Shown: one piece after another, positions 1-63,236 of the stretch
Layout: the number at the start of each line of letters is the position of its first letter
Position numbering within the stretch: the first letter of the stretch is position 1
Source of the DNA: Deltaproteobacteria bacterium
GTDB lineage: Bacteria > Myxococcota_A > UBA9160 > SZUA-336
Length of the DNA: 63,236 nt
Direction: 5' to 3'
NCBI GenBank assembly: GCA_016875225.1
Contig: VGRW01000013.1
Span: 1-63,236 of the forward strand
The notes under the pieces: model-generated
Told to the model about the DNA's origin: nothing
The model's input: the letters and a program-made list of their open reading frames with translations, nothing else
Databases searched by the model: none
Position numbers and translations under genes: made by a program

Positions 1-2
1 TT

Positions 3-44
3 TTCGAGCAGGATCTGCTGCTGCGACCCGGAAGCGGGACCTAG
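3..44 (+). CDS. 3' end of an upstream gene (partial)
   Basis: The open frame entering from the left edge ends with the residues FEQDLLLRPGSGT and a TAG stop. The next gene begins only 3 bases later, so the two are probably co-transcribed. An FtsX-type permease is usually preceded by its ABC ATPase, so this may be the tail of that ATP-binding subunit. Only 13 codons are visible and no motif can be read. Confidence 0.35.
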   Translation, partial: FEQDLLLRPGSGT

Positions 45-47
45 CGC

Positions 48-2636
48 GTGCCCGAGCGCCGCCGCAACACTCCGCTCTGGCTGCTGCTGTTCGTGCGCAG
101 GCTGCGCAGCCCCGAGGGACGGCTCGCGCCGCTTGCGGTGATCGCGATCGCGGTCAGCGTGACTCTCGCCACGGGGCTCGAGATGAGCTCCCGGAGTGCC
201 CAGAAGCACCTCGACACGACGGCGGAGTCGATCACGGGAGCCGCGAAGATCGAGATCGTTGCGGGTGACGTCGGCCTGGCGGAGGAGATCCTAGAGGTCG
301 CGCGAGCCACGCCGGGTGTGCGCGCGGCATCGCCGCTCGTCTCGGTGAAGCTGCGGATCGCCGATCGCGACTTCGCGCTGAACGTGATCGGGGTGGATCT
401 GCTCGCGGAAGAGGTCGTCCGAAAGACGGTGATCGAGAGACACGGGCTCGAGATACGAGATCCACTCAGGCTGCTGGCCGGCCCGAGCTCGGTCGTCGTG
501 ACCGAAGCGCTGCTCGATCGCCTCGATCTGGGAGACGACTATCGCGAGGGCCGAGCCGTCGAGATTCCCGTGCGCGCGAACGGCCGCGATGCAAGCCTCA
601 GCGTGCAGGGTGTCCTTCGCCCGACCGGGATCGCGGCCGCGTTCAGCGGGCAGGTCGCGGTCATGGATGTGTACGCCGCGCAGATTCTCGGCGGCAGAGC
701 GGGGATGCTCGACCGGATCGACATCGTTCCCGAGCCGGCGCAGGACGTCCCGGCCCTGATCTCGGCGCTCGGCGCGAAGCTGTCGGGGCGAGCGACGGTG
801 CAGAGGTCATCCGCCCGGTCGCGTGTCGCCGAGGATCTGCTGGGCATGGTGAAGAAGGCGGCGCTGATTCTCTCGGGAGCAGCGGCGCTGGTCGCCTGCC
901 TCCTCACCTATGCGACGACCGCGCAATGGGTGGAGCGGCAGAGGCGTCAGCTCGCGACGCTGCGCGCGGTGGGAATGGAGGCGCGGCGAGTCGAGCGGAT
1001 GATCCTCGCCGAGGTCACTCTGCTCGCGGTGATCGGGACCGCGCTCGGGATCGCCGGCGGTGTCGCTGTCTCGCCGCCACTGCTCGCGACGCTCTCCGAG
1101 TTCCTCGAAGTCGTCGCGATCGAGAGGTTCGAGGGGGTATCGCTGGCGCCCACGACGCTGTGGATCGCGAGCTTCGTCGGGCTGGGCGCGGGAATCACGG
1201 GCGGCGCACTGCCCGCTCGCAGGGCCGCAAGCCGTTTCAGCCTCGATTCGCTGGATCGGGAACCCGCCCGAGGCCGTGGACGGTCCGTGCGCATCTGGGT
1301 GGCCATGCTGGCGCTCACCGCGTTCGCGCTGCTCTTCGCCTCGGGCAGCGGGATCGCCGCCGGCTCGGCGATGGTGCGCCTGGGCGCGCTGCTCTTCTCG
1401 GGCATCCTCGCGATCCTCGCGCTCGCTCCGCACGGACTCGGCTTGCTGCGCTTCGCGCTCCGGCCCCTCCAGCTCTACCGACCCGCCGTCGGGCACCTGA
1501 CGACCCGCCTGTTCCGCATGCGGCCGTGGACGTTCGCGATCTCCCTCACCGCGATCGCCTCTCTGGTCGGCACCCTGCTCACCGTGTTCCTGCTCATCGC
1601 GACCGTCCGCTCGGCGTTCGAGCGCTGGGCCGAGTCCCGCTTTCCGGGCGATCCGATCCTGGTGCTTCCGTTCTCCCTGTCCGACCCGATCGGCGGCGAC
1701 TTCCTCTCTTCCGAATCGATCGCGGCGATTCGGGCGACGCCCGGTGTCGTCGCGGTGAGCGAGCAGTACAAGGGTGACGCGACGATCCTGTTCCGGGGCC
1801 AGGAGGTGCCGCTGGTCGCTATGACGATGAGTGTCGTAGCCAGGCATGGACACATTCCCGGCATCGATCGCCGGTCTGCGGATCTGGCCGCGGACCTGAG
1901 CAACGGCGCGGTCGCGGTGTCCCCAGGATTCGTGAAAGCGTTCGGCCTCGGCACGGGGGACTCCATCGAGCTCGACACCTCACACGGGGTGCAACGGTTC
2001 GAGATTGCCGGGCTCTACGAAGACTTCGGGGAGACCACCGGATCCATCCTGCTGGACATCGCCGCGTTCGACCGCCATTGGAAGCGACCCGGTGCCTCGA
2101 TCGCGGTCGCTTGGACCGATTCACCATCGGAGTCTGTCGTCGACGCGATCCGCCGCAGGGCAGCAGGCCTTCAGGATCTGTACTTCGCGAGCGGCCGCGA
2201 CATCGTCGCGGTGAATCGCAGGTTGACGCAGGTGTTCTCCTCGACACTGCAGGCTCTCGGTGCGTTCATGGCGGCCCTCGGCGCGATCGGCGTGATGGTT
2301 CTGCTCACCGGGATCGTGAGCGAACGGCGTCGCGATCTCGCGGTTCTTCGCGCGGCTGGAGCCGAGCCGCGACAGCTCGTCGAGGTCGTCCTCGTAGACG
2401 CGTTCGCACTGGGCGCAGCCGGTGCGGGTCTCGGAGTCGCGTTGGGATTCGCCTGCGCGGAGCCGGCCGCTGACATCCTGCGCGAGTCGTTCGGCTGGAT
2501 TCTCGAGCAGCGCTGGACCGCGGCCGAGCTTCCAGCACTGATTGCCGGCGCGGTCATCGCCTCGGTGCTCGGAGCGGCGCTTCCAGCGCTCTCTGCCTAT
2601 CGGACGGCGTCTGACGAGGTCGTCGGTCCCGAGTGA
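48..2636 (+). CDS. FtsX/MacB-type ABC transporter permease
   Basis: A GTG start just after the upstream stop opens an 862-residue inner-membrane protein. A transmembrane helix near residues 28-46 is followed by a periplasmic MacB_PCD-like region. An FtsX permease block lies at about 270-395 and is flagged by RRQLATLRAVGMEARRVERM. Further membrane segments sit at about 410-510. A second extracytoplasmic region is followed by a second FtsX block at about 745-850 with SERRRDLAVLRAAGAEPRQL. The duplicated FtsX layout and length match large permeases that move lipoproteins, peptides or lipids with a separate ATPase. The substrate cannot be inferred. The ATPase is expected immediately upstream, outside the window. 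Confidence 0.85.
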   Translation: MPERRRNTPLWLLLFVRRLRSPEGRLAPLAVIAIAVSVTLATGLEMSSRSAQKHLDTTAESITGAAKIEIVAGDVGLAEEILEVARATPGVRAASPLVSVKLRIADRDFALNVIGVDLLAEEVVRKTVIERHGLEIRDPLRLLAGPSSVVVTEALLDRLDLGDDYREGRAVEIPVRANGRDASLSVQGVLRPTGIAAAFSGQVAVMDVYAAQILGGRAGMLDRIDIVPEPAQDVPALISALGAKLSGRATVQRSSARSRVAEDLLGMVKKAALILSGAAALVACLLTYATTAQWVERQRRQLATLRAVGMEARRVERMILAEVTLLAVIGTALGIAGGVAVSPPLLATLSEFLEVVAIERFEGVSLAPTTLWIASFVGLGAGITGGALPARRAASRFSLDSLDREPARGRGRSVRIWVAMLALTAFALLFASGSGIAAGSAMVRLGALLFSGILAILALAPHGLGLLRFALRPLQLYRPAVGHLTTRLFRMRPWTFAISLTAIASLVGTLLTVFLLIATVRSAFERWAESRFPGDPILVLPFSLSDPIGGDFLSSESIAAIRATPGVVAVSEQYKGDATILFRGQEVPLVAMTMSVVARHGHIPGIDRRSADLAADLSNGAVAVSPGFVKAFGLGTGDSIELDTSHGVQRFEIAGLYEDFGETTGSILLDIAAFDRHWKRPGASIAVAWTDSPSESVVDAIRRRAAGLQDLYFASGRDIVAVNRRLTQVFSSTLQALGAFMAALGAIGVMVLLTGIVSERRRDLAVLRAAGAEPRQLVEVVLVDAFALGAAGAGLGVALGFACAEPAADILRESFGWILEQRWTAAELPALIAGAVIASVLGAALPALSAYRTASDEVVGPE

Positions 2637-2827
2637 CGGCGTGCGCCGCCGGACGAACGCTCCCTCAGCTGAGAGTGGTTCGGCACGCTGCGAGCAGGAG
2701 TGCGGGCGCGGCGACGACGATGCGAAGCCACCGCTCCCCGAGCCAGCTCCTCAGCGCGGCGATCCGGTTCACGACGATCGCACTATACCTCGGCTTCGCG
2801 GAATCCGTTGACGCTCGAATCCGCTAG
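2633..2827 (+). CDS. possible small ORF overlapping the permease stop
   Basis: A 64-codon frame opens with GTG in the GTGA overlap at the end of the permease gene, a typical translational-coupling geometry. The product is arginine-rich at the start and has a hydrophobic patch (LLSAAIRFTTIALYLGFAES). I do not recognise it. It runs into the 3' end of the convergent sigma-54 regulator by 4 bases. It could be a real coupled gene, the remnant of a longer partner protein, or chance. The rest of this interval (2637-2823) shows nothing else. Confidence 0.2.
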   Translation: MTACAAGRTLPQLRVVRHAASRSAGAATTMRSHRSPSQLLSAAIRFTTIALYLGFAESVDARIR

Positions 2828-4179
2828 TCCTTCTGAACCAGGTGCTCCAATCCGTACTTGTGGATCCGGTGGCGGATGGTTCCGCGGGGCATCGTGAGCC
2901 GGCGCGAGGCCCGCGAGATGTTTCCCCCGGTCGCGCGCAGGGCCTCGGCGAGCCTGCGCGCGTCCGCGCGTTCGCTCGGCGTGAGGTCCGGCGGGGATGC
3001 AGCCGTCCGAAGCTCGGAGCCGGGCTCGGGAGCCGGCTCCAACGCGATCGGCGCCGCCAGCAGTCCCTCGAGCTCGTCCGCTTCCAGCGGCCCCGACCTG
3101 CCGCGCACGAGGATCCGCTCGACGACGTTGAAGAGCTCGCGAACGTTGCCGGGCCAATGGTGGTCGCGAAGAGGTGCCAGGAAGGAGTCGCCAATCTCCG
3201 CGGGTGCGATTCCAAGATTTTCGGAGACGCGATCGACCGCCGCTCGTGCCAGCCCCGGCAGATCGTCGAGGCGCTCGCGAAGTGGTGGCACCGGAATTTC
3301 GATCACGTTGAGGCGGAAGTAGAGATCGGGGCGGAACCTGCCCTGCGCGACAAGCCGGCCCAGGTCGTGACAGGTGGCCGCGATCACGCGCGCGGTCATC
3401 GGCAGTGACTGAGTCCCGCCGACGCGCTCGAAGACGCGGTCCTCGAGCACGCGCAGCAGCTTCGACTGCAGCGCCGCATCGAGGTCACCGATCTCGTCGA
3501 GAAAGATGGTTCCCACGCCGGCGGCCTCGAACCGACCGCGTCGCAGGTTTCCGGCTCCGGTAAACGAGTGCTTCTCGTGCCCGAAGAGCTCGCTCTCGAT
3601 CAGCGTCGGGGACAGTGCCGCGCAGTCGACGTGGACGAACGGCTCGGCGCGCCGCGACGAGAGCTGGTGCACGAGCCTCGCGACGAGCCCCTTTCCAGTG
3701 CCGGTCTCTCCCTGCAGCAGGACCTTGGAGTCCACGGACGCGGCCTCGCGCACCCTCTGCCGCAGCTCCTGCATGCCCGCGCTGTCACCGATCAGCGCGG
3801 CCATGGCCGTCGGCTGCTGCGCGCGGCTCGTGTGGACGGAGAGCCTCGCGACGACGTCCAGGGCCCGCGCCGGAAGATCGATGACTTCGTAGATCCCGAG
3901 CCGGGCGAGGCGGAAGCCGAGCTCTCCGCCCATGCCCCGCGCGAGCACGACCGTGGGCACGCCGCGGTTCGCCTTCATGACCGTGCGAACGCGCTCATAG
4001 GCCGTCTCGAGATCCCCGGTCAGGCCGATCACCACGAGGCAGAGCTCGTGTCGATCCAGGACAGGCGCGGCCTCCACGCGCGATTCGACGACCGCGATCG
4101 AGCTGCGCGCGCACCACCCACCGATCGCCGCGGAGTACTCGATCTCGAGATCCAGAAGCAGCGCAATTCGCTTCGACAC
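2824..4179 (-). CDS. sigma-54-dependent transcriptional activator with degenerate receiver domain
   Basis: This 451-residue protein has an NtrC-like layout. Residues 1-115 resemble a response-regulator receiver. The usual phospho-acceptor Asp is not visible: the strand reads ELCLVVIGLT instead of a D-containing LLD-type strand. The AAA+ domain carries Walker A GETGTGKG (about 157-164) and Walker B GTIFLDEIGDL. Its sigma-54 loop is HSFTGA instead of GAFTGA. A Fis-type helix-turn-helix (GGNISRASRRLTMPRGTIRH) closes the protein. I prefer the GTG at 4179 because GGAG lies 6 bases upstream. A 23-codon longer frame is open, but it overlaps a good promoter. No sensor kinase is adjacent. Target genes are unknown. 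Confidence 0.85.
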   Translation of the reverse strand: MSKRIALLLDLEIEYSAAIGGWCARSSIAVVESRVEAAPVLDRHELCLVVIGLTGDLETAYERVRTVMKANRGVPTVVLARGMGGELGFRLARLGIYEVIDLPARALDVVARLSVHTSRAQQPTAMAALIGDSAGMQELRQRVREAASVDSKVLLQGETGTGKGLVARLVHQLSSRRAEPFVHVDCAALSPTLIESELFGHEKHSFTGAGNLRRGRFEAAGVGTIFLDEIGDLDAALQSKLLRVLEDRVFERVGGTQSLPMTARVIAATCHDLGRLVAQGRFRPDLYFRLNVIEIPVPPLRERLDDLPGLARAAVDRVSENLGIAPAEIGDSFLAPLRDHHWPGNVRELFNVVERILVRGRSGPLEADELEGLLAAPIALEPAPEPGSELRTAASPPDLTPSERADARRLAEALRATGGNISRASRRLTMPRGTIRHRIHKYGLEHLVQKD

Positions 4180-4203
4180 TCGTGCCTCCGTCGGCTCGCA
4201 GAC

Positions 4204-4233
4204 ATGACAGCCGAGTGAGCAAGCGAGTGTCAA
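4204..4233 (-). promoter_or_regulatory. candidate sigma-70 promoter of the sigma-54 activator
   Basis: On the minus strand a perfect TTGACA (4233-4228) is separated by 18 bases from TGTCAT (4209-4204), which matches the -10 consensus at 4 of 6 positions. Transcription would start near 4197, about 18 bases before the GTG at 4179. This supports that internal start over the upstream in-frame GTG. Confidence 0.45.
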
Positions 4234-4318
4234 GGAGATTTCAGTCACGGTGAGGCGCGGCCGGCGGAGGTCAGCTCGGATGCGATGGCCGGTGGCGATT
4301 CGCCGATTCTGGCGACCT

Positions 4319-4681
4319 TTACGCCACCGCCTCGCGACCCTGTGCCAAGTATAACCCCAGCCAGACGGCGGTCCGGAGGCTCATCGCCCCCAGGCTCTCG
4401 ACGGCGACGGCCGCTCCTGCGGCGTGGAGCACGGCGATCGCGACGAGCACGAGCAGGTTCACTGCGAAGATCGCCCCCGCCGCGCGCCTGCCGAGCGCGG
4501 CGCTGCGCAGAGCGGCGACGCCCGCCGCCACGTAGGCGAAGCCCATCGCGAAGTTGAAGACGAGCAGCGGGCGGAACACGACGTAGCCGGGATCGGCGCC
4601 GGCCAGCACGCGGCCGCCCTGGACGACGGTGAGCAGGCCGAACGCGATCGCGACGAATGCGAGGATCCGGCGGCGGGTCAT
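4319..4681 (-). CDS. small four-helix membrane protein of unknown function
   Basis: This 120-residue protein consists almost entirely of four hydrophobic helices (about 7-28, 38-58, 68-90 and 95-115). The N-terminus MTRRR is positively charged, and there are no cysteines or catalytic motifs. It is the last gene of the minus-strand series, 19 bases after the cytochrome. It could be a membrane anchor or accessory subunit for that cytochrome, but that rests only on adjacency. I cannot assign a family. Confidence 0.6.
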   Translation of the reverse strand: MTRRRILAFVAIAFGLLTVVQGGRVLAGADPGYVVFRPLLVFNFAMGFAYVAAGVAALRSAALGRRAAGAIFAVNLLVLVAIAVLHAAGAAVAVESLGAMSLRTAVWLGLYLAQGREAVA

Positions 4682-4700
4682 GGGCGGGGTTTGGGCGGAT

Positions 4701-5189
4701 CTAGTGGCGGTGTGCGTCTGGCGGGGGAGTCACCGCCTGGAAGCGGTGTCGCGCGTACTGCGAGTGACACGAGACACAGCCGTCGGTGAGCTTGTAGGCG
4801 CGGAACGCGGCGAGCTCGCCGTTGCGGGCCCGGGCGGCGAACGCGAGCTGCTCGGCCTGGGCGTGGAACTGGCGGTCGAGCGCGAGGAACGGCTCGGGCA
4901 GCACGCGGTGCAGCTCGGCGAGCTGCTCGGGCGTGAGCTTCTGCTCCAGGATGAACGAGCCGCGGATCTCGCCTGCGATCTTCTCGAGCTGGGGCCAGTC
5001 GGCGCGGGCGAGCGCCGAGACGGCCGCCTGCAGGCCGTGGTCCAGGTGCTGCATCTCGGCGATGAAGGCCGCGCGAAGCTCCGGCGAGAGCGCCTGGGTG
5101 GGCGCGAGCGCGGGCTCGGCCGCGGTGAAGCGCGCTGCGGCCGTGACCGTGAAGACGAGCGCGAGCGCGAGAAGCGCGTTTCGGTTCAT
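4701..5189 (-). CDS. periplasmic cytochrome c, class II-like
   Basis: This 162-residue protein has a cleavable signal peptide (about 1-24, ending ARFTAA). The rest is mostly helical, and a single haem-binding CVSCH sits near the C-terminus, followed by SQYARHRF. A C-terminal CxxCH on a helical bundle is the arrangement of class II cytochromes (c-prime/c-556), which bind haem in the periplasm. The ATG overlaps the stop of the DUF167 gene (ATGA), so it belongs to the same transcript. Its redox partner is unknown. The nitronate monooxygenase two genes upstream is flavin-dependent, but I see no direct link. Confidence 0.75.
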   Translation of the reverse strand: MNRNALLALALVFTVTAAARFTAAEPALAPTQALSPELRAAFIAEMQHLDHGLQAAVSALARADWPQLEKIAGEIRGSFILEQKLTPEQLAELHRVLPEPFLALDRQFHAQAEQLAFAARARNGELAAFRAYKLTDGCVSCHSQYARHRFQAVTPPPDAHRH

Positions 5190-5461
5190 CGGCGTCCTCC
5201 TCCGTTCTGTGTCTGCGCGGCGGAAAGCCGCTCGCGGACCTCCGCGTCGGTGAGCCCCGAGACCTCGACGGTCTTTCGCGGCGACGACTGCCCCGCGACC
5301 ACGCGCGCGGAGCCGCTCGGAAGCGATAGCGCTTCGTCGAGCAGCGCCTCGACCGCGGCGTTGGCCTTGCCGCGCTCGGGCGGCGCGGCGACGCGCAGCT
5401 TCAGCGTGTCGCCGAGCCAGCCCGCCAGGCAGCTCCGCGACGAGCCGGGAACGACCTTCAC
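5186..5461 (-). CDS. DUF167/YggU-family protein
   Basis: This is a short alpha/beta protein (91 residues from the GTG at 5461) with the family signature: KVVPGSSR near the start, LKLRVAAPPERGKANAAVEALL in the middle, and a C-terminal stretch ending RKTVEVSGLTDAEVRERL. The family function is not established. The start is uncertain. A CTG at 5479 would overlap the upstream TGA and keep six more conserved-looking residues, but neither start has a convincing ribosome site. Its end overlaps the cytochrome start by 4 bases. Confidence 0.75.
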   Translation of the reverse strand: MKVVPGSSRSCLAGWLGDTLKLRVAAPPERGKANAAVEALLDEALSLPSGSARVVAGQSSPRKTVEVSGLTDAEVRERLSAAQTQNGGGRR

Positions 5462-5475
5462 GGCGAGCCGCGTCT

Positions 5476-6606
5476 TCAGTCGGTCTTGCCCTCGGCCCAG
5501 GAGTCGAGCCGCTCCATGGTGTCGGCGTACTCCTGCGCCATCTCTTCGATCACGCGCCGCGCGGGGCGGATGTGCTTCATCTGACCCACGACCTGGCCCA
5601 CGAAGTAGTTGATCAGCTGCTCGGCGCCGGGCGACTTGTGCGCGGTGCGCGCGATTCGCGCCTGCGCCTCGCGCACCAGCCGCGGCTGCAGCGGCATGGG
5701 CAGCGGCGGGGTCGGGTTCGCGGGGTCGTCCCAGGCGTCGGTCCAGGCGGTGCGGAGCTGCCGCGCGGGCTTGCCGGTGACGGAGCGCGAGCGGACCGTG
5801 TCGCGCGAGGACGCGCGCAGGAACTTCTCCTTCACGACCGGGTGCGTCTCGGCCTCTTCGGTGGTGAGCCAGACCGAGCCGGTCCAGACGCCCTGCGCGC
5901 CGAGCGCGAGCGCCGCGGTCACCTGCCGGCCGTTGGCGATGCCGCCCGCGGCGAGCACCGGCACCGGCGCGACCGCGTCGACGACCTCGGGCACCAGCAC
6001 CATGGTCGAGATCTCGCCCGTGTGGCCGCCGGCCTCGTAGCCCTGCGCCACCACGATGTCGACGCCGGCCTCGACGTGCCGCGTCGCGTGCTCGACCGTG
6101 CCGGCGAGCGCCGCCACCTTCACGCCCTTGGCGCGCGCCTGCTCGATCATGTACTGCGGCGGCGGGCCGAGCGCGCTCGCGATCACACTGATGCGGCGCG
6201 AGAAGCACAGGTCGAGCACGTCGCGCTGCTTCTCGAAGCCGACGCCGAGCTCGCCGTGCACCGAATCGCCGGGCGGGAGCGGCGGCACGCCATACTTCTC
6301 GAGCAGCTGCTCCAGGAACGCGCGGTGCGCCGCGGGGATCAGCGCGTCCATGTTCTTGATGTCGAGCCCGCCCTTGTCGCTGCCGACGAACTTCACCGGC
6401 AGCAGCAGGTCGACGCCGTAGGGCTTGTCGCCGACGTGCTTCTCGATCCAGTCGAGCTCGATCGCGAGCTCGTCGATCGAGCGCCCGGCCACGCCCCCCA
6501 CGCCCAGACCGCCGGCGTTGCTGACCGCCGCGACCACGTCGCGGCAGTGGGTGAAGGCAAAGATGGGGAACTCCAGTCCGAGCTCCGCGGCAAGCTTCGT
6601 TCTCAT
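5476..6606 (-). CDS. nitronate monooxygenase / 2-nitropropane dioxygenase-family flavoprotein
   Basis: This 376-residue TIM-barrel flavoprotein is started by an ATG preceded by AAGGAG. Family features include the opening strand LEFPIFAFTHCRDVVAAVSNAGGLG, the glycine-rich FMN phosphate site VPVLAAGGIANGRQV, and the active-site histidine segment VAQGYEAGGHTGEIS. Characterised members oxidise propionate-3-nitronate or nitroalkanes with FMN. Many homologues in acyl-CoA clusters have unknown substrates. It lies between the TIGR03084 fusion (22-base gap) and DUF167, inside the minus-strand operon. Confidence 0.85.
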   Translation of the reverse strand: MRTKLAAELGLEFPIFAFTHCRDVVAAVSNAGGLGVGGVAGRSIDELAIELDWIEKHVGDKPYGVDLLLPVKFVGSDKGGLDIKNMDALIPAAHRAFLEQLLEKYGVPPLPPGDSVHGELGVGFEKQRDVLDLCFSRRISVIASALGPPPQYMIEQARAKGVKVAALAGTVEHATRHVEAGVDIVVAQGYEAGGHTGEISTMVLVPEVVDAVAPVPVLAAGGIANGRQVTAALALGAQGVWTGSVWLTTEEAETHPVVKEKFLRASSRDTVRSRSVTGKPARQLRTAWTDAWDDPANPTPPLPMPLQPRLVREAQARIARTAHKSPGAEQLINYFVGQVVGQMKHIRPARRVIEEMAQEYADTMERLDSWAEGKTD

Positions 6607-6628
6607 TTTCGTCTGGCTCCTTCTTGTG

Positions 6629-8218
6629 TCAGCGCCACGCGCGCGCTCCGGGCTTGGGGGGATCGGCGGGGCCGCCGGCGAAGCACTGCGCGATCGCCAT
6701 CCAGCGCGCGGCCACGTCGCCCACCACCCCAAGCGCGGTGTCGGCGATGTTCCGGCCCTGCGTCACCACGTGGCAGAAGTCTACGGCGGTTCCGGTCACG
6801 CTGTCGCTCGCGTTCTCGGCGTTCCACTCCCAGATCGCCCCCGACGGCGCGACCAGCCGCACCCGCGGCGGCGCGCCGGGCACGGGCAGGCCGCGGTTGG
6901 CGAAGGTCCAGCCGAAGGTCTTCATGCCGATCTCGGCGATGTGCTTGATGCGGTCGTTGTACGTGCGCTGCACGTGCAGCAGGTCGTACACGTCCTGGCC
7001 GTGCGCCCAGGTCTCCATGAAGCGCGCGGTGGTGAACATGCGCACGCCCATGTCGGGGCCGAACCAGGGCAGCCGGCGCTTGGGGTCGGACTGGCCGAGC
7101 TCGCGCGCCATGGCGTGGCAGGTCTGGTGCCAGCGCGTGAGCAGCTCCTGCGGGGACAGGTCGCCCAGCGAGCGCCGCGTGTGCTCGGCGTTCGAGCCGC
7201 CGGCCTTCATCGACTCGATCAGCCGATTACGCTCCGTGGCGAACGCCTCCGGGTCGGTCAGCGCGAGCATCGAGACCTTGTCGAAGAAGTGCAGGTGCGC
7301 GACGACGTCCCACGGCGTCCAGCCCAGGAACGGCGTGGGGCGCGACCAGTCCGCTGGCGCGAGCGTACGCAGAAATGCGTGCAGCTCGTCGGCTTCGGCG
7401 ATCAGGTCCAGGCTCTCTTGCAGCATCGCGGCTCCCTTCGATCCGTCGGTCTTCGGTGCAGCGGCCCAGCTCGGCGCGCGCTTCTCGCGGAACGCTTTCA
7501 CACCCTCGGCGGCCTCGGCCCCGGCGAAGAGACCGGCCGAGAGCTTGGTGGCCCAGCGCATCGCCTCGGCGGCGTCGAGCTTGGGCACCTGGTAGACCAG
7601 ACTTTTGGCGACGCCGATCGCTTCCGGCCCGCCGAGCCGCAGGTCTTCGAGCACCTCGCCGACGGCCGCGTCGAGCGACTCGCGCGGCACCGCGCGGTTG
7701 ATCAGGCCGAGCTCCGCGGCGCGCGCGGCGGGGAAGCGGTTGCCGCGCATGAACGCCTCGAGCGCGTCGGCGCGGCGCATCTTGGGCAGGCAGACCACCG
7801 AGATGATCGCGGGGGCGACGCCGAGCCGGACCTCGGTGAAGCCGAACTTCACGTCTTCCGCCGCGATCGAGATGTCGAGCGCGGCGGCCAGGCCGTTTCC
7901 GCCGCCCATCACGTGCCCGGCGATGCGGCCGATGATCGGCCGCGGCGAGGTCTGGATCGCCGCGAGCAGATCGTCGAAGCCGCCGCCGCTCGCGCTCGCG
8001 GTGGCGCTCGCGCCGCGCTCCTTCAGGTTGGCGCCGGCGCAGAAGCTCGGGCCCTCGTTGGTGATCACGAGCGCGCGGAGCGCGGGGTCGGCGTTCACCG
8101 CGGCGATCGCGTCGAGCAGGCCGCGGATCAGCGCGCTGCCCAGCGCGTTTCGGGACTCCTGGTCGACCAGCGTCGCGGTCATGATGCCGCGATCGACCGT
8201 GATCCGAACCGGGTCCAT
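6629..8218 (-). CDS. fusion of enoyl-CoA hydratase (crotonase) and TIGR03084-family protein
   Basis: One uninterrupted 529-codon frame starts at an ATG with AGGAGG upstream. Residues 1-262 are a crotonase with oxyanion-hole segments FCAGANLKE and GHVMGGGNGLAAALD. Its active-site strand FGFTEVRLGVAPAIIS is like methylglutaconyl-CoA/isohexenyl-glutaconyl-CoA hydratases. From M265 on, the sequence is a TIGR03084-type protein (DinB/maleylpyruvate-isomerase-like fold, WDVVAHLHFFDKVSML and ETWAHGQDVYDLL). No stop separates them. However, codon 265 is an ATG with AAGGGAG just upstream, so the second domain may also be made on its own. Normally these are separate genes. Confidence 0.8.
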   Translation of the reverse strand: MDPVRITVDRGIMTATLVDQESRNALGSALIRGLLDAIAAVNADPALRALVITNEGPSFCAGANLKERGASATASASGGGFDDLLAAIQTSPRPIIGRIAGHVMGGGNGLAAALDISIAAEDVKFGFTEVRLGVAPAIISVVCLPKMRRADALEAFMRGNRFPAARAAELGLINRAVPRESLDAAVGEVLEDLRLGGPEAIGVAKSLVYQVPKLDAAEAMRWATKLSAGLFAGAEAAEGVKAFREKRAPSWAAAPKTDGSKGAAMLQESLDLIAEADELHAFLRTLAPADWSRPTPFLGWTPWDVVAHLHFFDKVSMLALTDPEAFATERNRLIESMKAGGSNAEHTRRSLGDLSPQELLTRWHQTCHAMARELGQSDPKRRLPWFGPDMGVRMFTTARFMETWAHGQDVYDLLHVQRTYNDRIKHIAEIGMKTFGWTFANRGLPVPGAPPRVRLVAPSGAIWEWNAENASDSVTGTAVDFCHVVTQGRNIADTALGVVGDVAARWMAIAQCFAGGPADPPKPGARAWR

Positions 8219-8238
8219 CGACGATCCTCCTGGCGCGC

Positions 8239-9018
8239 CTAGCGGCCGCGGAATGTGGGCTTGCGCTTCTCGAGGAAGGCGCGCACGCCCTCCTTCGTGT
8301 CCTCGCTCACCAGGTTCACGCTCTGCGCGGCGGCCTCGGCGTCGAGCGCCTCCGAGAGCCCGATCCCGAACGAGTTCGAGAGCAGCCTCTTCGAGAGCTG
8401 CAGCGCGAGCGGCGCGCTGGCCGAGAGCCGCTCGGCCCAGTCCGCCACGAAGGCGTCGAGCTCGGCGTCGGGCACGACGCGGTTCACAAGGCCCATGCGC
8501 TCGGCCTCGCGCGCGGAGAGGATGTCGGCGAAGAACGCCAGCTCCTTCGCCTTGTGCATGCCGACCAGGCGCGGCAGGAGCCAGCTGCCGCCGAAGTCGA
8601 GCGAGAGCCCGCGGCGGGCGAAGATCTCGGAGAAGCGCGCGCTCTCGCCGGCCACGACCAGATCGCAGCCGAGCGCCAGGTTCATGCCCGCGCCGACCGC
8701 GTCGCCGTTCACCTTCGCGATCGTCGGCTTGCCGAGCTCGTGCAGCGCGATCGCGGCGGCGTTCACCGGGACCATCGCGTGAAGCGGGTGCGCCTGCGCG
8801 TTCGAAGCCGCCACCCCGCCCAGGTCCGCGCCCGCGCAGAACGCGCCGCCCGCGCCCGTGATCACCAGCACGCGATCGCTGGGGTTCGTCGAGACCTCGT
8901 GCAGCAGGCGCCGCAGCTCGTCCCACATTCCCGGCCCGAACGCGTTCTTCCGCTGCGGGCGATTCAGCGTCAGGGTGGCGACGCCGTTCGGACCGCGTTC
9001 GAGGAGGATGTCGCTCAA
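8239..9018 (-). CDS. enoyl-CoA hydratase/isomerase (crotonase) family protein
   Basis: This 259-residue crotonase is first in the minus-strand operon. It has FCAGADLGG and NGDAVGAGMNLALGCDLV for the CoA oxyanion hole. The active-site segment FSEIFARRGLSLDFGGSWLLPRLVG keeps a first-position Glu but has Asp where hydratases usually have the second Glu. This is often seen in PaaG-like or isomerase-type members. The C-terminus VRAFLEKRKPTFRGR is typical. It is followed after 20 bases by the crotonase-TIGR03084 fusion. Confidence 0.88.
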   Translation of the reverse strand: MSDILLERGPNGVATLTLNRPQRKNAFGPGMWDELRRLLHEVSTNPSDRVLVITGAGGAFCAGADLGGVAASNAQAHPLHAMVPVNAAAIALHELGKPTIAKVNGDAVGAGMNLALGCDLVVAGESARFSEIFARRGLSLDFGGSWLLPRLVGMHKAKELAFFADILSAREAERMGLVNRVVPDAELDAFVADWAERLSASAPLALQLSKRLLSNSFGIGLSEALDAEAAAQSVNLVSEDTKEGVRAFLEKRKPTFRGR

Positions 9019-9040
9019 CTGGGGGCACTCCCGCCGGCAC

Positions 9041-9068
9041 GGGTAATTCGGATTGCCTCACGTTACCC
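9041..9068. promoter_or_regulatory. inverted repeat in the divergent control region of the acyl-CoA gene clusters
   Basis: In the 94-base gap between the divergent crotonase and carboxylase genes, GGGTAA (9041-9046) and TTACCC (9063-9068) form perfect 6-base arms 16 bases apart. This is the only clear dyad in the gap. It could be an operator for the TetR protein encoded at the end of the rightward operon, controlling both arms. No strong promoter boxes could be fixed around it. Confidence 0.35.
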
Positions 9069-9112
9069 CGCGTGTTAAGTGTTCGTCAATTCGCAACGAA
9101 CCCGGAGCGACC

Positions 9113-10776
9113 ATGCCGCTGCCCACCTTACTCGCGCCGCCCCTGCGATCGACCCTCGACCCGCGCTCGGAGTCCTACGCCGAGAACCGCGCCGCGATGC
9201 TCGCGAAGCTGGCTGAGATCGACCTCCTGCTCGACGAGGCCGAAGCCGGCGGCGGCGCGTACCACCACGAGCGTCTGGCCAAGCGCGGCAAGCTCCCGGT
9301 GCGCGAGCGCATAGCGCTTGCGCTCGATCCCGACAGCCCGTTCCTCGAGATCAGCCCGCTTGCCGCGTACAACTCCTCGTACACGATCGGCGGCGGCGCG
9401 GTGCTCGGGATCGGGATCATCGCGGGCGTGGAGTGCGTGATCTTCGCCAACGACCCGACCGTGCTCGGCGGCGCGCTCACGCCGTACGTCTCGAAGAAGT
9501 GGATGCGCGCGCTCGAGATCTCGCGCGAGAACCGCATGCCGTACGTGAGCTTCGTCGAGTCGGCCGGCGCCGACCTGCGCATGCAGAGCGCCACGCGCAG
9601 CAAGGACGACAGCGGCAGCACCGCGGCCGGCGCGCGCGTCGACCACTTCGCCGAGACCGGCCGCTTCTTCTACGAGATGATCGAGCTGTCCAAGCTCGAG
9701 ATCCCGACGGTGTGCGTGGTGTTCGGATCGTCGACGGCGGGCGGCGCGTACCAGCCGGGAATGTCGGACTACAACATCGTGATCAAGGAGCAGTCGAAGA
9801 TCTTCCTGGCCGGCCCGCCGCTGGTGAAGATGGCGACCGGCGAGGAGAGCGACGACGAGTCGCTGGGCGGCGCGCAGATGCACGCGGAGGTCTCCGGCCT
9901 GGCCGAGTACTTCGCCGAGGACGAGCGCGACGCGCTGCGGCTGTGTCGCGAGGTGGTGTCGCACCTGAACTGGCGCAAGCCCGGCCCGCCGCCAAGTCTT
10001 CGCGCCGACCCGCCGCTGCTCGACCCCGAGGAGCTGCTGGGCCTGGTGAGCCCGGACCTGCGAAGGCCGGTCGACGTGCGCGACCTGATCGGCCGCGTCG
10101 TCGACGGCTCGCGCTTCGAGGAGTTCAAGCCGCGCTACGGCAGCACGCTGGTCTGCGGCTGGGCGAGCGTGCACGGCTACCCGGTCGGAATCCTCGGCAA
10201 CAACGGCGTGCTCGACCCGCAGTCCGCCGAGAAGGCCGCGCACTTCGTGCAGCTCTGCAATCAGATCGACACGCCGCTCTTGTTCCTGCAGAACCTGACC
10301 GGCTTCGTGGTCGGGCGCGACTTCGAGCGCGCGGGGATCATCAAGAAGGGCTCGCAGATGATCAACGCGGTCACCAACTCGACGGTGCCGCACATCACGC
10401 TGATCTTCGGCAACTCCTACGGCGCCGGCACCTACGCCATGTCGGGCCGCGCGTTCAACAACCGCTTCACGTTCATCTGGCCCAGCGCCAAGATCGCCGT
10501 GATGGGCGGCAAGCAGATCGCCGGCGTCATGTCGATCGTGCGCCGCGGCCAGGCCGCGCGCAAAGGCGAGCCCTTCGACGAAGAGGCCGACGCGAAGATC
10601 GTGGCCGCGGTCGAAGCCGCGCAGGATCGCGGCTCGGTCGCGCTCGAGGCGTCGGGCGCGATCAGCGACGACGGAATCATCGACCCGCGCGACACGCGCA
10701 CGGTGCTCGGTATCTGCCTCTCGGCCGTTCGCAACGCGCCCGTCGAGGGCGCCGCCGGCTACGGAGTGTTCCGACT

Positions 10777-10780
<4 letters not shown>
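9113..10780 (+). CDS. acyl-CoA carboxylase, carboxyltransferase (beta) subunit
   Basis: This 555-residue crotonase-fold carboxyltransferase starts at an ATG with GGAG 6 bases upstream. Landmarks are ERLAKRGKLPVRERIALALD at the N-terminus, the first acyl-CoA loop ESAGADLRMQ, SSTAGGAYQPGMSDYNI, and the C-terminal half with NNGVLDPQSAEKAAHFVQL and the glycine loop FGNSYGAGTYAMSGRAF. It transfers carboxyl from biotin to an acyl-CoA. With the alpha subunit, an AtuA homologue and crotonases beside it, a methylcrotonyl- or geranyl-CoA-type substrate is plausible but not provable here. The stop overlaps the alpha-subunit start (GTGA). Confidence 0.9.
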
Positions 10781-12731
<1,951 letters not shown>

Positions 12732-12732
<1 letters not shown>

Positions 12733-14486
12733 TGGCAGAGCCGATCCGCATCGCGAACTGCTCGGGCTTCTTCGGCGACCGGCTGTCGGCCGCGCGCGAG
12801 ATGGTCGAGGGCGGACCCATCCACGTGCTGACCGGCGACTGGCTCGCCGAGCTCACCATGCTGATCCTGGCGCGCACGCGCGCGAAGCGCCCCGGCGGCG
12901 GCTACGCGTACACGTTCGTGAAGCAGATGGAGCAGGTGATGGGCACCTGCCTCGACAAGGGAATCAAAGTGGTGTCGAACGCCGGCGGCCTCGATCCCGA
13001 GGGCTGCGCCGATGCGGTGGCCGAGGTCGCGAAGAAGCTGGGGCTTCACCCCAAGATCGCCTTCGTGCGCGGCGACGACCTGATGCCGCGCATCCAGGAG
13101 CTGATCGCCGCCGACCAGCTGCGCAATTTCGAGACCGGCGAGCCGATCAAGGAGGCGCGCTTCCTCACCGCCAACGCCTACTTCGGCTGCTGGGGCATCG
13201 TCGACGCGCTGCAGCGCGGCGCGGACATCGTGATCACCGGCCGCATCACCGACGCCGCGCTGGTCTGCGGGCCCGCGGCCTGGCACCACGGCTGGTCGCG
13301 CACCGACTGGGACGCGCTCGCCGGCGGCGTGGTGGCCGGCCACGTGATCGAGTGCAGCACGCAGGCGACCGGCGGCAACTACTCGTTCTTCACCGAGGTT
13401 CCGGGCCTGGAGCGCGCGGGCTTTCCCTGGGCAGAAGTGGCCGCCGACGGCTCGTCGCTGATCGGCAAGCACGACGGCACCGGCGGCGAGGTTTCGATCG
13501 GCACCGTGACCTCGCAGCTCCTGTACGAGATCGGCGGCCCGCGCTACCTGGGCCCCGACGTCACCACGCGCTTCGACACGATCCTGCTCGACCAGGTCGC
13601 GCGCGACCGCGTGCGCATCCACGGCACGAAGGGCGAGCCGCCCCCGCCGACGCTGAAGGTCTGCCTGAACCGCGCGGGCGGCTTCCGCAACGACCTGAAC
13701 GTGTGTCTGGTCGGGCTCGACGTCGAGGCGAAGGCGCGGCTGGTCGAGGAGGCGTTCTGGACCGCCTGCCCGTACCGGCCGAGTGACTTCGCGCAGGTGA
13801 CTACGCGCGTGGTGCGCACCGACAAGCCGGACCCGGAGACGAACGAGCAGGCCGTGGCCATGCTGCGCATCAGCGTGAAGGATCCGGACCCGAACAAAGT
13901 CGGGCGCGCGTTCTCGAACGCGCTGATGGAGACGGCGCTCGCCACCATTCCGGGATTCTTCGGCGTGGGCGGCGGGCCCGGCGAGGGCCACCCGTTCGGC
14001 GTGTACGAGCCGGCGATGATTCCCGCCGCGGCCGCGAACCAGGAAGTGGTGATTCTCGGCGGCTCGACGCACACCGTGTCGTCGGTGATCCCGGGCGCGA
14101 CGGTCCGCGTCGAGGGTCGCGAAGGCCCCAAGGCGCAGATTCCCGTCGGTCGCACGGTGCGCGCTCCGCTCGGCCGCGTCTTCGGCAGCCGCTCCGGCGA
14201 CAAGGGCAGCAACGCGAATCTCGGCGTGTTCGCGCGCAGCGACGCCGCGTGGACGTGGCTCGACGAGAACCTGACCACCGAGAAGCTGCGCGCGCTTCTG
14301 CCGGAAGTCGCGGAGCTTCCGGTCGAGCGCCATCGCCTGCCCGCGATCCGCTCGCTGAACTTCGTGATCCACGGGCTGCTCGAGGAGGGCGTCGCGGCGT
14401 CGACGCGGCAGGACCCGCAGGCCAAGAGCCTGGGTGAATGGCTCCGCGCGCGCGTGGTCGATCTGCCGGAGGCGCTGCTGTCTTGA
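12732..14486 (+). CDS. AtuA-family protein (DUF1446), acyclic terpene utilisation type
   Basis: This 584-residue protein is coupled to the carboxylase by a TGATG overlap, with GGAGG upstream of its ATG. It shows the AtuA-family opening IANCSGFFGDRLSAAREM and TGDWLAELTMLILARTRAK. Other family segments are VVSNAGGLDPEGCAD, ITGRITDAALVCGPAAWH, ECSTQATGGNYSFF and GSRSGDKGSNANLGVFAR. In Pseudomonas, atuA lies with geranyl-CoA carboxylase genes and is needed for citronellol/geranylate growth, but its reaction is unknown. The same linkage here supports a role in degrading a branched or terpenoid acyl-CoA. Confidence 0.88.
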
Positions 14487-15190
14487 TGGGCGCGCGACCC
14501 GAGCGGCTGGCGCAGATCCCGCTTCCGGGTCTGCGCCCGCCCAAGCCGCTTCTCGACCCCGAGGTCGAGCGCAGACTCACGCCGCGCCAGCTCGAGCTGC
14601 TCGACGCGCTCGACGATCTGGTCGTGAGCGGCGGGCTCGCCGAGCTCACCATGGCGGAGATCGCCACGCGCACGAACTGTTCGCTGCGCACGCTGTACGG
14701 AATCGCGCAGAGCAAAGAGGAGCTCGTGCTCGCCGTCGTCGACCGGCGCCTGCACGGGATCGGCCGGCGCGCGATCGCGTCGCTCGACCCGTCGCTCCCG
14801 CCGATGGACGCGCTGCTCGCCTACATGCGCGCGGTGAGCGAGGCGATCGACCCGGAGCGCAACGCGCTCTCGCGCGAGTTCGCCGACCTGCCCGGCGGCC
14901 AGCGCATGCTCGACGCGCACGAGCGCTACGTCGCCGCCGTCCTGCAGTGCCTGCTCGACCGCGCCGTCGCCGAAGGCCAGATCGCCGCGTGCGACACCGC
15001 CTCGGTCGCGCACCTGCTCGGCGGCCTCGGCCGCGAGTTCGCACGCCGCGAAGCCGCCGGCGCGTCGCGCGCCTCCTCGCGAACGACGGTGAAGGAGCTC
15101 GCCGACATCATCCTGCGCGGGCTGGTCGTGCGCCCGAGCGCCGACGCGCGCACACCGCGGCGGAGTCGGAGCCGAGTCAGGCGGCGCTGA
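14486..15190 (+). CDS. TetR/AcrR-family transcriptional regulator
   Basis: The 234-residue protein starts at an ATG that shares a base with the AtuA stop. The N-terminal helix-turn-helix is readable: LTMAEIATRTNCSLRTLYGIAQSKEELV. The C-terminal ligand domain is followed by a basic tail (RTPRRSRSRVRRR). As the last gene of the carboxylase operon it is a likely ligand-responsive repressor of that operon, and possibly of the divergent crotonase arm, binding in the 9019-9112 gap. An unusually long N-terminal arm (about 35 residues) precedes the DNA-binding domain. Confidence 0.85.
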   Translation: MGARPERLAQIPLPGLRPPKPLLDPEVERRLTPRQLELLDALDDLVVSGGLAELTMAEIATRTNCSLRTLYGIAQSKEELVLAVVDRRLHGIGRRAIASLDPSLPPMDALLAYMRAVSEAIDPERNALSREFADLPGGQRMLDAHERYVAAVLQCLLDRAVAEGQIAACDTASVAHLLGGLGREFARREAAGASRASSRTTVKELADIILRGLVVRPSADARTPRRSRSRVRRR

Positions 15191-15315
15191 GCGCCACCGC
15201 GGCGGCTCGGCCCCGCGAAGCGACCCGACGGCTTGACGCGCGCGGGGGGAGCGGCTCGATCGTCCCGAGGACGCCTCGCCCCCCCCCCACACCCGCTCCC
15301 CTCCCGCCCATCCGC

Positions 15316-15537
15316 GTGTCGCGTCTCGACTTCGCGAGCGAGATCAGCTTGGTGTTCCCGCGCCACGCGGACGCCGAGCAGGGTCGCATCTCCATCCTCG
15401 CGCCCGTTGGAACCGCTCTGCTCGGCCTGGCGGTAGGTGCGACGATCGAATGGCCCATCCCCGACGGACGCACCCGGCGGCTGCGCGTGCTGGCGATCGA
15501 GTATCAGCCCGAAGCCGCCAGCGACACGCACCTTTAG
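15316..15537 (+). CDS. Rnk/GreA-GreB C-terminal domain, N-terminally truncated
   Basis: About 73 residues from a GTG match the C-terminal domain of Rnk-type regulators and GreA/GreB: SLVFPRHADAEQGRISILAP, then GTALLGLAVGATIEWPIPDG and RRLRVLAIEYQPEA. The N-terminal coiled-coil half of Rnk is absent. Upstream in the same frame is only low-complexity sequence, including a run of ten C at 15279-15288. I see no N-terminal half in the other frames. It may be a small stand-alone domain protein or a gene remnant. Confidence 0.5.
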   Translation: MSRLDFASEISLVFPRHADAEQGRISILAPVGTALLGLAVGATIEWPIPDGRTRRLRVLAIEYQPEAASDTHL

Positions 15538-15639
15538 AGCTCGGGAAAGGGCGCGCGGTACTGGCCGGTCTCGCCTGCAGTAACGCGGTAGGACGACGGT
15601 CCCGTTGCCCGGGCTGTGGTCCTCGGGCAGAGTGAATGC

Positions 15640-15843
15640 GTGGATCGCTTCGACGCGCCTTCGAAGGAGCAGCTCGAGATCTACCGGCGCATGACGCCGG
15701 CGCAGCGCTGGCAAGAGGCTCGCCGGCTCTACTGGACGCTCCGCCGCCACAAGGCAGCGTTCCTGCACCAGCAGCACCCCGACTGGACGGAAGCGGCGGT
15801 CGCGGCCGCCGTGCGGCGAAGCTTCCTGCATGCCCGAAGCTGA
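15640..15843 (+). CDS. small protein paired with a nucleotidyltransferase
   Basis: A 67-residue protein from GTG 15640 (an in-frame GTG at 15616 is also possible) is charged and helical: EQLEIYRRMTPAQRWQEARR, then LYWTLRRHKAAFLHQQHPDW. Its end overlaps the nucleotidyltransferase start by 14 bases, so the two are translated together. Short helical partners of this kind recur beside AbiEii/MNT-like nucleotidyltransferases. An antitoxin or adaptor role is possible, but nothing in the sequence proves it. Confidence 0.55.
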   Translation: MDRFDAPSKEQLEIYRRMTPAQRWQEARRLYWTLRRHKAAFLHQQHPDWTEAAVAAAVRRSFLHARS

Positions 15844-16396
15844 TCTGATCGAGCTTTTCGCGAAGCCGCTGGCCGAGCTCGGCATCCCCTATCTCATCAC
15901 CGGTAGCGTAGCGGCGACCCTCTACGGCGAGCCGCGCGCCACGCATGACATCGATCTGGTGGTGACACTTCGCAGTCAGGACGCGGGTCGGATCGAGCGC
16001 GCCTTCCCGGCCTCGCGCTTCTACGTGCCGCCTGAAGAAGTGATCGAGCTCGAGGCGCGCCGCTCGGAGCGCGGGCACTTCAACATCATCCATACCGAGA
16101 GCGGCCTGAAGGCCGATGTCTTCCTGGCCGGCAGGGACGCGCTCCACGCTTGGGCCTTCGAGAACGCCCGCAGCTACGCGATCAGCGGATTTCGTGCCTC
16201 CGTCGCGCCGCCGGAGTATGTGATCGTGCGCAAGCTCGAGTTCTACCGTGAGGGTCGCTCCGAGAAGCACTTGCGCGACATCCGCTCCATGCTCGCCGTC
16301 TCCGGCGCCGAGCTGGACCGGGAGGCACTTCTCGATTGGATCCGGCGCCGCAATCTCGGCGCCGAGTGGGCCGAGGCCGAGCGCGGAGTCGAGTGA
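15830..16396 (+). CDS. nucleotidyltransferase-fold protein (AbiEii/DUF6036-like)
   Basis: This 188-residue protein has the nucleotidyltransferase signature GSVAATLYGEPRATHDIDLVV, in which GS and DID supply the nucleotide- and metal-binding positions. A later acidic residue lies in KADVFLAGRDA. Members include the toxins of AbiE-type systems and relatives of unknown function. Overlap with the preceding small gene suggests a two-gene unit of the toxin-antitoxin or HEPN/MNT kind. Toxicity is inference only. Confidence 0.7.
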   Translation: MPEADLIELFAKPLAELGIPYLITGSVAATLYGEPRATHDIDLVVTLRSQDAGRIERAFPASRFYVPPEEVIELEARRSERGHFNIIHTESGLKADVFLAGRDALHAWAFENARSYAISGFRASVAPPEYVIVRKLEFYREGRSEKHLRDIRSMLAVSGAELDREALLDWIRRRNLGAEWAEAERGVE

Positions 16397-16479
16397 GCAC
16401 CTCGCGCTCGAGCAGCGCCCGCGCGGGTCGTCCGGGTTGGCATGAATCGCGGGTTCACAGCCAGCCGGTACGCGGGATC

Positions 16480-17260
16480 CTCTGCGCGACGAAGCACACG
16501 CTCTTTTCCGTCGCCCTCGCCTTCGCGCTCTCCGGCTGTCTCGAGGCCGCTCCGCCCGCACCCGCGGCTCCGCCCGGCGAGCCGCTCTCGCTGGCAGACG
16601 GCGTGACGCGCACCGATCTGCGCTTCGCCTGTGAGGACGCCGAGTGCGCGGGCTGGCTCTTCATGCCGGCGGGTGCGGAGCGCGCGCCCGCGGTGGTGAT
16701 GGCGCACGGATTCGCGGGCACGCGCGACGTGGCGCTGCCGTACTTCGCCGAGCGCTTCGCGCGCGTGGGCATCGCGGCGTTCGTGTTCGACTACCGCGGC
16801 TTCGGCGCCAGCGGCGGGACGCCGCGCCAGCTCGTCGATCCCTGGCGTCAGCTCGAGGATTGGCGCGCGGCGCTCGCGTTCGCGCGCACCCGCGCCGATC
16901 TCGACGGCTCACGCGTCGCGCTCCTCGGCAGCTCGCTGGGCGCCGGTCATGCGCTGATCACCGCCGCGGACGATGGCGCGGCGGTGGCCGTCGTCGCGCA
17001 GGTGCCGCTGGTCGACACGAGCGTCGAGGGCGAAGCGACGCTCTACGGTGTCGGCTGGCTCTTGCGCCTCTTGTTCAGCGGCTGGGCCGGAATGGCGCGC
17101 GCGGGCCTGGTCCGCGTTCGAGAAGCTCGTCACGCCCGACAGCACCTACGGAAACGCCGTGGTCGCGCACTCGGTGTTCACGTTCGACGACTACGATCCC
17201 GCGCCGCGCGCGGCCGCGCTGGCCGCGGAGTTCCTGGCCGCGGAGCTCGCCGCGCGCTAG
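16480..17260 (+). pseudogene. alpha/beta hydrolase lipoprotein, decayed
   Basis: The first part reads as a lipoprotein signal (LFSVALAFALSGC). A hydrolase follows with APAVVMAHGFAGTRD, DYRGFGASGGTPRQL and the nucleophile elbow LLGSSLGAGHAL. Near 17100 the frame shifts by +1 into WSAFEKLVTPDSTYGNAVVA and HSVFTFDDYDPA, then ends at TAG 17258-17260. Compared with the family's usual layout, a stretch before WSAFE is missing. A second missing part after DYDPA should carry the catalytic Asp and His. No ordinary start codon lies in frame just ahead of the signal peptide. The gene is almost certainly inactive. Confidence 0.7.
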
Positions 17261-17398
17261 CGCCGCATGGGAAACCCGCAGCCGTCGAGGGATGCCGAGG
17301 AACCCCTCCTGTCGCGACTACCCCGGCAGAGTCTCCCCGAGTTGGCCTACGCTCCGGGAATTCGCAGCGGCGGGGTTGGCGCGGGGAGGAAGACGACA

Positions 17399-17965
17399 GT
17401 GCGAGAGAGTCTCGAGCTAGCGCAGGCCGAGCAGTCGATCGTTCGCATCACGCGCGGTGCCTTCGAGGCCCACGGGGAGCTCGGCTACGTCGAAGCGCTC
17501 GGCGAAGACCTGCTGCTTCTGGCGCTGATCTCCGACGACATCTGGCTCAACGGCTTCGCTCTGGTTCGGATCGCGGACATCAGCGAGCTCGAGGCCCCTC
17601 ACGAGCATGCCGACTTCGTCGAGGAGGCGCTGCGCATTCGCGAGGAGTCGCCTCCGTCGGCGTCCGCGATATCACTCGAGGACATCGGCTCCGCGATTCG
17701 CACGGCGGGCCGGCTCTTCCCGCTCGTCGTGATCCACCGCGAAGAGGTCGAGCCGGAGACGTGCCGGATCGGCAGAGTTCAGAAGGTCACGAAGAACTCC
17801 CTCACGCTGCTCGAGATCGGGCCGGATGCCGAGTGGGAAGAGGAGCCTTCGAGCCTCCCGCTCGAAGAGATCACGCGCGTGGAGTTCGGCGGCGGGTACG
17901 AGGAAGCGCTCGCGCTCGTAGGCGGGCAGGGCCCCGACGTGCCGCATCTGAAGTCGGTGACGTAG
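17399..17965 (+). CDS. hypothetical protein, 188 residues
   Basis: It starts at a GTG with GGGGAGGA about 9 bases upstream. The protein is soluble and acidic, with no membrane helix and no signal peptide. A beta-rich first half includes SIVRITRGAFEAHGELGYVE and LLLLALISDDIWLNGFALVR. A second half has KVTKNSLTLLEIGPDAEWEE and EEITRVEFGGGYEEAL. The repeated pattern of short strands resembles an SH3/Sm-like or LysM-free barrel, but I recognise no family. It is followed by the promoter of the DUF4143 ATPase. Confidence 0.65.
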   Translation: MRESLELAQAEQSIVRITRGAFEAHGELGYVEALGEDLLLLALISDDIWLNGFALVRIADISELEAPHEHADFVEEALRIREESPPSASAISLEDIGSAIRTAGRLFPLVVIHREEVEPETCRIGRVQKVTKNSLTLLEIGPDAEWEEEPSSLPLEEITRVEFGGGYEEALALVGGQGPDVPHLKSVT

Positions 17966-17978
17966 CCCGCCTGCGGGG

Positions 17979-18014
17979 TTGACGTTCTCACATCGCTTCC
18001 GTAAAAATGGAAGC
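17979..18014 (+). promoter_or_regulatory. promoter with overlapping palindrome before the DUF4143 ATPase
   Basis: TTGACG (17979-17984) is followed after exactly 17 bases by TAAAAA (18002-18007), a reasonable sigma-70 promoter. A perfect hairpin/dyad, GCTTCC (17995-18000) and GGAAGC (18009-18014) with an 8-base AT-rich loop, covers the -10 element. It is therefore well placed as an operator. Initiation near 18014 would give an almost leaderless message for the ATG at 18019. Confidence 0.5.
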
Positions 18015-18018
18015 AATA

Positions 18019-19182
18019 ATGACGGCAGTCCCGAGATTCTTCCAGGATCCGGGCGGGAGCTTCTTCCTGTTCGGACCGCGCGGCACGGGGAAGTCGACCT
18101 GGCTGCGCGGCGCGTTCGAGGCGGCTCTCTGGCTCGACCTGCTCGAGCCGGACCTCGAGCGCGAGCTTTCGTCGCGGCCCGAGAGGCTGCGGCAGATGGT
18201 GGATGCAGCGGAGCCCGGCGCCGTGGTCGTCATCGACGAGGTTCAGCGCGCGCCGGAGGTGCTCACCGTCGTCCATCAGCTGATCGAGCAGCGTCGGCCG
18301 CGGCGGCGCTTCGTGCTGACCGGCTCGAGTGCGCGCAAGCTGAAGCGTACCGGGGTGGACCTGCTCGGTGGCCGGGCGCTGCGGCGCTCGCTGCACCCAT
18401 TCATGGCGGCAGAGCTCGGCTCGAAGTTCGACTTGCGGCGCGCGCTCATCGAGGGCCTCGTGCCGGGGATCTGGGCCGCCGACTCACCCGCACGCACGCT
18501 TCAGGCCTACGTGGCGCTCTACGTCCGCGAGGAGGTGAAGACGGAGGGCCTGGTCCGACAGCTCGGCGCCTTCAGTCGCTTTCTCGAAGCGCTCGCCTTC
18601 TCACATGCGAGCGCTCTGAATCTCTCGAGCGTCGCGCGCGAGTGTCAGGTGAGTCGAACTACGGCCGAGGGCTATCTCGGGGTGGTCGAGGATCTGCTGC
18701 TCGCCTACCGCGTTCCCGTTTTCACCCGACGCGCGAAGCGGATCCTGAGCCAGCATCCGAAGCTGTACTGGTTCGACACCGGAGTGTTTCGCTCGCTGCG
18801 CCCGGCCGGTCCGCTCGATCGTCCCGAAGAGATCGAGGGCGCCGCACTCGAAGGACTGGTCGCTCAGCATCTGCGCGCCTGGATCGACTACGGCGAGACG
18901 GACGTCACCCTCCATTTCTGGCGTACGAAGTCAGGCAACGAGGTCGACTTCGTGCTCTACGGAAGGGACGGCTTCTGGGCGCTCGAAGTCAAGAACACGA
19001 GCTCCGTCCGGCCCGAGGACTTGCGCGGCCTGCGCGCCTTCGCGGAGGACTACCCGGGGGCGAAGCGCGCGCTCCTCTATCGCGGCGCACGGCGACTCGA
19101 GGTCGAAGGCGTGGCGTGCATTCCCTGCGACGAGTTTCTGCGCGAGCTTCGCCCTGGAAGAGACCTGCTCACTTCCGCATGA
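18019..19182 (+). CDS. AAA-family ATPase with DUF4143
   Basis: This 387-residue protein runs from ATG 18019. ATG 18007 is also in frame but lies inside the -10 region. Near residue 20 is Walker A FLFGPRGTGKSTWL. Walker B VVVIDEVQRAPEVL and sensor motif RRFVLTGSSARKLKR follow. The C-terminal DUF4143 part has a winged helix (LSSVARECQVSRTTAEGYLG) and a restriction-endonuclease-like segment GNEVDFVL and ALEVKNTSS. Proteins of this family are common singletons of unresolved role, suspected in toxin-antitoxin or mobile-element biology. It stands alone here with its own promoter. Confidence 0.85.
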   Translation: MTAVPRFFQDPGGSFFLFGPRGTGKSTWLRGAFEAALWLDLLEPDLERELSSRPERLRQMVDAAEPGAVVVIDEVQRAPEVLTVVHQLIEQRRPRRRFVLTGSSARKLKRTGVDLLGGRALRRSLHPFMAAELGSKFDLRRALIEGLVPGIWAADSPARTLQAYVALYVREEVKTEGLVRQLGAFSRFLEALAFSHASALNLSSVARECQVSRTTAEGYLGVVEDLLLAYRVPVFTRRAKRILSQHPKLYWFDTGVFRSLRPAGPLDRPEEIEGAALEGLVAQHLRAWIDYGETDVTLHFWRTKSGNEVDFVLYGRDGFWALEVKNTSSVRPEDLRGLRAFAEDYPGAKRALLYRGARRLEVEGVACIPCDEFLRELRPGRDLLTSA

Positions 19183-19345
19183 TCCGCGCGAGACGCCCGA
19201 CCGTCGGCGCGGGCGGCCGCATTTCCGCTGATGAGGGACGCCTCAGGGCGCACGCCGAATCGAGTCCGGTGCAGAAGCGCTCTTCTCGGCCCGATCGCCG
19301 TCGAGGTGGCGGAGCGTGGCGGGTGCAATGCGCTCCGCACTGGCG

Positions 19346-19957
19346 CTAGCTTCCTTTCGAGCCGAGGCGATTCGCGGCCGCGCGCGCGAGCCGGCGCAGC
19401 GACGCTTTTGATTCGCCCGCGCGGGCGCGGATCGCCAGCGTGTGAAGCACCGCCTGGGCGAGCTTCGCGGAGATCGCCGGCTCCGCGTCTTCGGCCTGCG
19501 CGAAGCGCCGCGCCAGCGCCGCGTCGAGGTCGCGCACGACCGCGAGCAGGTCGGCGCGAACCTCGGGGTGGACCAGCGCCGCGGCGGGCGCGGTGCAGAC
19601 CACCATGCAGCCGGCGGCGGGCTCGCGCGCACAGTACAGATCGAGCGCCGCGAGGTAGAAACGCTCGAGCGCGGCCGCGAGCTCGGGCTCGGCGAACGCC
19701 GCCGCCGCTCCGGCGCGCGCGCGCTCGGCGAAGCGCGCCAGCGCGAGGCGGTAGAGCGCCTGCTTGTCGCCGAACGCGTTGGCCAGGCTGGGGCGGCGCA
19801 TGCCCATCGCCGCCGCGAGGTCGTCCAGCGAGGTCGCGGCCAGCCCGCGCTCCCAGAACAGCTCGAGCGCGCGCTCGAGCGCCGCGTCCTCGTCGAAGAG
19901 GCGCGGCCGGCCCGGCGGCCGAGCTTTAGCTTTTGTGCGATGTCGTACAGAACCCAT
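19346..19957 (-). CDS. TetR/AcrR-family transcriptional regulator, divergent from GST
   Basis: This 203-residue regulator has a basic N-terminal arm with GRPRLFDEDAALERALELFW and the helix-turn-helix TSLDDLAAAMGMRRPSLANA followed by FGDKQALY. It is transcribed away from the glutathione-transferase gene across a 53-base gap. It probably represses that gene and itself through the repeated dyad at 19933-19994. One operator copy falls inside its own first codons. Confidence 0.87.
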   Translation of the reverse strand: MGSVRHRTKAKARPPGRPRLFDEDAALERALELFWERGLAATSLDDLAAAMGMRRPSLANAFGDKQALYRLALARFAERARAGAAAAFAEPELAAALERFYLAALDLYCAREPAAGCMVVCTAPAAALVHPEVRADLLAVVRDLDAALARRFAQAEDAEPAISAKLAQAVLHTLAIRARAGESKASLRRLARAAANRLGSKGS

Positions 19958-19994
19958 GGACTCTCCGCCGATATTGTGCGATACGGAACAAAAC
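19933..19994. promoter_or_regulatory. two TetR-type operator repeats between regulator and GST
   Basis: Two related 21-base sites lie at 19933-19953 and 19974-19994. Both begin TTGTGCGAT and end with ACA-purine-AAC, matching at 16 of 21 positions. The second, TTGTGCGATACGGAACAA, is an imperfect dyad of the form TTGTnCnnTAnnGnACAA. The first overlaps codons of the TetR gene and the second lies 16 bases before the GST start. Spacing and symmetry fit autoregulation by the divergent TetR protein. Confidence 0.55.
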
Positions 19995-20010
19995 TACCGG
20001 AGACCGAGCC

Positions 20011-20919
20011 ATGGCGCGAGTCGATCACCCGAAGAGCCGGCTTGTGGCGAAGCTGTCCGGCCTGCACCTGTTCCACTTCGAGGGCGCACCGTGTGCGCAA
20101 CGCGTGCGCTTCGCGCTGGCCGAGAAGGGCCTGGCGCGCGGCCGCGACGTGCCGTGGAGCTCGGATGCACCGGAGACGCTCGCGGCGAGGCCGGGAACCT
20201 GGACCAGCCGGCCGGTCTCGCTGATCCGGCGTGAGCACCTCTCGGACGCGTACGCCGCGATCCACCCCGACATGGTCGTGCCGGCGTTGGTGCACGACGG
20301 CGTGCTGCAGCTCGAGTCGATGGACATCGTGCGCTACGTGGACGACGCCTTCGCGGGCCCGAAGTTGATCCCGGCCGACCCTGCAGCGGCCGCGCACGCT
20401 GCGGAGCTGGTCGAGCGCGGCAAGACGCTGCACGTGTCGGTGCGCTACGTGTCGTTCCGCTGGGGTCTCGGCCGGCTCGGCAAGCTCGACGCGGGAGCGG
20501 AGGCGACGCTGCAGCGGCTCGAGCGCCAGGGCTCGCCCGAGCAGCTGGTGAGCTTCTACGCCCGCTACGACCGCGACCAGATCGACGAGGCGACCTTCCT
20601 CGCGCACCTGCGCGCGCTCGAAGCCGGCTATGCCGACGTCGAGAAACGCCTCGCGGACGGCAGGCCCTTCCTGGTGGGCGACGCGTTCTCGGTCGCCGAC
20701 ATCATCTGGTCGCTCACGGTCCTGCGGATTCGCGAGTGCGGCTACCCGTTCGACCGCTTCCCGGCACTCTCGCGCTGGTACGCGCGGATCGAGCGGCGTC
20801 CCGGATTCCAAGACGGCGTGATGGCGCGACACCGTACGCTGTCACGTGTGTTCAGGGCCAAGGCCGCGCTCGAGAACCTGCTCGGCCTGGGGCTGCGCGC
20901 GGCGAGCTCGAAGCCCTGA
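20011..20919 (+). CDS. glutathione S-transferase family protein
   Basis: A 302-residue GST starts at an ATG with CCGGAGA upstream. The N-terminal thioredoxin-like domain carries LFHFEGAPCAQRVRFALAEKGL (the CxxxRVR pattern) and the cis-proline/Ser segment VVPALVHDGVLQLESMDIVRYVDD. The C-terminal helical domain has the fold motif FLVGDAFSVADIIWSLTVLRI. It likely conjugates or reduces an electrophile with a low-molecular thiol. Control by the divergent TetR suggests induction by a xenobiotic or stress ligand. Confidence 0.82.
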   Translation: MARVDHPKSRLVAKLSGLHLFHFEGAPCAQRVRFALAEKGLARGRDVPWSSDAPETLAARPGTWTSRPVSLIRREHLSDAYAAIHPDMVVPALVHDGVLQLESMDIVRYVDDAFAGPKLIPADPAAAAHAAELVERGKTLHVSVRYVSFRWGLGRLGKLDAGAEATLQRLERQGSPEQLVSFYARYDRDQIDEATFLAHLRALEAGYADVEKRLADGRPFLVGDAFSVADIIWSLTVLRIRECGYPFDRFPALSRWYARIERRPGFQDGVMARHRTLSRVFRAKAALENLLGLGLRAASSKP

Positions 20920-21001
20920 GGGGCGTCACGCGTCGCATGCCGTCGAAAATCCTCGCCAGAAGCACTCGCGTCTGTCCTATCCTGCGGCCGGGAGGCACCT
21001 C

Positions 21002-21421
21002 GTGACCGAGCACGGCATGATCGCACCGGTCCTGGCCCTGGTGGCGTGGACGTTCGTGATGTGGTTCTGGATGTACGCGACGCGGATTCCCGCCATGCAG
21101 AGGGCGAAGATCGACGTCGGCGAGCTCTCGCGCACCGGCGCGAAACTCGAGCTGCCGCCCGAGGTCGCGCGCGTCGCCGACAACTACAACCACCTGCACG
21201 AGCAGCCCACGATCTTCTACGCGCTCGCCCTCGCCGCGCAGCTCGGCGGCGCGAACGACGTGCTGAACGTCGGCCTCGCCTGGGCCTACGTCGCCGCGCG
21301 CGTCGCGCACTCGCTGATTCAGGCCACGGGAAACGTGATCCCGATCCGCTTCTCGGTGTTCGCGCTCGCCTCGCTCGTTCTGCTCGCGCTTCTGGTGCGA
21401 ACCGCGCTCCAGCTCGCCTGA
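21002..21421 (+). CDS. MAPEG-family membrane protein
   Basis: This 139-residue integral membrane protein starts at a GTG with GGGAGG upstream. It has four helices (about 5-25, 68-85, 88-108 and 118-137) and the MAPEG-like loop ADNYNHLHEQPTIFYALALA with the polar NxxxE/Q pattern. Eukaryotic members are glutathione-dependent membrane enzymes. Bacterial relatives are poorly characterised. Its position after the cytosolic GST makes a shared detoxification role plausible. Confidence 0.78.
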   Translation: MTEHGMIAPVLALVAWTFVMWFWMYATRIPAMQRAKIDVGELSRTGAKLELPPEVARVADNYNHLHEQPTIFYALALAAQLGGANDVLNVGLAWAYVAARVAHSLIQATGNVIPIRFSVFALASLVLLALLVRTALQLA

Positions 21422-21444
21422 GGCCTCGTCGCGGGGCGTCCGTC

Positions 21445-22143
21445 TCAGGGATCGACGGGCACGAGATAGCCGCTGAGCGATACGTCGACGATGGCGTTCG
21501 CGTTCGCGTACACGCGTCTGTTGACCATGATCTGGACGACGACTTCCGAGCCCGGATCCGCGTAGAGGCGAACCTAGTCGCTCGCGACGTAGTGGACGGG
21601 AAGAGGCCCGATCGGCTGGTCGATGTTGCCGGTCGGCCAGAGCTGCACGCCCTGGAATTCGAACGGGATGCGGTAGTCCGCCGTAACGCCGGCCACCGTC
21701 GTCTGCACCATCAGGCCGCCCACGGGCTCGTGCCGCGCGATCGCATTCGACTTCTTGTGGGCCTCTTTCAGTTGAAGGTCTCTGGGAAACTCCCCGTGGC
21801 CCGAGACGAACTCGATGACCAATCGCATTCCGTCGGGCACGACGAAGGCTTTCGAGTCGTAGTAGGAGACATCGGAGGCCGGCGGGTTTGGGGCGGTGAG
21901 TCGCCAGCTCCACTGAAACGGATTCAGGTCGCCCTCGCGCCGCGTGACGGTCGGGCACGCGGGGTCGGCGCAAAGCTTGGTATCGGGCGGAATCAGGACC
22001 GGGACGGGATTCAGGGCGCTGTTCTCGACCGTCACCGGCTGCGCTTCGCGGACCTGCGCGAAGGCCGGGAGCGGCGCCGCGAGAGCGAAGACCAGGGCCG
22101 TGGCCGAAAGCGCTGCAGCGAATCCGATTCTGCGATCACTCAT
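21445..22143 (-). pseudogene. secreted protein interrupted by an in-frame TAG
   Basis: The frame begins with a signal peptide (MSDRRIGFAAALSATALVFALAAPLPAFA) and a beta-rich body, including FQWSWRLTAPNPPASDVSYY and FVVPDGMRLVIEFVSGHGEF. It reaches TAG at 21574-21576 after VHYVASD. Reading on in the same frame gives another 42 sensible residues, VRLYADPGSEVVVQIMVNRR and so on, ending at a TGA at 21445-21447. The tail has the same composition and strand pattern as the body, so the TAG looks like a nonsense mutation, a sequencing error or a read-through site. Total intact length would be about 232 residues. The family is not recognised. Confidence 0.6.
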
Positions 22144-22283
22144 CGTTCACCTCACCCTGCCGTCCGGGCAGCAACAATACTGTGTCGATCCTGCCACCGC
22201 GGGTGTCGCATCCCGGCCGAGATGGACGAGCTGCCGGCAAGCTGCCCTCGGGTGTTTGCTCCGATGGGATATAGTCGCGGGTG

Positions 22284-22628
22284 ATGGCCTGCTGCGCCTT
22301 CGCGCTCTTCATCCTCGGGCAGATCGCCGCGGGATTCGTGGCGCTGCGGCGCGCCGTGCCGTTCGGCCTGCTCGGCCGGCCCTCGCTCGAGCCGACGGTG
22401 AACGCGGCGACGGTCTGGCAGCTCGGCGCGCAACTCGACCCCGTTGCGCCGGGCGCGGGCGCCGCGCGCTGGCGCTCCGCGGGCCGTGCCGTGGCCGCCG
22501 CCGCGCTGCTCGAGCTCGCTCTGGTCGGCGCCGCAGCGGCCTGGGGACTGCACGGCGCGCACGCCTCGGCGCACGCCGCGGAGATGCTCGACACCGACAC
22601 GTTCTGGTGTGGAAGGATGCTCCCATGA
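22284..22628 (+). CDS. small membrane protein coupled to the linalool dehydratase-like gene
   Basis: A 114-residue protein starts at ATG 22284 (a GTG immediately before is also possible). Two hydrophobic helices span about 2-24 and 68-90, and the C-terminus contains HASAHAAEMLDTDTFWCGRM. The stop overlaps the start of the 637-residue gene downstream (ATGA), which implies a paired function. I do not recognise the family. Confidence 0.6.
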   Translation: MACCAFALFILGQIAAGFVALRRAVPFGLLGRPSLEPTVNAATVWQLGAQLDPVAPGAGAARWRSAGRAVAAAALLELALVGAAAAWGLHGAHASAHAAEMLDTDTFWCGRMLP

Positions 22629-24538
22629 CGACGATGGACCACGTCTTCCCGCGCAGTGTCGCAACGCAGGGCAAGGGCCCCGTCACCGCCGCGCGTCAGC
22701 GGCGCACCGCGCTGATCTACGCCGCGCTCTGCGCGCTCGGATTCCTGCCTGTCCTTGCGGGGGCGCCCGCGAGCTGGCAGGCGGCGGGGCTCGGCCTGTG
22801 GCTGCCGGGCGCGGGCTTCCTGGCCGTGGGCGGATTCGCCGTGTTGCTCTTCCCGCTCACCGTCGCGCTCTTCGGCGCGTCGCTGATCGCCTGGTTCTGG
22901 TCGGGAATGGTGCTGGCGCCGCTGATCGTCTGGCTGGGCGCGGCCGCGCTCGCGGGCGCAGCGGCGGACGAATCGATCTGGGCAGGCGCGACGTTCCTGG
23001 TGCCGGTGTTCTCGCTCGCGACGCTCTCGTACTTCCGCAGCCGCGGCACGCGCAGGCGCGCCGCGAAGCGCGAGAAGCAGCAGGCGCGCGCGGCGTTCGT
23101 GCCGGCGTCGTGGGCCGAGGTCCAGAAGCGCGCGGCGGCGCGCCCGAGCCCCGCGGCGCGCGAGCTCTCGGTCGATCAGATCGAATCCGTGCGCTACGCG
23201 CTCGATCGCGCGCTGCAGCCGGCCGACCGCTGGGACGGCTTCGACATCATCGACCAGTTCCAGCCGGCGGCGCTGCGCTACCAGCTCAACCATCTCGGCT
23301 TCGCGCTCGCGCTGTACCAGTGTCACTACGCGCCGAGCTTCGGCGGCCATCTGGGTCTGGCGCAGCGCAACCTGATCGAGCGCTACCTGCAGCGGAGGGT
23401 CTGGGGCTACTGGGTCTACGAGTCGTGCTGGGGCCACCTGAACTTCACGAATTTCGATCCGGTCGCGCGCGACAACATCATGCTCACCGGCTGGTTCGGC
23501 ATGCACGTCGGCCAGTACATGGTCTCGTCGGGCGATCGGCGCTACGGCGAGCCGGGCAGCCTGACGTTCCGCCTGAACGAGCGCACGGCGTACGTGCACG
23601 ACATCCACACGATCGCCGAATCGGTGGCGAAGGGCTTCGACCGCTCCGACTTCTGCCTGTTCCCGTGCGAGCCGAACTGGATCTACCCGATCTGCAACCA
23701 CTACGGCATGACCTGTCTGGCGGCGCACGACGCGGCCTTCGGCACCACCTACGTCTCCGACCACCTGCCGCGCTGGCAGGAGATGCTCGATCGCGAGTTC
23801 ACCGACGAGAGCGGCAGCTACATCGGCCTTCGCTCGCAGCACACCGGGATCGAGGCGCCCTTCCCCGCTGGCGAGGCGGGCTTCGCATGGTTTGCGAACT
23901 GCTTCGCGCCGGACCGCGCCCGGCGGCTCTGGGCGGTCGCGCGCGAAGAGCTCCGACCGGCGCTCGTGAACGATGCGAGCGGCGTCGCGCGGCTCGTGCT
24001 TCCCGGCCGCGGCCTCGACCCCGGCCACTACCGCTTCGGACACACCATGGACTACGCGACGATCCTGCTCTGCGCGCGCGAGTTCGGCGAGGACGAGATC
24101 GCGGAAGGCGCGCAGCGCGCGCTCGACCTGGAGTGCGGGCTTGCGACGAACGGCGGCGTGCGGCGCTACGCGCACAGCTCGAACCTGGCCAACGCGCTCG
24201 CGATCCAGGGGCGACTCGCGCGCACCGGCGACTTCCGCGCCTCGGTGGTCGAGGGCCCGCCCGCGTCGGTCCTCTCGGGCCCGCGGCTCGCCGACGCGCG
24301 CTACCCCGACGTGCTCGTCGCGAAGGCGTGGAGCGAAGGCGACGCGCTCGATCTCGTCCTGCACCCCGGAGCGAAGCCCGGCCGGCAGACGCTGGGCATC
24401 GAGCGCCTGCGTCCGCTGGCCCGCTACGCGGTGACCGGCGCGCGGGCGAGCGAGCTGGTCGCCGACGCGCGCGGCGGGGCCACGCTCGAGGTCGATCTCG
24501 ACGGACGCACGGAGCTGCGCGTCGCGCCGCGCGCCTGA
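22625..24538 (+). CDS. linalool dehydratase/isomerase-family membrane-anchored protein
   Basis: This 637-residue protein has four hydrophobic helices in residues 29-136, a basic linker, then a helical-barrel domain from about residue 180. The domain contains YQLNHLGFALALYQCHYAPS, then VYESCWGHLNFTNFDP and LTGWFGMHVGQYM. FPCEPNWIYPICNHYG follows, with cysteines at 348 and 357. Nine-residue spacing of two cysteines in this setting matches the catalytic Cys171/Cys180 pair of Castellaniella linalool dehydratase-isomerase, as I recall it. The hydrophobic N-terminal extension is unlike the secreted soluble LinD. A terpene-like alcohol substrate is possible but unproven. Confidence 0.72.
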   Translation: MTTMDHVFPRSVATQGKGPVTAARQRRTALIYAALCALGFLPVLAGAPASWQAAGLGLWLPGAGFLAVGGFAVLLFPLTVALFGASLIAWFWSGMVLAPLIVWLGAAALAGAAADESIWAGATFLVPVFSLATLSYFRSRGTRRRAAKREKQQARAAFVPASWAEVQKRAAARPSPAARELSVDQIESVRYALDRALQPADRWDGFDIIDQFQPAALRYQLNHLGFALALYQCHYAPSFGGHLGLAQRNLIERYLQRRVWGYWVYESCWGHLNFTNFDPVARDNIMLTGWFGMHVGQYMVSSGDRRYGEPGSLTFRLNERTAYVHDIHTIAESVAKGFDRSDFCLFPCEPNWIYPICNHYGMTCLAAHDAAFGTTYVSDHLPRWQEMLDREFTDESGSYIGLRSQHTGIEAPFPAGEAGFAWFANCFAPDRARRLWAVAREELRPALVNDASGVARLVLPGRGLDPGHYRFGHTMDYATILLCAREFGEDEIAEGAQRALDLECGLATNGGVRRYAHSSNLANALAIQGRLARTGDFRASVVEGPPASVLSGPRLADARYPDVLVAKAWSEGDALDLVLHPGAKPGRQTLGIERLRPLARYAVTGARASELVADARGGATLEVDLDGRTELRVAPRA

Positions 24539-24560
24539 ACCGCCGACACGCCCGCGCGCT

Positions 24561-24698
24561 ATGTTCCCGTTCGTGCGCGAGGCGAGTGCGTCGGAGCCGC
24601 GTCGGCCGCGGGTCGTGATCATCGGGGCGGGCTTCGGCGGCTTGCGCGCGGTGCGCCTGATCTCTGCCGACCAGGTGCGCGAGCGCGGCGAGGGGTGA
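24561..24698 (+). pseudogene. NDH-2-type flavoprotein, 5' remnant
   Basis: A 45-codon frame contains RPRVVIIGAGFGGLRAVRLI, the FAD-binding start of type II NADH dehydrogenases or related pyridine-nucleotide-disulphide oxidoreductases. It then ends at TGA shortly after. None of the remaining 350-400 residues of the family follows in any frame before the VOC gene. This is the stump of a deleted gene. Confidence 0.6.
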
Positions 24699-24772
24699 CG
24701 CCACCCGCCCGCGATGCGGTAGCATGAGCTCGCTGGTCGCCAGTTCAAACCCCGCAGAAGGAGAGTCTCGAA

Positions 24773-25156
24773 ATGTTCAGCCACATCATGATCGGCGCCA
24801 ACGACATCGCGGCGTCGAAGCGGTTCTACGACGCCGTGCTCGGAGCGCTCGGCATCGGCCCGGGCATGCAGGACGACAAGGGCCGCGTCTTCTACATCAC
24901 GCCGACGGGCATCTTCGCGATCACCAAGCCGATCGACGGTGGCAAGGCCACGGCGGCAAACGGCGCGACCATCGGGTTCGCGGCCGACTCACCCGAGAAG
25001 GCCAAGGCCTGGCACGCGGCCGGCGTGGCGAACGGCGGAACCAGCATCGAGGACCCGCCGGGCGTGCGCACCGGCGGAATGGGTTCGATGTTCCTGGCCT
25101 ACCTGCGCGATCCGGCCGGCAACAAGATCTGCGCGCTGCACCGCATGGCGCGCTGA
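24773..25156 (+). CDS. VOC/glyoxalase-bleomycin-resistance family protein
   Basis: The 127-residue protein is preceded by AAGGAG. It begins MFSHIMIGANDIAASKRFYD, the usual start of a single VOC module with His as first metal ligand. It closes with FLAYLRDPAGNKICALHRM, the second half of the paired beta-alpha-beta-beta-beta units. Members include lyases, dioxygenases and drug-binding proteins, and the substrate is not predictable. The TetR regulator 20 bases downstream is probably in the same transcript. Confidence 0.85.
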   Translation: MFSHIMIGANDIAASKRFYDAVLGALGIGPGMQDDKGRVFYITPTGIFAITKPIDGGKATAANGATIGFAADSPEKAKAWHAAGVANGGTSIEDPPGVRTGGMGSMFLAYLRDPAGNKICALHRMAR

Positions 25157-25176
25157 GCGGCGCGAGGCGAGCGGGG

Positions 25177-25782
25177 ATGGGCCGGACCAGCGACGCGCGC
25201 GAACGCCTGATCGAGGAAGCGAGCCGGCTCTTCCACCAGCGCAGCTACGAGGGCGTGGGCGTACAGGAGCTCTGCGACGCGGCCGAGATCAACAAGGGCA
25301 GCTTCTACCACTTCTTCAAGTCCAAGGACGAGCTCGCGGCGGCGGTGATCGACGCGTACTGGGTCGCGATCCGGGACGAGCTCCTGACGCCCGCCCTGGC
25401 CCGCGACCTGACGCCGCTCGCCCGCATCGAGCGCTTCTTCGACCAGCTGACGCGCGAGCAGCGCGCGGGTCGTCGGGACCTGGGTGCGACCCCCGGCTGC
25501 CCGCTCGCGAACCTGGCCGGCGAGCTCTGCAACCACGAGCCCAAGCTGCGCAGGAAGCTCGCGAAGATCTTCGACGGCATGCGCGATGCGCTCGAGGCGA
25601 CCCTGCGCGACGCGATCGCCGCCGGCGAGCTGCCGCGCGGCACCGACGCTGCGCGCGGTGCCGAGGCGCTGGTGGCGCTCGCCGAGGGGGCCTGTCTGCT
25701 GTCGGCCACGCACGACGACCCGGCCCTGGTCGGCCGTGTCGGGCGGATGGCGCTCGCGCTGATCGGCTCGCGAACCGACTGA
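25177..25782 (+). CDS. TetR/AcrR-family transcriptional regulator (third)
   Basis: The 201-residue protein starts MGRTSDARERLIEEASRLFH. Its helix-turn-helix, VGVQELCDAAEINKGSFYHF, is followed by FKSKDELAAAVIDAYW, and the C-terminal domain contains TPGCPLANLAGELCNHEPKL. The GCPLANL pattern is typical of a TetR subgroup with a conserved cysteine that often regulates detoxification genes. It follows the VOC gene by 20 bases and may control it. Confidence 0.87.
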   Translation: MGRTSDARERLIEEASRLFHQRSYEGVGVQELCDAAEINKGSFYHFFKSKDELAAAVIDAYWVAIRDELLTPALARDLTPLARIERFFDQLTREQRAGRRDLGATPGCPLANLAGELCNHEPKLRRKLAKIFDGMRDALEATLRDAIAAGELPRGTDAARGAEALVALAEGACLLSATHDDPALVGRVGRMALALIGSRTD

Positions 25783-25828
25783 AACCGACCGGTCAACTAT
25801 GGGCATCCCAGGGGCGAAGGAGAAGCCC

Positions 25829-26230
25829 ATGGAGTCCAAGTCGAGGTATCTCGGTTCCGCCGTCGCGGCCGCACTGCTGTGGTTCACCCCCGCCAACATG
25901 GCGCGCGCGGACGCCTGGGTCTACGAGGTGCTGACGCTCTGGCCGGAAGCGCCGCCCTACCAGGCGCAGGCCTACGTCGGCGCGCTCGGTCTGATTGCGC
26001 GGCGCCACGGCGGCTTGCGCGTCGACGGCGCGCTACAGCCTGCAGCGGTGGACGGCTCCGCGGGCGCGCGCGTGATCGGCCTGTGGCGGTTCAACGACGT
26101 CGACGGGCTCGATGCATTGCTCGCCGATCCAGCGTACCGCTCGCTCGGCGACCTGCAGGAGCGCACGTTCGATCCGGCGACGAGCCGCGATCTGGAGCGC
26201 GTTCGGGCGCTGTCGCGAGCCGCCGAGTGA
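25829..26230 (+). CDS. secreted small protein, dimeric alpha-beta barrel (DUF1330-like)
   Basis: The ATG with AAGGAG upstream gives 133 residues. A signal peptide (MESKSRYLGSAVAAALLWFT, about 27 residues) precedes a ferredoxin-like module with QAYVGALGLIARRHGGLRVD, RVIGLWRFNDVDGLDALLAD and PAYRSLGDLQERTF. The pattern of one moderate strand-helix unit and a substrate-like pocket resembles DUF1330/YCII-type proteins. The function is unknown, and export of such a fold is unusual. Confidence 0.6.
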   Translation: MESKSRYLGSAVAAALLWFTPANMARADAWVYEVLTLWPEAPPYQAQAYVGALGLIARRHGGLRVDGALQPAAVDGSAGARVIGLWRFNDVDGLDALLADPAYRSLGDLQERTFDPATSRDLERVRALSRAAE

Positions 26231-26330
26231 TCCGAGGGCTGCCGCGCGGCGGTGGAGCCGACACGGCACTTCCCGCCGCGGGCGGCTCGCGCCGCTCGCA
26301 AGGGACCCGGCGCTCCGATCGCAGGGGGCG

Positions 26331-26516
26331 CTAGCCCTCTCCGCCCAGATCGCGCAGGAGCTCGGCCTCTTCGAGGGAATACTCCTCGCCGCGGCGCGGG
26401 CGCGAGAAGGGTCGCTCCTTCTCGGGCACCAGCACCATCACATGCGCGCCCTCTTCCAGCGGCGCGCCTTCGACGACCACCTTCCCCGAGACCACCGTGC
26501 CTCGCAGGACGTGCAT
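26331..26516 (-). CDS. small antitoxin-like protein, no adjacent toxin
   Basis: This 61-residue protein has MHVLRGTVVSGKVVVEGAPL at the start, then a strand (EGAHVMVLVPEKERPF) and an acidic C-terminal helix (EEYSLEEAELLRDLGGEG). A beta-rich start with an acidic tail is a common plan for small antitoxins of RelE/ParE-type modules. No toxin gene lies next to it. It is divergent from the P450 gene across a 66-base gap. Confidence 0.5.
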   Translation of the reverse strand: MHVLRGTVVSGKVVVEGAPLEEGAHVMVLVPEKERPFSRPRRGEEYSLEEAELLRDLGGEG

Positions 26517-26582
26517 ACGGAAATCATACGCCCGGGCAGCGCATCCGTGGAGAGGATTCTCGAGCACGAAACGGAGATCCTC

Positions 26583-27836
26583 ATGGCCGCGACCTCCGAC
26601 CCGCAGGGCCTGACCCTCGACAGCCTCGACGTGATCTCGCCAGAGCACTACGAGCGGAACGGCTACCCGCACGCGGAGTGGGCGTACCTGCGCAAACACG
26701 CGCCGGTGTACTGGTTCGACCGAGGGAATTGCGACCCGTTCTGGGCCATCACCAAGCACGCCGACATCGTCGAGATCGGCAAGAACCCGGCGGATTTCAT
26801 CATCGCGCCGCGGCTTGCGGTCTTCACGCGAGACATGCCCGAGGACGTGGCGCCGCTCCGACACCTGCTCTCGATGGACCCGCCGGAGCACCGCGACTAC
26901 CGGGCCGTGACTGCGAAACAGTTCACTCCGCGCATGACGCAGCAGTGGGAGGCGAAGGTCCGGCGAATCACCCGCGAGGTGCTCGACGATGCCGCCGAGA
27001 AGGGAGACTGCGACTTCGTGCAGGACGTCGCGGCGCCGATCACGATCGCGGTGATCGCCGAGATGCTCGGCGTGCCCGGCGACGACTGGCGGCTGCTGTT
27101 CCGCTGGACCAACGAGACGATCGCGCCCGAGGACCCCGAGTTCCAGCGCGGCCGCACGACCGACGAGACGCTCCAGTCGGCGCGAACCGAGCTGTTCCAG
27201 TACTTCCACGCTCTCTCCGAGGAGCGCCGAAAGCGGCCGCGTCAGGACATCGTCTCCGTCGTGGGGGCGGCCCGCGTGAACGGTCAGCCGATGGGCACGT
27301 TCGAGCTGCTCTCCTACTACCTGCTGCTTGTGGTGGCGGGAAACGAGACCACGCGGAACGCGATGACCGGTGGCATGCTCGCCTTCGACGAGAACCCGGA
27401 TCAGTGGCGCGCGCTGGTCGCGAATGCCGCGCTTCTCGACCCCGCGGTCGAGGAGATCGTGCGCTGGGTGACGCCGGTGATCCAGTTCACGCGCCAGGCC
27501 ACCCGCGACTGCACGATTCGCGGCACGAAGATCGCGAAGGGCGACTCCGTCTGCCTGTTCTACCCGTCGGGAAATCGCGACGAGGAGATCTTCGCGGACC
27601 CGTTCCGGTTCCGGATCGACCGCTCGCCGAACGATCACGTCGGCTTCGGCCGCGGCGAGCACGTCTGCCTGGGCGCGCATCTGGCGCGGCTGGAGCTGCG
27701 CACGGTCTTCGAGCAGCTCCGCGAGCGGCTCGACTCGTTCGAGCGAACCGGCCCCGCGGAGCGCGTGCGCTCCTCGTTCGTCGGCGGCATCAAGCGCGCG
27801 CCGATCCGCTGGACGCTGCGAAACGCTGCGGACTGA
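26583..27836 (+). CDS. cytochrome P450
   Basis: The 417-residue bacterial P450 starts at an ATG with GGAG upstream. Diagnostic motifs are all present: LLSMDPPEHRDYRAVTAKQF (C-helix), the I-helix oxygen-binding LLVVAGNETTRNAM, the K-helix ExxR in VEEIVRW, and the haem loop GFGRGEHVCLGAHLARLEL with Cys362 as iron ligand. The sequence style resembles CYP124/125/142-type sterol or isoprenoid side-chain hydroxylases. No ferredoxin or reductase gene is adjacent. The flavin reductase at 29.9 kb is separated by a channel gene. Confidence 0.92.
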   Translation: MAATSDPQGLTLDSLDVISPEHYERNGYPHAEWAYLRKHAPVYWFDRGNCDPFWAITKHADIVEIGKNPADFIIAPRLAVFTRDMPEDVAPLRHLLSMDPPEHRDYRAVTAKQFTPRMTQQWEAKVRRITREVLDDAAEKGDCDFVQDVAAPITIAVIAEMLGVPGDDWRLLFRWTNETIAPEDPEFQRGRTTDETLQSARTELFQYFHALSEERRKRPRQDIVSVVGAARVNGQPMGTFELLSYYLLLVVAGNETTRNAMTGGMLAFDENPDQWRALVANAALLDPAVEEIVRWVTPVIQFTRQATRDCTIRGTKIAKGDSVCLFYPSGNRDEEIFADPFRFRIDRSPNDHVGFGRGEHVCLGAHLARLELRTVFEQLRERLDSFERTGPAERVRSSFVGGIKRAPIRWTLRNAAD

Positions 27837-27901
27837 GCGCGACGCCGCCTTTCGACTACCATGGCCCGCATTCCGGCCGATCGGAACGGGCGGGCCGTGC
27901 G

Positions 27902-29848
27902 TTGCTGAATCAGCTCAAGTACTGGGTCGAGCGACTGCTGCTTCGCGGCATGCGCTACCGGCTGCTGCTGGTGGCGCTGGTGATCGCGTCGCTCTCGATC
28001 GTCGCGGGCGCCCTGGTCTGGCTGGTCGACCCATCGATCGGCAACCCGGCCGAGGCGATCTGGTGGGCGTTCCTGCGCCTCACCGATACGGGCTACCTGG
28101 GCGACGACGTGGGCAACCTACGCCGGACGGTGTCGGCGGTGCTCACGGTGCTCGGCGCCGTGATCTTCTTCGGCGCCTTGATCGCGATCATGGTCCAGGG
28201 GCTGAACCAGGGCATCGCGCGGCTGGAGTCGGGCACGACGCCGATCGTCGCGCGCGATCACATCGCGATCCTCGGCTGGACCAACCGCACTCCGCAGCTG
28301 ATCTCCGAGCTGATCCAGTCCGAAGGACGGGTGGAGCGGTTCCTGCAGCGTCGCGGCGCGCGAAGGCTGCGGATCGTCGTGCTGGCGGAAGAGGTCACGC
28401 TGGCGCTGCACCACCAGCTTCGCGAGCGGCTCGGCGCCAGCTTCAGCGAGCGCATGATCACGTTCCGCTCCGGCTCGCCGCTGAAGTACGAGCACCTGCG
28501 GCGCGTCGACGTCGGGCACGCCGCGGCGATCCTGATCCCGGGCTCGGACTACGATCCGGCCGGGCCCGAGGGGACCGACGCGAACACGGTCAAGATCCTG
28601 CTCTCGATCTCGCGCCACGGTGGCGACGATCCGCAATCGCTTCCGCTCGCCGTCGCCGAGATCTCCGACCCGCTTCGCGCCTCGCTCGCGCGCGACGCGT
28701 ACCGCGGCCCGCTCGAGGTGATCGCCGGCGACGCGATCGTCGCGCGCATCGTCGCGCAGTGCGTGCGCCACCCGGGGCTCTCCGACGTCTACTCGCAGAT
28801 CCTCACCCACTCGATCGGGAGCGAAGTCCACCTGCGCGCGTTCCCGCAGCTTTCCGGTCGGCGCCTGCGCGGGCTGTACGACGCGTTCCCCGCGGCGATC
28901 CCACTCGGCACCGTGCGCACGGGCGGAAAGCACCTGCGCCTGAATCCGCCCGAGGACTTCACGATCGCCAGCGGAGACCGCGTCGTCTTCCTCGCGACCA
29001 GCCACGAAGGCTGCGAGCCGAACAGGTCCCTGCCGCACGAGTCTTCCCCTCCGTCCGTCGCTCCCGAACCTCGCGCACTTCCCCGCATGCCGGACCGGCG
29101 GCGCGTGCTCGTGCTCGGCTGGAGCCCGCGCGTCTCCGCCCTGATCGCGGAGTTCGGCCGCTACGACGCGGAGTCCTTCGACGTGGACGTGGCGTCGATC
29201 ATCGAGACCCGCATGCGCGATCACCACCTGTCGCACTTCGACGTGCCGGCCGGCCGGGTGAACGTGAAGCAGATCGAGAGCGACTACACGGTTCCCGCGG
29301 AGATGCGCAAGCTCGACCCCGCGCGCTACGACAGCATCGTGCTGGTCTCGAGTCACTGGACCGGCGGCGAGGAGCAGGCCGACGCGCGCACGATCCTGGC
29401 GTATCTGCTGCTGCAGGAGATCCTGCCCGAGAACGACGCGCGACCCGCGATCCTGGCCGAGATCATGGACGAGGAGAACGTGGCGCTCTTCCCGCGCGCG
29501 AGCTGCGAGACACTGCAGCCGACCGTGATCCTCTCGCACATGCTCTCGCAGGTCGTGCTGCGACGGGAGCTCGGCGCGGTCTTCGACGAGCTCTTCGGCC
29601 CCGGCGGCGCAGAGATCATCTACCGCAGCGCCGGTGAGTACGGCCTCGTCGGCCGGAGCATCCGCTTCGCGGACGCGCAGAGCGCGGCAGCAAGGAGCGG
29701 CGAGATCGCGCTGGGCTTCCACTTCGAGACCGCGGCCACGCCCGAGGCCGGCGCGCTGCTGAATCCGCCGCGCGACGCGGTCTACCGGCTCGTCTCCGGC
29801 GACAGCATCGTGGTGCTGACCACCTACGCGTCGCTGCCCTGCTTGTGA
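27902..29848 (+). CDS. CASTOR/POLLUX-like ion channel with two RCK domains
   Basis: About 648 residues from a TTG. The first membrane helix is at about 20-45, a pore segment reads IWWAFLRLTDTGYLGDDVG, and a second helix is at about 75-105. Two nucleotide-binding RCK modules follow, starting IAILGWTNRTPQLISELI and VLVLGWSPRVSALIAEF. This is the layout of bacterial relatives of plant CASTOR/POLLUX (DMI1) channels, proposed to gate potassium or calcium. The start is uncertain because no ATG is in frame near the first helix. Head-to-tail spacing to the P450 and flavin reductase suggests cotranscription but no obvious shared task. Confidence 0.8.
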   Translation: MLNQLKYWVERLLLRGMRYRLLLVALVIASLSIVAGALVWLVDPSIGNPAEAIWWAFLRLTDTGYLGDDVGNLRRTVSAVLTVLGAVIFFGALIAIMVQGLNQGIARLESGTTPIVARDHIAILGWTNRTPQLISELIQSEGRVERFLQRRGARRLRIVVLAEEVTLALHHQLRERLGASFSERMITFRSGSPLKYEHLRRVDVGHAAAILIPGSDYDPAGPEGTDANTVKILLSISRHGGDDPQSLPLAVAEISDPLRASLARDAYRGPLEVIAGDAIVARIVAQCVRHPGLSDVYSQILTHSIGSEVHLRAFPQLSGRRLRGLYDAFPAAIPLGTVRTGGKHLRLNPPEDFTIASGDRVVFLATSHEGCEPNRSLPHESSPPSVAPEPRALPRMPDRRRVLVLGWSPRVSALIAEFGRYDAESFDVDVASIIETRMRDHHLSHFDVPAGRVNVKQIESDYTVPAEMRKLDPARYDSIVLVSSHWTGGEEQADARTILAYLLLQEILPENDARPAILAEIMDEENVALFPRASCETLQPTVILSHMLSQVVLRRELGAVFDELFGPGGAEIIYRSAGEYGLVGRSIRFADAQSAAARSGEIALGFHFETAATPEAGALLNPPRDAVYRLVSGDSIVVLTTYASLPCL

Positions 29849-29877
29849 GAAACTGCGAGAAACTCGGAGGGAGCACG

Positions 29878-30381
29878 ATGGACGAGGCTGCGAAGAAGAC
29901 GGCGCTCAGGATGATCCCGTACGGAATCTACGTGCTCACCGCGCGCGGCGGCGACGGCTCGGTCGCGGCCGCGACGGTGAACTGGGTGACGCAGACCTCC
30001 TTCAAGCCGCCGCTGGTCGCGGTGGCGGTGAAGGCCGACTCGGGCGCTCACGGGATCGTGAAGTCGAGCCGGGCCTTCGCGCTGAACGTGCTGGGCAAGG
30101 GCCAGCAGAAGCTCGCGTTCGCCTTCTTCAAGCCGGCCAGCGTCGAGGGCGACACGATCTCGGGCGAGAAGTTCCGGGCCGGCTCGACCGGCGCGCCGCT
30201 GCTCGACAGCGCCGCGGCCTTCGTCGAGTGTCGCGTGGTGAACGCGGTCGAGGGCGGCGACCACACGGTCTTCGTCGCCGAGGTGGTCGAGGCCGGCGTC
30301 GCCAAGGCGCCGAGCGGCCGCGCCGACGACGCGACGCTCTGGATGAAGGAGCTCGGCGACACCGTCTTCTACGGCGGCTGA
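29878..30381 (+). CDS. flavin reductase-like FMN-binding protein
   Basis: This 167-residue split-barrel flavoprotein starts MDEAAKKTALRMIPYGIYVL. It contains AAATVNWVTQTSFKPPLVAV, where the FMN phosphate/isoalloxazine contacts lie. FALNVLGKGQQKLAFAFFKP and the terminal FVAEVVEAGV segment also fit the family. It lies 29 bases after the channel gene with GGAGGGA before the ATG. It may supply reduced flavin to an oxygenase. The HpaB-like protein at 31.9 kb is a candidate partner but is on the other strand. Confidence 0.82.
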   Translation: MDEAAKKTALRMIPYGIYVLTARGGDGSVAAATVNWVTQTSFKPPLVAVAVKADSGAHGIVKSSRAFALNVLGKGQQKLAFAFFKPASVEGDTISGEKFRAGSTGAPLLDSAAAFVECRVVNAVEGGDHTVFVAEVVEAGVAKAPSGRADDATLWMKELGDTVFYGG

Positions 30382-30393
30382 GCGGTAAGACGG

Positions 30394-30417
30394 GGGTCAC
30401 CGGCCCGTCCGTGACCC
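30394..30417. terminator. strong hairpin after the flavin reductase gene
   Basis: GGGTCAC (30394-30400) and GTGACCC (30411-30417) form a perfect 7-base stem with a 10-base GC-rich loop, 13 bases after the stop codon. There is no T-run, so it is not a textbook intrinsic terminator. It may instead protect the 3' end or be a dispersed palindromic repeat. Confidence 0.4.
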
Positions 30418-30476
30418 GTAGCGGGCAAGTCACTCGCGGGCTCCTCAACCGGAGCTGGATCTGGGATACTCCGCCC

Positions 30477-31870
30477 ATGCGAGCATCGGGTGGTACTCTC
30501 TTGCGCTGGGCCGCTCTCGTATCGGCGGCGTGGCTCGCGCTGTACGCGCCGCTGGCCGACGCAGGGCCTTGCGATCTGTACGGCGGCGACGGCGACGGCG
30601 ACGGCATCTGCGACGACGGCAGCGCATCCGGAGCGGTCGGCGACCTGCCCTGCGCGTGCGCGCCCGGCAGCCCCGCCAGCTGCCTCGAGGGCTGCGACGA
30701 CAACTGCCCGTGGTCCTTCAATTCGCACCAGCTCGACACGGGCCGGGTGGGGGCGCCCGATCTGCCCGATGGAATCGGGGACGGCTGCCAGTGCTTCGAC
30801 GTGTCCGGCGACGGCCGCGGCAACGTGGGCGACTCGAGCCGCATGCAGCGGGCCCTGCTGAGCCTTCCGCCCGCCCTGCCCGCGCCGGAGAAGTGCCCGG
30901 GCTCCGGCCCGTCGGCCTGCGATTCCGGCGACGTGAAGCTGCTGAGGCACATCCTGGCCGGCGATTCGGCCGCCCCCGCCAACATGTGCATGGCCGCGGG
31001 CGCCTGCGAGGCGAGCGCGGACTGCCCGGTCGGCACCGGCTGTGACACCAGCACGCACCAGTGCGGCAAGTACGAGGGCCAGGCCTGCGTGCAGGCGAGT
31101 CAGTGTCTGACCGCGCCTGCTGCTCGCTCGCGTGCCGGGATCTCGCGAGCGACGAGTCGAACTGCGGCGCGTGCGGGTCGGTCTGCAGCAACCCGCACGG
31201 CACGACGGCCTGCGGCGCAGGGGAGTGCTACCCGACCTCGTGCAGCGCGGGCTGGGGCGACTGCGACCTGAACGGCCCGAACGGCTGCGAGCGCAGCCTG
31301 ACCACGCTCACGGACTGCGGCGGCTGCGGCGTGGCGTGCAACCTCGCCAACGCCAGCGAGTCCTGCTCGACCGGCACGTGCCTGCTCACGAGCTGCAATT
31401 TCGGCTACTCGAACTGCGACGGAAACCAGTCGAACGGCTGCGAGCTGGGCCACGGCTCGGCTCCCAACACCTGCGCCAGCGCCACGAACCTGGGCTCGTT
31501 CGGAGGAGACGCGGCGTGCGGCTTCCTCTGCACCGACTCCCCGGGCTGGACCACATTCGCCACCACCAATGGGAATCGCTCCGCCTGGTACAGCGGGCGA
31601 GCGATCGAGACCAGTGCCTGCTTCGGCATGATCGAGCATCGGGTCACGCTCACCGTGCCGGCCGGTGTGAACTACGACTTGTACGCGTATAGCGCGTGCG
31701 GCACGCTGCTCGCATCGTCGACGGCCGGGGCTGGCATCACGGAGCAGCTCTTCGTGAGCCGGAGCAAGACGGCCCTCGACGACAGCTTCAACTACTGGAT
31801 CGAGGTTCGGTACGTCTCGGGCGCGTCGTGCTCGACGTGGGGGCTGACGCTCGCCGGGCACAACTGCTAG
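30477..31870 (+). pseudogene. secreted Cys-rich protein with dockerin-like region, frameshifted
   Basis: The first frame has a signal peptide (LLRWAALVSAAWLALYAPLADA). A calcium-loop-like GDGDGDGICDDG and a dockerin-like pair (FDVSGDGRGNVGDSSRMQRA, then DSGDVKLLRHILAG) follow. A Cys-rich part runs to GQACVQASQCLT. Near 31110 the sensible reading moves by -1 into CCSLACRDLASDESNCGACG, further NCGACG-type knots and a beta-sandwich tail ending at TAG 31868-31870. The site reads as one lost base in a GC string. A true mutation, a sequencing error or programmed slippage would all explain it. Such Cys-rich modules are typical of myxobacterial secretomes. Confidence 0.65.
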
Positions 31871-31900
31871 CGCAACTGGCCGCACGCGGAGCGGATCGCA

Positions 31901-33307
31901 CTAGCCGATGCCCGCCGCCTGCTTCGCCTTGCGCCGCGCGCGCTCGAGGTCGTAGGTGCGGTTCATCATGATTCGCTGCGCGACCAGGCCGCCGCCGGCC
32001 TGAAGCGTCGTCACCAGGTTCCAGCCGCCGAACGCGTCCGCCGTCATGTCGCGGATCAGGTTGTAGACGCGCATGCGCTCCTCGACGTCGACGTCGGGCG
32101 TGGTGTGCAGGTACTTGCGCAGGTACTTGCCCGATTCGGGGTTGCGCAGATCCGCCTCGGTCGGGAGCGTGAGCACGAGTCCGCCGCCCAGGTCGTGCAG
32201 CTTCTGGATCATCTGGTGGTAGTTCGCGGCGTAGTAGTACTTGCCCGCGTTCACGCCGAGCACGTTGGGGTGGATCATGCCCGAGGCCGTGCGCTCGAAG
32301 TTGCGGCACGACCAGTCGAGGCTCATGCGGATCATCTGCGCGTAGCAGACCAGCTCGGCGACCGCGTTCTCGACGGTGGGCGTGCCGCCCTTGCCCTGCT
32401 GCTCGCTGACCAGCAGGGCAAGGCCGATGATCTGCTCGGCGCGCTCGGCCGCCTCGAGCAGGCCGAGCGTGCGCTCCCAGAGGCCGAGCGAGCGCGCGAA
32501 CACGCCCGCCATGCGGTGCTCGCCGGCGAGGAAGACGCGCTCCCAGGGCACGAAGACGTCGTCGAAGATCACGAACCCCTCGGGCATGCTGTGGTGGGCG
32601 CTGGCGGGGTAGTCGAACTCGTTCAGCTTCGCGGGCGCAAAGCTGCGGTTGATGATCTTCACACCCGGCGCGTTCGCCGGGCACGAGAACGAGACCGCGT
32701 AGTCGGCCTCGGCCTCGCGCATCGACTTGGTCGGCATGACCACGAGCTCGTGCACGAGCGCCGCCGCCGAGATGTGCAGCTTCGCGCCGCGCACGGTGAT
32801 GCCCTTCGCGCTCCGGTCGACGATGCGCAGGTACAGGTCGGGGTCGTCCTGCTGGTTCGCCTTGCGCGAGCGGTCGCCCTTAGCGTCGGTGATCACCTCG
32901 GCCGCGCGCAGGTCGTTCGCGCGCGCGTAGCGCCAGATGTTCTCGATGTTCTCGGCGTACTGCGGGTTCACCGCCGCGATCTCGTCCTTCACCGCCTGCA
33001 GCGCCATGAACACGCCCGTGACCCCGCCGACCATGCTCATGGTGGTGGCGAGCTCCAGGCGCTTGCGCAGATCCTCTTCCGTGCGCGGGATCTGGTACAC
33101 GCGGTGTGCGAGCTCGCCCTCTTCGGTGCGGTAGGTCATCAGCTCGCGGCGCTGCGGGTCGTCGTACTCGTAGTCGCGCGAGGCCACCGCGAGCGGCACG
33201 CGGAAGCGCTCGCTCTTCGCCACGTCGTCGATCCGCTCGCCATCCCAGTACAGGACGCGTCCGTCGCGCAGGCTCTCGACGTACTCGGCCGGGGTCTTGA
33301 GGGGCAT
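31901..33307 (-). CDS. HpaB/AbfD-superfamily flavoprotein (4-hydroxyphenylacetate 3-hydroxylase-like)
   Basis: A 468-residue acyl-CoA-dehydrogenase-fold protein starts MPLKTPAEYVESLRDGRVLYWDGE, the usual opening of the HpaB/4-hydroxybutyryl-CoA dehydratase family. Later segments ANQQDDPDLYLRIVDRSAKG and IFDDVFVPWERVFLAGEHRM also match. The first cysteine appears only near residue 207, and the histidine segment GEHRMAGVFARSLGLW has no Cys. The [4Fe-4S] ligands of AbfD are therefore absent. It is more likely a flavin monooxygenase or another flavoenzyme using FADH2. The substrate is unknown. Confidence 0.82.
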   Translation of the reverse strand: MPLKTPAEYVESLRDGRVLYWDGERIDDVAKSERFRVPLAVASRDYEYDDPQRRELMTYRTEEGELAHRVYQIPRTEEDLRKRLELATTMSMVGGVTGVFMALQAVKDEIAAVNPQYAENIENIWRYARANDLRAAEVITDAKGDRSRKANQQDDPDLYLRIVDRSAKGITVRGAKLHISAAALVHELVVMPTKSMREAEADYAVSFSCPANAPGVKIINRSFAPAKLNEFDYPASAHHSMPEGFVIFDDVFVPWERVFLAGEHRMAGVFARSLGLWERTLGLLEAAERAEQIIGLALLVSEQQGKGGTPTVENAVAELVCYAQMIRMSLDWSCRNFERTASGMIHPNVLGVNAGKYYYAANYHQMIQKLHDLGGGLVLTLPTEADLRNPESGKYLRKYLHTTPDVDVEERMRVYNLIRDMTADAFGGWNLVTTLQAGGGLVAQRIMMNRTYDLERARRKAKQAAGIG

Positions 33308-33346
33308 GGGGACCTCCGCGGGCGAGTCTACTACGGCGCCTCGCGC

Positions 33347-33850
33347 TCAATCGAATTCGGGGCCATAGCGCACTGCGCCGGAGACGCCGGCGAGCGCGCC
33401 CGGCACGAGCTCCATGGCCATGAACGCGTCGCGCGGTGGCATGTCGGCGTAGCTGAGCCCGAAGCGCGAAGCCGGAACGAAGCCGAAGCGCGGGTAGTAG
33501 GTGGTGTGCCCGAGCACGACCAGGAACGGCGCGCCGCGGGCGCGGCAGGCGTCGATCCCCGCGCGGCACAGGGCGATGCCGGTGCCGCCGCGCTGCAGCG
33601 TCGGCAGGACGCCGACCGGGCCCAGCCCCATCGGCGGGTTCGCGAAGCCGTGCCCGCCGACGGTGACGGGGCTGAACAGCACGTGGCCGACCAGCGCGTC
33701 GCCCTCGAAGGCGGCGAGCGACACGCATTCCGCGCCACGCGAGTGGAGCCGGCGCGCGATCTCCGCCTCGGCATCGCGGCCGAAGGCCTCGCGATGCACA
33801 CGCACGACCGCGGCCTCGTCGCCCGGACCCGCGACACGGATCTGGATCAA
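33347..33850 (-). CDS. GNAT-family N-acetyltransferase
   Basis: The 167-residue protein starts at a TTG that overlaps the stop of the preceding gene (TTGA). It contains the acetyl-CoA pyrophosphate loop in GVLPTLQRGGTGIALCRAGI and GHTTYYPRFGFVPASRFGL, the pattern of YhbS-type GNAT proteins. The acceptor is unknown. It is the last gene of the selenoprotein operon. Confidence 0.8.
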   Translation of the reverse strand: MIQIRVAGPGDEAAVVRVHREAFGRDAEAEIARRLHSRGAECVSLAAFEGDALVGHVLFSPVTVGGHGFANPPMGLGPVGVLPTLQRGGTGIALCRAGIDACRARGAPFLVVLGHTTYYPRFGFVPASRFGLSYADMPPRDAFMAMELVPGALAGVSGAVRYGPEFD

Positions 33851-34443
33851 CCCGGCACCGCCGAGCACACGATCGTGGACCGCGTGAGCTTCTGGCGGCG
33901 CTGGAACTCCTCGCGGCCGACGTCGGCTCGCGACGCCTCCCAGACGGCCAGGCTCGCGTAGCGCGTGAGCAGCAGCACGCGCGCGTCTGGCGGCTGCACG
34001 TCCAGGCTGCGGAAGAAGCCGCAGATGCGCGCGTCGTAGCTGCCCTCGAAGCCGGGCCAGGCGCGAGCCGAGAGGTCTGCGAACTCGGGCCAGTCGCGGT
34101 CGAGGATGTCGAAGAAGCGGAACGCGTAGACGCCCGATCGCGGTGGCGGCGTCGGGTGCGGGGGCCGCAGCGTCGCCACCAGCCGCTCGGCGCGGGACTC
34201 GAGCGCCCCGCCGAACACTGCGTGGAGCGCGGCGGCGCCACGCGCCAGCGCCTCTTCGTCGGGCCACGCGGAGAGCGCGATGCCCTCGTTCGCCTCCAGG
34301 CCGATCTGCCCGCGCCATACACCGAAGAGCGACCCTCCGTTCTCGCGCGCGAGCGCCGCGCCTTCGGCGCGCAGCCTTCCGGCCACCCGCTCCCAGTCAC
34401 CGGGGGCGACCTTGAAGCGCCGGTACTCGTAGGTCTCGTTCAT
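33847..34443 (-). CDS. NIPSNAP-like/dimeric alpha-beta barrel protein
   Basis: This 198-residue protein looks like two ferredoxin-like modules. The first is ETYEYRRFKVAPGDWERVAG with GGSLFGVWRGQIGLEANEGI. The second is GVYAFRFFDILDRDWPEFAD with LTRYASLAVWEASR. The repeated opening strand and W-containing helix resemble NIPSNAP/EthD-like barrels. It sits between the selenoprotein and the acetyltransferase with 4-base overlaps on both sides, so all three are translationally coupled. Its biochemical role is unknown. Confidence 0.6.
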   Translation of the reverse strand: MNETYEYRRFKVAPGDWERVAGRLRAEGAALARENGGSLFGVWRGQIGLEANEGIALSAWPDEEALARGAAALHAVFGGALESRAERLVATLRPPHPTPPPRSGVYAFRFFDILDRDWPEFADLSARAWPGFEGSYDARICGFFRSLDVQPPDARVLLLTRYASLAVWEASRADVGREEFQRRQKLTRSTIVCSAVPG

Positions 34444-35207
34444 CTGGCGTCGGCCTCGCCCATGTTGCGAATCGCGTCGATCACGCGCGTGGGGTCGACG
34501 CGGACGCGGTAGTTCTCGGTCAGATCGCGCCAGCGGATCGTCGAGCCAGAGATCACGTAGCTGGCGGGGCGCGCGATGTCTCCGGTCGCGGGCGGCTCGG
34601 CCAGCGGATAGCCGCCGCGGTGGCGAAGCCCGAAGGCGTCGATCGCGACGAGCTCGGGATCCGACAGCACCGGGAAGCCGAGCCCGAGCCTCTCGACCAC
34701 GCCTCGGTTCAGCTCGACCGAATCGACCGAGATCGCCACGACCTTCGCGCCCGCGCTCTCGAGATCCGAAGCCCTAAGCTGCAGCCCGCGCAGCTCCGAC
34801 ATACAGAAGGGTCACCAGTGGCCGCGGAAGAACACCAGCACGAGCTTGCCGCGCGCGAGCGGCTCGAGGTCGACCGCCTGGCCGCGCTCGTCGAGAAGCG
34901 AGACCGCGGGCACGGCCGCGCCGACGTCGAGCGCGAGCTCTGCGCCGGGAAGCCGGCTGGAGAAGACGTAGCAGTACCAGACGAAGATCCAGCCGAAAAA
35001 GAGCGTCAGCACCAGCCCGATCGCGGCCAGCGCGCGGCGGCGCGAGCGCGCCAGCCCAGCGATCGACAGCCCGAGCGCGATCGCGAGCCCGGTCAGGTTC
35101 ACCCACGGCACGTCGCGGGTCACCGGCCAGGTCGCGAAGATCTCGAAGTACGAGAGCACCGAGATCAGCGCCAGGATCGGGCCGAGCCAGACCATCGGCG
35201 CCAGCAT
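34440..35207 (-). CDS. membrane-anchored peroxiredoxin-like selenoprotein (UxxC)
   Basis: An in-frame TGA (34814-34812) interrupts an otherwise continuous AhpC/TSA-like gene inside its redox motif. The text reads GKLVLVFFRGHW, TGA, then PFCMSELRGLQLRASDLESA. Decoding TGA as selenocysteine gives a 255-residue protein with U132-P-F-C135 at the thioredoxin-fold active site. Three membrane helices (about 5-25, 34-56 and 63-86) precede it. The C-terminal half VVAISVDSVELNRGVVERLG and FPVLSDPELVAIDAFGLRHR is peroxiredoxin-like. Start ATG 35207, or ATG 35195, is uncertain. It likely reduces peroxides or other oxidants at the membrane face. Confidence 0.85.
34776..34796 (-). promoter_or_regulatory. 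candidate bacterial SECIS hairpin
   Basis: Fifteen bases after the UGA, the message can fold GAGCUGC (34796-34790) against GCAGCUU (34782-34776), a 7-pair stem with one G-U pair and the 7-base loop GCGGGCU. A short stem at this distance with G at the start of the apical loop is the usual bacterial SECIS form recognised by SelB. It lies within the coding sequence, as expected. Confidence 0.6.
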
Positions 35208-35279
35208 ACACCGCGCTTTGCACTCGGCTAGCGCGGCCTGCCAGAATCGCCGGACCGCCCGGTGCGGAAGGAGACCCCG

Positions 35280-36827
35280 ATGGCGTCGATCGCACAGACC
35301 CGGTCCGGAAAGATCGAAGGCGAGGAGCGATCGGGCGTCCACGTGTTCCGAGGCGTTCCGTACGCGGCTCCACCGGTCGGCAAGCTTCGCTGGCGCGCGC
35401 CCGAACGCGAGGCCGCCTGGTCGGGCGTGCGGTCGGCTGCGAGCTTCGGCAACGCGTCGCCGCAGAATGCGCTTCCGCTCGATCTGCTCGCGGCCTTCAA
35501 GATCGAGGAGCCCAGGAGCGAAGATTGCCTGTACCTGAACGTCTGGACGCCGGGACTCGACGGCGCGCGGCGGCCCGTGATGGTCTGGATCCACGGCGGC
35601 GCGTTCACGATCGGCTCGGGCGCGCAGTCGCTCTACGACGGCGGGCAGCTCGCGAAGCGCGGTGACGTCGTGGTGGTGACGATCAACTACCGGCTGGGCG
35701 CGCTCGGCTTCCTGCGTCTGGCCGAGCTCACGAACGGGCAGATTCCGTCTACGGGGAACGAGGGGATCCTCGACCAGGTCGCGGCGCTCGAGTGGGTGCG
35801 CGAGAACATCGCGGCGTTCGGCGGCGATCCCGAGAACGTGACGATCTTCGGCGAGTCCGCGGGCGCGATGAGCGTCGGCACGCTGCTCGGCATGCCGAAG
35901 GCGCGCGGGCTGTTCCAGAAGGCGATCCCGCAGAGCGGCGCGAGCCACACGGCAAGCGCGCTCGAGCGACACGTTCGGGTGGCGCAGAAGTTCGCCGAGA
36001 TCACCGGCGCGTGGGACGCCGAGGGGCTGCTCGCGCTGCCCACCGATTCGCTGCTCGCGGCCGCCGCGCGGATCGCGCCGGTTCCCGGTCAGGAGGCGGA
36101 TCCGCAGATCGGCGGCATGCCGCTGCAGCCGGTGATCGACGGCAGCGTGGTTCCGCGTCTCTCGATCGAGTCGGTCGCGCGCGGCTCGGCCGCGGGTGTC
36201 GGGCTTCTGGTCGGCTCGACGCTGGACGAGTGGAAGCTCTTCGCGGCGATGGACCCGAGCGTGACGTCGCTCTCCGACGAGCCGCTGGTCGCACGCGTAG
36301 AGAAGCGCCTGGGCGCCGCAGGCCGGCCGCTGGTCGAGACCTATCGAAAGGCGAGGACGGAGCGCGGCGCCGGCGCGAGCGCGCCCGAGCTCTTCATGGC
36401 GATCGAGACCGACCGGATCTTCCGCATGCCCGGCCTGGCGCTGATCGAGGCGCAGCGGGAGCACGACGCGCGCGTCTACAGCTACCTGTTCACCTGGCCA
36501 TCGCCGATGTTCGGCGGGATGTTCGGGGCGTGTCACGCGGTCGAGCTCGGCTTCGTGTTCGGAACCCACGATCGCCCGGGCGTTTCGGAGTTCTCGGGCG
36601 CGGGTGCGGCCGCCGACGCGCTCGCCGCGTCGACGATGGACGCCTGGATCGCGTTCGCGCGAAGCGGCGATCCGAGCTCGCAGTCGCTCGGGCGCTGGCC
36701 GGCCTACACCGCATCGGATCGCGCGACCATGCTTCTCGGCGAGCGCAGCCGGATGGAGCACGCGCCGCTCGAAGAGGAGCGCCGCGCCTGGGACGCGGTT
36801 CCGAAACAAGTGCTGGGCGCGGTCTGA
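35280..36827 (+). CDS. type-B carboxylesterase (first of a pair)
   Basis: A 515-residue alpha/beta hydrolase starts at an ATG with GGAAGGAG upstream. Family features are FRGVPYAAPPVGKLRWRAPE, SEDCLYLNVWTPG, the oxyanion loop VWIHGGAFTIGSG, and the nucleophile elbow IFGESAGAMS. The acidic triad residue lies in GSTLDEWKLF, and the histidine in FGACHAVELGFVFG. All three catalytic residues are in place. No signal peptide is seen, so it should act in the cytosol. It is followed by a crotonase and a second carboxylesterase in one transcript. Confidence 0.9.
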   Translation: MASIAQTRSGKIEGEERSGVHVFRGVPYAAPPVGKLRWRAPEREAAWSGVRSAASFGNASPQNALPLDLLAAFKIEEPRSEDCLYLNVWTPGLDGARRPVMVWIHGGAFTIGSGAQSLYDGGQLAKRGDVVVVTINYRLGALGFLRLAELTNGQIPSTGNEGILDQVAALEWVRENIAAFGGDPENVTIFGESAGAMSVGTLLGMPKARGLFQKAIPQSGASHTASALERHVRVAQKFAEITGAWDAEGLLALPTDSLLAAAARIAPVPGQEADPQIGGMPLQPVIDGSVVPRLSIESVARGSAAGVGLLVGSTLDEWKLFAAMDPSVTSLSDEPLVARVEKRLGAAGRPLVETYRKARTERGAGASAPELFMAIETDRIFRMPGLALIEAQREHDARVYSYLFTWPSPMFGGMFGACHAVELGFVFGTHDRPGVSEFSGAGAAADALAASTMDAWIAFARSGDPSSQSLGRWPAYTASDRATMLLGERSRMEHAPLEEERRAWDAVPKQVLGAV

Positions 36828-36830
36828 GCC

Positions 36831-37730
36831 ATGGGTGACTGGAAGAACATCCGCTACCAGGTGGAGCACGGCCGCGCGCGGATCACGCTCGATCGCCCGG
36901 AGAAACGCAACGCGCTCTCGCTCGCGCTGCTCGAGGAGCTCTCGCTCGCGCTCTGGGACGCGGACGCGGACCGCGAGGTGCACGCCGTGATCATCCGCGG
37001 CGCCGGCTCCTGCTTCAGCGCCGGCTACGACCTCACCGAGCCGCCGAAGTCCGCGGGCCTGCGCGAGGGCGCGCGCTACCGCGGCGGCCGCAGCGTAGAC
37101 GACGACATCTGGCAGCTCGAGCGCGCGCAGCGCCTGCGCATGGCGATCTTCGACATGCACAAGCCGGTGATCGCGCAGGTCCACGGCCACTGCCTGGCTG
37201 GCGGAACCGACATCGCCCTGCTCTGCGACATGGTGATCGCCGCCGACGACGCGCGCTTCGGCTTTCCGCCCGCGCGCGACCTTGGCGCTCTGCCCAACAA
37301 CATGTGGCTGTACAACGTGGGCCCGCAGTGGGCCAAGCGCCTGACGCTCACGGGCGACACGATCACGGGCGCCGAGGCGGCGCAGATCGGCCTGGTGATG
37401 AAGTCCGTGCCGCCCGATCTGCTCGAGGCCGAGGTCGAGGGCCTGGCGGATCGGCTGGCGCTGGTGGACGCGGATCTGCTCGCGGCGAACAAGCGGATCA
37501 TCAATCTCGGGCTCGAGCTGATGGGCGCGCGCACGCTGCAGCGGCTGGCCTGCGAGAACGACGCTCGGGGTCACCTCGCCGCGAGCGCCCGCGGGTTCGT
37601 CGCGACCGCCGCCGAGAAGGGGCTCAAGGCGGCGCTGCAGGAGCGCGACGCGAAGTTCGGCGACGGCCGCGCGCGCGTGAACGGACCCGAGCTGCGCGAT
37701 TCGCGCGGACACCTGAAGGAAGAGCGCTGA
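36831..37730 (+). CDS. crotonase-family protein between two esterases
   Basis: The 299-residue protein shows LDRPEKRNALSLALLEEL, FSAGYDLTEPP and GHCLAGGTDIALLCDMVIAA of the crotonase fold. The active-site strand reads FGFPPARDLGALPNNMWLYN, with Pro where hydratases have the first catalytic Glu. The classical hydratase pair is therefore missing. This subgroup is widespread in Actinobacteria and Myxococcota with unknown chemistry. It is 3 bases after the first esterase, and its stop overlaps the start of the second. Confidence 0.85.
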   Translation: MGDWKNIRYQVEHGRARITLDRPEKRNALSLALLEELSLALWDADADREVHAVIIRGAGSCFSAGYDLTEPPKSAGLREGARYRGGRSVDDDIWQLERAQRLRMAIFDMHKPVIAQVHGHCLAGGTDIALLCDMVIAADDARFGFPPARDLGALPNNMWLYNVGPQWAKRLTLTGDTITGAEAAQIGLVMKSVPPDLLEAEVEGLADRLALVDADLLAANKRIINLGLELMGARTLQRLACENDARGHLAASARGFVATAAEKGLKAALQERDAKFGDGRARVNGPELRDSRGHLKEER

Positions 37731-39232
37731 TGGCCGCGATCGTCGAGACCCGTCTCGGAAAAGTGTCGGGGGAGGAGCTGGCCGATCACACGCGCTTCCG
37801 CGGCATTCCGTACGCGGCTCCGCCGGTCGGGGAGCTGCGCTTCCGCGCGCCGCGACCCGCGGCGCCGTGGGCGGGCGTGCGCGAGGCGCGCGCGTTCGGT
37901 CACGCGGCGCCGCAGAACCCGAGCTTCCTGCCCGGGATGGAGTCGGGCGACCAGAGCGAGGACTGCCTGTACCTGAACGTGTACACGCCGCGCGCCGACG
38001 CGGCGCGAAGGCCCGTGCTGTTCTGGATCCACGGCGGCGGATTCACCGGCGGCTCGGGCGGACAGGCGCTCTACGACGGCGGTCGGCTCGCCGCGCGCGG
38101 CGACGTGGTGGTGGTGACGATCAACTACCGGCTCGGGGCGCTCGGCTACACGAACCTGGAGAGGCTCGACGCGAACCTGGGCCAGCAGGACCAGATCGCG
38201 GCGCTGCGCTTCGTGCGCGAGAACATCGCCGCCTTCGGCGGAGACCCGGACCGGATCACGATCTTCGGCGAGAGCGCGGGTGGAATGGCGGTCTCGACGC
38301 TTCTCGCCATGCCGGCCGCGCGCGGCCTGTTCCGCGGCGCGATCGCGCAGAGCGGCGCCGCCCACCACGTGCACTCGCGCGAGAGCGCGGCGCGGGTCGC
38401 GATCGCGCTTCTGGCCGAGCTAGGGCTCGGCCCGAACGACGTCGGCAGGCTTCGCGACGTGCCGGTGCCGGCGCTGCTCGCGGCGCAGGCGAAGCTGCTC
38501 GTCGAGACCGCGCGCGGCGGGGCGCTGCTCGCCTTCGCGCCCGCGCTCGACGCCGACACGCTTCCGCGTCACCCGCTGGAGGCGGTGCGCGACGGAACGG
38601 CGCGCGACGTCGCGCTCCTGGTCGGCGCGAACCGGGACGAGATCAAGCTGTTCCGCATGGGCGTTGCGGCCAGCGCCGAGCTCGACGCAGCGGGTCTGGC
38701 CAAGCGAGTGCGCGGCGGTCTGCGCGCGCACGGCGCGGACGAGTCGCACGCGGAGCGACTGATCGAGACCTACCGCACGGCGCGCGCAGGCCGCGCGTCG
38801 ACCGAACCCGGAGAGCTTCTCGACGCGCTCGACTCCGACCGCACCTTCCGCGTGCCCGCGATCCGCCTCGCCGAGGCGCAGGCGCCGCACCAGCCGCGCA
38901 CCTACGAGTACTTCTTCACCTGGAGCTCGCCCGCGCGGCGCGGAACGCTCGGTGCCTGTCACGCGCTCGAGCTGCCGTTCGTCTTCGGAACGCTCGACGC
39001 ACCGACGATGGACAAATTCGCCGGCAAGGGCCCCGAGGCCGAGGCGCTCTCGGCGCGGATGATGGACGCCTGGATCGCCTTCGCGCGAAGCGGCGAGCCG
39101 GGCCACGCGGCGCTGCCCGCCTGGCCGGGCTACGACACGGCGGAGCGCGCGACGCTGATCTTCGATCGCCAGTGCGAGCTCGCAAACGCCCCGCTCGACG
39201 CCGAGCGCGCGGCCTGGGAAGGCGTGATCTAG
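37730..39232 (+). CDS. type-B carboxylesterase (second of a pair)
   Basis: This 500-residue paralogue of the esterase two genes upstream has the same order of motifs. These are FRGIPYAAPPVGELRFRAPR, SEDCLYLNVYTPR, WIHGGGFTGGSG, nucleophile IFGESAGGMA, acidic NRDEIKLF and histidine LGACHALELPFVFG. The ATG shares a base with the crotonase stop (TGATG). The two esterases look like an old tandem duplication with a crotonase between them, suggesting a pathway that hydrolyses esters before or alongside acyl-CoA conversion. Confidence 0.9.
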   Translation: MAAIVETRLGKVSGEELADHTRFRGIPYAAPPVGELRFRAPRPAAPWAGVREARAFGHAAPQNPSFLPGMESGDQSEDCLYLNVYTPRADAARRPVLFWIHGGGFTGGSGGQALYDGGRLAARGDVVVVTINYRLGALGYTNLERLDANLGQQDQIAALRFVRENIAAFGGDPDRITIFGESAGGMAVSTLLAMPAARGLFRGAIAQSGAAHHVHSRESAARVAIALLAELGLGPNDVGRLRDVPVPALLAAQAKLLVETARGGALLAFAPALDADTLPRHPLEAVRDGTARDVALLVGANRDEIKLFRMGVAASAELDAAGLAKRVRGGLRAHGADESHAERLIETYRTARAGRASTEPGELLDALDSDRTFRVPAIRLAEAQAPHQPRTYEYFFTWSSPARRGTLGACHALELPFVFGTLDAPTMDKFAGKGPEAEALSARMMDAWIAFARSGEPGHAALPAWPGYDTAERATLIFDRQCELANAPLDAERAAWEGVI

Positions 39233-39786
39233 GACCGCGACCCGGAGCGCGCGCGGCCGCCGAGCGGGATGCGCGCGTGCACCACGCCGTCCGGGTTCTC
39301 GACGATCGCGACGCTCTCGAGCCGCGTCTGGATCGGCAGTGGAACCTCCGCGCAGACGCGCAGCGCCGGCGCGACCTGCTCGGGGGCGAGCGCCGTGGTG
39401 AGCGTGCAGTGCGGCACCCAGCGGCCCGGCCGGTAGTACTCCCACGGATCCCGGGCGACGCCGCGGAAGAGCGCGTCGAAGCGCTCGTGCAGCTCGATCA
39501 GCTCGCGCGTCGCGATCACGCCCAGGAAGACCACGCCCTGGCGGTTCGAGAACGTCCCCAGCGAGACCAGCGTCGCGTGCGGCGCGGGCTCGCGCGCGGC
39601 GAATTCGCCGAGCTTGCGCTCGAAGTCGATCGGATCGAGCCCGGCGCAGACGCCGAGCGAGACGTGCGGCGTGTTCCCGAGCTCGAGCAGGCGCGACGGA
39701 AGCCCGGCCGCCGCGATCCTCTCCCAGATCTCGCGGACCCGCGCGTCGCCGGCTTCGTCCAGGAACAGCTCGATCGCGAAATTCAC
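39229..39786 (-). CDS. 2'-5' RNA ligase-like 2H phosphoesterase
   Basis: About 185 residues from the GTG at 39786. Two HxT/S motifs are present, TPHVSLGV (HVS) and VPHCTLTT (HCT), separated by roughly 85 residues, as in the 2H superfamily that opens cyclic phosphates. A longer frame to an ATG at 39828 would overlap the divergent gene's start and is less likely. Its 3' end overlaps the second esterase by 4 bases, tail to tail. Confidence 0.75.
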   Translation of the reverse strand: MNFAIELFLDEAGDARVREIWERIAAAGLPSRLLELGNTPHVSLGVCAGLDPIDFERKLGEFAAREPAPHATLVSLGTFSNRQGVVFLGVIATRELIELHERFDALFRGVARDPWEYYRPGRWVPHCTLTTALAPEQVAPALRVCAEVPLPIQTRLESVAIVENPDGVVHARIPLGGRARSGSRS

Positions 39787-39826
39787 CCAGCGATGATGCC
39801 ACGCCCGCGGCGTGTATGATCGGCGC

Positions 39827-41113
39827 ATGGCAGATCTGCTCGGGCTCGCGGCCCGCTACATCGACGAGGGCGTGTACGAGGGACCGGGCTCGGTGAACCG
39901 GACCAACACGGAGCTCTCCGAAATCGCCGACGGGGTCGCGCTGGTCGAGGCGTTCTCGCACGTGGTGGTGCTGCGCACGGACGAAGGTCTGGTGGTCTTC
40001 GACACCAGCCTCGAGGCGTTCGCGGCGCCGATCCTGGCCAGCCTGCGCCGCTGGTCGGACGCGCGCGTACACACGATCGCGTACACCCACGGGCACGTGG
40101 ACCACGTGGGCGGATCGCAGGCGTTCGTGGACGAGGCGCGCTCGCGGGGCGTCGAGCCGCCGCGCTTCGTCGGGCACGAGAACGTCTCGCCGCGCTTCGC
40201 GCGCTACGAGCGCACGAACGGCTGGAACGTCGCGATCAACACGCGCCAGTTCGGGCGCTCGGGCCTGCTCGGCGGGCCGGATGCGCGCTTCGGCCCGAAG
40301 ACCTGGGTGCGGCCCGACACGAGCTTCCGCGAGCGGATGCGGCTCTCGGTCGGCGGCCAGACGCTCGAGCTCCGGCACGCGCGCGGCGAGACCGACGACC
40401 ACCTCTGGGCGTGGCTGCCCGAGCGCAAGGCGCTCGCGGTCGGCGACTTCGTCACCTGGGTGTTCCCGAACGCCGGAAATCCGCAGAAGGTCCAGCGCTA
40501 CCCGCTCGAGTGGGCGCAGGCGCTTCGCGAGATGAGCGCGCTCGGCGCGGAGCTGCTGCTCCCCGCGCACGGCCTGCCGATCGCGGGCGCCGCGCGCATC
40601 GCTCGCGTGCTCGACGACGTCGCGAGCGCCCTCGAGCACGTGGTGAACGAGACGCTCTCGCGCATGAACGCGGGCGAGACGCTCGACGCGATCGTGCAGG
40701 GCGTGCGCGTGCCCGCGCACCTGCTCGAGCGGCCGTACCTGCGGCCGGTCTACGACGAGCCGGAGTTCGTGGTGCGGAACGTCTGGCGGCAGTACGGCGG
40801 CTGGTACGACGGGAACCCCGCGCACCTGAAGCCCGCCCCCGCGTCGCAGCTCGCGCGCGAGCTCGCGGCGCTCGCGGGCGGCGCGTCGCAGCTCGCCGCT
40901 CGCGCGAAGGAGCTCGCCGCTGCAAACGAGCTCCGCCTCGCCTGCGAGCTGGTCGAGCTCGCCGTGCAGGCGGATCCCGAGAGCCGCGCGGCGCACGGCG
41001 CGCGCGCCGAGATCTACGCCGCGCGCAGGAAATCCGAGCTCTCGCTGATGGCGCGCGGGATCTTCGGCGCGGCCGCCGAGGAATCCGCGGCGAAGCTCGG
41101 CCCGACGCGCTAG
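39827..41113 (+). CDS. metallo-beta-lactamase hydrolase with alkylsulfatase-like dimerisation domain
   Basis: This 428-residue protein has the dizinc motif AYTHGHVDHVGGSQAF. Further metal-site segments are HARGETDDHLWAW and LLLPAHGLPI. The helical C-terminal region LARELAALAGGASQLAARAK with ANELRLACELVELAVQADPE resembles the dimerisation domain of SDS-type alkylsulfatases. No signal peptide is visible. It is the first gene of a transcript that continues into an RND exporter, a methyltransferase and a START-like protein. A lipid-like ester or sulfate substrate is possible. Confidence 0.82.
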   Translation: MADLLGLAARYIDEGVYEGPGSVNRTNTELSEIADGVALVEAFSHVVVLRTDEGLVVFDTSLEAFAAPILASLRRWSDARVHTIAYTHGHVDHVGGSQAFVDEARSRGVEPPRFVGHENVSPRFARYERTNGWNVAINTRQFGRSGLLGGPDARFGPKTWVRPDTSFRERMRLSVGGQTLELRHARGETDDHLWAWLPERKALAVGDFVTWVFPNAGNPQKVQRYPLEWAQALREMSALGAELLLPAHGLPIAGAARIARVLDDVASALEHVVNETLSRMNAGETLDAIVQGVRVPAHLLERPYLRPVYDEPEFVVRNVWRQYGGWYDGNPAHLKPAPASQLARELAALAGGASQLAARAKELAAANELRLACELVELAVQADPESRAAHGARAEIYAARRKSELSLMARGIFGAAAEESAAKLGPTR

Positions 41114-41129
41114 AGCGGAGCGCAGGCGC

Positions 41130-43544
41130 GTGCTCTCCCCGCTCGAGTTCGCGCTGTCGAGCGGGGCGCTCCTGTTCGCGGCTACGCTCGTCGCGCTGTT
41201 GCGCCCGGCCTGGATCGTGGACCACCCGCGCGTGGTGCTGGGCGGGCTTGCGCTGGTCACGCTCGCAATGACCGCGGCGCTGGTCCGCCCCGAGCCGCTC
41301 GGATTCCGCATCGGCGTGGACGCGTCTAGCGAGCCGATGCTCCCCGCGAACGACCCCGGCGAGCCGATCTACCAGCGCGCGGTGCTCGACTTCGGCGACG
41401 ACGACGTCTTCGTGATCGCGATGGAGGCCGACGACGTCTTCGCGCGGGCGAACCTCGAGACCCTGCGCGCCGTGAGCGACGAGATCCTGAAGCTGCCGGG
41501 GGTTCGCGGCACCGAGAGCCTGGTCGACGTCTACGCGTACCACTGGAACGCGCGCGACGAGCTGGTGGAGCTGGGCCGTTTCATCGACGAGATCCCGTCC
41601 GACCCGGCAGAGCTCGCCGACCTGCGCGCTCGCGCGCTCGGCGACCCGCTCTACACGAAGACGATCGTCGCGCGCGACGGCCGGGCGGCCGCGATCAACG
41701 TCACGTTCGCGCCGATGAGCGACGACGACTTCGTCGAGCTCGCCCTGGACGAGCGGATCGCGGCGATCCTCGCGACCGCCGCGCGAGAGGGCGTGGAGTT
41801 CCACGTCACCGGTCGGCCGCACGTGCGCTCGCGCGCGCACCACCTGCTGATCCACGACATGCTGAACCTGATCCCGATCGCCGTGCTGGTGGCGGTGATC
41901 GCGCTCTGGCTCATGACCGGATCCGTGCGCGGAACCCTGGTGCCGCTGGCCGCGAACCTGACCGCGACGTTCTGGGTCTACGGCGCGATGGCGCTGGTCG
42001 GCTCGGATCTGAACCTGATCACGCTCGTGCTCGGGCCGGTGATGATCACGGTCGGTGGCGTGTACGGCGTGCACGTCTTCGCGCGCTACGAGGTCGTCGC
42101 CGCCGGCTCCGCCGACGCGCGTTCGGCCGCGCTCGCGAGCCTGCGCGACACGAGCGCTCCGGTGCTGATCTCGGGCTTCACCACAATGGTCGGCTTCGCG
42201 GCGCTGCTCATGAACGAGATCCCGGCGACGAGCCAGCTCGGAGCGTTCTGCGTCTTCGGCGTGGCATCGATCACGGTGATCACGCTCACCGGCGTGCCGG
42301 CCGCGCTCTCGCTCCTGCGCTTGCGCAAGACCGACGGCAGCGATGCGGCGCTGTACGAAGCGCAGACGCGGCTGGCTCGCGCGGCTCGAAGGTCGATGGA
42401 GTCCGCGCTCGGCTCGCTCGGCCGCTTCCAGGTGCGACACGCGCGCGCAGTGCTCGCGTTCTGGGGCGTGATCGCGATCGCCGCGGTCTCGTTCGTTCCG
42501 CGCATCGTCGTCGACACCGACTTCATCACGTACTTCCTGAAGGAGTCGGACGTGCGCCGCGACTTCGAGGCCGTGAACCGGCTGCTCACGGGCGCGGTCC
42601 CGATCTACGTCGTGCTGCAGGGCGACCAGGAGGGCACGTTCCGCGAGCCCGACTCGCTTCGCGCCGTCGAGCGGGTGCAGCGCCGGCTCGAGGCGTTGCC
42701 CGGCGTGACCAGCGTGGTCTCCGTGGTCGACCTGGTGAAGCTCGCGCGGCAGGCGCTCGAGCAGGGCGATCCGGCGGCCTCGCGAATCCCCGACACGCGC
42801 AACGAGGCTGCGGAGCTGGTGTTCCTGATCCCGAAGGAGAAGCTGCGCTCGTTTGCGACCTCGAACCACTCCAGCGCCAATCTCGTGCTGCGGACCGACC
42901 AGCTCGGCTCCGCCGCGCTGCGCGGGCTCGAAGACGCCATCCGCGCCGAGCTCGCGGCCGAGGCGCTCCCGTCCGGCATACACGCAGACGTGACGGGAAG
43001 TGCGATCCGCATCAACCGCGGCGCGGACGGAATCGCCGGCAATCAGATCGGGCAGCTCGCCATCACGATCGTGTTCATCCTCGTGATCGTCTGGCGGGTC
43101 TTCGGGCAGCTCGGGCTCGGCCTGCTCGCTCTGCCCACGAACGTGATGCCCGTGATCAACTTCTTCGGCCTGCTCGGCGCCGGAGTCACGACCCTCTCCG
43201 TCCCGACCAGCCTGATCGGCTGCGTCGCGCTCGGCATCGCGGTCGACGACACCTGCCACTTCCTGCAGGTGTTCCGGAAGGAGCGCGCGCGCGGCGTCTC
43301 CGCCGAGGACGCCGCGCTGCACTGCATCGTCGAGGTCGGCCGGCCGATGGTGGTGACCTCGATCATGCTCGTCGCGGGCTTCCTGGTGATGCTCTTCTCG
43401 AGCTTCGCCACGCTGCGCGAGTTCGGCTACCTGACCGCGATCACGATGGGGCTCTGCCTGGCCACCGACGTCGGCATGCTGCCCGCGCTCCTGGTCGCGC
43501 TCGCGCGCCTGTCCGAGCCGCGTGGCGTAGACTCGGCGGCGTGA
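41130..43544 (+). CDS. MMPL/RND-superfamily exporter
   Basis: The 804-residue membrane protein starts at a GTG. One helix at the N-terminus is followed by a periplasmic domain and five helices at about 245-400. A cytosolic linker and the second set (helix about 445-465, periplasmic domain, helices about 640-795) complete the layout. Motifs such as VLGPVMITVGGVYGVHVFAR and CVALGIAVDDTCHFLQVFRK carry polar residues of the proton relay. Two-lobed RND proteins of this size move lipids (MmpL, HpnN). Its neighbours favour lipid or hopanoid/sterol transport over drug efflux. Confidence 0.85.
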   Translation: MLSPLEFALSSGALLFAATLVALLRPAWIVDHPRVVLGGLALVTLAMTAALVRPEPLGFRIGVDASSEPMLPANDPGEPIYQRAVLDFGDDDVFVIAMEADDVFARANLETLRAVSDEILKLPGVRGTESLVDVYAYHWNARDELVELGRFIDEIPSDPAELADLRARALGDPLYTKTIVARDGRAAAINVTFAPMSDDDFVELALDERIAAILATAAREGVEFHVTGRPHVRSRAHHLLIHDMLNLIPIAVLVAVIALWLMTGSVRGTLVPLAANLTATFWVYGAMALVGSDLNLITLVLGPVMITVGGVYGVHVFARYEVVAAGSADARSAALASLRDTSAPVLISGFTTMVGFAALLMNEIPATSQLGAFCVFGVASITVITLTGVPAALSLLRLRKTDGSDAALYEAQTRLARAARRSMESALGSLGRFQVRHARAVLAFWGVIAIAAVSFVPRIVVDTDFITYFLKESDVRRDFEAVNRLLTGAVPIYVVLQGDQEGTFREPDSLRAVERVQRRLEALPGVTSVVSVVDLVKLARQALEQGDPAASRIPDTRNEAAELVFLIPKEKLRSFATSNHSSANLVLRTDQLGSAALRGLEDAIRAELAAEALPSGIHADVTGSAIRINRGADGIAGNQIGQLAITIVFILVIVWRVFGQLGLGLLALPTNVMPVINFFGLLGAGVTTLSVPTSLIGCVALGIAVDDTCHFLQVFRKERARGVSAEDAALHCIVEVGRPMVVTSIMLVAGFLVMLFSSFATLREFGYLTAITMGLCLATDVGMLPALLVALARLSEPRGVDSAA

Positions 43545-44446
43545 GCTCCGACGCCGAAATCCGCCGCGCCTACGACGGCTCGAGCACCGCCTTCCGCGCG
43601 CTCGAGGGCGGCGGCTGGGGCGAGCTCGTGAACCTGGGCTTCTACCCCTGGTACGCGCTCCCCGGCGTGCTCTTCGGGCTCGGGCCGTTCCAGCGCGGGC
43701 TCGCGCGCCGCTCGATCGCGCTGGTCGAGCCGCGCCCCGGAATGCGCGTGCTCGACGCCGGCTGCGGGCGCGGCTACACCACCGCGCGTCTGGCGGCCGC
43801 GGGCTGCGAGGCGATCGGCATCGATCTGCTCGCGGAGAACACCGCGGCCGCAATCGCGCGCCATTCGGAAACGACCGGCGCGCGCTTCGCCACCGCCGAC
43901 GTGACGCGGCTTCCGGCATCCGCTTCGGGAATCGAGCTCTCGAGCTCGTCGTTCGATGCGGTGCACTGCCTGGAGGTCGCGTTCCACTTCGGCGCGAAGG
44001 GACGCCGCGACTTCCTGGCCGAGAGCTTCCGCCTGCTGCGCCCGGGCGGGCGGCTCGTGCTGGTCGACTTCGTCTGGCGCGATGCGCACCCGGAGCGGAT
44101 CGAGAGCCTCGACCCGCGCCGACTGGTGCGCGACACCTGGCGCTTCGCGGAGTTCGAGCCGCTCGAGCGCTACCGATCGAGCGCAGCCGCGCTCGGCTTC
44201 CGCGAGCGCGCGATCCACGACTGGACCGTGCCGGTGATCGACACCTTCCAGCGCATCGCGCAGACGAACGCGCGGCTCGGCACCTGGCGACTCGGGCGCT
44301 CGATCCTGCGCACATTCCGCCCCGGCTACGCGCGAATGACCGCCGAGGACTGGAGGTTCCTGGTCGAGCTGATGCGCGCGCACGATGCGGTGCGCCGCGC
44401 GAGCCGCTACGTCGCGCTGGTGTGGGAGAAGCCGATTGCGGGCTAG
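43541..44446 (+). CDS. class I SAM-dependent methyltransferase, sterol/tocopherol-methyltransferase-like
   Basis: The 301-residue enzyme starts at the GTG overlapping the exporter stop (GTGA). Motif I is VLDAGCGRGYTTARLAAAGC and motif II/III lies around VHCLEVAFHFGAKGRRDFLA. A long C-terminal region (DTFQRIAQTNARLGTWRLGR and RRASRYVALVWEKP) recalls Erg6-type sterol C-methyltransferases. With an MMPL exporter and a START-like protein on each side, a lipid acceptor is plausible. The exact substrate cannot be read from the sequence. Confidence 0.8.
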   Translation: MSSDAEIRRAYDGSSTAFRALEGGGWGELVNLGFYPWYALPGVLFGLGPFQRGLARRSIALVEPRPGMRVLDAGCGRGYTTARLAAAGCEAIGIDLLAENTAAAIARHSETTGARFATADVTRLPASASGIELSSSSFDAVHCLEVAFHFGAKGRRDFLAESFRLLRPGGRLVLVDFVWRDAHPERIESLDPRRLVRDTWRFAEFEPLERYRSSAAALGFRERAIHDWTVPVIDTFQRIAQTNARLGTWRLGRSILRTFRPGYARMTAEDWRFLVELMRAHDAVRRASRYVALVWEKPIAG

Positions 44447-45101
44447 CTGCCGCGCAGCTGCGGCGATCGCGACGGTGCTGCTGTCGACGGGAGCCGCGCG
44501 CGCCGAGGGCGAGTGGCGGCCGGTCGTCGCGAAGGAAGGCGTGCGCGTCGAGCAGCGGCTCGCGCCGGACCGGATTCTTCCGGAGCTGCGCGCCACGGTC
44601 GAGATCGACGCGGGGATCTTCGAGGTGCTCGCGGTGATCCGCGACGTGCCGCGCCAGACCGAGTGGATGGCCGACTGCGTGGAGAGCCGGCGGCTGCGCG
44701 AGGAAGGCTCCGCGGTCTCGGTCCTGTACAACCGCACCGGCGCGCCGTGGCCGGTCAGCGACCGCGACGTGGTCCTGCGCGCGGAGACGATCCTGCTCGA
44801 GCACGAGGCGATTGCGCGGGTGCGCTTCGCGAACGTCGCCGACCCGGCCGCGCCGCCCATCGACGGCTTCGTGCGCATGCCGCGGCTGGTCGGGGAATAC
44901 GAGCTGGCCGCGCTCGCCCCGGATCGAACGCGCGTCGTGTATCGGCTCGACATCGATCCGGGGGGCTCTCTTCCCGCCTGGGCCGTGACTCGCACGACGC
45001 GCGACACGCCGCTCTACACGCTGCTGGGTCTGCGCCGGCAGGTGAGTGCGACGCGCGGCGACTATGCGGACTCCATCTCGACCTGGAGGCTTCTCCGCTA
45101 G
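44436..45101 (+). CDS. secreted START/SRPBCC-like lipid-binding protein
   Basis: From TTG 44436, which overlaps the end of the methyltransferase gene by 11 bases, a 221-residue protein begins with a signal peptide (LRASCRAAAAIATVLLSTGAARA). The mature part follows the START plan: EIDAGIFEVLAVIRDVPRQT with EWMADCVESRRLRE, then PVSDRDVVLRAETILL, and a C-terminal segment GGSLPAWAVTRTTRDTPLYT. START domains bind sterols or phospholipids. A periplasmic one after an MMPL exporter suggests a lipid carrier. Confidence 0.75.
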   Translation: MRASCRAAAAIATVLLSTGAARAEGEWRPVVAKEGVRVEQRLAPDRILPELRATVEIDAGIFEVLAVIRDVPRQTEWMADCVESRRLREEGSAVSVLYNRTGAPWPVSDRDVVLRAETILLEHEAIARVRFANVADPAAPPIDGFVRMPRLVGEYELAALAPDRTRVVYRLDIDPGGSLPAWAVTRTTRDTPLYTLLGLRRQVSATRGDYADSISTWRLLR

Positions 45102-45173
45102 CGGCCGCGGATGGTATGCTGCGCGCGCGTCTCGTGCCCGGAGGCGCTGCCAGACTCTTGGGAGGCCCCGCCG

Positions 45174-46304
45174 ATGTTCCATGGCCGATGGCTGTCGCTC
45201 GCGCTCTGCGTCACCGCATTGCACGCGTCGGGCTGCGGCGACGACAAGACCGCGAGCTCCCCGGTCCCGAACGTCGTGGTCGCGGCGGTCGAGCAGAAGT
45301 CCGTCGAGATCAACTCGGAATGGGTCGGTACCACGACCGGCGTCGTGAACGCGCAGATCTATCCAAAGGTTCAGGGTTATCTGCTGAAGTAGCGCTACCG
45401 CAACGGCGGCTCCGTGAAGGAAGGCGAGCTGCTGTTCGAGATCGACCCGCGCCAGTACCAGGCGGCCTACGACGAGGCGCGCGGACAGGTCGACCGCGCG
45501 CAGGCGATCCTGGTCAAGGCGCAGCAGGACGTGAAGCGCTACACGCCGCTGGCCGCGGAGGGCGCGGTGAGCCAGATGGAGCTCGACACGGCGGTCCAGG
45601 CGCGATCGGCGGGCGCGGCGCAGCTCGAGTCCGCGCGCGCCGCGCTCGAGAACGCGCGGCTCGAGCTGGAGTGGACCAAGGTCAGGTCGCCGATCGACGG
45701 GATTGCGGAAATTGCACATGCCCAGGTCGGAAACCTGGTGAGCACGCAGACGCTCCTCACCGAAGTGTCCCAGCTGGACCCGATCAAGGTCAGCGTGCAG
45801 GTGAGCGAGCTCGACTACCTGCGCTTCGCCAAGCGCCAGCAGGAGGCGCAGGCCAGCGGCCAGCCGCGCGAGCCGGCGGCGCTCTCGCTGGTGCTCGCGG
45901 ACGGCTCCACCTACTCCGAGCCGGGCCGCTTCGACGTGGCCGGGCTCGGCGTGGCGGCGACCACCGGAACGATCGAGCTGCAGGCGCTGTTCCCGAATCC
46001 CGGCAGCCTGCTGCGGCCGGGCCAGTTCGCGAAGGTCCGCGCCGCGACCGACCGGCTCGAAAACGCGCTCGTGATCCCGCAGCGCGCGGTCACGGACCTG
46101 CAGGGCCTGAGCCAGGTCGCGGTGGTCGGGCCCGACGACAAGGTCGCGATCAAGCGCGTGAAGCTCGGCCCTCGCTCCGGAAGCGATTACGTGATCCTCG
46201 AAGGGCTCGAGCCCGGCGAGCGCGTCGTGGTCGAGGGCCTGCAGAAGGTCCGCAACGGAATGACCGTGAAAGTCGAGCCGGCGACGGGAACGGCCGGAAA
46301 GTAG
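45174..46304 (+). pseudogene. RND efflux adaptor (membrane fusion protein) with in-frame TAG
   Basis: From ATG 45174 (GGGAGG upstream) the frame gives a lipoprotein signal ending LHASGC and then VQGYLLK, where TAG (45390-45392, codon 73) occurs. It continues in the same frame with RYRNGGSVKEGELLFEIDPR. The family normally has Gln or another residue there (LLK-Q-RY-like), so CAG to TAG fits. The rest is intact: lipoyl/hairpin region AAYDEARGQVDRAQ, beta-barrel and FAKVRAATDRLENALVIPQR. Without suppression or re-initiation at GTG 45414, the exported adaptor would be lost. A sequencing error is also possible. Confidence 0.7.
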
Positions 46305-49300
46305 ATGGCGCGCTTCTTCATCGACCGCCCGATCGTCGCGATCGTGATCGCGATCGTGACCGTGATCGCCGGCGTGGTCATGATCGGACGCCTGCCGATC
46401 GCGCAGTACCCCGACATCGTGCCGCCGATCATCCAGGTGAAGACCACCTACACCGGAGCGGACGCGCTCGCGGTCGAGGAGTCCGTCGCCACGCCGATCG
46501 AGCAGCAGGTCAACGGCGTGCAGAACATGATCTACATGAAGTCGATCAACGGCAGCGACGGCACGATGACGCTGCAGGTCAGCTTCGAAGTCGGCACGGA
46601 TGTGAACCTGGACCAGGTCTTCACGCAGAACCGACTGGCGCAGGCGAACTCGCAGCTGCCGAGCTCCGTGAACGAGTTCGGCACCACCGTGCAGCAGACG
46701 GTCGGGCTGCCGCTTCTGGTCATTCCGATCTACTCGCCCGACGGCAGCTACGACGCCGAGTTCCTGGGCAACTACACCACGATCAACGTGAACCCGCAGC
46801 TGGCGCGCGTGCGCGGCGTCGGCCAGGTGACGCTGTTCGGCGCCGCGGACTATGCGATGCGCATCTGGGTGCGGCCCGACACGCTGTCCAAGCTGCAGCT
46901 CACGGTCAGCGAAGTCGTGAACGCGGTGAAGTCGCAGAACGTGGTGAACCCCGCCGGCCAGATCGGCGCCGAGCCGGCGCCGCCGGGGCAGGAGTTCACC
47001 TACACGGTCACGGCCCGGGGTCGGCGCGTGTTGGCCGAGCAGTTCGGCGAGATCATCGTGCGCGCCAATCCCGACGGCTCGTTCGTGCGCCTGCGCGACG
47101 TGGCGCGCATCGAGCTGGGCTCGCAGACCTACATGCAGATCGGGCGCTTCCAGGGCAAGCCGGCCGCGGTCGTCGCGGTGTACCAGTCGCCCGGTTCCAA
47201 CGCGCTCGAGACGGCCGCAGCGCTGAAGTCGCAGATGGAGGGAATGGCCGCGCGCTTCCCCGCCGACATGAGCTACGCGATCGCGCTCGACACCACGCTG
47301 CCCGTCAGCGAGGGGATCACCGAGATCATGCACACGCTGGTCGAGGCGATGGTGCTCGTGATCGTGGTGGTGTTCCTGTTCCTGCAGGGCTGGCGCGCCA
47401 CGCTGATCCCGCTGATCGCAGTGCCGGTCTCGCTGATCGGCGCGTTCATCTTCTTCCCCATGCTCGGCTTCTCGATCAACACGCTCTCGCTGCTCGGGCT
47501 CGTGCTCGCGATCGGGCTGGTGGTCGACGACGCGATCGTCGTGGTCGAGGCGGTCGAGGTCGGCATCGAGCACGGGCTCTCGCCGCGCGAGGCGACCATC
47601 AAGGCGATGGACGAGGTCACCGCGCCAGTGATCGGCATCGCGCTGATCCTGGCGGCCGTCTTCATCCCGGCCGGCTTCATGACCGGCATCACCGGGAGTC
47701 TCTACCAGCAGTTTGCGATCACGATCGCGATCTCCGTGCTGATCTCCGCGTTCAACGCGCTCTCGCTCTCGCCGGCGCTCTGCGCGCTGCTGCTGCGGCA
47801 CAAGCAGCCGGCCCGGGGACCGATCGGCCGCTTCTTCGCGGCGTTCAACCGCTTCTTCGACCGCGCCACCGAGGGCTACGTCAGCGTCTCGTCGGGCGCG
47901 ATCAAGCGCACATTCCGCAGCATGATCCTGCTGGTCGGCCTTTCCGTGATCGCCGTCGGCATCGGCCGGATCCTGCCCACGTCCTTCGTTCCGAGCGAGG
48001 ACCAGGGCTACTTCTTCATGCAGCTGCAGCTCCCGGACGCCGCCTCTCTGCAGCGCACCGACGTGGTCGCGCGACAGGTCGAGCAGGTGCTGGGCGAGAC
48101 CGAGGGCGTGCAGAGCTACACGTCGATCGTCGGCTTCAGCCTGCTCTCGAACATCTCGCAGACCTACGCCGGCTTCTATTTCGTGCAGCTCGACCCCTGG
48201 GAGGAGCGCGGCGAGCGAACCGCCGGCGTGATCCTCGGCGAGCTGAACGCGAAGCTGCGCGAGCTGCCGAGCGGGCTTGCGTTCGGCTTCCCGCCGCCGT
48301 CGATCCCGGGCGTCGGCAACGCGGGCGGCTTCACCGTGATGCTGCAGGATCGCGGCGGTCACGACGTGTCGTGGCTGGCGGAGAACGCGCAGCGCTTCAT
48401 CGCGGCCGCGAACCAGCGCCCGGAGCTCGCCGGCGTGGCCACGGTGTTCCGGCCCGACGTTCCGCAGCTCTTCGCGGCGGTGGACTCGGACAAGGTCTAC
48501 AAGCTCGGCGTCTCGGACCGCGACGTGTACGACACGCTGCAGGCGCTGCTCGGCTCCAGCTACGTGAACCAGTTCAACCGCTTCGGGCGGGTCTGGAAGG
48601 TCTTCGTGCAGGCCGAGCCCGAGTTCCGCGTCGACGCCGACGACATCGGAGGCTTCTACGTCCGCAACGAAGAGCAGCAGATGGTTCCGCTCTCGACGCT
48701 GGTGAGCGCGCGGCCGTCGTTCGGTCCCGCGTTCACCAACCGCTACAACCTGTTCCGCGCCGTCGAGGTGATCGGAAATCCTGCGCCCGGCTACAGCTCG
48801 GGCCAGGCCATGGCGGCAATCGAGGCGCTGGCCGCCGAGACCCTGCCCGCGGACATGAGCTTCGAGTGGACCAACATGTCGTACCAGGAGGCGACCGCGG
48901 GCGGCTCGGCGGGAACGTTCGCGCTCTCGATCCTGGGGGTGTTCCTGATCCTCGCCGCGCTGTACGAGAGCTGGTCCCTGCCCTGGAGCGTCCTGCTCAC
49001 CACGCCGATCGCGGTGTTCGGCGCCTACCTCGGCATCTGGGCGCGCGGGCTCGAGAACGACGTGTTCGCGCAGATCGGCCTGATCATGCTGATCGGCCTG
49101 GTGGCCAAGAACGCGATCCTGATCGTCGAGTTCGCGGTCATGGAGCAGAAGTCGGGCAAGACCGTGGTAGATGCGGCGCTGGCCGGCGCGAAGAGCCGCC
49201 TGCGCCCGATCCTGATGACGAGCTTCGCGTTCATCCTGGGCTGCGTGCCGCTCTGGACCGCGTCGGGCTCGGGCGCGGTCGCGCGCCAGAGCATCGGCAC

Positions 49301-49409
49301 GACGGTGATCACCGGCATGCTCGCGGCCACCGTGATCGCGATCTTCTTCGTGCCGGTCCTGTACGTGCTCGTCGAGAAGATCGCAAAGCGAGGCGCGCCG
49401 CAGCCATGA
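46305..49409 (+). CDS. RND multidrug efflux inner-membrane transporter (HAE1 type)
   Basis: The complete 1034-residue transporter starts MARFFIDRPIVAIVIAIVTV, the standard AcrB/MexB opening, immediately after the adaptor stop. It has twelve helices and two large periplasmic loops. Proton-relay residues in helix 4 lie in LAIGLVVDDAIVVVEAVEVG. The second half has GLVAKNAILIVEFAVMEQ near helix 10. Its length and order match tripartite pumps exporting drugs, solvents or aromatic compounds. It works with the adaptor upstream and the outer-membrane factor downstream. Confidence 0.95.
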   Translation: MARFFIDRPIVAIVIAIVTVIAGVVMIGRLPIAQYPDIVPPIIQVKTTYTGADALAVEESVATPIEQQVNGVQNMIYMKSINGSDGTMTLQVSFEVGTDVNLDQVFTQNRLAQANSQLPSSVNEFGTTVQQTVGLPLLVIPIYSPDGSYDAEFLGNYTTINVNPQLARVRGVGQVTLFGAADYAMRIWVRPDTLSKLQLTVSEVVNAVKSQNVVNPAGQIGAEPAPPGQEFTYTVTARGRRVLAEQFGEIIVRANPDGSFVRLRDVARIELGSQTYMQIGRFQGKPAAVVAVYQSPGSNALETAAALKSQMEGMAARFPADMSYAIALDTTLPVSEGITEIMHTLVEAMVLVIVVVFLFLQGWRATLIPLIAVPVSLIGAFIFFPMLGFSINTLSLLGLVLAIGLVVDDAIVVVEAVEVGIEHGLSPREATIKAMDEVTAPVIGIALILAAVFIPAGFMTGITGSLYQQFAITIAISVLISAFNALSLSPALCALLLRHKQPARGPIGRFFAAFNRFFDRATEGYVSVSSGAIKRTFRSMILLVGLSVIAVGIGRILPTSFVPSEDQGYFFMQLQLPDAASLQRTDVVARQVEQVLGETEGVQSYTSIVGFSLLSNISQTYAGFYFVQLDPWEERGERTAGVILGELNAKLRELPSGLAFGFPPPSIPGVGNAGGFTVMLQDRGGHDVSWLAENAQRFIAAANQRPELAGVATVFRPDVPQLFAAVDSDKVYKLGVSDRDVYDTLQALLGSSYVNQFNRFGRVWKVFVQAEPEFRVDADDIGGFYVRNEEQQMVPLSTLVSARPSFGPAFTNRYNLFRAVEVIGNPAPGYSSGQAMAAIEALAAETLPADMSFEWTNMSYQEATAGGSAGTFALSILGVFLILAALYESWSLPWSVLLTTPIAVFGAYLGIWARGLENDVFAQIGLIMLIGLVAKNAILIVEFAVMEQKSGKTVVDAALAGAKSRLRPILMTSFAFILGCVPLWTASGSGAVARQSIGTTVITGMLAATVIAIFFVPVLYVLVEKIAKRGAPQP

Positions 49410-50824
49410 AGAAGCTCGTCGCCACGCTCGGCGCTCTCGCCCTCGCGGGCTGCGCGATCGGTCCCGACTACCGCCGGCCCGCGGTCGTCGAGGCGCCTGC
49501 GTACCGCGCCGAGACCGCGGCGGGCGAGGCGGAATCGCTGGCCGACCTGCCCTGGTGGGAGGTCTTCCAGGACGAGGCGCTTCGCGCGCTGATCGGCGAA
49601 TCGCTGGCGAACAACCACGACCTGCGCATCGCCGCGCAGCGCGTCGAGGAGTTCCGCGCGCGCGCCGGGATCGCGCGCTCGGAGTTCTTCCCGCAGATCG
49701 GCGGGGAATTCGACGCCGCGCGAGGCACGAACTCCGTGCTCGGCTCGCCCGCGCCCGGCGCGGATCGCGACGACTCGTTCCTGCTCGCGGCCGGGATGGC
49801 GTGGGAGATCGACGTCTGGGGCCGGATCCGGCGCTCGACCGAGGCCGCGCGCGCGGAGCTGTTCGCGAGCGAGGCGTTCCGCCGCGGAGTGCTTCTGACA
49901 CTGACCAGTGACGTCGCCTCGAGCTACTTCGAGCTGATCGGCCTGGACCTGGAGCTCGAGATCGCGCGAAGCAACGTCGCCGCGTTCACGAAGATGCGTG
50001 ACCTGTTCGAGCGCAAGTTCAGCGGCGGCGTCGACTCGAAGCTCGGCATGCTCCGCGCGCAGGCGTCCCTCTCGAGCGCGGCCGCGGCGATCCCCGAGAT
50101 CGAGCGCCGCATCGTCGCGGTCGAGAACCGGCTCTCGGCGCTGCTCGGCCGGGCGCCGGGGCCGATTCCGCGCGGTGCCGATCTGCTCCAGCAGACCCGC
50201 CCGCCGCGCGTTCCCGCCGGCGTCCCCGCGCAGCTTCTCTCGCGCCGCCCGGACGTGCTCGAGGCGGAACAGGTCGTCGTCGCGGCGAACGCGCTGGTCG
50301 GCGTGTCGATCTCGGAGTTCCTGCCGCGGATCGGGCTCACCGGGCTGCTCGGCGGGGTCTCGACGGATCTCGACGACGTGCTGCAGCAGCGCAACGCGCT
50401 CTGGTCGATCGCGGGCGTGGCGACCACACCGATCTTCCAGGGCGGCGCGATCTACTACGGCTGGGAAGAGGCCAAGGCGCGCTGGGAGCAGGCGGCGATC
50501 GCCTACGAGTCGACGGTGATCCAGGCGCTCCGCGACGTCTCCGACTCGCTCACCGCGCGCGAGAAGCTCGAGGCGATCCGAAAGGAGCAGGCTCTCGCCG
50601 TCGAGGCGCTGGAGGAATCGGTGCGGATCTCGAACATCCGCTACGTCGACGGACGCGCCAGCTACCTCGAAGTCCTGGACGCGCAGAAGGATCTGTTCCC
50701 GGCCCAGACGCTCCTCGCGCAGACCGACCGCGCGCGTCTGATCGCGATCGTGCAGATCTACCGCGCGCTCGGGGGCGGCTGGTCGCAGTACACCTCGCCG
50801 CAACCCGCACCCGCGGCGCCCTGA
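49406..50824 (+). CDS. outer-membrane efflux lipoprotein (TolC/OprM family)
   Basis: A 472-residue OMF starts at the ATG overlapping the transporter stop. A lipobox LALAGCAIGPDYRRP at the N-terminus gives an acylated Cys near residue 16. Two repeats of the TolC helical hairpin follow, each with typical segments: ALIGESLANNHDLRIAAQRV, WEIDVWGRI and LLSRRPDVLEAEQVVVAANA with LPRIGLTGLLGG. It forms the exit duct of the pump and should trimerise in the outer membrane. Confidence 0.93.
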   Translation: MKKLVATLGALALAGCAIGPDYRRPAVVEAPAYRAETAAGEAESLADLPWWEVFQDEALRALIGESLANNHDLRIAAQRVEEFRARAGIARSEFFPQIGGEFDAARGTNSVLGSPAPGADRDDSFLLAAGMAWEIDVWGRIRRSTEAARAELFASEAFRRGVLLTLTSDVASSYFELIGLDLELEIARSNVAAFTKMRDLFERKFSGGVDSKLGMLRAQASLSSAAAAIPEIERRIVAVENRLSALLGRAPGPIPRGADLLQQTRPPRVPAGVPAQLLSRRPDVLEAEQVVVAANALVGVSISEFLPRIGLTGLLGGVSTDLDDVLQQRNALWSIAGVATTPIFQGGAIYYGWEEAKARWEQAAIAYESTVIQALRDVSDSLTAREKLEAIRKEQALAVEALEESVRISNIRYVDGRASYLEVLDAQKDLFPAQTLLAQTDRARLIAIVQIYRALGGGWSQYTSPQPAPAAP

Positions 50825-50826
50825 GA

Positions 50827-51666
50827 TCAGGCCGAGAGCCGCTCGCAGAGATCCCAGAGCCGCGCCGCGGCGGCGACGTCGCAGGCCGCGTCTCGGGGCG
50901 CAAGGCGCATGCGGCCGTGGACGTTGTGCCAGTAGCCGCCGCTCTCCATGTCGGGCTGAGTGGCGCAGACGAGAGGCATCTGCGCGCCGCGCTCCGCCGA
51001 GAGGAAGAAGCGCCGCTTGAACGCGCGCTCGAGCGCGCTTCCGGCGCCGCCGAGGCCGGTCGCGACCACGCCGGGGTGGACCGCGCGCACCTCGAGCGCT
51101 GACGCGCGCAGGCTCAGCTCCGACGCGATCCACAGGTTGCCGAGCTTGCTGCGGCAGTAGGCCCGCATTCCACCGAAGGCGCCGCCGTACGCGAAATCCG
51201 GCGTGCAGTCCGACTCGAGCACGTAGATGTCCCCGGTCACCACGACGACGCGCGCCGCCGGAAGCAGCCCACGCCGTTCGAGATCGCGGCGCAGCGCGAA
51301 GTGCGCGAGCACGTTCACGCCGAAGGCGATCTCGTGGCCCTGGCGCGTGCGCGCGAGCTCGCGCGGCCAGACGCCCGCGTTCTCGACCAGCAGGTCCACG
51401 GGACGTCCCGCAAGCAAGGCCGCGATCGCCGCGGCGCCGGATCGAACCGACTCGAGATCCTCGAGGTCCATCGCGACCTGATCCACTCGCGCCTCGCCCT
51501 GCGCCGCCGCGCGGAGCTCGCCCGCCACGCGCGCACCCTTCTCGGGATTCCGGCAGGGAAGGATCAGAGCCGCGCCACGTTGCGCGAGGCCGCGGGCGAT
51601 CTCGAGCCCGATGCCGCCGGTCGCGCCGGTGACGATCGCGGTCCGCCCGTCGAGGCGCGGCGTCAT
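50827..51666 (-). CDS. short-chain dehydrogenase/reductase
   Basis: The 279-residue SDR runs from ATG 51666 (ATG 51675 is also possible). It has the cofactor loop IVTGATGGIGLEIARGLAQR, structural LLVENAGVWP, and the catalytic Tyr-x-x-x-Lys in GMRAYCRSKLGNLW. The basic residue after the glycine motif (LPCRNPEKG) suggests NADP(H). The end is convergent with the OMF gene at 2 bases distance. The C-terminal region VHGRMRLAPRDAACDVAAAA resembles retinol-dehydrogenase/WWOX-like SDRs. The substrate is unknown. Confidence 0.85.
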   Translation of the reverse strand: MTPRLDGRTAIVTGATGGIGLEIARGLAQRGAALILPCRNPEKGARVAGELRAAAQGEARVDQVAMDLEDLESVRSGAAAIAALLAGRPVDLLVENAGVWPRELARTRQGHEIAFGVNVLAHFALRRDLERRGLLPAARVVVVTGDIYVLESDCTPDFAYGGAFGGMRAYCRSKLGNLWIASELSLRASALEVRAVHPGVVATGLGGAGSALERAFKRRFFLSAERGAQMPLVCATQPDMESGGYWHNVHGRMRLAPRDAACDVAAAARLWDLCERLSA

Positions 51667-51875
51667 GGGACACATCGGCGTGTGCCGCTCCTGGCTGCGC
51701 AGACCACCGAGCATGCGACGCCAGGCGCTCGGGGGCGCGCGGTGATCCGGGATCTGCATCGCATCGATTCTCGGGCCCGGACCCTGTGCTCACAACCCGA
51801 TCGTCCGAACGTCTCAAGACTTGCCGAGGCAGGCGGGGGCAGCGATGGTGCACTCTCGAATCCAGGAGGCCGGCC

Positions 51876-52775
51876 GTGGCAGAGAAGGTGCCCAAGGCAG
51901 CGCGCGAGTTCTCGCGTCCCTACCGCGTGTCGAGCGGAAAGAAGTTCCGGCTGAAGGACGTCGATCCGGACGACACCGCTCACCTCGAGACGAACGAGAA
52001 CGCGGCGGAGTACCTGGCGCGCGGCGTCGAGATCCTCGCCGACCTGCAGGAGCGGCTCTACGCGCAGGATCGCTGGGGCGTGCTGCTGATCTTCCAGGCG
52101 ATGGATGCGGCGGGCAAGGACGGCACGATCAAGCACGTGATGTCGGGAGTGAATCCGCAGGGCGTGCAGGTGTACTCGTTCAAGGCGCCGTCCAGCGAGG
52201 AGCTCGACCACGACTACCTGTGGCGCGCGAAGAAGGCGCTGCCGGAGCGCGGCCGGATCGGGATCTTCAACCGCTCCTACTACGAGGACGTGCTGGTGGT
52301 GCGCGTGCACCCGGAGCTGTTGCAGAAGAGCAATCTTCCCCCCGGGCTGATCACGAAGGACATCTGGGAGCAGCGCTTCGAGGACATCGTCGCGTTCGAG
52401 CGCTACCTGGCGCGAAACGGCTACCTGATCCTGAAGTTCTTCCTGCACGTGTCGCGCGCGGAGCAGAAGCGGCGCTTCCTGGACCGGCTGGAGCAGCCGG
52501 CGAAGAACTGGAAATTCTCCACGGCCGACGCAGAGGAGCGCAAGCACTGGGACGACTACATGTCGGCCTACGAGGACATGATCCAGCACACCGCGACCGA
52601 GCACGCGCCCTGGTACGTGGTGCCCGCCGACCACAAGTGGTTCACGCGGCTGGTCGTGGCGTCGGCGGTGATCGACGCGCTCGAGGCGATCGACCTGCGC
52701 TTCCCGGAGGTCGACGCCGCCAAGCGCCGTGAGCTCGCGGTGGTGAAGGCCGCGCTCGAACGCGAGAAGGGCTGA
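51876..52775 (+). CDS. ppk2: polyphosphate kinase 2 family protein
   Basis: The 299-residue enzyme starts at a GTG with CAGGAGG upstream. PPK2 motifs are all visible: Walker [40 protein letters not shown], and the lid-region sequence [20 protein letters not shown]. Single-domain PPK2 proteins transfer phosphate between polyphosphate and nucleoside mono- or diphosphates. The class (AMP, ADP or both) cannot be settled by eye. It heads a group with DUF2238 and inorganic pyrophosphatase, a logical phosphate-energy unit. Confidence 0.9.
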
Positions 52776-52787
52776 TACGATCGCGAG

Positions 52788-53390
52788 ATGCACCCGGGAC
52801 CGGCGCTGCTCGGCATCGTGGCGGTCGCGCTGGTGGTCTCGGGAATCGGGCCCACGGACCGCGCGACCTGGTGGCTCGAGGTCTCGCCGGTGCTGATCGG
52901 CGCGCCGCTGCTCATCGCGACGTGGCGGCGCGCCCCGCCCTCGCGCCTGCTCGCCTGGCTGCTCGGCGCGCATGCGTTGATCCTGATCCTCGGCGGCCAC
53001 TACACCTACGCGATGGTGCCGCCCGGGTTCTGGGTGCAGGACGCGCTCGGGCTCGCGCGCAATCACTACGACCGGCTCGGCCACCTCGCGCAGGGCTTCG
53101 TGCCGGCGATCCTCGCGCGCGAGGTCCTGCTGCGCTGCTCGGTGCTGGAGCGCGGCGGCTGGCAGTTCTTCCTGGTCACCTGCGTGGTGCTCGCGTTCAG
53201 CGCCTTCTACGAGCTGCTCGAGTGGTGGACGGCGCTCGTGGCGGGAAGCGCGGCGACGGCGTTTCTCGGCACGCAGGGCGACGTCTGGGACACGCAGTGG
53301 GACATGTTCCTGGCCCTGGTCGGCGCGCTCGCCGCGCAGCTACTGCTCGCGCGCGCTCACGACCGCTCGCTCCGAGAGGTGTTTCGATGA
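52788..53390 (+). CDS. DUF2238/YjdF-family membrane protein
   Basis: This 200-residue protein has about six membrane helices and the family motif [20 protein letters not shown], followed by [12 protein letters not shown] and [19 protein letters not shown]. The conserved charged and aromatic residues in these stretches are characteristic of the family, whose function is unknown. It starts 12 bases after PPK2, and its stop overlaps the pyrophosphatase start, so it is part of the same transcript. Confidence 0.85.
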
Positions 53391-54013
53391 CGAGAATTCC
53401 GCACGCGCAGTTCCGACCGCACCCGTGGCACGGGCTCGCGGTCGGTGAGGATCCGCCGCGGATCGTCTCCGCGTACGTCGAGATCACGCCCTTCGACCTG
53501 GTGAAGTACGAGGTCGATAAAACGACCGGCTACCTGCGCGTCGATCGCCCGCAGCGCACGTCGTCGTCGCCGCCCACGCTGTACGGCTTCATCCCGCGGA
53601 CCTACTGCGGAGCGCGAATCTCCGCTCTCTCGCCCGGATCGAAGCGCGGCGACGGCGACCCGCTCGACATCTGCGTGGTGAGCGAGCGGCCGATCGCGAA
53701 GTCCGAAGTCATTGTCTCCGCGCGCGTGGTCGGCGGATTTCGCATGGTCGATGCCGGCGACGCCGACGACAAGATCATCGCCGTGCTTTGCAGCGACTCG
53801 TTCTGGGGCGAAGTGACCACGATCTCGCAGCTTCCGGCGGCGCTGATCGAGCGGCTCCGGCACTACTTCCTGACCTACAAGCTCGTACCCGGGGAGCCGG
53901 CGCGGGTCGCGATCGACGAGACCTACGACTCGAGCCACGCGCAAGCCGTCGTGCGAGCCGCGATCGAAGATTACTCGACCGAGTTCGGATCGGCTGTGCC
54001 AGAATCGCGCTGA
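53387..54013 (+). CDS. ppa: inorganic pyrophosphatase (family I)
   Basis: A 208-residue soluble enzyme starts at an ATG overlapping the DUF2238 stop. The metal-binding aspartates appear in [14 protein letters not shown] (the DxDPxD pattern). The [16 protein letters not shown] region also matches family I enzymes, and the substrate-contacting [12 protein letters not shown] is present. It splits pyrophosphate in the cytosol. Coupling with PPK2 links it to polyphosphate turnover. Confidence 0.9.
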
Positions 54014-54036
54014 TCTACAGCAGAGGGGGTCCTGCC

Positions 54037-54426
54037 ATGGGAATGGTTTCCGAGTTCCAGGCCTTCATCAAACGCGGCAACGTGATGGATCTGGCGGTCG
54101 GCGTGATCATCGGCGGCGCGTTCGGGAAGATCGTCACGTCCGTCGTCGGCGACCTGCTGATGCCCGTGATCGGGCTCGTGCTCGGCGGCATCGATTTCAC
54201 CGGGCTCGCGTTCGCGATCGGCGGAACCGACGAGGCTCCGGTGCTGCTCAAGTACGGCGCGTTCATCCAGGCGCTGATCGACTTCCTGATCATCGCGTTC
54301 TGCGTGTTCCTGCTCGTGAAGGGCGTGAACTCGCTGCAGAAGCCCGCGCCCGCGGCGGCTCCTCCGCCGCCTCCGGCCGACGTGGGGCTGCTCACGGAGA
54401 TCCGCGACCTGCTCCGCTCGCGCTAG
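54037..54426 (+). CDS. mscL: large-conductance mechanosensitive channel
   Basis: This 129-residue MscL has N-terminal FQAFIKRGNVMDLAVGVIIG and first helix GGAFGKIVTSVVGDLLMPVIG with its gate glycines. A short periplasmic loop precedes the second helix ALIDFLIIAFCVFLLVKGVN. A cytoplasmic proline-rich linker (PAPAAAPPPPP) and terminal helix LLTEIRDLLRSR follow. It opens under osmotic downshock. It follows the pyrophosphatase by 23 bases, and its last 35 bases overlap the end of the convergent quinoprotein gene. Confidence 0.94.
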   Translation: MGMVSEFQAFIKRGNVMDLAVGVIIGGAFGKIVTSVVGDLLMPVIGLVLGGIDFTGLAFAIGGTDEAPVLLKYGAFIQALIDFLIIAFCVFLLVKGVNSLQKPAPAAAPPPPPADVGLLTEIRDLLRSR

Positions 54427-56545
54427 CCGCCCGTAGCTCTGCCTGCTCGCGGACGAGGTAGGACTGGATCGCCGCGGCATCCGCCTCGCTGACGACGTCG
54501 GCGAAGCTCGCCATGCCAGCGCTCGAAAGCGACCCGCCGCGCACGATCGAGTCGAAGGCTGCGTGTGTCTGCGCGGGCAGTCCGAACAGATCGGGATAGG
54601 ACGAGAGCCGCGACTCACCGCGGCCTCCGTGACACCTCGCGCAGTGTCGGACGAAGAGTCTCTCGCCGCGAGCGGCCCCTGCGGCGGAGAGATTCGGCAG
54701 CACCGGCGGCTCCGGAATCGCGCGGATCTCGCGCGGCCTCGGAAGCGGCGTCGGCCCGCCGCCGAGCTTCCAGGCGAGGATCCGCCCGTAGTTCTCGTAC
54801 CGCCACGCCGCGCTCTCGCGCGGGTGGACCGACGCGACCGCTCCGCCCAGACCGGCGATCACCGCCACGTACTGCTCGCCGTCGATCTGGTAGCTCACCG
54901 GCGCGGCCATGATCGCGGTGCCGACCTCGATCTCGGCGAGTCGCGTGCCGGTGTCGGCGCGGTACAGCGCGAGCCGGCCCGCGGACGTCCCCTGCACGAC
55001 CAGATTTCCGGCGGTCGCGAGCACGCCTCCGCCCGCGTACTGCTCGCTCCCGACCGGGACGCGGAACCGCTCCCGCTGCGCGACGGGATCCCAGGCGATC
55101 AGGAGCTCGCGCGTCTCCAGCCTCGTGCGCTCGGGCTCCGGGAGCCGCTCCGCGCTCGCGCCGTAGATCGCGACCGAGCCCAGATTCAGCTCGCCCGGCG
55201 CGAAGCGCCAGAAGGGCTCGTTCGCCATCACCATGCCCTGCTCGCGCGCCGGAATGTAGACGAGCCCCGTCACCGGACTGAACGCCATCGGCTGCCAGTT
55301 GTGCGCTCCCGCCTGGGTCGGAAACACGATCGCCGGCGCGTTGCGGTACGAGGCGGTCGCGCTGGCGACCGGACGTCCGCTCGCGTCGATCCCGCTCGCC
55401 CAGCTCACGGGCACGAACGGCCGCGCCGAGATCAGCTCCCCGGTCTCGCGGTCGAGCACGTAGAAGAAGCCGTTCTTCGGCGCCTGCAGGATCACCTTTC
55501 GCGCGACGCCGCCGATCGGAAGCTCCGCGAGGATCAGGTTCTGCGTCGCGGTGTAGTCCCAGCTCTCGCCCGGCGTGGTCTGGTAGTGCCAGATCAAGCG
55601 CCCGTCGTCGGGATCGAGCGCGAGGATCGAGGCGAGATACAGGTTGTCACCGCCCGACGGGCTGCGCAGCCAGACCGGATAGGGCGTGCCGTTTCCGGTG
55701 CCGACGTAGAGCCGGTCGAGCTCGGGGTCGTAGACCATCTCGCCCCAGACCGTTCCGCCGAGGCCCGACTCCCAGCTCGAGTCGCGGTCCCAGGTCTCGA
55801 GCGCGGCCGCGATCTCGGGGTGCTCGGGCTCGCCGAGCGCCGGATCGCCCGGAACCGTGAAGAAGCGCCAGGCCTGCGCGCCGGATTCCAGGTCGTAGGC
55901 GGTCACGTAGCCGCGCACGCCGAACTCGGCTCCGCTGTTCCCGATCACCACCACGTTCTTCGCGACCTGCGGCGGACCCGTGATCGTGTACGCGCGCGCG
56001 CCGCGCTCGATCAGCGTGTCGGTCCTCCACAGCTCCCGGCCGGTGCTCGCGTCGAGCGCGACCAGGAAGCCGTCGAGCGTGCCGACGTACACGCGTCCGC
56101 GCCAGACCGCGACGCCGCGGTTCACCACGTCGCAGCAGGCGTGGCGCGCGTAGCCGCCGTCCACCTCGGGGTCGTAGCGCCAGCGCTCGGCGCCGGTCTT
56201 CGCGTCCACCGCGAAGACGGAGCCCCACGGGCCCGAGACGTACAGCACTCCGTCGACGACGATCGGCGTCGCCTCCTGTCCGTGTTCGACGCGGCCGCGG
56301 CGCGAGCGCGCCTCGTACTCCCAGGCGAAGCCGAGCTCTGCTGCGTTGTCGGCGTCGATCTGTGCGAGTCGCGAGAAGCGCTCGGCTCGGAAGCCGCCGC
56401 CGAGCGCGAGCCACTGCCCGGGCTCGTGCTCGGCGCTTCGCAGCCGCTCGAGATCGACCCGGCCCTCCAGCGGCGCGGGCTCGGAGCACGAAGCGAGCAG
56501 GAGTCCCAGAGCCAGCGCGCGCCCGACCCGGCCCCGCGCGGTCAC
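54392..56545 (-). CDS. PQQ-dependent quinohemoprotein alcohol dehydrogenase, lipoprotein form
   Basis: The 717-residue protein runs from GTG 56545, which overlaps the methyltransferase stop. A lipoprotein signal (ALALGLLLASC) anchors it. The eight-bladed propeller has W-motifs such as DAKTGAERWRYDPE, DASTGRELWRTDTL and the vicinal Cys137-Cys138 pair (YARHACCDVVNRG) that lies over PQQ. A C-terminal cytochrome c domain has CARCH (635-639) and a likely Met ligand in SSAGMASFAD. It should oxidise an alcohol or aldehyde in the periplasm. No separate electron-acceptor gene is adjacent. Confidence 0.88.
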   Translation of the reverse strand: MTARGRVGRALALGLLLASCSEPAPLEGRVDLERLRSAEHEPGQWLALGGGFRAERFSRLAQIDADNAAELGFAWEYEARSRRGRVEHGQEATPIVVDGVLYVSGPWGSVFAVDAKTGAERWRYDPEVDGGYARHACCDVVNRGVAVWRGRVYVGTLDGFLVALDASTGRELWRTDTLIERGARAYTITGPPQVAKNVVVIGNSGAEFGVRGYVTAYDLESGAQAWRFFTVPGDPALGEPEHPEIAAALETWDRDSSWESGLGGTVWGEMVYDPELDRLYVGTGNGTPYPVWLRSPSGGDNLYLASILALDPDDGRLIWHYQTTPGESWDYTATQNLILAELPIGGVARKVILQAPKNGFFYVLDRETGELISARPFVPVSWASGIDASGRPVASATASYRNAPAIVFPTQAGAHNWQPMAFSPVTGLVYIPAREQGMVMANEPFWRFAPGELNLGSVAIYGASAERLPEPERTRLETRELLIAWDPVAQRERFRVPVGSEQYAGGGVLATAGNLVVQGTSAGRLALYRADTGTRLAEIEVGTAIMAAPVSYQIDGEQYVAVIAGLGGAVASVHPRESAAWRYENYGRILAWKLGGGPTPLPRPREIRAIPEPPVLPNLSAAGAARGERLFVRHCARCHGGRGESRLSSYPDLFGLPAQTHAAFDSIVRGGSLSSAGMASFADVVSEADAAAIQSYLVREQAELRAASASGAGRGSP

Positions 56546-57279
56546 GCCTTCCTTCGCGCCACCAGGATCGGGCTCGTCGCCAGGCGAGCCGTCATTTCCG
56601 AAGCTCCCGCGATCCGGTCCGCCATCCGGTACAGCACGTCGGGAAGCGCGAGCTTCGGCACTCGGAGCGTTCCCACCGGAAACACGTGGACGATCTCGAG
56701 CCCGACCTCGGCCACGAGCTCGCGACACTGCGCGATCGAAAGCACGTTGAAGGCCTCGAAGCCGCGCCAGCCCGCATACGCGCGCGCCAATCGCATGTAC
56801 GGCGCGTCGATGTTCTGGTGGTTGTTGAAGATCAGATGGCCGCCGGGTGCGAGAAGCGGCGCCAGCGCGCGCAGGGCCGCGCGGCGCAGCGCGGGCTCGG
56901 CGTTGACGAAGAAGCGGAAGGCGGTGATCAGGTCGAAGCTCTCCTTCTCGAACGGGCTCTGCTCGAGGAGATTCGCGTTCACCAGGGTGGTGCGCTCGAG
57001 CTTGCGCCGCGCCTGCTCGAGCATCGCCTCGGAGACGTCGACCCCCGTGCACGACGCGACGTGCCGCTCCAGAAAGCTCGAGATCCGACCCGTGCCGCAG
57101 GCGAAGTCGAGCGCGCGCACGTCCCTGCGCGAGCCGAAGAACATCTCGAGCGCCTGCGTCAGGACCTCCTGCTCACGCGACCAGAGGTAGCGACCCCACG
57201 CGTCGGTGGCGTAGTACTCGTCGTACCGCCGGCCCTTGCCGGGCGCCTTGTGTGAATCCACGTAGCTCGAGTTGCTCAT
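56542..57279 (-). CDS. class I SAM-dependent methyltransferase
   Basis: The 245-residue enzyme has motif I VRALDFACGTGRISSFLERH, post-I CTGVDVSEAMLEQAR and motif II region SFDLITAFRFFVNAEPALRR. The opening YDEYYATDAWGRYLWSREQE resembles small-molecule or sugar methyltransferases. It sits 3 bases after the polysaccharide flippase, so an acceptor in surface-glycan or lipid-linked sugar synthesis is plausible. The stop overlaps the quinoprotein start. Confidence 0.82.
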   Translation of the reverse strand: MSNSSYVDSHKAPGKGRRYDEYYATDAWGRYLWSREQEVLTQALEMFFGSRRDVRALDFACGTGRISSFLERHVASCTGVDVSEAMLEQARRKLERTTLVNANLLEQSPFEKESFDLITAFRFFVNAEPALRRAALRALAPLLAPGGHLIFNNHQNIDAPYMRLARAYAGWRGFEAFNVLSIAQCRELVAEVGLEIVHVFPVGTLRVPKLALPDVLYRMADRIAGASEMTARLATSPILVARRKA

Positions 57280-57282
57280 CGC

Positions 57283-58851
57283 TCATCCCGTCCTTGCGCC
57301 CGCCAGCTTCGACCACTGTCCGCGGGCGAGATTCGAAAGTCGCGCCCGCTCGGAGTCACCGAGCCCGAGTCTCCACGCGCCGAGCGCCGTCGCCGCCGCG
57401 ACCGTCGCGACGAGCAGGAGCAGCTCGACCCAGCCCCTCGGCGGACGCGCGAGCTTGCACGCGACGAGAAGCGCGAGGCCCGGCGCCGCGCCGAGGAGCG
57501 CCGGAATCCAGACCTGGCGCAGACTCTCCGCCCCGCCGACGCCGAGCTTGCCGTAGACGTGACGCGGCAGGAAGATCCCGCAGCCGACGAAGAGCGGGAT
57601 CGCGCTCGCAGCCGCGATCCCGAGCAGCCCGAGATCGAGCACCGCAAGGGCGAGCCAGCCGAGCGTCACGGTGCCCACCGCCATCGACAGCATCAGAAGT
57701 CCGAAGTAGCGGTGCTCGCCCATTCCCACCAGCACGAAGAAGCTCGAGTGCTGGGAGAGCCGCACCGCGTGACCCGCGGCGACGAGCGCCAGCGCCGTCG
57801 GCAGGAGCGGGAAGTCCTTTTGCGTCCAGATCAGCAGGAACTCGCGCCCCATGATCAGCAGGAACGCGGCCGACGGCAGGATCAGGAAGAGCGAGTACTT
57901 CTGGGAGAGCAGCAGCAATTGCTTCAGCCGGGTCCGATCGCCGTGCGTGTCGAGATCGCTCGCGGCCGGCTTGATCGCGGCGCAGAACGCCTCGATCACC
58001 GTGGTGAGCGTGAGCACCGCGGCGCTGACGATCGCGTACTGCGCGACTTCTTCGGCGCTCCGGAAGATTCCGATCAGCAGCTCGCCCGCCTTCAGCAGCA
58101 GAAGCGCGCCGAGCACGTAGTTGAACGTGTTGAAGCCGTAGCCGAGCATCTCGCGCAGCAGGCCAGCGTCGACCGCGCGCAGGGCGAACGGACGCTCCGG
58201 GAGCAGCCGCAGACAGAACGCGAGGTTCAGTGCGTTCACCACCAGCTCGCCCAAGCCGTAGAGCAGCGCGACCGTGACGAGCCCGAAGCCCTGCATCAAC
58301 AGCGCGACGAGCAGCGCACTGCGCACGAGCGTGACCGAGAGCCGGCTTCCCGCCATCAGGTCGTAGCGCTGGTAGCCGGAGAGCACCGCGCCCGCCGCGC
58401 TGGTGATCGCGCCAAGCGCCGCGCAGCCCCCGACCACCAGCACGCAGATCCGCGCGTCCGCGGCCAGCGCGGGCGGGATCTGGAAGATCTGCGTCAGCCA
58501 CTGGTGCAGAACGAGCGTCAGCGCCAGCACGACCAGGGCCATGAACGAGAGGAATGCCGTGCAGGTGGAGACGACGGCGCGCAAGCCCTCGTGATCGCCG
58601 CTGGCCAGGCGCACCGGCACGAAGCGGTTGATGGCGCTGGCGAGCCCGAGCTGGAAGACGACCGAGTGGGCGAACACCGACCCGACCAGCGCCCAGACTC
58701 CGTAGGCGGCGTCGCCGAGTCCGTGGAGCAGGAATGGAACGAGCAGGAACGCGATCACCGAGCCGAGCAGACTCGCCGCGGCGTTCCAGAGCACGTTGCC
58801 GACCACCAGCGCCGCATCGGTCCGGCGGGCCTGGGTCCGGGTGGCGTTCAT
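57283..58851 (-). CDS. polysaccharide flippase (Wzx/MATE-like)
   Basis: This 522-residue protein has 12-14 membrane helices and the family opening LVVGNVLWNAAASLLGSVIA followed by FLLVPFLLHGLGDAAYGVWA. Polar and charged residues inside helices (for example FNTFNYVLGALLLLKAGELL) are usual for lipid-linked oligosaccharide flippases. It is divergent from a glycosyltransferase and upstream of a methyltransferase, consistent with a small surface-polysaccharide locus. Confidence 0.85.
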   Translation of the reverse strand: MNATRTQARRTDAALVVGNVLWNAAASLLGSVIAFLLVPFLLHGLGDAAYGVWALVGSVFAHSVVFQLGLASAINRFVPVRLASGDHEGLRAVVSTCTAFLSFMALVVLALTLVLHQWLTQIFQIPPALAADARICVLVVGGCAALGAITSAAGAVLSGYQRYDLMAGSRLSVTLVRSALLVALLMQGFGLVTVALLYGLGELVVNALNLAFCLRLLPERPFALRAVDAGLLREMLGYGFNTFNYVLGALLLLKAGELLIGIFRSAEEVAQYAIVSAAVLTLTTVIEAFCAAIKPAASDLDTHGDRTRLKQLLLLSQKYSLFLILPSAAFLLIMGREFLLIWTQKDFPLLPTALALVAAGHAVRLSQHSSFFVLVGMGEHRYFGLLMLSMAVGTVTLGWLALAVLDLGLLGIAAASAIPLFVGCGIFLPRHVYGKLGVGGAESLRQVWIPALLGAAPGLALLVACKLARPPRGWVELLLLVATVAAATALGAWRLGLGDSERARLSNLARGQWSKLAGARTG

Positions 58852-58961
58852 CGGTGATCCAGCATGGCTCGGGTCCTATCGGCACGCCAGCGCCAGGAGC
58901 GGCGCGTGGAAGCCGATCCAGGCTCCGGTATCGTGAGCCAACCCGACCGGAGGCCTGCGTC

Positions 58962-60062
58962 GTGAGAGTGCTGATCTGCGGAGAGGCCCTGCAGCTCGGC
59001 GGGGCGGAGACGGTCTCGATCGACCTGGCCAACGCGCTCGCCCGGCGCGGCATCGAGGTCGCCTACAGCGCCGCGCCGGGGCCGCTCGAGGCGCGTCTGG
59101 CTGCCGGTGTCCGGATCGAGCGCACGCCACCGCTCGAGCGCAAGGGATTCCTCCGCTTCCTGCGCGGCTTCTCGGCGGTGCTGCGCGGCTTCGAGCCCGA
59201 CGTGGTGCACGTGCAAGGCGCCACGCTCGCGCTCGCGGCGCGGCTGCTGTCCCGAATCGTGCGCAAGCGGTTCGCCGTGGTGCTCACGCACCACTCGACC
59301 AGCTATCGCCGCGCGCCGCCGCGGCTCTCGGGCCCGCTGCTGCGCGCGAGCTGCGACCACATGATCGCGATCAGCGCGCTCAAACAGCGCCAGTTCCTGG
59401 CGATGGGATTCGACGCGGCGAACGTCTCGCTGATCCCGAACTTCGTCGACTGCCGCGCGATCCGCGACGCCGCCGATCACGCGGATCGCGCGCGACTCCG
59501 CGGCGAGCTCGGCATCGCGGACGCCGAGCGGGTCGTGGCGATGGTCGGGCGGATGATCCCGGGAAAGGGCTTCGACGTGTTCCTGCGCTCGGTCGCGCGC
59601 TGCGCGCGGCAGCTCGAGCGCCCGCTGGTCGCGCTCGCGCTGGGCGACGGCCCGGAGCGCGAGAGCCTGGAGCGGCTGGCCGATTCGCTTGCCGGCCCCG
59701 TGCGCGCCGTGCTTCCCGGCTACCGGCGCGACGTGACCGCCCTGCTCTCGCTCTGCGACGCGGTGCTGTTTCCATCGCAGCTCACGGAGGTGCTGCCGAT
59801 GGCGCTGATCGAGGCCTCCGCGGTCGGGGTTCCGATCGTCTGCTCCGACATTCCCGGCAATCGCGAGGTCGTGCAGGACGGCGCGAACGGCTGGCTGGCC
59901 GGCCCGTCCGAAGAGAGCTACGCCGAGGCGCTCGCCCGCGTGCTCGGCGACGCATCGCTCGCCGAGCGCATGGCCCGCGCCGGGCGGCAGGCGGCGCTGG
60001 CGAAGTTCGACGAGTCGGTCGTGGTTCCGAAGATCCTCTCGCTCTACGCCACGCTCGCCTAG
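58962..60062 (+). CDS. glycosyltransferase family 4
   Basis: A 366-residue GT-B enzyme starts at a GTG with CGGAGG upstream. The acceptor domain opens VRVLICGEALQLGGAETVSI. The nucleotide-sugar domain has VVAMVGRMIPGKGFDVFLRS, the phosphate-binding loop LTEVLPMALIEASAVGVPIV, and the EX7E-like segment in that stretch. It adds a sugar to a lipid- or glycan-linked acceptor on the cytosolic face. It is transcribed away from the flippase with a 110-base gap that holds no clear operator. Confidence 0.88.
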   Translation: MRVLICGEALQLGGAETVSIDLANALARRGIEVAYSAAPGPLEARLAAGVRIERTPPLERKGFLRFLRGFSAVLRGFEPDVVHVQGATLALAARLLSRIVRKRFAVVLTHHSTSYRRAPPRLSGPLLRASCDHMIAISALKQRQFLAMGFDAANVSLIPNFVDCRAIRDAADHADRARLRGELGIADAERVVAMVGRMIPGKGFDVFLRSVARCARQLERPLVALALGDGPERESLERLADSLAGPVRAVLPGYRRDVTALLSLCDAVLFPSQLTEVLPMALIEASAVGVPIVCSDIPGNREVVQDGANGWLAGPSEESYAEALARVLGDASLAERMARAGRQAALAKFDESVVVPKILSLYATLA

Positions 60063-60083
60063 CGACGCGGCTACACTGGGCGG

Positions 60084-60983
60084 ATGGACGCCACCCTCGA
60101 CTGGTTCGGCTGCTCGACCTTCCGGGGGACCGTGGGCGAGCTCGTGATCTTCCTCGACGCGTACCTGGACCGCGTGCCGGGCGCGCAGTTCGCGGGGCTC
60201 CTCCCCGAGCAGGTCGAGCGGGCCGACTGGATCGTCGTCGGCCACTCGCACTTCGACCACCTGTACGGCGCGGAGCGGATCGCGCGCAGGACCGGCGCGC
60301 GGATCCTGGGCTCGCACGAGACCGTGCGCGTGATGGAGGCGCAAGGGCTCCCGGTCGAACGGATGATCCCGGTCGCCGGCGGCGAACGCGTGCGGCTCTC
60401 TCCAGACGTGACCGTCGACGTGTACCCGAGCCAACACTCCTGTGTGTGGTCGCAGACCGCGATGGCGGCCGCCGACGAGGTCTGCATCGGCGAGCTCGGA
60501 CTGACCCTGCAGGAGCAGCAGGAGCGCTTCCGCGCGCTGGCCTCCCACTTCGGCACGCTCGGCCCGGACGTGATCGCGCACCTTCGCGCCAGCGCCCAGG
60601 GGCCGCGCGGCGACGGCGGCGCGCTCGTCTACCACTTCCAGACGCCGGAGGGCTCGCTCTTCTACCAGGACACCTCGGGTCACTGGAGCGGGATCCTGCG
60701 CGATCTGCGGCCCGACGTGGCGATCCTCGCCGCCGCGGGGCGCGGCAACGTCGACGGCGAGCCGATCCAGGGCACGCTCGCGAGTTTCGTCGCGAGGCAG
60801 GTCGATCTGCTGCGCCCGCGCCGGGTACTGCTCGGCCATCACGACGACTGGCTGCCCGGCTTCTCGCGCCCGATCGACACCAAGCCGATCCGCGACGAGA
60901 TCGCGCGCGTCCGGCCCGGCGCCGAGCTGGTCGAGACCGGCTACGCGGCCGCGTACCCGCTGTTCCGGGGCCTGCGCCGCTAG
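60084..60983 (+). CDS. metallo-beta-lactamase-fold hydrolase
   Basis: This 299-residue protein has VVGHSHFDHLYGAERIA (HxHxDH), a later metal-binding histidine in VYPSQHSCVWS, and LLGHHDDWLPGF. A full dimetal site is therefore likely. No signal peptide is present. This UlaG/MBL-type branch includes phosphodiesterases and lactonases, and the substrate is not evident. It lies 21 bases after the glycosyltransferase and ends convergently in the phospholipase D gene. Confidence 0.8.
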   Translation: MDATLDWFGCSTFRGTVGELVIFLDAYLDRVPGAQFAGLLPEQVERADWIVVGHSHFDHLYGAERIARRTGARILGSHETVRVMEAQGLPVERMIPVAGGERVRLSPDVTVDVYPSQHSCVWSQTAMAAADEVCIGELGLTLQEQQERFRALASHFGTLGPDVIAHLRASAQGPRGDGGALVYHFQTPEGSLFYQDTSGHWSGILRDLRPDVAILAAAGRGNVDGEPIQGTLASFVARQVDLLRPRRVLLGHHDDWLPGFSRPIDTKPIRDEIARVRPGAELVETGYAAAYPLFRGLRR

Positions 60984-62362
60984 CTCGCGTAGGTCGCGGG
61001 GTCGAGCGCGAAGGCGAGCGAGTCGGTGGGATCGCCGGCCAGGCGGCGCGCCGCGTTCTTTCGCGCGACGTCGCGGTAGAGCGCGAGCGCCGCACGCGCC
61101 TCGAGATCGCGCGTGTCGCGGCCGAGGTGCTCGAGCAGGAGCTCGCGGCGCAGCTCGCGCACCGTCGGGCCGTGCCAGAACGAGGCGTTCAGCTCCGTGT
61201 CGCCGAAGAACGAGCGGTTGCCGATGTTCGCCGAGCCGATCGTGCACCACACGTCGTCGACCAACGCGATCTTCGCGTGCACGTACACGTTCTGGTATGC
61301 GCCCGGCCCGGTGCACGACGCGATTCCGGCCAGCGCGAAGCGCTCGAAGCGGCCGAGCGCTGCGAGCGCCTCGAAGAAGTCGCGGTTGGACGGGTCGCCA
61401 CGCCCGGCGGCCATCTCGCGGTGTGGATCAGCGGGAACCAGCACCACGACCTCGACACCGCGCTCGAGCGCCGCGCGCAATCCGTCGACGACGGGCTTCG
61501 CGCCGATCGCCTGGTCCTCGATGTAGATCGCGTCGCGCGCGCTCTCGATCGCGCGCAGGTACTGGTCGAGGATCGAGTGCTCGCCGCCCGCGATGTCGAA
61601 TCCGACGCCGCCGGGGGCAGGCGTGCCGTCGCGGTAGCGCTCGCGCCGGACCGTTCGCTGGATCTGCACCGGGATCTCTCCCGCCGCGGGGGAGAGCGAC
61701 TGTGGAAACGGAAGCTCGCTCTGATCGAGCGCGTCGGGCCAGAGACCATCGACGAGGTCGCGGTCGCTGGCCTCGTTCCAGCGCTGCACGAAGTTGTGGT
61801 GCACGTCCGTCGCCGCCGGTCCGCGCAGCTCGACGTACACGTCGTGGGTGCTGCCGGACTCGCGCGGCGCGTGCCCCGGCGACACGACCGAGCCGTTGTT
61901 CAGGTTGATCCCGCCGACGAACGCAACCTCGCCCGGCGCTCCCGCGTCGACGAGCCAGCTCTTCTGGTGCTGGCAGTAGCGCCCGTGCGCGCGGTCCCAG
62001 CGGGCGAGGAAGCGCGAACCGCGTCGCGCGAGGAACTCGCGATCGGCCGCAGTACCCGCGAAATGGGAGCCGGGGTCGATGGCCGCGAGCTCGGGATGGC
62101 GCCAGAAGATCACCCGCACGTCGAGCCCACGCGCCTTGGCCCGGTCGAGCACGTCGAAGAAGCTGCCCTCGCCGCCGGGCATCGCGAAGTCCATCTGATG
62201 GAAGGCGACCGTCACGTAGACGCTGCGGCGGGCTTCGGCCACCGCCTCGCAAATGCGTGCGAACGCCGGCCCGCCGTCCACTAGCGGCCGGACGACGTTG
62301 CCCGCGCGGATCGGATACGAGCCCGAGGTCACGTACGGGATGTGATCGCCGTGGCGTTCCAT
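60980..62362 (-). CDS. phospholipase D-family protein
   Basis: The 460-residue protein carries two HKD motifs: CQHQKSWLVDA near residue 145 and VHAKIALVDD near residue 360. They are followed by GSANIGNRSFFGDTELN. Together they form the active site of cardiolipin synthases and phospholipases D. The N-terminus lacks a membrane helix, so it is more like cytosolic or secreted PLD-type enzymes than classical Cls. It sits 22 bases after the beta-propeller gene, on the same strand. Confidence 0.86.
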   Translation of the reverse strand: MERHGDHIPYVTSGSYPIRAGNVVRPLVDGGPAFARICEAVAEARRSVYVTVAFHQMDFAMPGGEGSFFDVLDRAKARGLDVRVIFWRHPELAAIDPGSHFAGTAADREFLARRGSRFLARWDRAHGRYCQHQKSWLVDAGAPGEVAFVGGINLNNGSVVSPGHAPRESGSTHDVYVELRGPAATDVHHNFVQRWNEASDRDLVDGLWPDALDQSELPFPQSLSPAAGEIPVQIQRTVRRERYRDGTPAPGGVGFDIAGGEHSILDQYLRAIESARDAIYIEDQAIGAKPVVDGLRAALERGVEVVVLVPADPHREMAAGRGDPSNRDFFEALAALGRFERFALAGIASCTGPGAYQNVYVHAKIALVDDVWCTIGSANIGNRSFFGDTELNASFWHGPTVRELRRELLLEHLGRDTRDLEARAALALYRDVARKNAARRLAGDPTDSLAFALDPATYAS

Positions 62363-62384
62363 CGCTTCTCCTCGCCGGCCGATT

Positions 62385-63236
62385 CTACGCCCAGTCGAGC
62401 TCGCGGATCGCGACGCTGCCGGGGATCACCGGCTGGAACAGGTCTCCCGGCCAGCCGCAGCTCGTGATCCACCAGCGGTTCGTGTCCGGGTCGTGCAGGT
62501 ACTCGGGCGCGTGCGCGTAGAGGCGCGCGGCGGGCTCGCGCGCGTCGCCGCTGTAGGTGCCGAAGTCGAACGGGTTCTCGGAGCGGAACAGCAGCGTGTC
62601 GTGGTACTCGGCGGGCCCGCCGAAGCTGCGCGTGTAGGTGATCGAGAGCCAGAACGCGCCGCCGTGGCGGAACACGAACGGGGACTCGGTCGCGGCCCAG
62701 CTCGGCTGCAGCGGCGCCTCGGGCGTGGTGACGAGCGCGTGGCGGACGAAGCGCCAGTCGAGCAGGTTCTCGGAGATGCAGACGCTCACCGAGGAGCTGC
62801 GCCCGCGCTTCCCGGTCGAGTAGAGCAGCCAGGAATCGTCGTCGAGGCGGAAGATCATCCCGTCGCGGAGCACGGACTCGAGCGGCGCGCCCACGAGCGA
62901 GCACTCCGCTTCGCGCCAGTGGTCGAGCCGATCGTCGTCGCAGACCGCAGCACGCAGGCGGTCGGGCCCGTAGAGCATGATCCAGCGCTCGCCGTCGAAG
63001 GCGAGCGACGGCGCCCACGCGCGGGTGCCGAAGTCGCAGACGCGCCAGCGCTCCTCGAAGCGCCCGGCCGAGAGCGACGCGCCCGCGCCGTGGCAGAACC
63101 AGCGCTCTCCCTGGGGATCGATCTCCGCCGTGGGCTTGGTGATGCCGAAGACGTGCCAGGTCCCGTCGGCGGCACGCACGACGCAGTGGTCGTTCACGTA
63201 CGCCCCCGTGCGCTGTGGAGTGAAGAGCGGTCGCCA
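62385..63236 (-). CDS. five-bladed beta-propeller glycosidase-like protein (GH32/43 clan), 5' end beyond the window
   Basis: The frame is open to the right edge. Before the in-frame GTG at 63197 the 13 visible codons read WRPLFTPQRTGAY and then VNDHCVVRAADGTWHVFGIT. The true start may therefore lie outside. Propeller features include FGTRAWAPSLAFDGERWIML, SVLRDGMIFRLDDDSWLLYS and SENLLDWRFV with W-P-rich strands, as in fructosidase/arabinanase-like proteins. The usual first catalytic Asp may be in VNDH. The substrate is unknown. Confidence 0.65.
   Translation of the reverse strand, partial: WRPLFTPQRTGAYVNDHCVVRAADGTWHVFGITKPTAEIDPQGERWFCHGAGASLSAGRFEERWRVCDFGTRAWAPSLAFDGERWIMLYGPDRLRAAVCDDDRLDHWREAECSLVGAPLESVLRDGMIFRLDDDSWLLYSTGKRGRSSSVSVCISENLLDWRFVRHALVTTPEAPLQPSWAATESPFVFRHGGAFWLSITYTRSFGGPAEYHDTLLFRSENPFDFGTYSGDAREPAARLYAHAPEYLHDPDTNRWWITSCGWPGDLFQPVIPGSVAIRELDWA

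Follow-up and report, generated by a model that had tools for sequence, protein, structure and literature searches.

A membrane-anchored linalool isomerase homologue in a deltaproteobacterium and the small cysteine-bearing membrane protein gene that accompanies it

Two characterised enzymes stand closest to the locus described here. Linalool isomerase (Lis; EC 5.4.4.4, ENO87364) was described in Thauera linaloolentis (PMC4791888), and according to Marmulla et al. it is a protein of 644 residues with four helices within the first 139 residues and a cytosolic C-terminal domain (PMC4791888). Its activity resides in the inner membrane, depends on a reductant and interconverts geraniol and both linalool isomers (PMC4791888), and it is reported to lack dehydratase activity (PMC6013536; PMC4791888). 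When lis alone was expressed in E. coli, the protein reached the membrane and no activity was obtained (PMC4791888). The Thauera gene sits directly behind atuCFE (PMC4847356), in a published cluster in which atuH and atuC lie 3488 bp apart, with hypothetical proteins encoded in between (PMC4847356). The second enzyme, LinD of Castellaniella defragrans (Ldi; EC 4.2.1.127), has an (α/α)6 barrel, lacks membrane helices and is a pentamer that is secreted to the periplasm.

The window, that is, the whole stretch of 63,236 nucleotides that was analysed, contains a small gene, mxcc, followed by a large gene, lis (Table 1). Both genes are real, and the ORFs share an ATGA, in line with the original prediction of an overlapping small membrane gene. 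The 637-residue Lis protein matches Pfam Ldi (4.7e-86) and, in a PDB sequence search, LinD (8.8e-6). A scan of named genomes placed its relatives at 73 named loci, the best of which is ~60% identical over the full length, far beyond what chance would give. Among them is T. linaloolentis 47Lol (L034), whose protein is 58.4% identical to the window protein over 625 residues and which, from strain, length and position, we infer to be ENO87364. In the tree, a clade of 29 members with a local support of 100% unites the window protein with Thauera Lis. The two are also alike in length (637 and 644 residues), in the four N-terminal helices followed by an Ldi domain that is cytosolic in Thauera and probably so here, in the Cys pair, in a Trp at the position of LinD His129 and in the linkage of lis to atu genes. 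A membrane version of LinD had at first been taken for a novelty; the same architecture was already published in 2016 for the 58% identical Thauera enzyme (PMC4791888), and the window enzyme adds a member to the described Lis type.

Table 1 Features of the window (positions in nucleotides, except for the protein parts, which are in residues).
Feature	Position	Strand	Description	Basis
mxcc	22284-22628	+	114 aa, MACCAFALF..., two hydrophobic segments, Cys3-Cys4 invariant, C-terminal Cys109	
lis	22625-24538	+	637-aa membrane-anchored linalool isomerase homologue	Pfam Ldi, Thauera Lis identity, model
Lis, membrane part	~18-145			
Lis, linker helix	to 172			
Lis, Ldi (α/α)6 barrel	173-550			
Lis, β-rich C-terminal part	551-637			
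Crotonase fused to TIGR03084-type (mycothiol-type) domain	6629-8218	-		NCBIfam and Pfam
Enoyl-CoA hydratase family protein	8239-9018	-	Candidate hydratase of the Atu route	Pfam ECH_1 1.6e-58
Carboxyltransferase, atuC type	9113-10780	+	Geranyl-CoA carboxylase beta type (putative)	45% identity to Thauera gene at published atuC position; NCBIfam
Biotin carboxylase, atuF type	10777-12732	+		43% identity to Thauera gene at atuF position; NCBIfam
AtuA	12732-14486	+	Acyclic terpene utilisation protein	Pfam AtuA 2.5e-160
TetR-type regulator	14486-15190	+	Follows atuA	Pfam TetR_N 1e-6
Cytochrome P450	26442-27836	+	Closest to CYP125/CYP124/P450terp (methyl-branched, steroid or terpene hydroxylases)	PDB sequence search, best 4e-118 to CYP125MRCA

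The AlphaFold2 model of the 637-residue protein (pLDDT 92.8) has helices at residues 19–44, 70–93, 98–113 and from 122 onward, with which hydropathy agrees, so the fusion to four helices proposed originally holds. Positively charged residues precede the first membrane helix and trail the last, and the Ldi domain is inferred to face the cytosol. Residues 173–550 of the model superimpose on LinD with a Z-score of 34.5 and an r.m.s.d. of 2.6 Å over 333 residues, whereas the nearest fold after LinD is unrelated (Z 20). In Lis, the membrane part matches the catalytic domain in conservation (mean 0.56) and includes the near-invariant residues G57, P61, G62, G64, F65, W90, G94 and P99, the first five of them in a GxxxPGxGF segment. 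This degree of conservation exceeds what a plain anchor would need and thus suggests the binding of a partner or of substrate.

Active-site positions were compared in an alignment that took in LinD, secreted Ldi proteins and 74 Lis-like proteins, with the N-terminal residues of LinD up to 385 of 5i3t taken from the PDB alignment. Of the catalytic set of LinD (D39, Y45, H129, C171 and C180), the window protein has D39, C171 and C180, and Y45 and H129 are replaced. C348 and C357 correspond to C171 and C180, just as had been claimed from the sequence, and each is kept in 73 of the 74 Lis-like proteins. Further equivalents, LinD residue first, are D39/D194, Y66/Y219, M125/M286, E172/E349 and N181/N358, and nearly all 74 proteins retain D39, Y66, M125, C171, E172, C180 and N181. 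H129 is exchanged for W290 (W, F or Y in 72 of the 74), and Y45 for A200 (V, L, I or A in most), the D39 and Y45 columns being less sure than the Cys columns since they adjoin an alignment gap; C180 and Y45 are numbered C179 and Y44 in PMC12455561. Modelling against LinD, which had been proposed as a check, recovered the fold, and the alignment showed the Asp and the Cys residues to be kept and His129 and Tyr45 to be lost, at an overall identity of ~18%. Absence of the LinD acid–base residues had been named as an outcome that would count against the original prediction; for these two residues it is what we found, and it does not discriminate, because both residues are also lost in the characterised Lis of Thauera. 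We accordingly dropped the losses as evidence against activity. They mark the Lis subfamily rather than inactivity.

The fold and Cys pair held in common with LinD would also suit a LinD-like hydratase or dehydratase acting on an alkene or a tertiary alcohol (linalool to myrcene). We consider this reaction very improbable, given the exchange of Tyr45 for Ala and of His129 for Trp and the reported lack of dehydratase activity in Lis (58%), the nearest characterised relative of the window protein (PMC6013536; PMC4791888). The original proposal was right in pointing to an Ldi enzyme that takes a hydrophobic allylic alcohol as part of terpene degradation, but since Thauera Lis is reported as an isomerase without dehydratase activity, isomerisation of geraniol and linalool fits better than myrcene chemistry (PMC6013536). 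Secreted Ldi proteins from the same class (L002–L008) and phylum (L019–L022) have the Ldi domain and an identical Cys pair, and several come from genomes with the same AtuA as the window. They differ in a signal peptide-like N-terminus, the lack of a four-helix domain, and the retention of NIMYxGH, and no MxCC gene was found beside the genes that encode them.

The product of mxcc received no name from Pfam or NCBIfam, and its model consists of only two helices (residues 2–24 and 59–111; pTM 0.35). We define the MxCC family by M-x-C-C within the first residues, a hydrophobic segment thereafter and linkage to a membrane Lis, a description to which the window protein conforms. The family alignment is invariant at Cys3 and Cys4 and nearly invariant at Met1 and the C-terminal Cys. 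Family members range from 24 to 140 residues, with several actinobacterial forms of only 24–55 residues; those of 24–37 residues have only a very short hydrophobic segment at the N-terminus, and MxCC may thus be heterogeneous as a family. The family is apparently undescribed, none having been found in the open-access literature searched. Small accessory membrane proteins exist, such as those of the CydX type, which resemble MxCC in being tiny, hydrophobic and coupled to one membrane enzyme. No sequence relation is claimed, and MxCC differs in its invariant vicinal cysteines right at the N-terminus. An ORF that is short and without a Pfam or NCBIfam match could in principle be a chance ORF or a leader without protein product. 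This is scarcely credible here: the codon usage is coding-like, and MxCC and the C-terminal Cys are conserved at the protein level across Alpha-, Beta- and Gammaproteobacteria, and MxCC in actinobacteria, whether the gene lies upstream, downstream or at a distance.

Similar ORFs precede the genes of close Lis homologues and follow those of sphingomonads, and a profile of the small protein recovers the family at most Lis loci. On the tree, mxcc is upstream of lis in one clade and downstream in another, and hence its position is not simply inherited. Under strict criteria (a start codon followed by one residue, CC and a hydrophobic stretch, at most 700 bp from lis), an MxCC ORF was found at 47 of the 73 Lis loci. 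The remainder of these loci gives an expectation of 0.35, which is too high because four of the six ‘control’ hits are displaced true members. When relaxed hits are added, together with copies displaced within the locus or contig and those in other parts of the genome, 69/73 Lis loci have MxCC, and the co-occurrence that had been suggested as a check is strong. The partner was not detected at the remaining four (L066, L073, L084 and L068, the last of which is truncated by the end of its contig), and in some genomes a single mxcc accompanies two lis genes. MMCC ORFs near L007 and L008 were rejected as members, as they look like fragments of another reading (GQGAGVAS...).

The association was also followed at the genome level with a profile of the small protein, which in the source genome finds a single match, the window copy itself. 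In the sphingomonad family to which the Sphingobium locus L071 belongs, 250 genomes were covered; the profile matched nine and full-length Lis was present in ten, coinciding in eight. The small gene was thus recognised in 8 of 10 Lis genomes compared with 1 of 240 others (Fisher p=1.2e-12, the genomes being related and the events not independent). In the two Lis genomes that the profile missed, a divergent MACC gene and an MVCC–DAGK fusion adjoin lis. The profile is blind to the forms of 24–55 residues, so genome-level absence in the actinobacteria G649, G651 and G656 is uninformative. The sole orphan seen is an MxCC-like ORF of 93 residues in G448 (L119:7690, minus strand), in which Lis was not detected.

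In T. linaloolentis the MxCC gene (MGCC; L034:863-1246) lies ~8 kb upstream of lis, in the atuH–atuC interval of hypothetical genes, with an acyl-CoA ligase fragment on one side and an enoyl-CoA hydratase on the other, whereas the window gene overlaps lis. It was overlooked among the ‘hypothetical’ genes of the published atu cluster. Such distances, 5–44 kb or another contig in Thauera, Spongiibacter L063, Hydrocarboniphaga and G648, would be expected if Lis were an orthologue as described and MxCC served the pathway in a function of its own, such as terpenol uptake, efflux or tolerance, and was co-selected with Lis, as would Aureimonas-type loci in which MxCC is fused to or neighbours DAGK and is not fused to Lis. 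We hold this to be unlikely, since MxCC usually adjoins lis directly, does not occur in relatives with Atu genes and a secreted Ldi, and tracks Lis across catabolic, P450/CtaG and uppS–DAGK neighbourhoods that share little but Lis.

These neighbourhoods are diverse. Aureimonas loci (L028:8751-11900, L091:8225-11407 and L096:8243-11392) carry an operon that encodes a prenyltransferase of the undecaprenyl diphosphate synthase (uppS) type, then a Lis-like protein, a short MACC protein and finally a DAGK-family kinase, with a protein of ~200 residues and a regulator-like protein of ~120 residues at its front, possibly a polyprenol isomerase pathway. Directly 3' of a Lis-like gene, an MxCC segment is fused to a prokaryotic diacylglycerol kinase domain in Cypionkella (L099:10809-11309) and G483 (L118:2328-2840). 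Actinobacterial loci (L027:11588-12530, L086:11059 onward and L087) have a Lis-like gene and then a Caa3_CtaG gene and a MACC microprotein of 24–37 residues, with P450, ferredoxin and alcohol dehydrogenase genes in the vicinity. In Spongiibacter (L123:2619-14903), a second lis and mxcc adjoin genes that were named by eye as acyl-CoA ligase, thiolase, nitronate monooxygenase-like and acyl-CoA dehydrogenase-like, and the region is possibly a complete terpenoid degradation cluster.

The AtuA and carboxylase genes reported near lis are real, although they form an atuC–atuF–atuA cluster 8–13 kb upstream rather than an adjoining one. The Atu set of the window consists of AtuA and the carboxylase pair, which by sequence is putatively of the geranyl-CoA rather than the methylcrotonyl-CoA type. 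The same AtuA occurs in 7/7 related genomes with an Ldi protein and in 1/13 without (p=1e-4; 20 related genomes). From these homologues, the position of Thauera lis behind atuCFE and the co-occurrence of AtuA and Ldi, the likely route is from linalool to geraniol and on to geranyl-CoA degradation. No geraniol dehydrogenase (GeoA/B) was identified near the window lis. Almost nothing besides Lis and the small gene recurs in the wider neighbourhood of close Lis homologues, and neighbours beyond atu are therefore little informative. The TIGR03084 half of the crotonase fusion is 51% identical to a stand-alone gene in the Thauera atu region. Relatives of the same class (G012, G013, G014, G016, G006 and G007) combine one AtuA type with differing Ldi subfamilies, among them secreted LinD-like ones, as though the Atu pathway had stayed constant while its Ldi modules were swapped. 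The P450 gene begins 1.9 kb after lis, with which any association would be putative.

The CYP125/124-type P450 and the distant members in uppS–lis–mxcc–DAGK operons are what could be expected of an allylic isomerase for another or longer prenyl alcohol (farnesol/nerolidol, a polyprenol, or an isoprenoid or steroid side-chain alcohol) instead of C10 linalool. The high identity to linalool isomerase and the geranyl-CoA-type Atu genes in the window speak against such a substrate, to which we give a low probability.

We propose that lis and mxcc probably constitute a two-gene module for membrane-bound linalool isomerisation, in which MxCC works with Lis, most likely as an accessory subunit. Four helices would anchor Lis in the inner membrane, and the cytosolic Ldi barrel would interconvert linalool and geraniol by a cofactor-free acid–base allylic rearrangement involving the Cys348/Cys357 pair. 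Geraniol could then be oxidised and carboxylated via the AtuC/F/A route. MxCC may bind to the membrane domain of Lis and either assemble the enzyme or keep it active. Its absence could explain why lis expressed in E. coli was inactive, for which misfolding or redox may be other causes. A bolder version, which we put forward only tentatively, is that MxCC is an essential subunit of Lis whose vicinal cysteines, beside the Lis membrane domain, would serve as a redox or metal site and so maintain the catalytic cysteines in a competent state, or would gate the entry of substrate from the membrane.

Ldi enzymes are wanted for terpene alcohol production, and the lone characterised membrane member was not obtained active from E. 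coli (PMC4791888); the conserved partner gene offers a possible simple fix, namely to express both genes. What is new is an apparently undescribed family of membrane microproteins with invariant vicinal cysteines, which occurs with Lis in quite different operons. If MxCC is an essential subunit, this would account for the inactivity of recombinant Lis alone and would open up a wide family, including uppS/DAGK-linked branches that possibly act on polyprenols.

Follow-up and report, generated by a model that had tools for sequence, protein, structure and literature searches.

This locus raises the question of whether a TGA codon in the middle of a gene is a stop or is read as selenocysteine (Sec) and, in the latter case, what kind of protein results. 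The gene spans positions 34440–35207 (minus strand) of the window, that is, the whole 63,236-nucleotide stretch of DNA that was analysed. It runs from an ATG at 35207 (an alternative ATG start is found at 35195) to a terminal TGA stop at 34442–34440. When TGA is translated as U, this is one frame of 255 residues in which TGA occurs internally only once, at residue 132 (34812–34814, minus). The preliminary description had placed the gene correctly and had left its strand unstated. The sequence reads MLAPMVWLGP...LVLVFFRGHW-U-PFCMSELRGLQ..., and translation and homologue alignment both put Sec132 in an active-site UPFC motif, where Cys135 (TGT, 34803–34805, minus) is the probable resolving cysteine.

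The reading frame and the selenocysteine machinery

Mechanical ORF calling divides the gene into two ORFs, one of which is 34440–34802, as had been anticipated. These are two halves of one domain, because the Pfam AhpC-TSA match (residues 95–221; E 7.9e-21, 74.7 bits against a gathering cut-off of 26) and the Redoxin match (8.2e-15) run across the TGA. This thioredoxin-fold domain occupies 34545–34925 on the minus strand, and the claim that the halves join in frame across a single TGA at the active site stands. On either side of TGA132, the base composition by codon position resembles that of coding DNA (GC3 0.95/0.88, GC2 0.45/0.42); eight other read-through candidates in the window passed the same filter, and this two-sided signature is seen in none of them.

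Selenoproteins require dedicated genes to be present, and the preliminary description had named selA, selB, selC and selD as the ones to look for. All four are found in the genome to which the window belongs (97.8% complete, 182 contigs, contamination given as 2.5%). The tRNA-Sec (selC) scores 75.6 bits and is confirmed by ARAGORN as tRNA-SeC with anticodon tca, and it is accompanied by SelA (E 2e-128), SelB (E 2e-87, a long open frame) and SelD (E 8e-100). These genes are on contigs C7, C28, C59 and C36, which are other than that of the window, and their assignment to the genome rests on binning. SelD (L018, G000:C36) is a selenoprotein itself, having an in-frame TGA where SelD usually has Sec (GGGUARKLG). 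On sequence evidence, the organism uses Sec.

Conservation of the TGA, and a putative SECIS hairpin downstream

Homologues were sought in 98 genomes picked as relatives. The five best full-length matches among these 98 (G043, G010, G020, G008 and G059; 41–53% identity) have exactly one TGA each, in the column of residue 132 and with both halves in frame. Clade A, as we call the window protein and its six homologues, which show 40–49% identity to it, has TGA in this column in 6/7 members and Cys in 1/7 (L021, CPFC). Residues W131, P133, F134 and C135 are invariant, conservation continues past the TGA at N167, D183, R213-P214 and W226, and the clade motif is RG[HF]WUPFCMS[EA]LxGLQ. A conserved in-frame TGA with Cys in some homologues is one mark of a bacterial selenoprotein, and the presence of selA, selB, selC and selD is another; both are seen here. 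This bears out the expectation of Sec or Cys at position 132, and the homologues do not end at this codon, since their downstream halves align. A single-protein search of genome contigs returned one true relative only, the Cys form L021. The candidates L022 and L023 were rejected as ordinary AhpC/TSA proteins.

In a tree, the seven clade-A members form one group (support 85/97) that is separate from another two Sec clades, B (motif FFRGHWUPYCVAELRRW) and C (FYRGDWUPFCRxELVQL). Clades B and C (L030–L053) are AhpC/TSA selenoproteins with hydrophobic N-terminal parts that are widespread in the class, often with several per genome. Clade A is present in 6 of 91 genomes of the class, from three families, and at E 1e-45 a phylum sample of 379 genomes yielded no additional member from beyond the class. 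The trait is patchy, in that the congener G001 lacks the gene and shows no tRNA-Sec signal exceeding that of the tRNA-Ser background. The DNA pattern W-TGA-P-[FY]-C occurs more than 110 times in 66 of the 91 class genomes, against 7 occurrences of the reversed pattern; the window's own genome has one, at codon 132. A tRNA-Sec, called with a threshold of 58 bits because scores break off visibly between 58 and 52 bits, is found in 53/61 genomes with a strong TGA-bearing match of the wider family and in 20/37 others (Fisher p 6e-4). The eight exceptions are MAGs of 76–90% estimated completeness. L065 (G034:C91, RGNWCPLC), a Cys relative with a full-length membrane part, shares its genome with TGA forms.

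A putative bacterial SECIS-like hairpin, identified by fold and codon constraint, follows the TGA at 34776–34796 (minus). Here, the sequence GAGCUGCG-CGGGC-UGCAGCUU plus one further G can pair as an 8-bp stem, with the loop CGGGC starting 23 nt downstream of TGA132 and an energy of -8.9 to -16.6 kcal/mol depending on fold length. The bSECIS model of PMC13188914 is a stem-loop with G in the first two loop positions, a loop 16–37 nt after the TGA and an MFE <= -7.5. The hairpin has these properties, as do 33/60 synonymous shuffles, making the criteria permissive. In this GC-rich DNA, its energy shows no excess over 60 such shuffles (z 0.0), and pair covariation across six sequences is not significant (77/500). 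Rfam SECIS_1 has no match in the genome, and the controls gave no match either.

Codon choice is more informative. The loop Gly of clade A is GGG or GGT in 6/6 Sec genes against a background of 30% (product 8e-4, the rows being related), and the Cys homologue L021 has Asp in its place. Clade B uses TTR for the loop Leu in 14/14 (background 7.5%), and the opposite codon is CGA (9%); CTG...CTC is invariant in clade C (10/10). Since the rows are related within each of the three clades, these figures are not strict probabilities. Within clade A alone, the support for a SECIS is modest, with codon choice the better evidence compared with the fold criteria. The synonymous-codon constraint after the TGA in the paralogous Sec clades B and C is striking. 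The hairpins of clades B and C look clade-specific and enforced by rare codons (TTR and CGA in clade B).

Oxidoreductase type, neighbouring genes and topology

In the alignment, UPFC lies opposite CPHC in a ResA variant and S-P-V-C in an archaeal Prx. Sec132 takes up the position that the first cysteine of CxxC holds in ResA and that Thr/Ser holds in peroxiredoxins. Comparisons of sequence and of fold both place ResA and PrxQ among the closest proteins of solved structure. The domain score and the UxxC motif (UPFC) are both those of a Prx-like thiol:disulfide oxidoreductase (PF00578, UxxC). Specific family models score low: the ResA model NF002854 gives 41.0 against a cut-off of 170 bits, the best NCBIfam match, SelL-related NF040769, gives 42.6 against 120 bits, and no NCBIfam cut-off is reached by any tested member of clades A, B or C.

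The next gene downstream (33847–34443, minus) is NIPSNAP-like and overlaps the selenoprotein stop through ATGA, which makes co-transcription possible. It is followed by a GNAT-like gene and then an HpaB-type hydroxylase, and the divergent upstream neighbour is carboxylesterase-like; the GNAT-like and carboxylesterase-like genes were named from reading their translations. On the plus strand, two type-B carboxylesterase-like genes (35262–36827 and about 37725–39232) flank an enoyl-CoA hydratase-like gene, names that come from translations and not from a family search.

Three alternatives to a membrane-anchored selenoprotein of the thiol:disulfide type can be set against these data. If TGA132 were a true stop, the locus would hold a truncated three-helix protein and a C-terminal fragment that is either separate or dead, the product of a pseudogene or a sequencing error. 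The split made by ORF calling is precisely what this predicts, but the AhpC-TSA domain continues across the codon, codon composition is coding-like on either side, the Sec machinery of the genome is complete, and five other genomes carry the same TGA followed by a conserved downstream half. The conservation of the TGA and both halves in homologues effectively rules out a sequencing error, a pseudogene or a pair of separate genes; a genuine stop is in practice refuted by this conservation and is highly improbable. We infer that TGA132 is very probably read as selenocysteine and that the gene very probably encodes a real bacterial selenoprotein. The full-length product might then be a true peroxiredoxin that reduces peroxide with Sec as the peroxidatic residue. 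This would suit the AhpC-TSA/Redoxin domain and the top Foldseek matches, which are PrxQ/Bcp (ResA is also found, and as the query model is weak, at pLDDT 60, only the fold class was taken from it). Against this, the PxxxT/SxxC(U) motif of peroxiredoxins proper is absent, the motif being RGHWUPFC, with Sec132 at the Thr/Ser position and C135 at that of the peroxidatic Cys, an arrangement shared with CxxC oxidoreductases. In addition, no NCBIfam Prx model comes near its cut-off, and a classical Sec-peroxiredoxin, with FTPGU, is encoded elsewhere in the genome (L087, G000:C15:55097-55468). A peroxiredoxin is thus unlikely. Because Sec132 sits at the first Cys of CxxC, the protein is Prx-like by domain and of the thiol:disulfide type by motif, and a mechanism of the latter type is probable from the sequence. 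The label "peroxiredoxin-like UxxC" thus holds for the AhpC/TSA domain and for UxxC, and fails for the peroxiredoxin motif.

The remaining alternative concerns the neighbours, which the preliminary description regarded as partners: the selenoprotein, NIPSNAP and GNAT genes would form a functional operon serving one shared pathway. They share a strand, and the ATGA overlap joins the selenoprotein stop to the NIPSNAP start. However, in tblastn searches of the flanks of six homologues (those of L021 and L073 being short), the selenoprotein itself was the only window gene found, neither partner adjoins any of them, and L069 and L070 are flanked by other genes. A conserved NIPSNAP/GNAT operon was rejected on this ground, and a functional one is quite improbable. 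Because none was recovered in homologue flanks, the neighbours are probably incidental.

Two other TGA-bearing AhpC/TSA genes occur in the same genome, L095 (G000:C120:2289-2585, with a ULFC motif) and L089 (G000:C53:6854-7246).

Three predicted transmembrane helices (about residues 5–24, 34–53 and 58–84; 34956–35195, minus) precede the domain, as had been proposed. Hydropathy shows three N-terminal helices in the homologues, and a fourth peak in the window protein is marginal, barely above the cut-off. The structure model (pLDDT 60) shows a short helix at 28–32 besides three long ones at the N-terminus. The loop between helices 2 and 3 is R-rich in the window protein (ARSRRR) and predicted to be cytoplasmic; across the homologues, K/R counts are 2–6 in this loop and 0–2 in that between helices 1 and 2. 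Because of this K/R-rich loop, the positive-inside rule places the catalytic domain outside the cytoplasm, likely on the periplasmic side.

Relation to known selenoproteins and proposed function

The general family is already catalogued: PMC13188914 (Table 1) and PMC9312934 count among the predicted selenoproteins a "Prx-like thiol:disulfide oxidoreductase, PF00578, UxxC/UxxU", and 225 sequences of "Prx-like 1" came from the GOS survey (PMC2398784). The window protein shares with it the Pfam domain, Sec as the first residue of UxxC, the bacterial Sec system and the existence of a Cys homologue. It differs in that its clade has a three-helix anchor, which goes unmentioned in the passages and tables consulted of PMC13188914, PMC9312934 and PMC2398784, and a motif of its own. 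A search of the literature, largely of openly readable main texts, gave no description of the three-helix form, and nothing was found on selenoprotein together with Binatia or Myxococcota. The expectation of a little-described protein therefore applies to the three-helix form and not to the family, and the clade is at most a variant branch of the catalogued UxxC Prx-like selenoproteins.

Other relatives can be compared as well. ResA/TlpA (PDB 3c71, 1st9) have the thioredoxin fold, a CxxC aligned with UxxC, a membrane tether and a probable extracytoplasmic domain in common with the window protein, which has Sec in place of Cys, three helices in place of one and about 20% identity. Classical Sec-peroxiredoxins also have an AhpC-TSA domain and Sec, in TxxU rather than UxxC. 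SelL proper has UxxU. The SelL-related family (NF040769) resembles the window protein in its redox domain and differs from it by the latter's UxxC.

In the proposed mechanism, SelB- and tRNA-Sec-dependent recoding of the TGA at codon 132 would give the full-length selenoprotein. The three N-terminal helices would anchor it, with the thioredoxin-fold Prx-like domain on the predicted periplasmic side. There, the U132-P-F-C135 pair probably alternates between a selenol/thiol and a selenenylsulfide state: Sec132 would attack a presumed disulfide or peroxide-type substrate and Cys135 would resolve the intermediate. A membrane thiol carrier of the DsbD/CcdA type may then re-reduce the pair. The two DsbD_TM matches in the genome are possible reductants, and nothing ties either to the window selenoprotein.

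With the window gene, the UxxC Prx-like selenoproteins gain a branch that is anchored in the membrane and probably periplasmic. The class it comes from commonly has tRNA-Sec and is rich in selenoproteins of the AhpC/TSA fold, all of them split in two by standard ORF calling. Clades B and C together offer clean data on clade-specific SECIS elements of bacteria, as read from constraint on synonymous codons. It is conceivable, as a tentative reading, that clade A is an undescribed membrane-anchored Sec subfamily, the periplasmic Sec counterpart of ResA/TlpA, in a class with repeated Sec diversification of this fold. If so, there would be a Sec-based extracytoplasmic disulfide-reducing system, and the fold would have diversified as selenoproteins in at least three clades of the class, each with its own SECIS solution.
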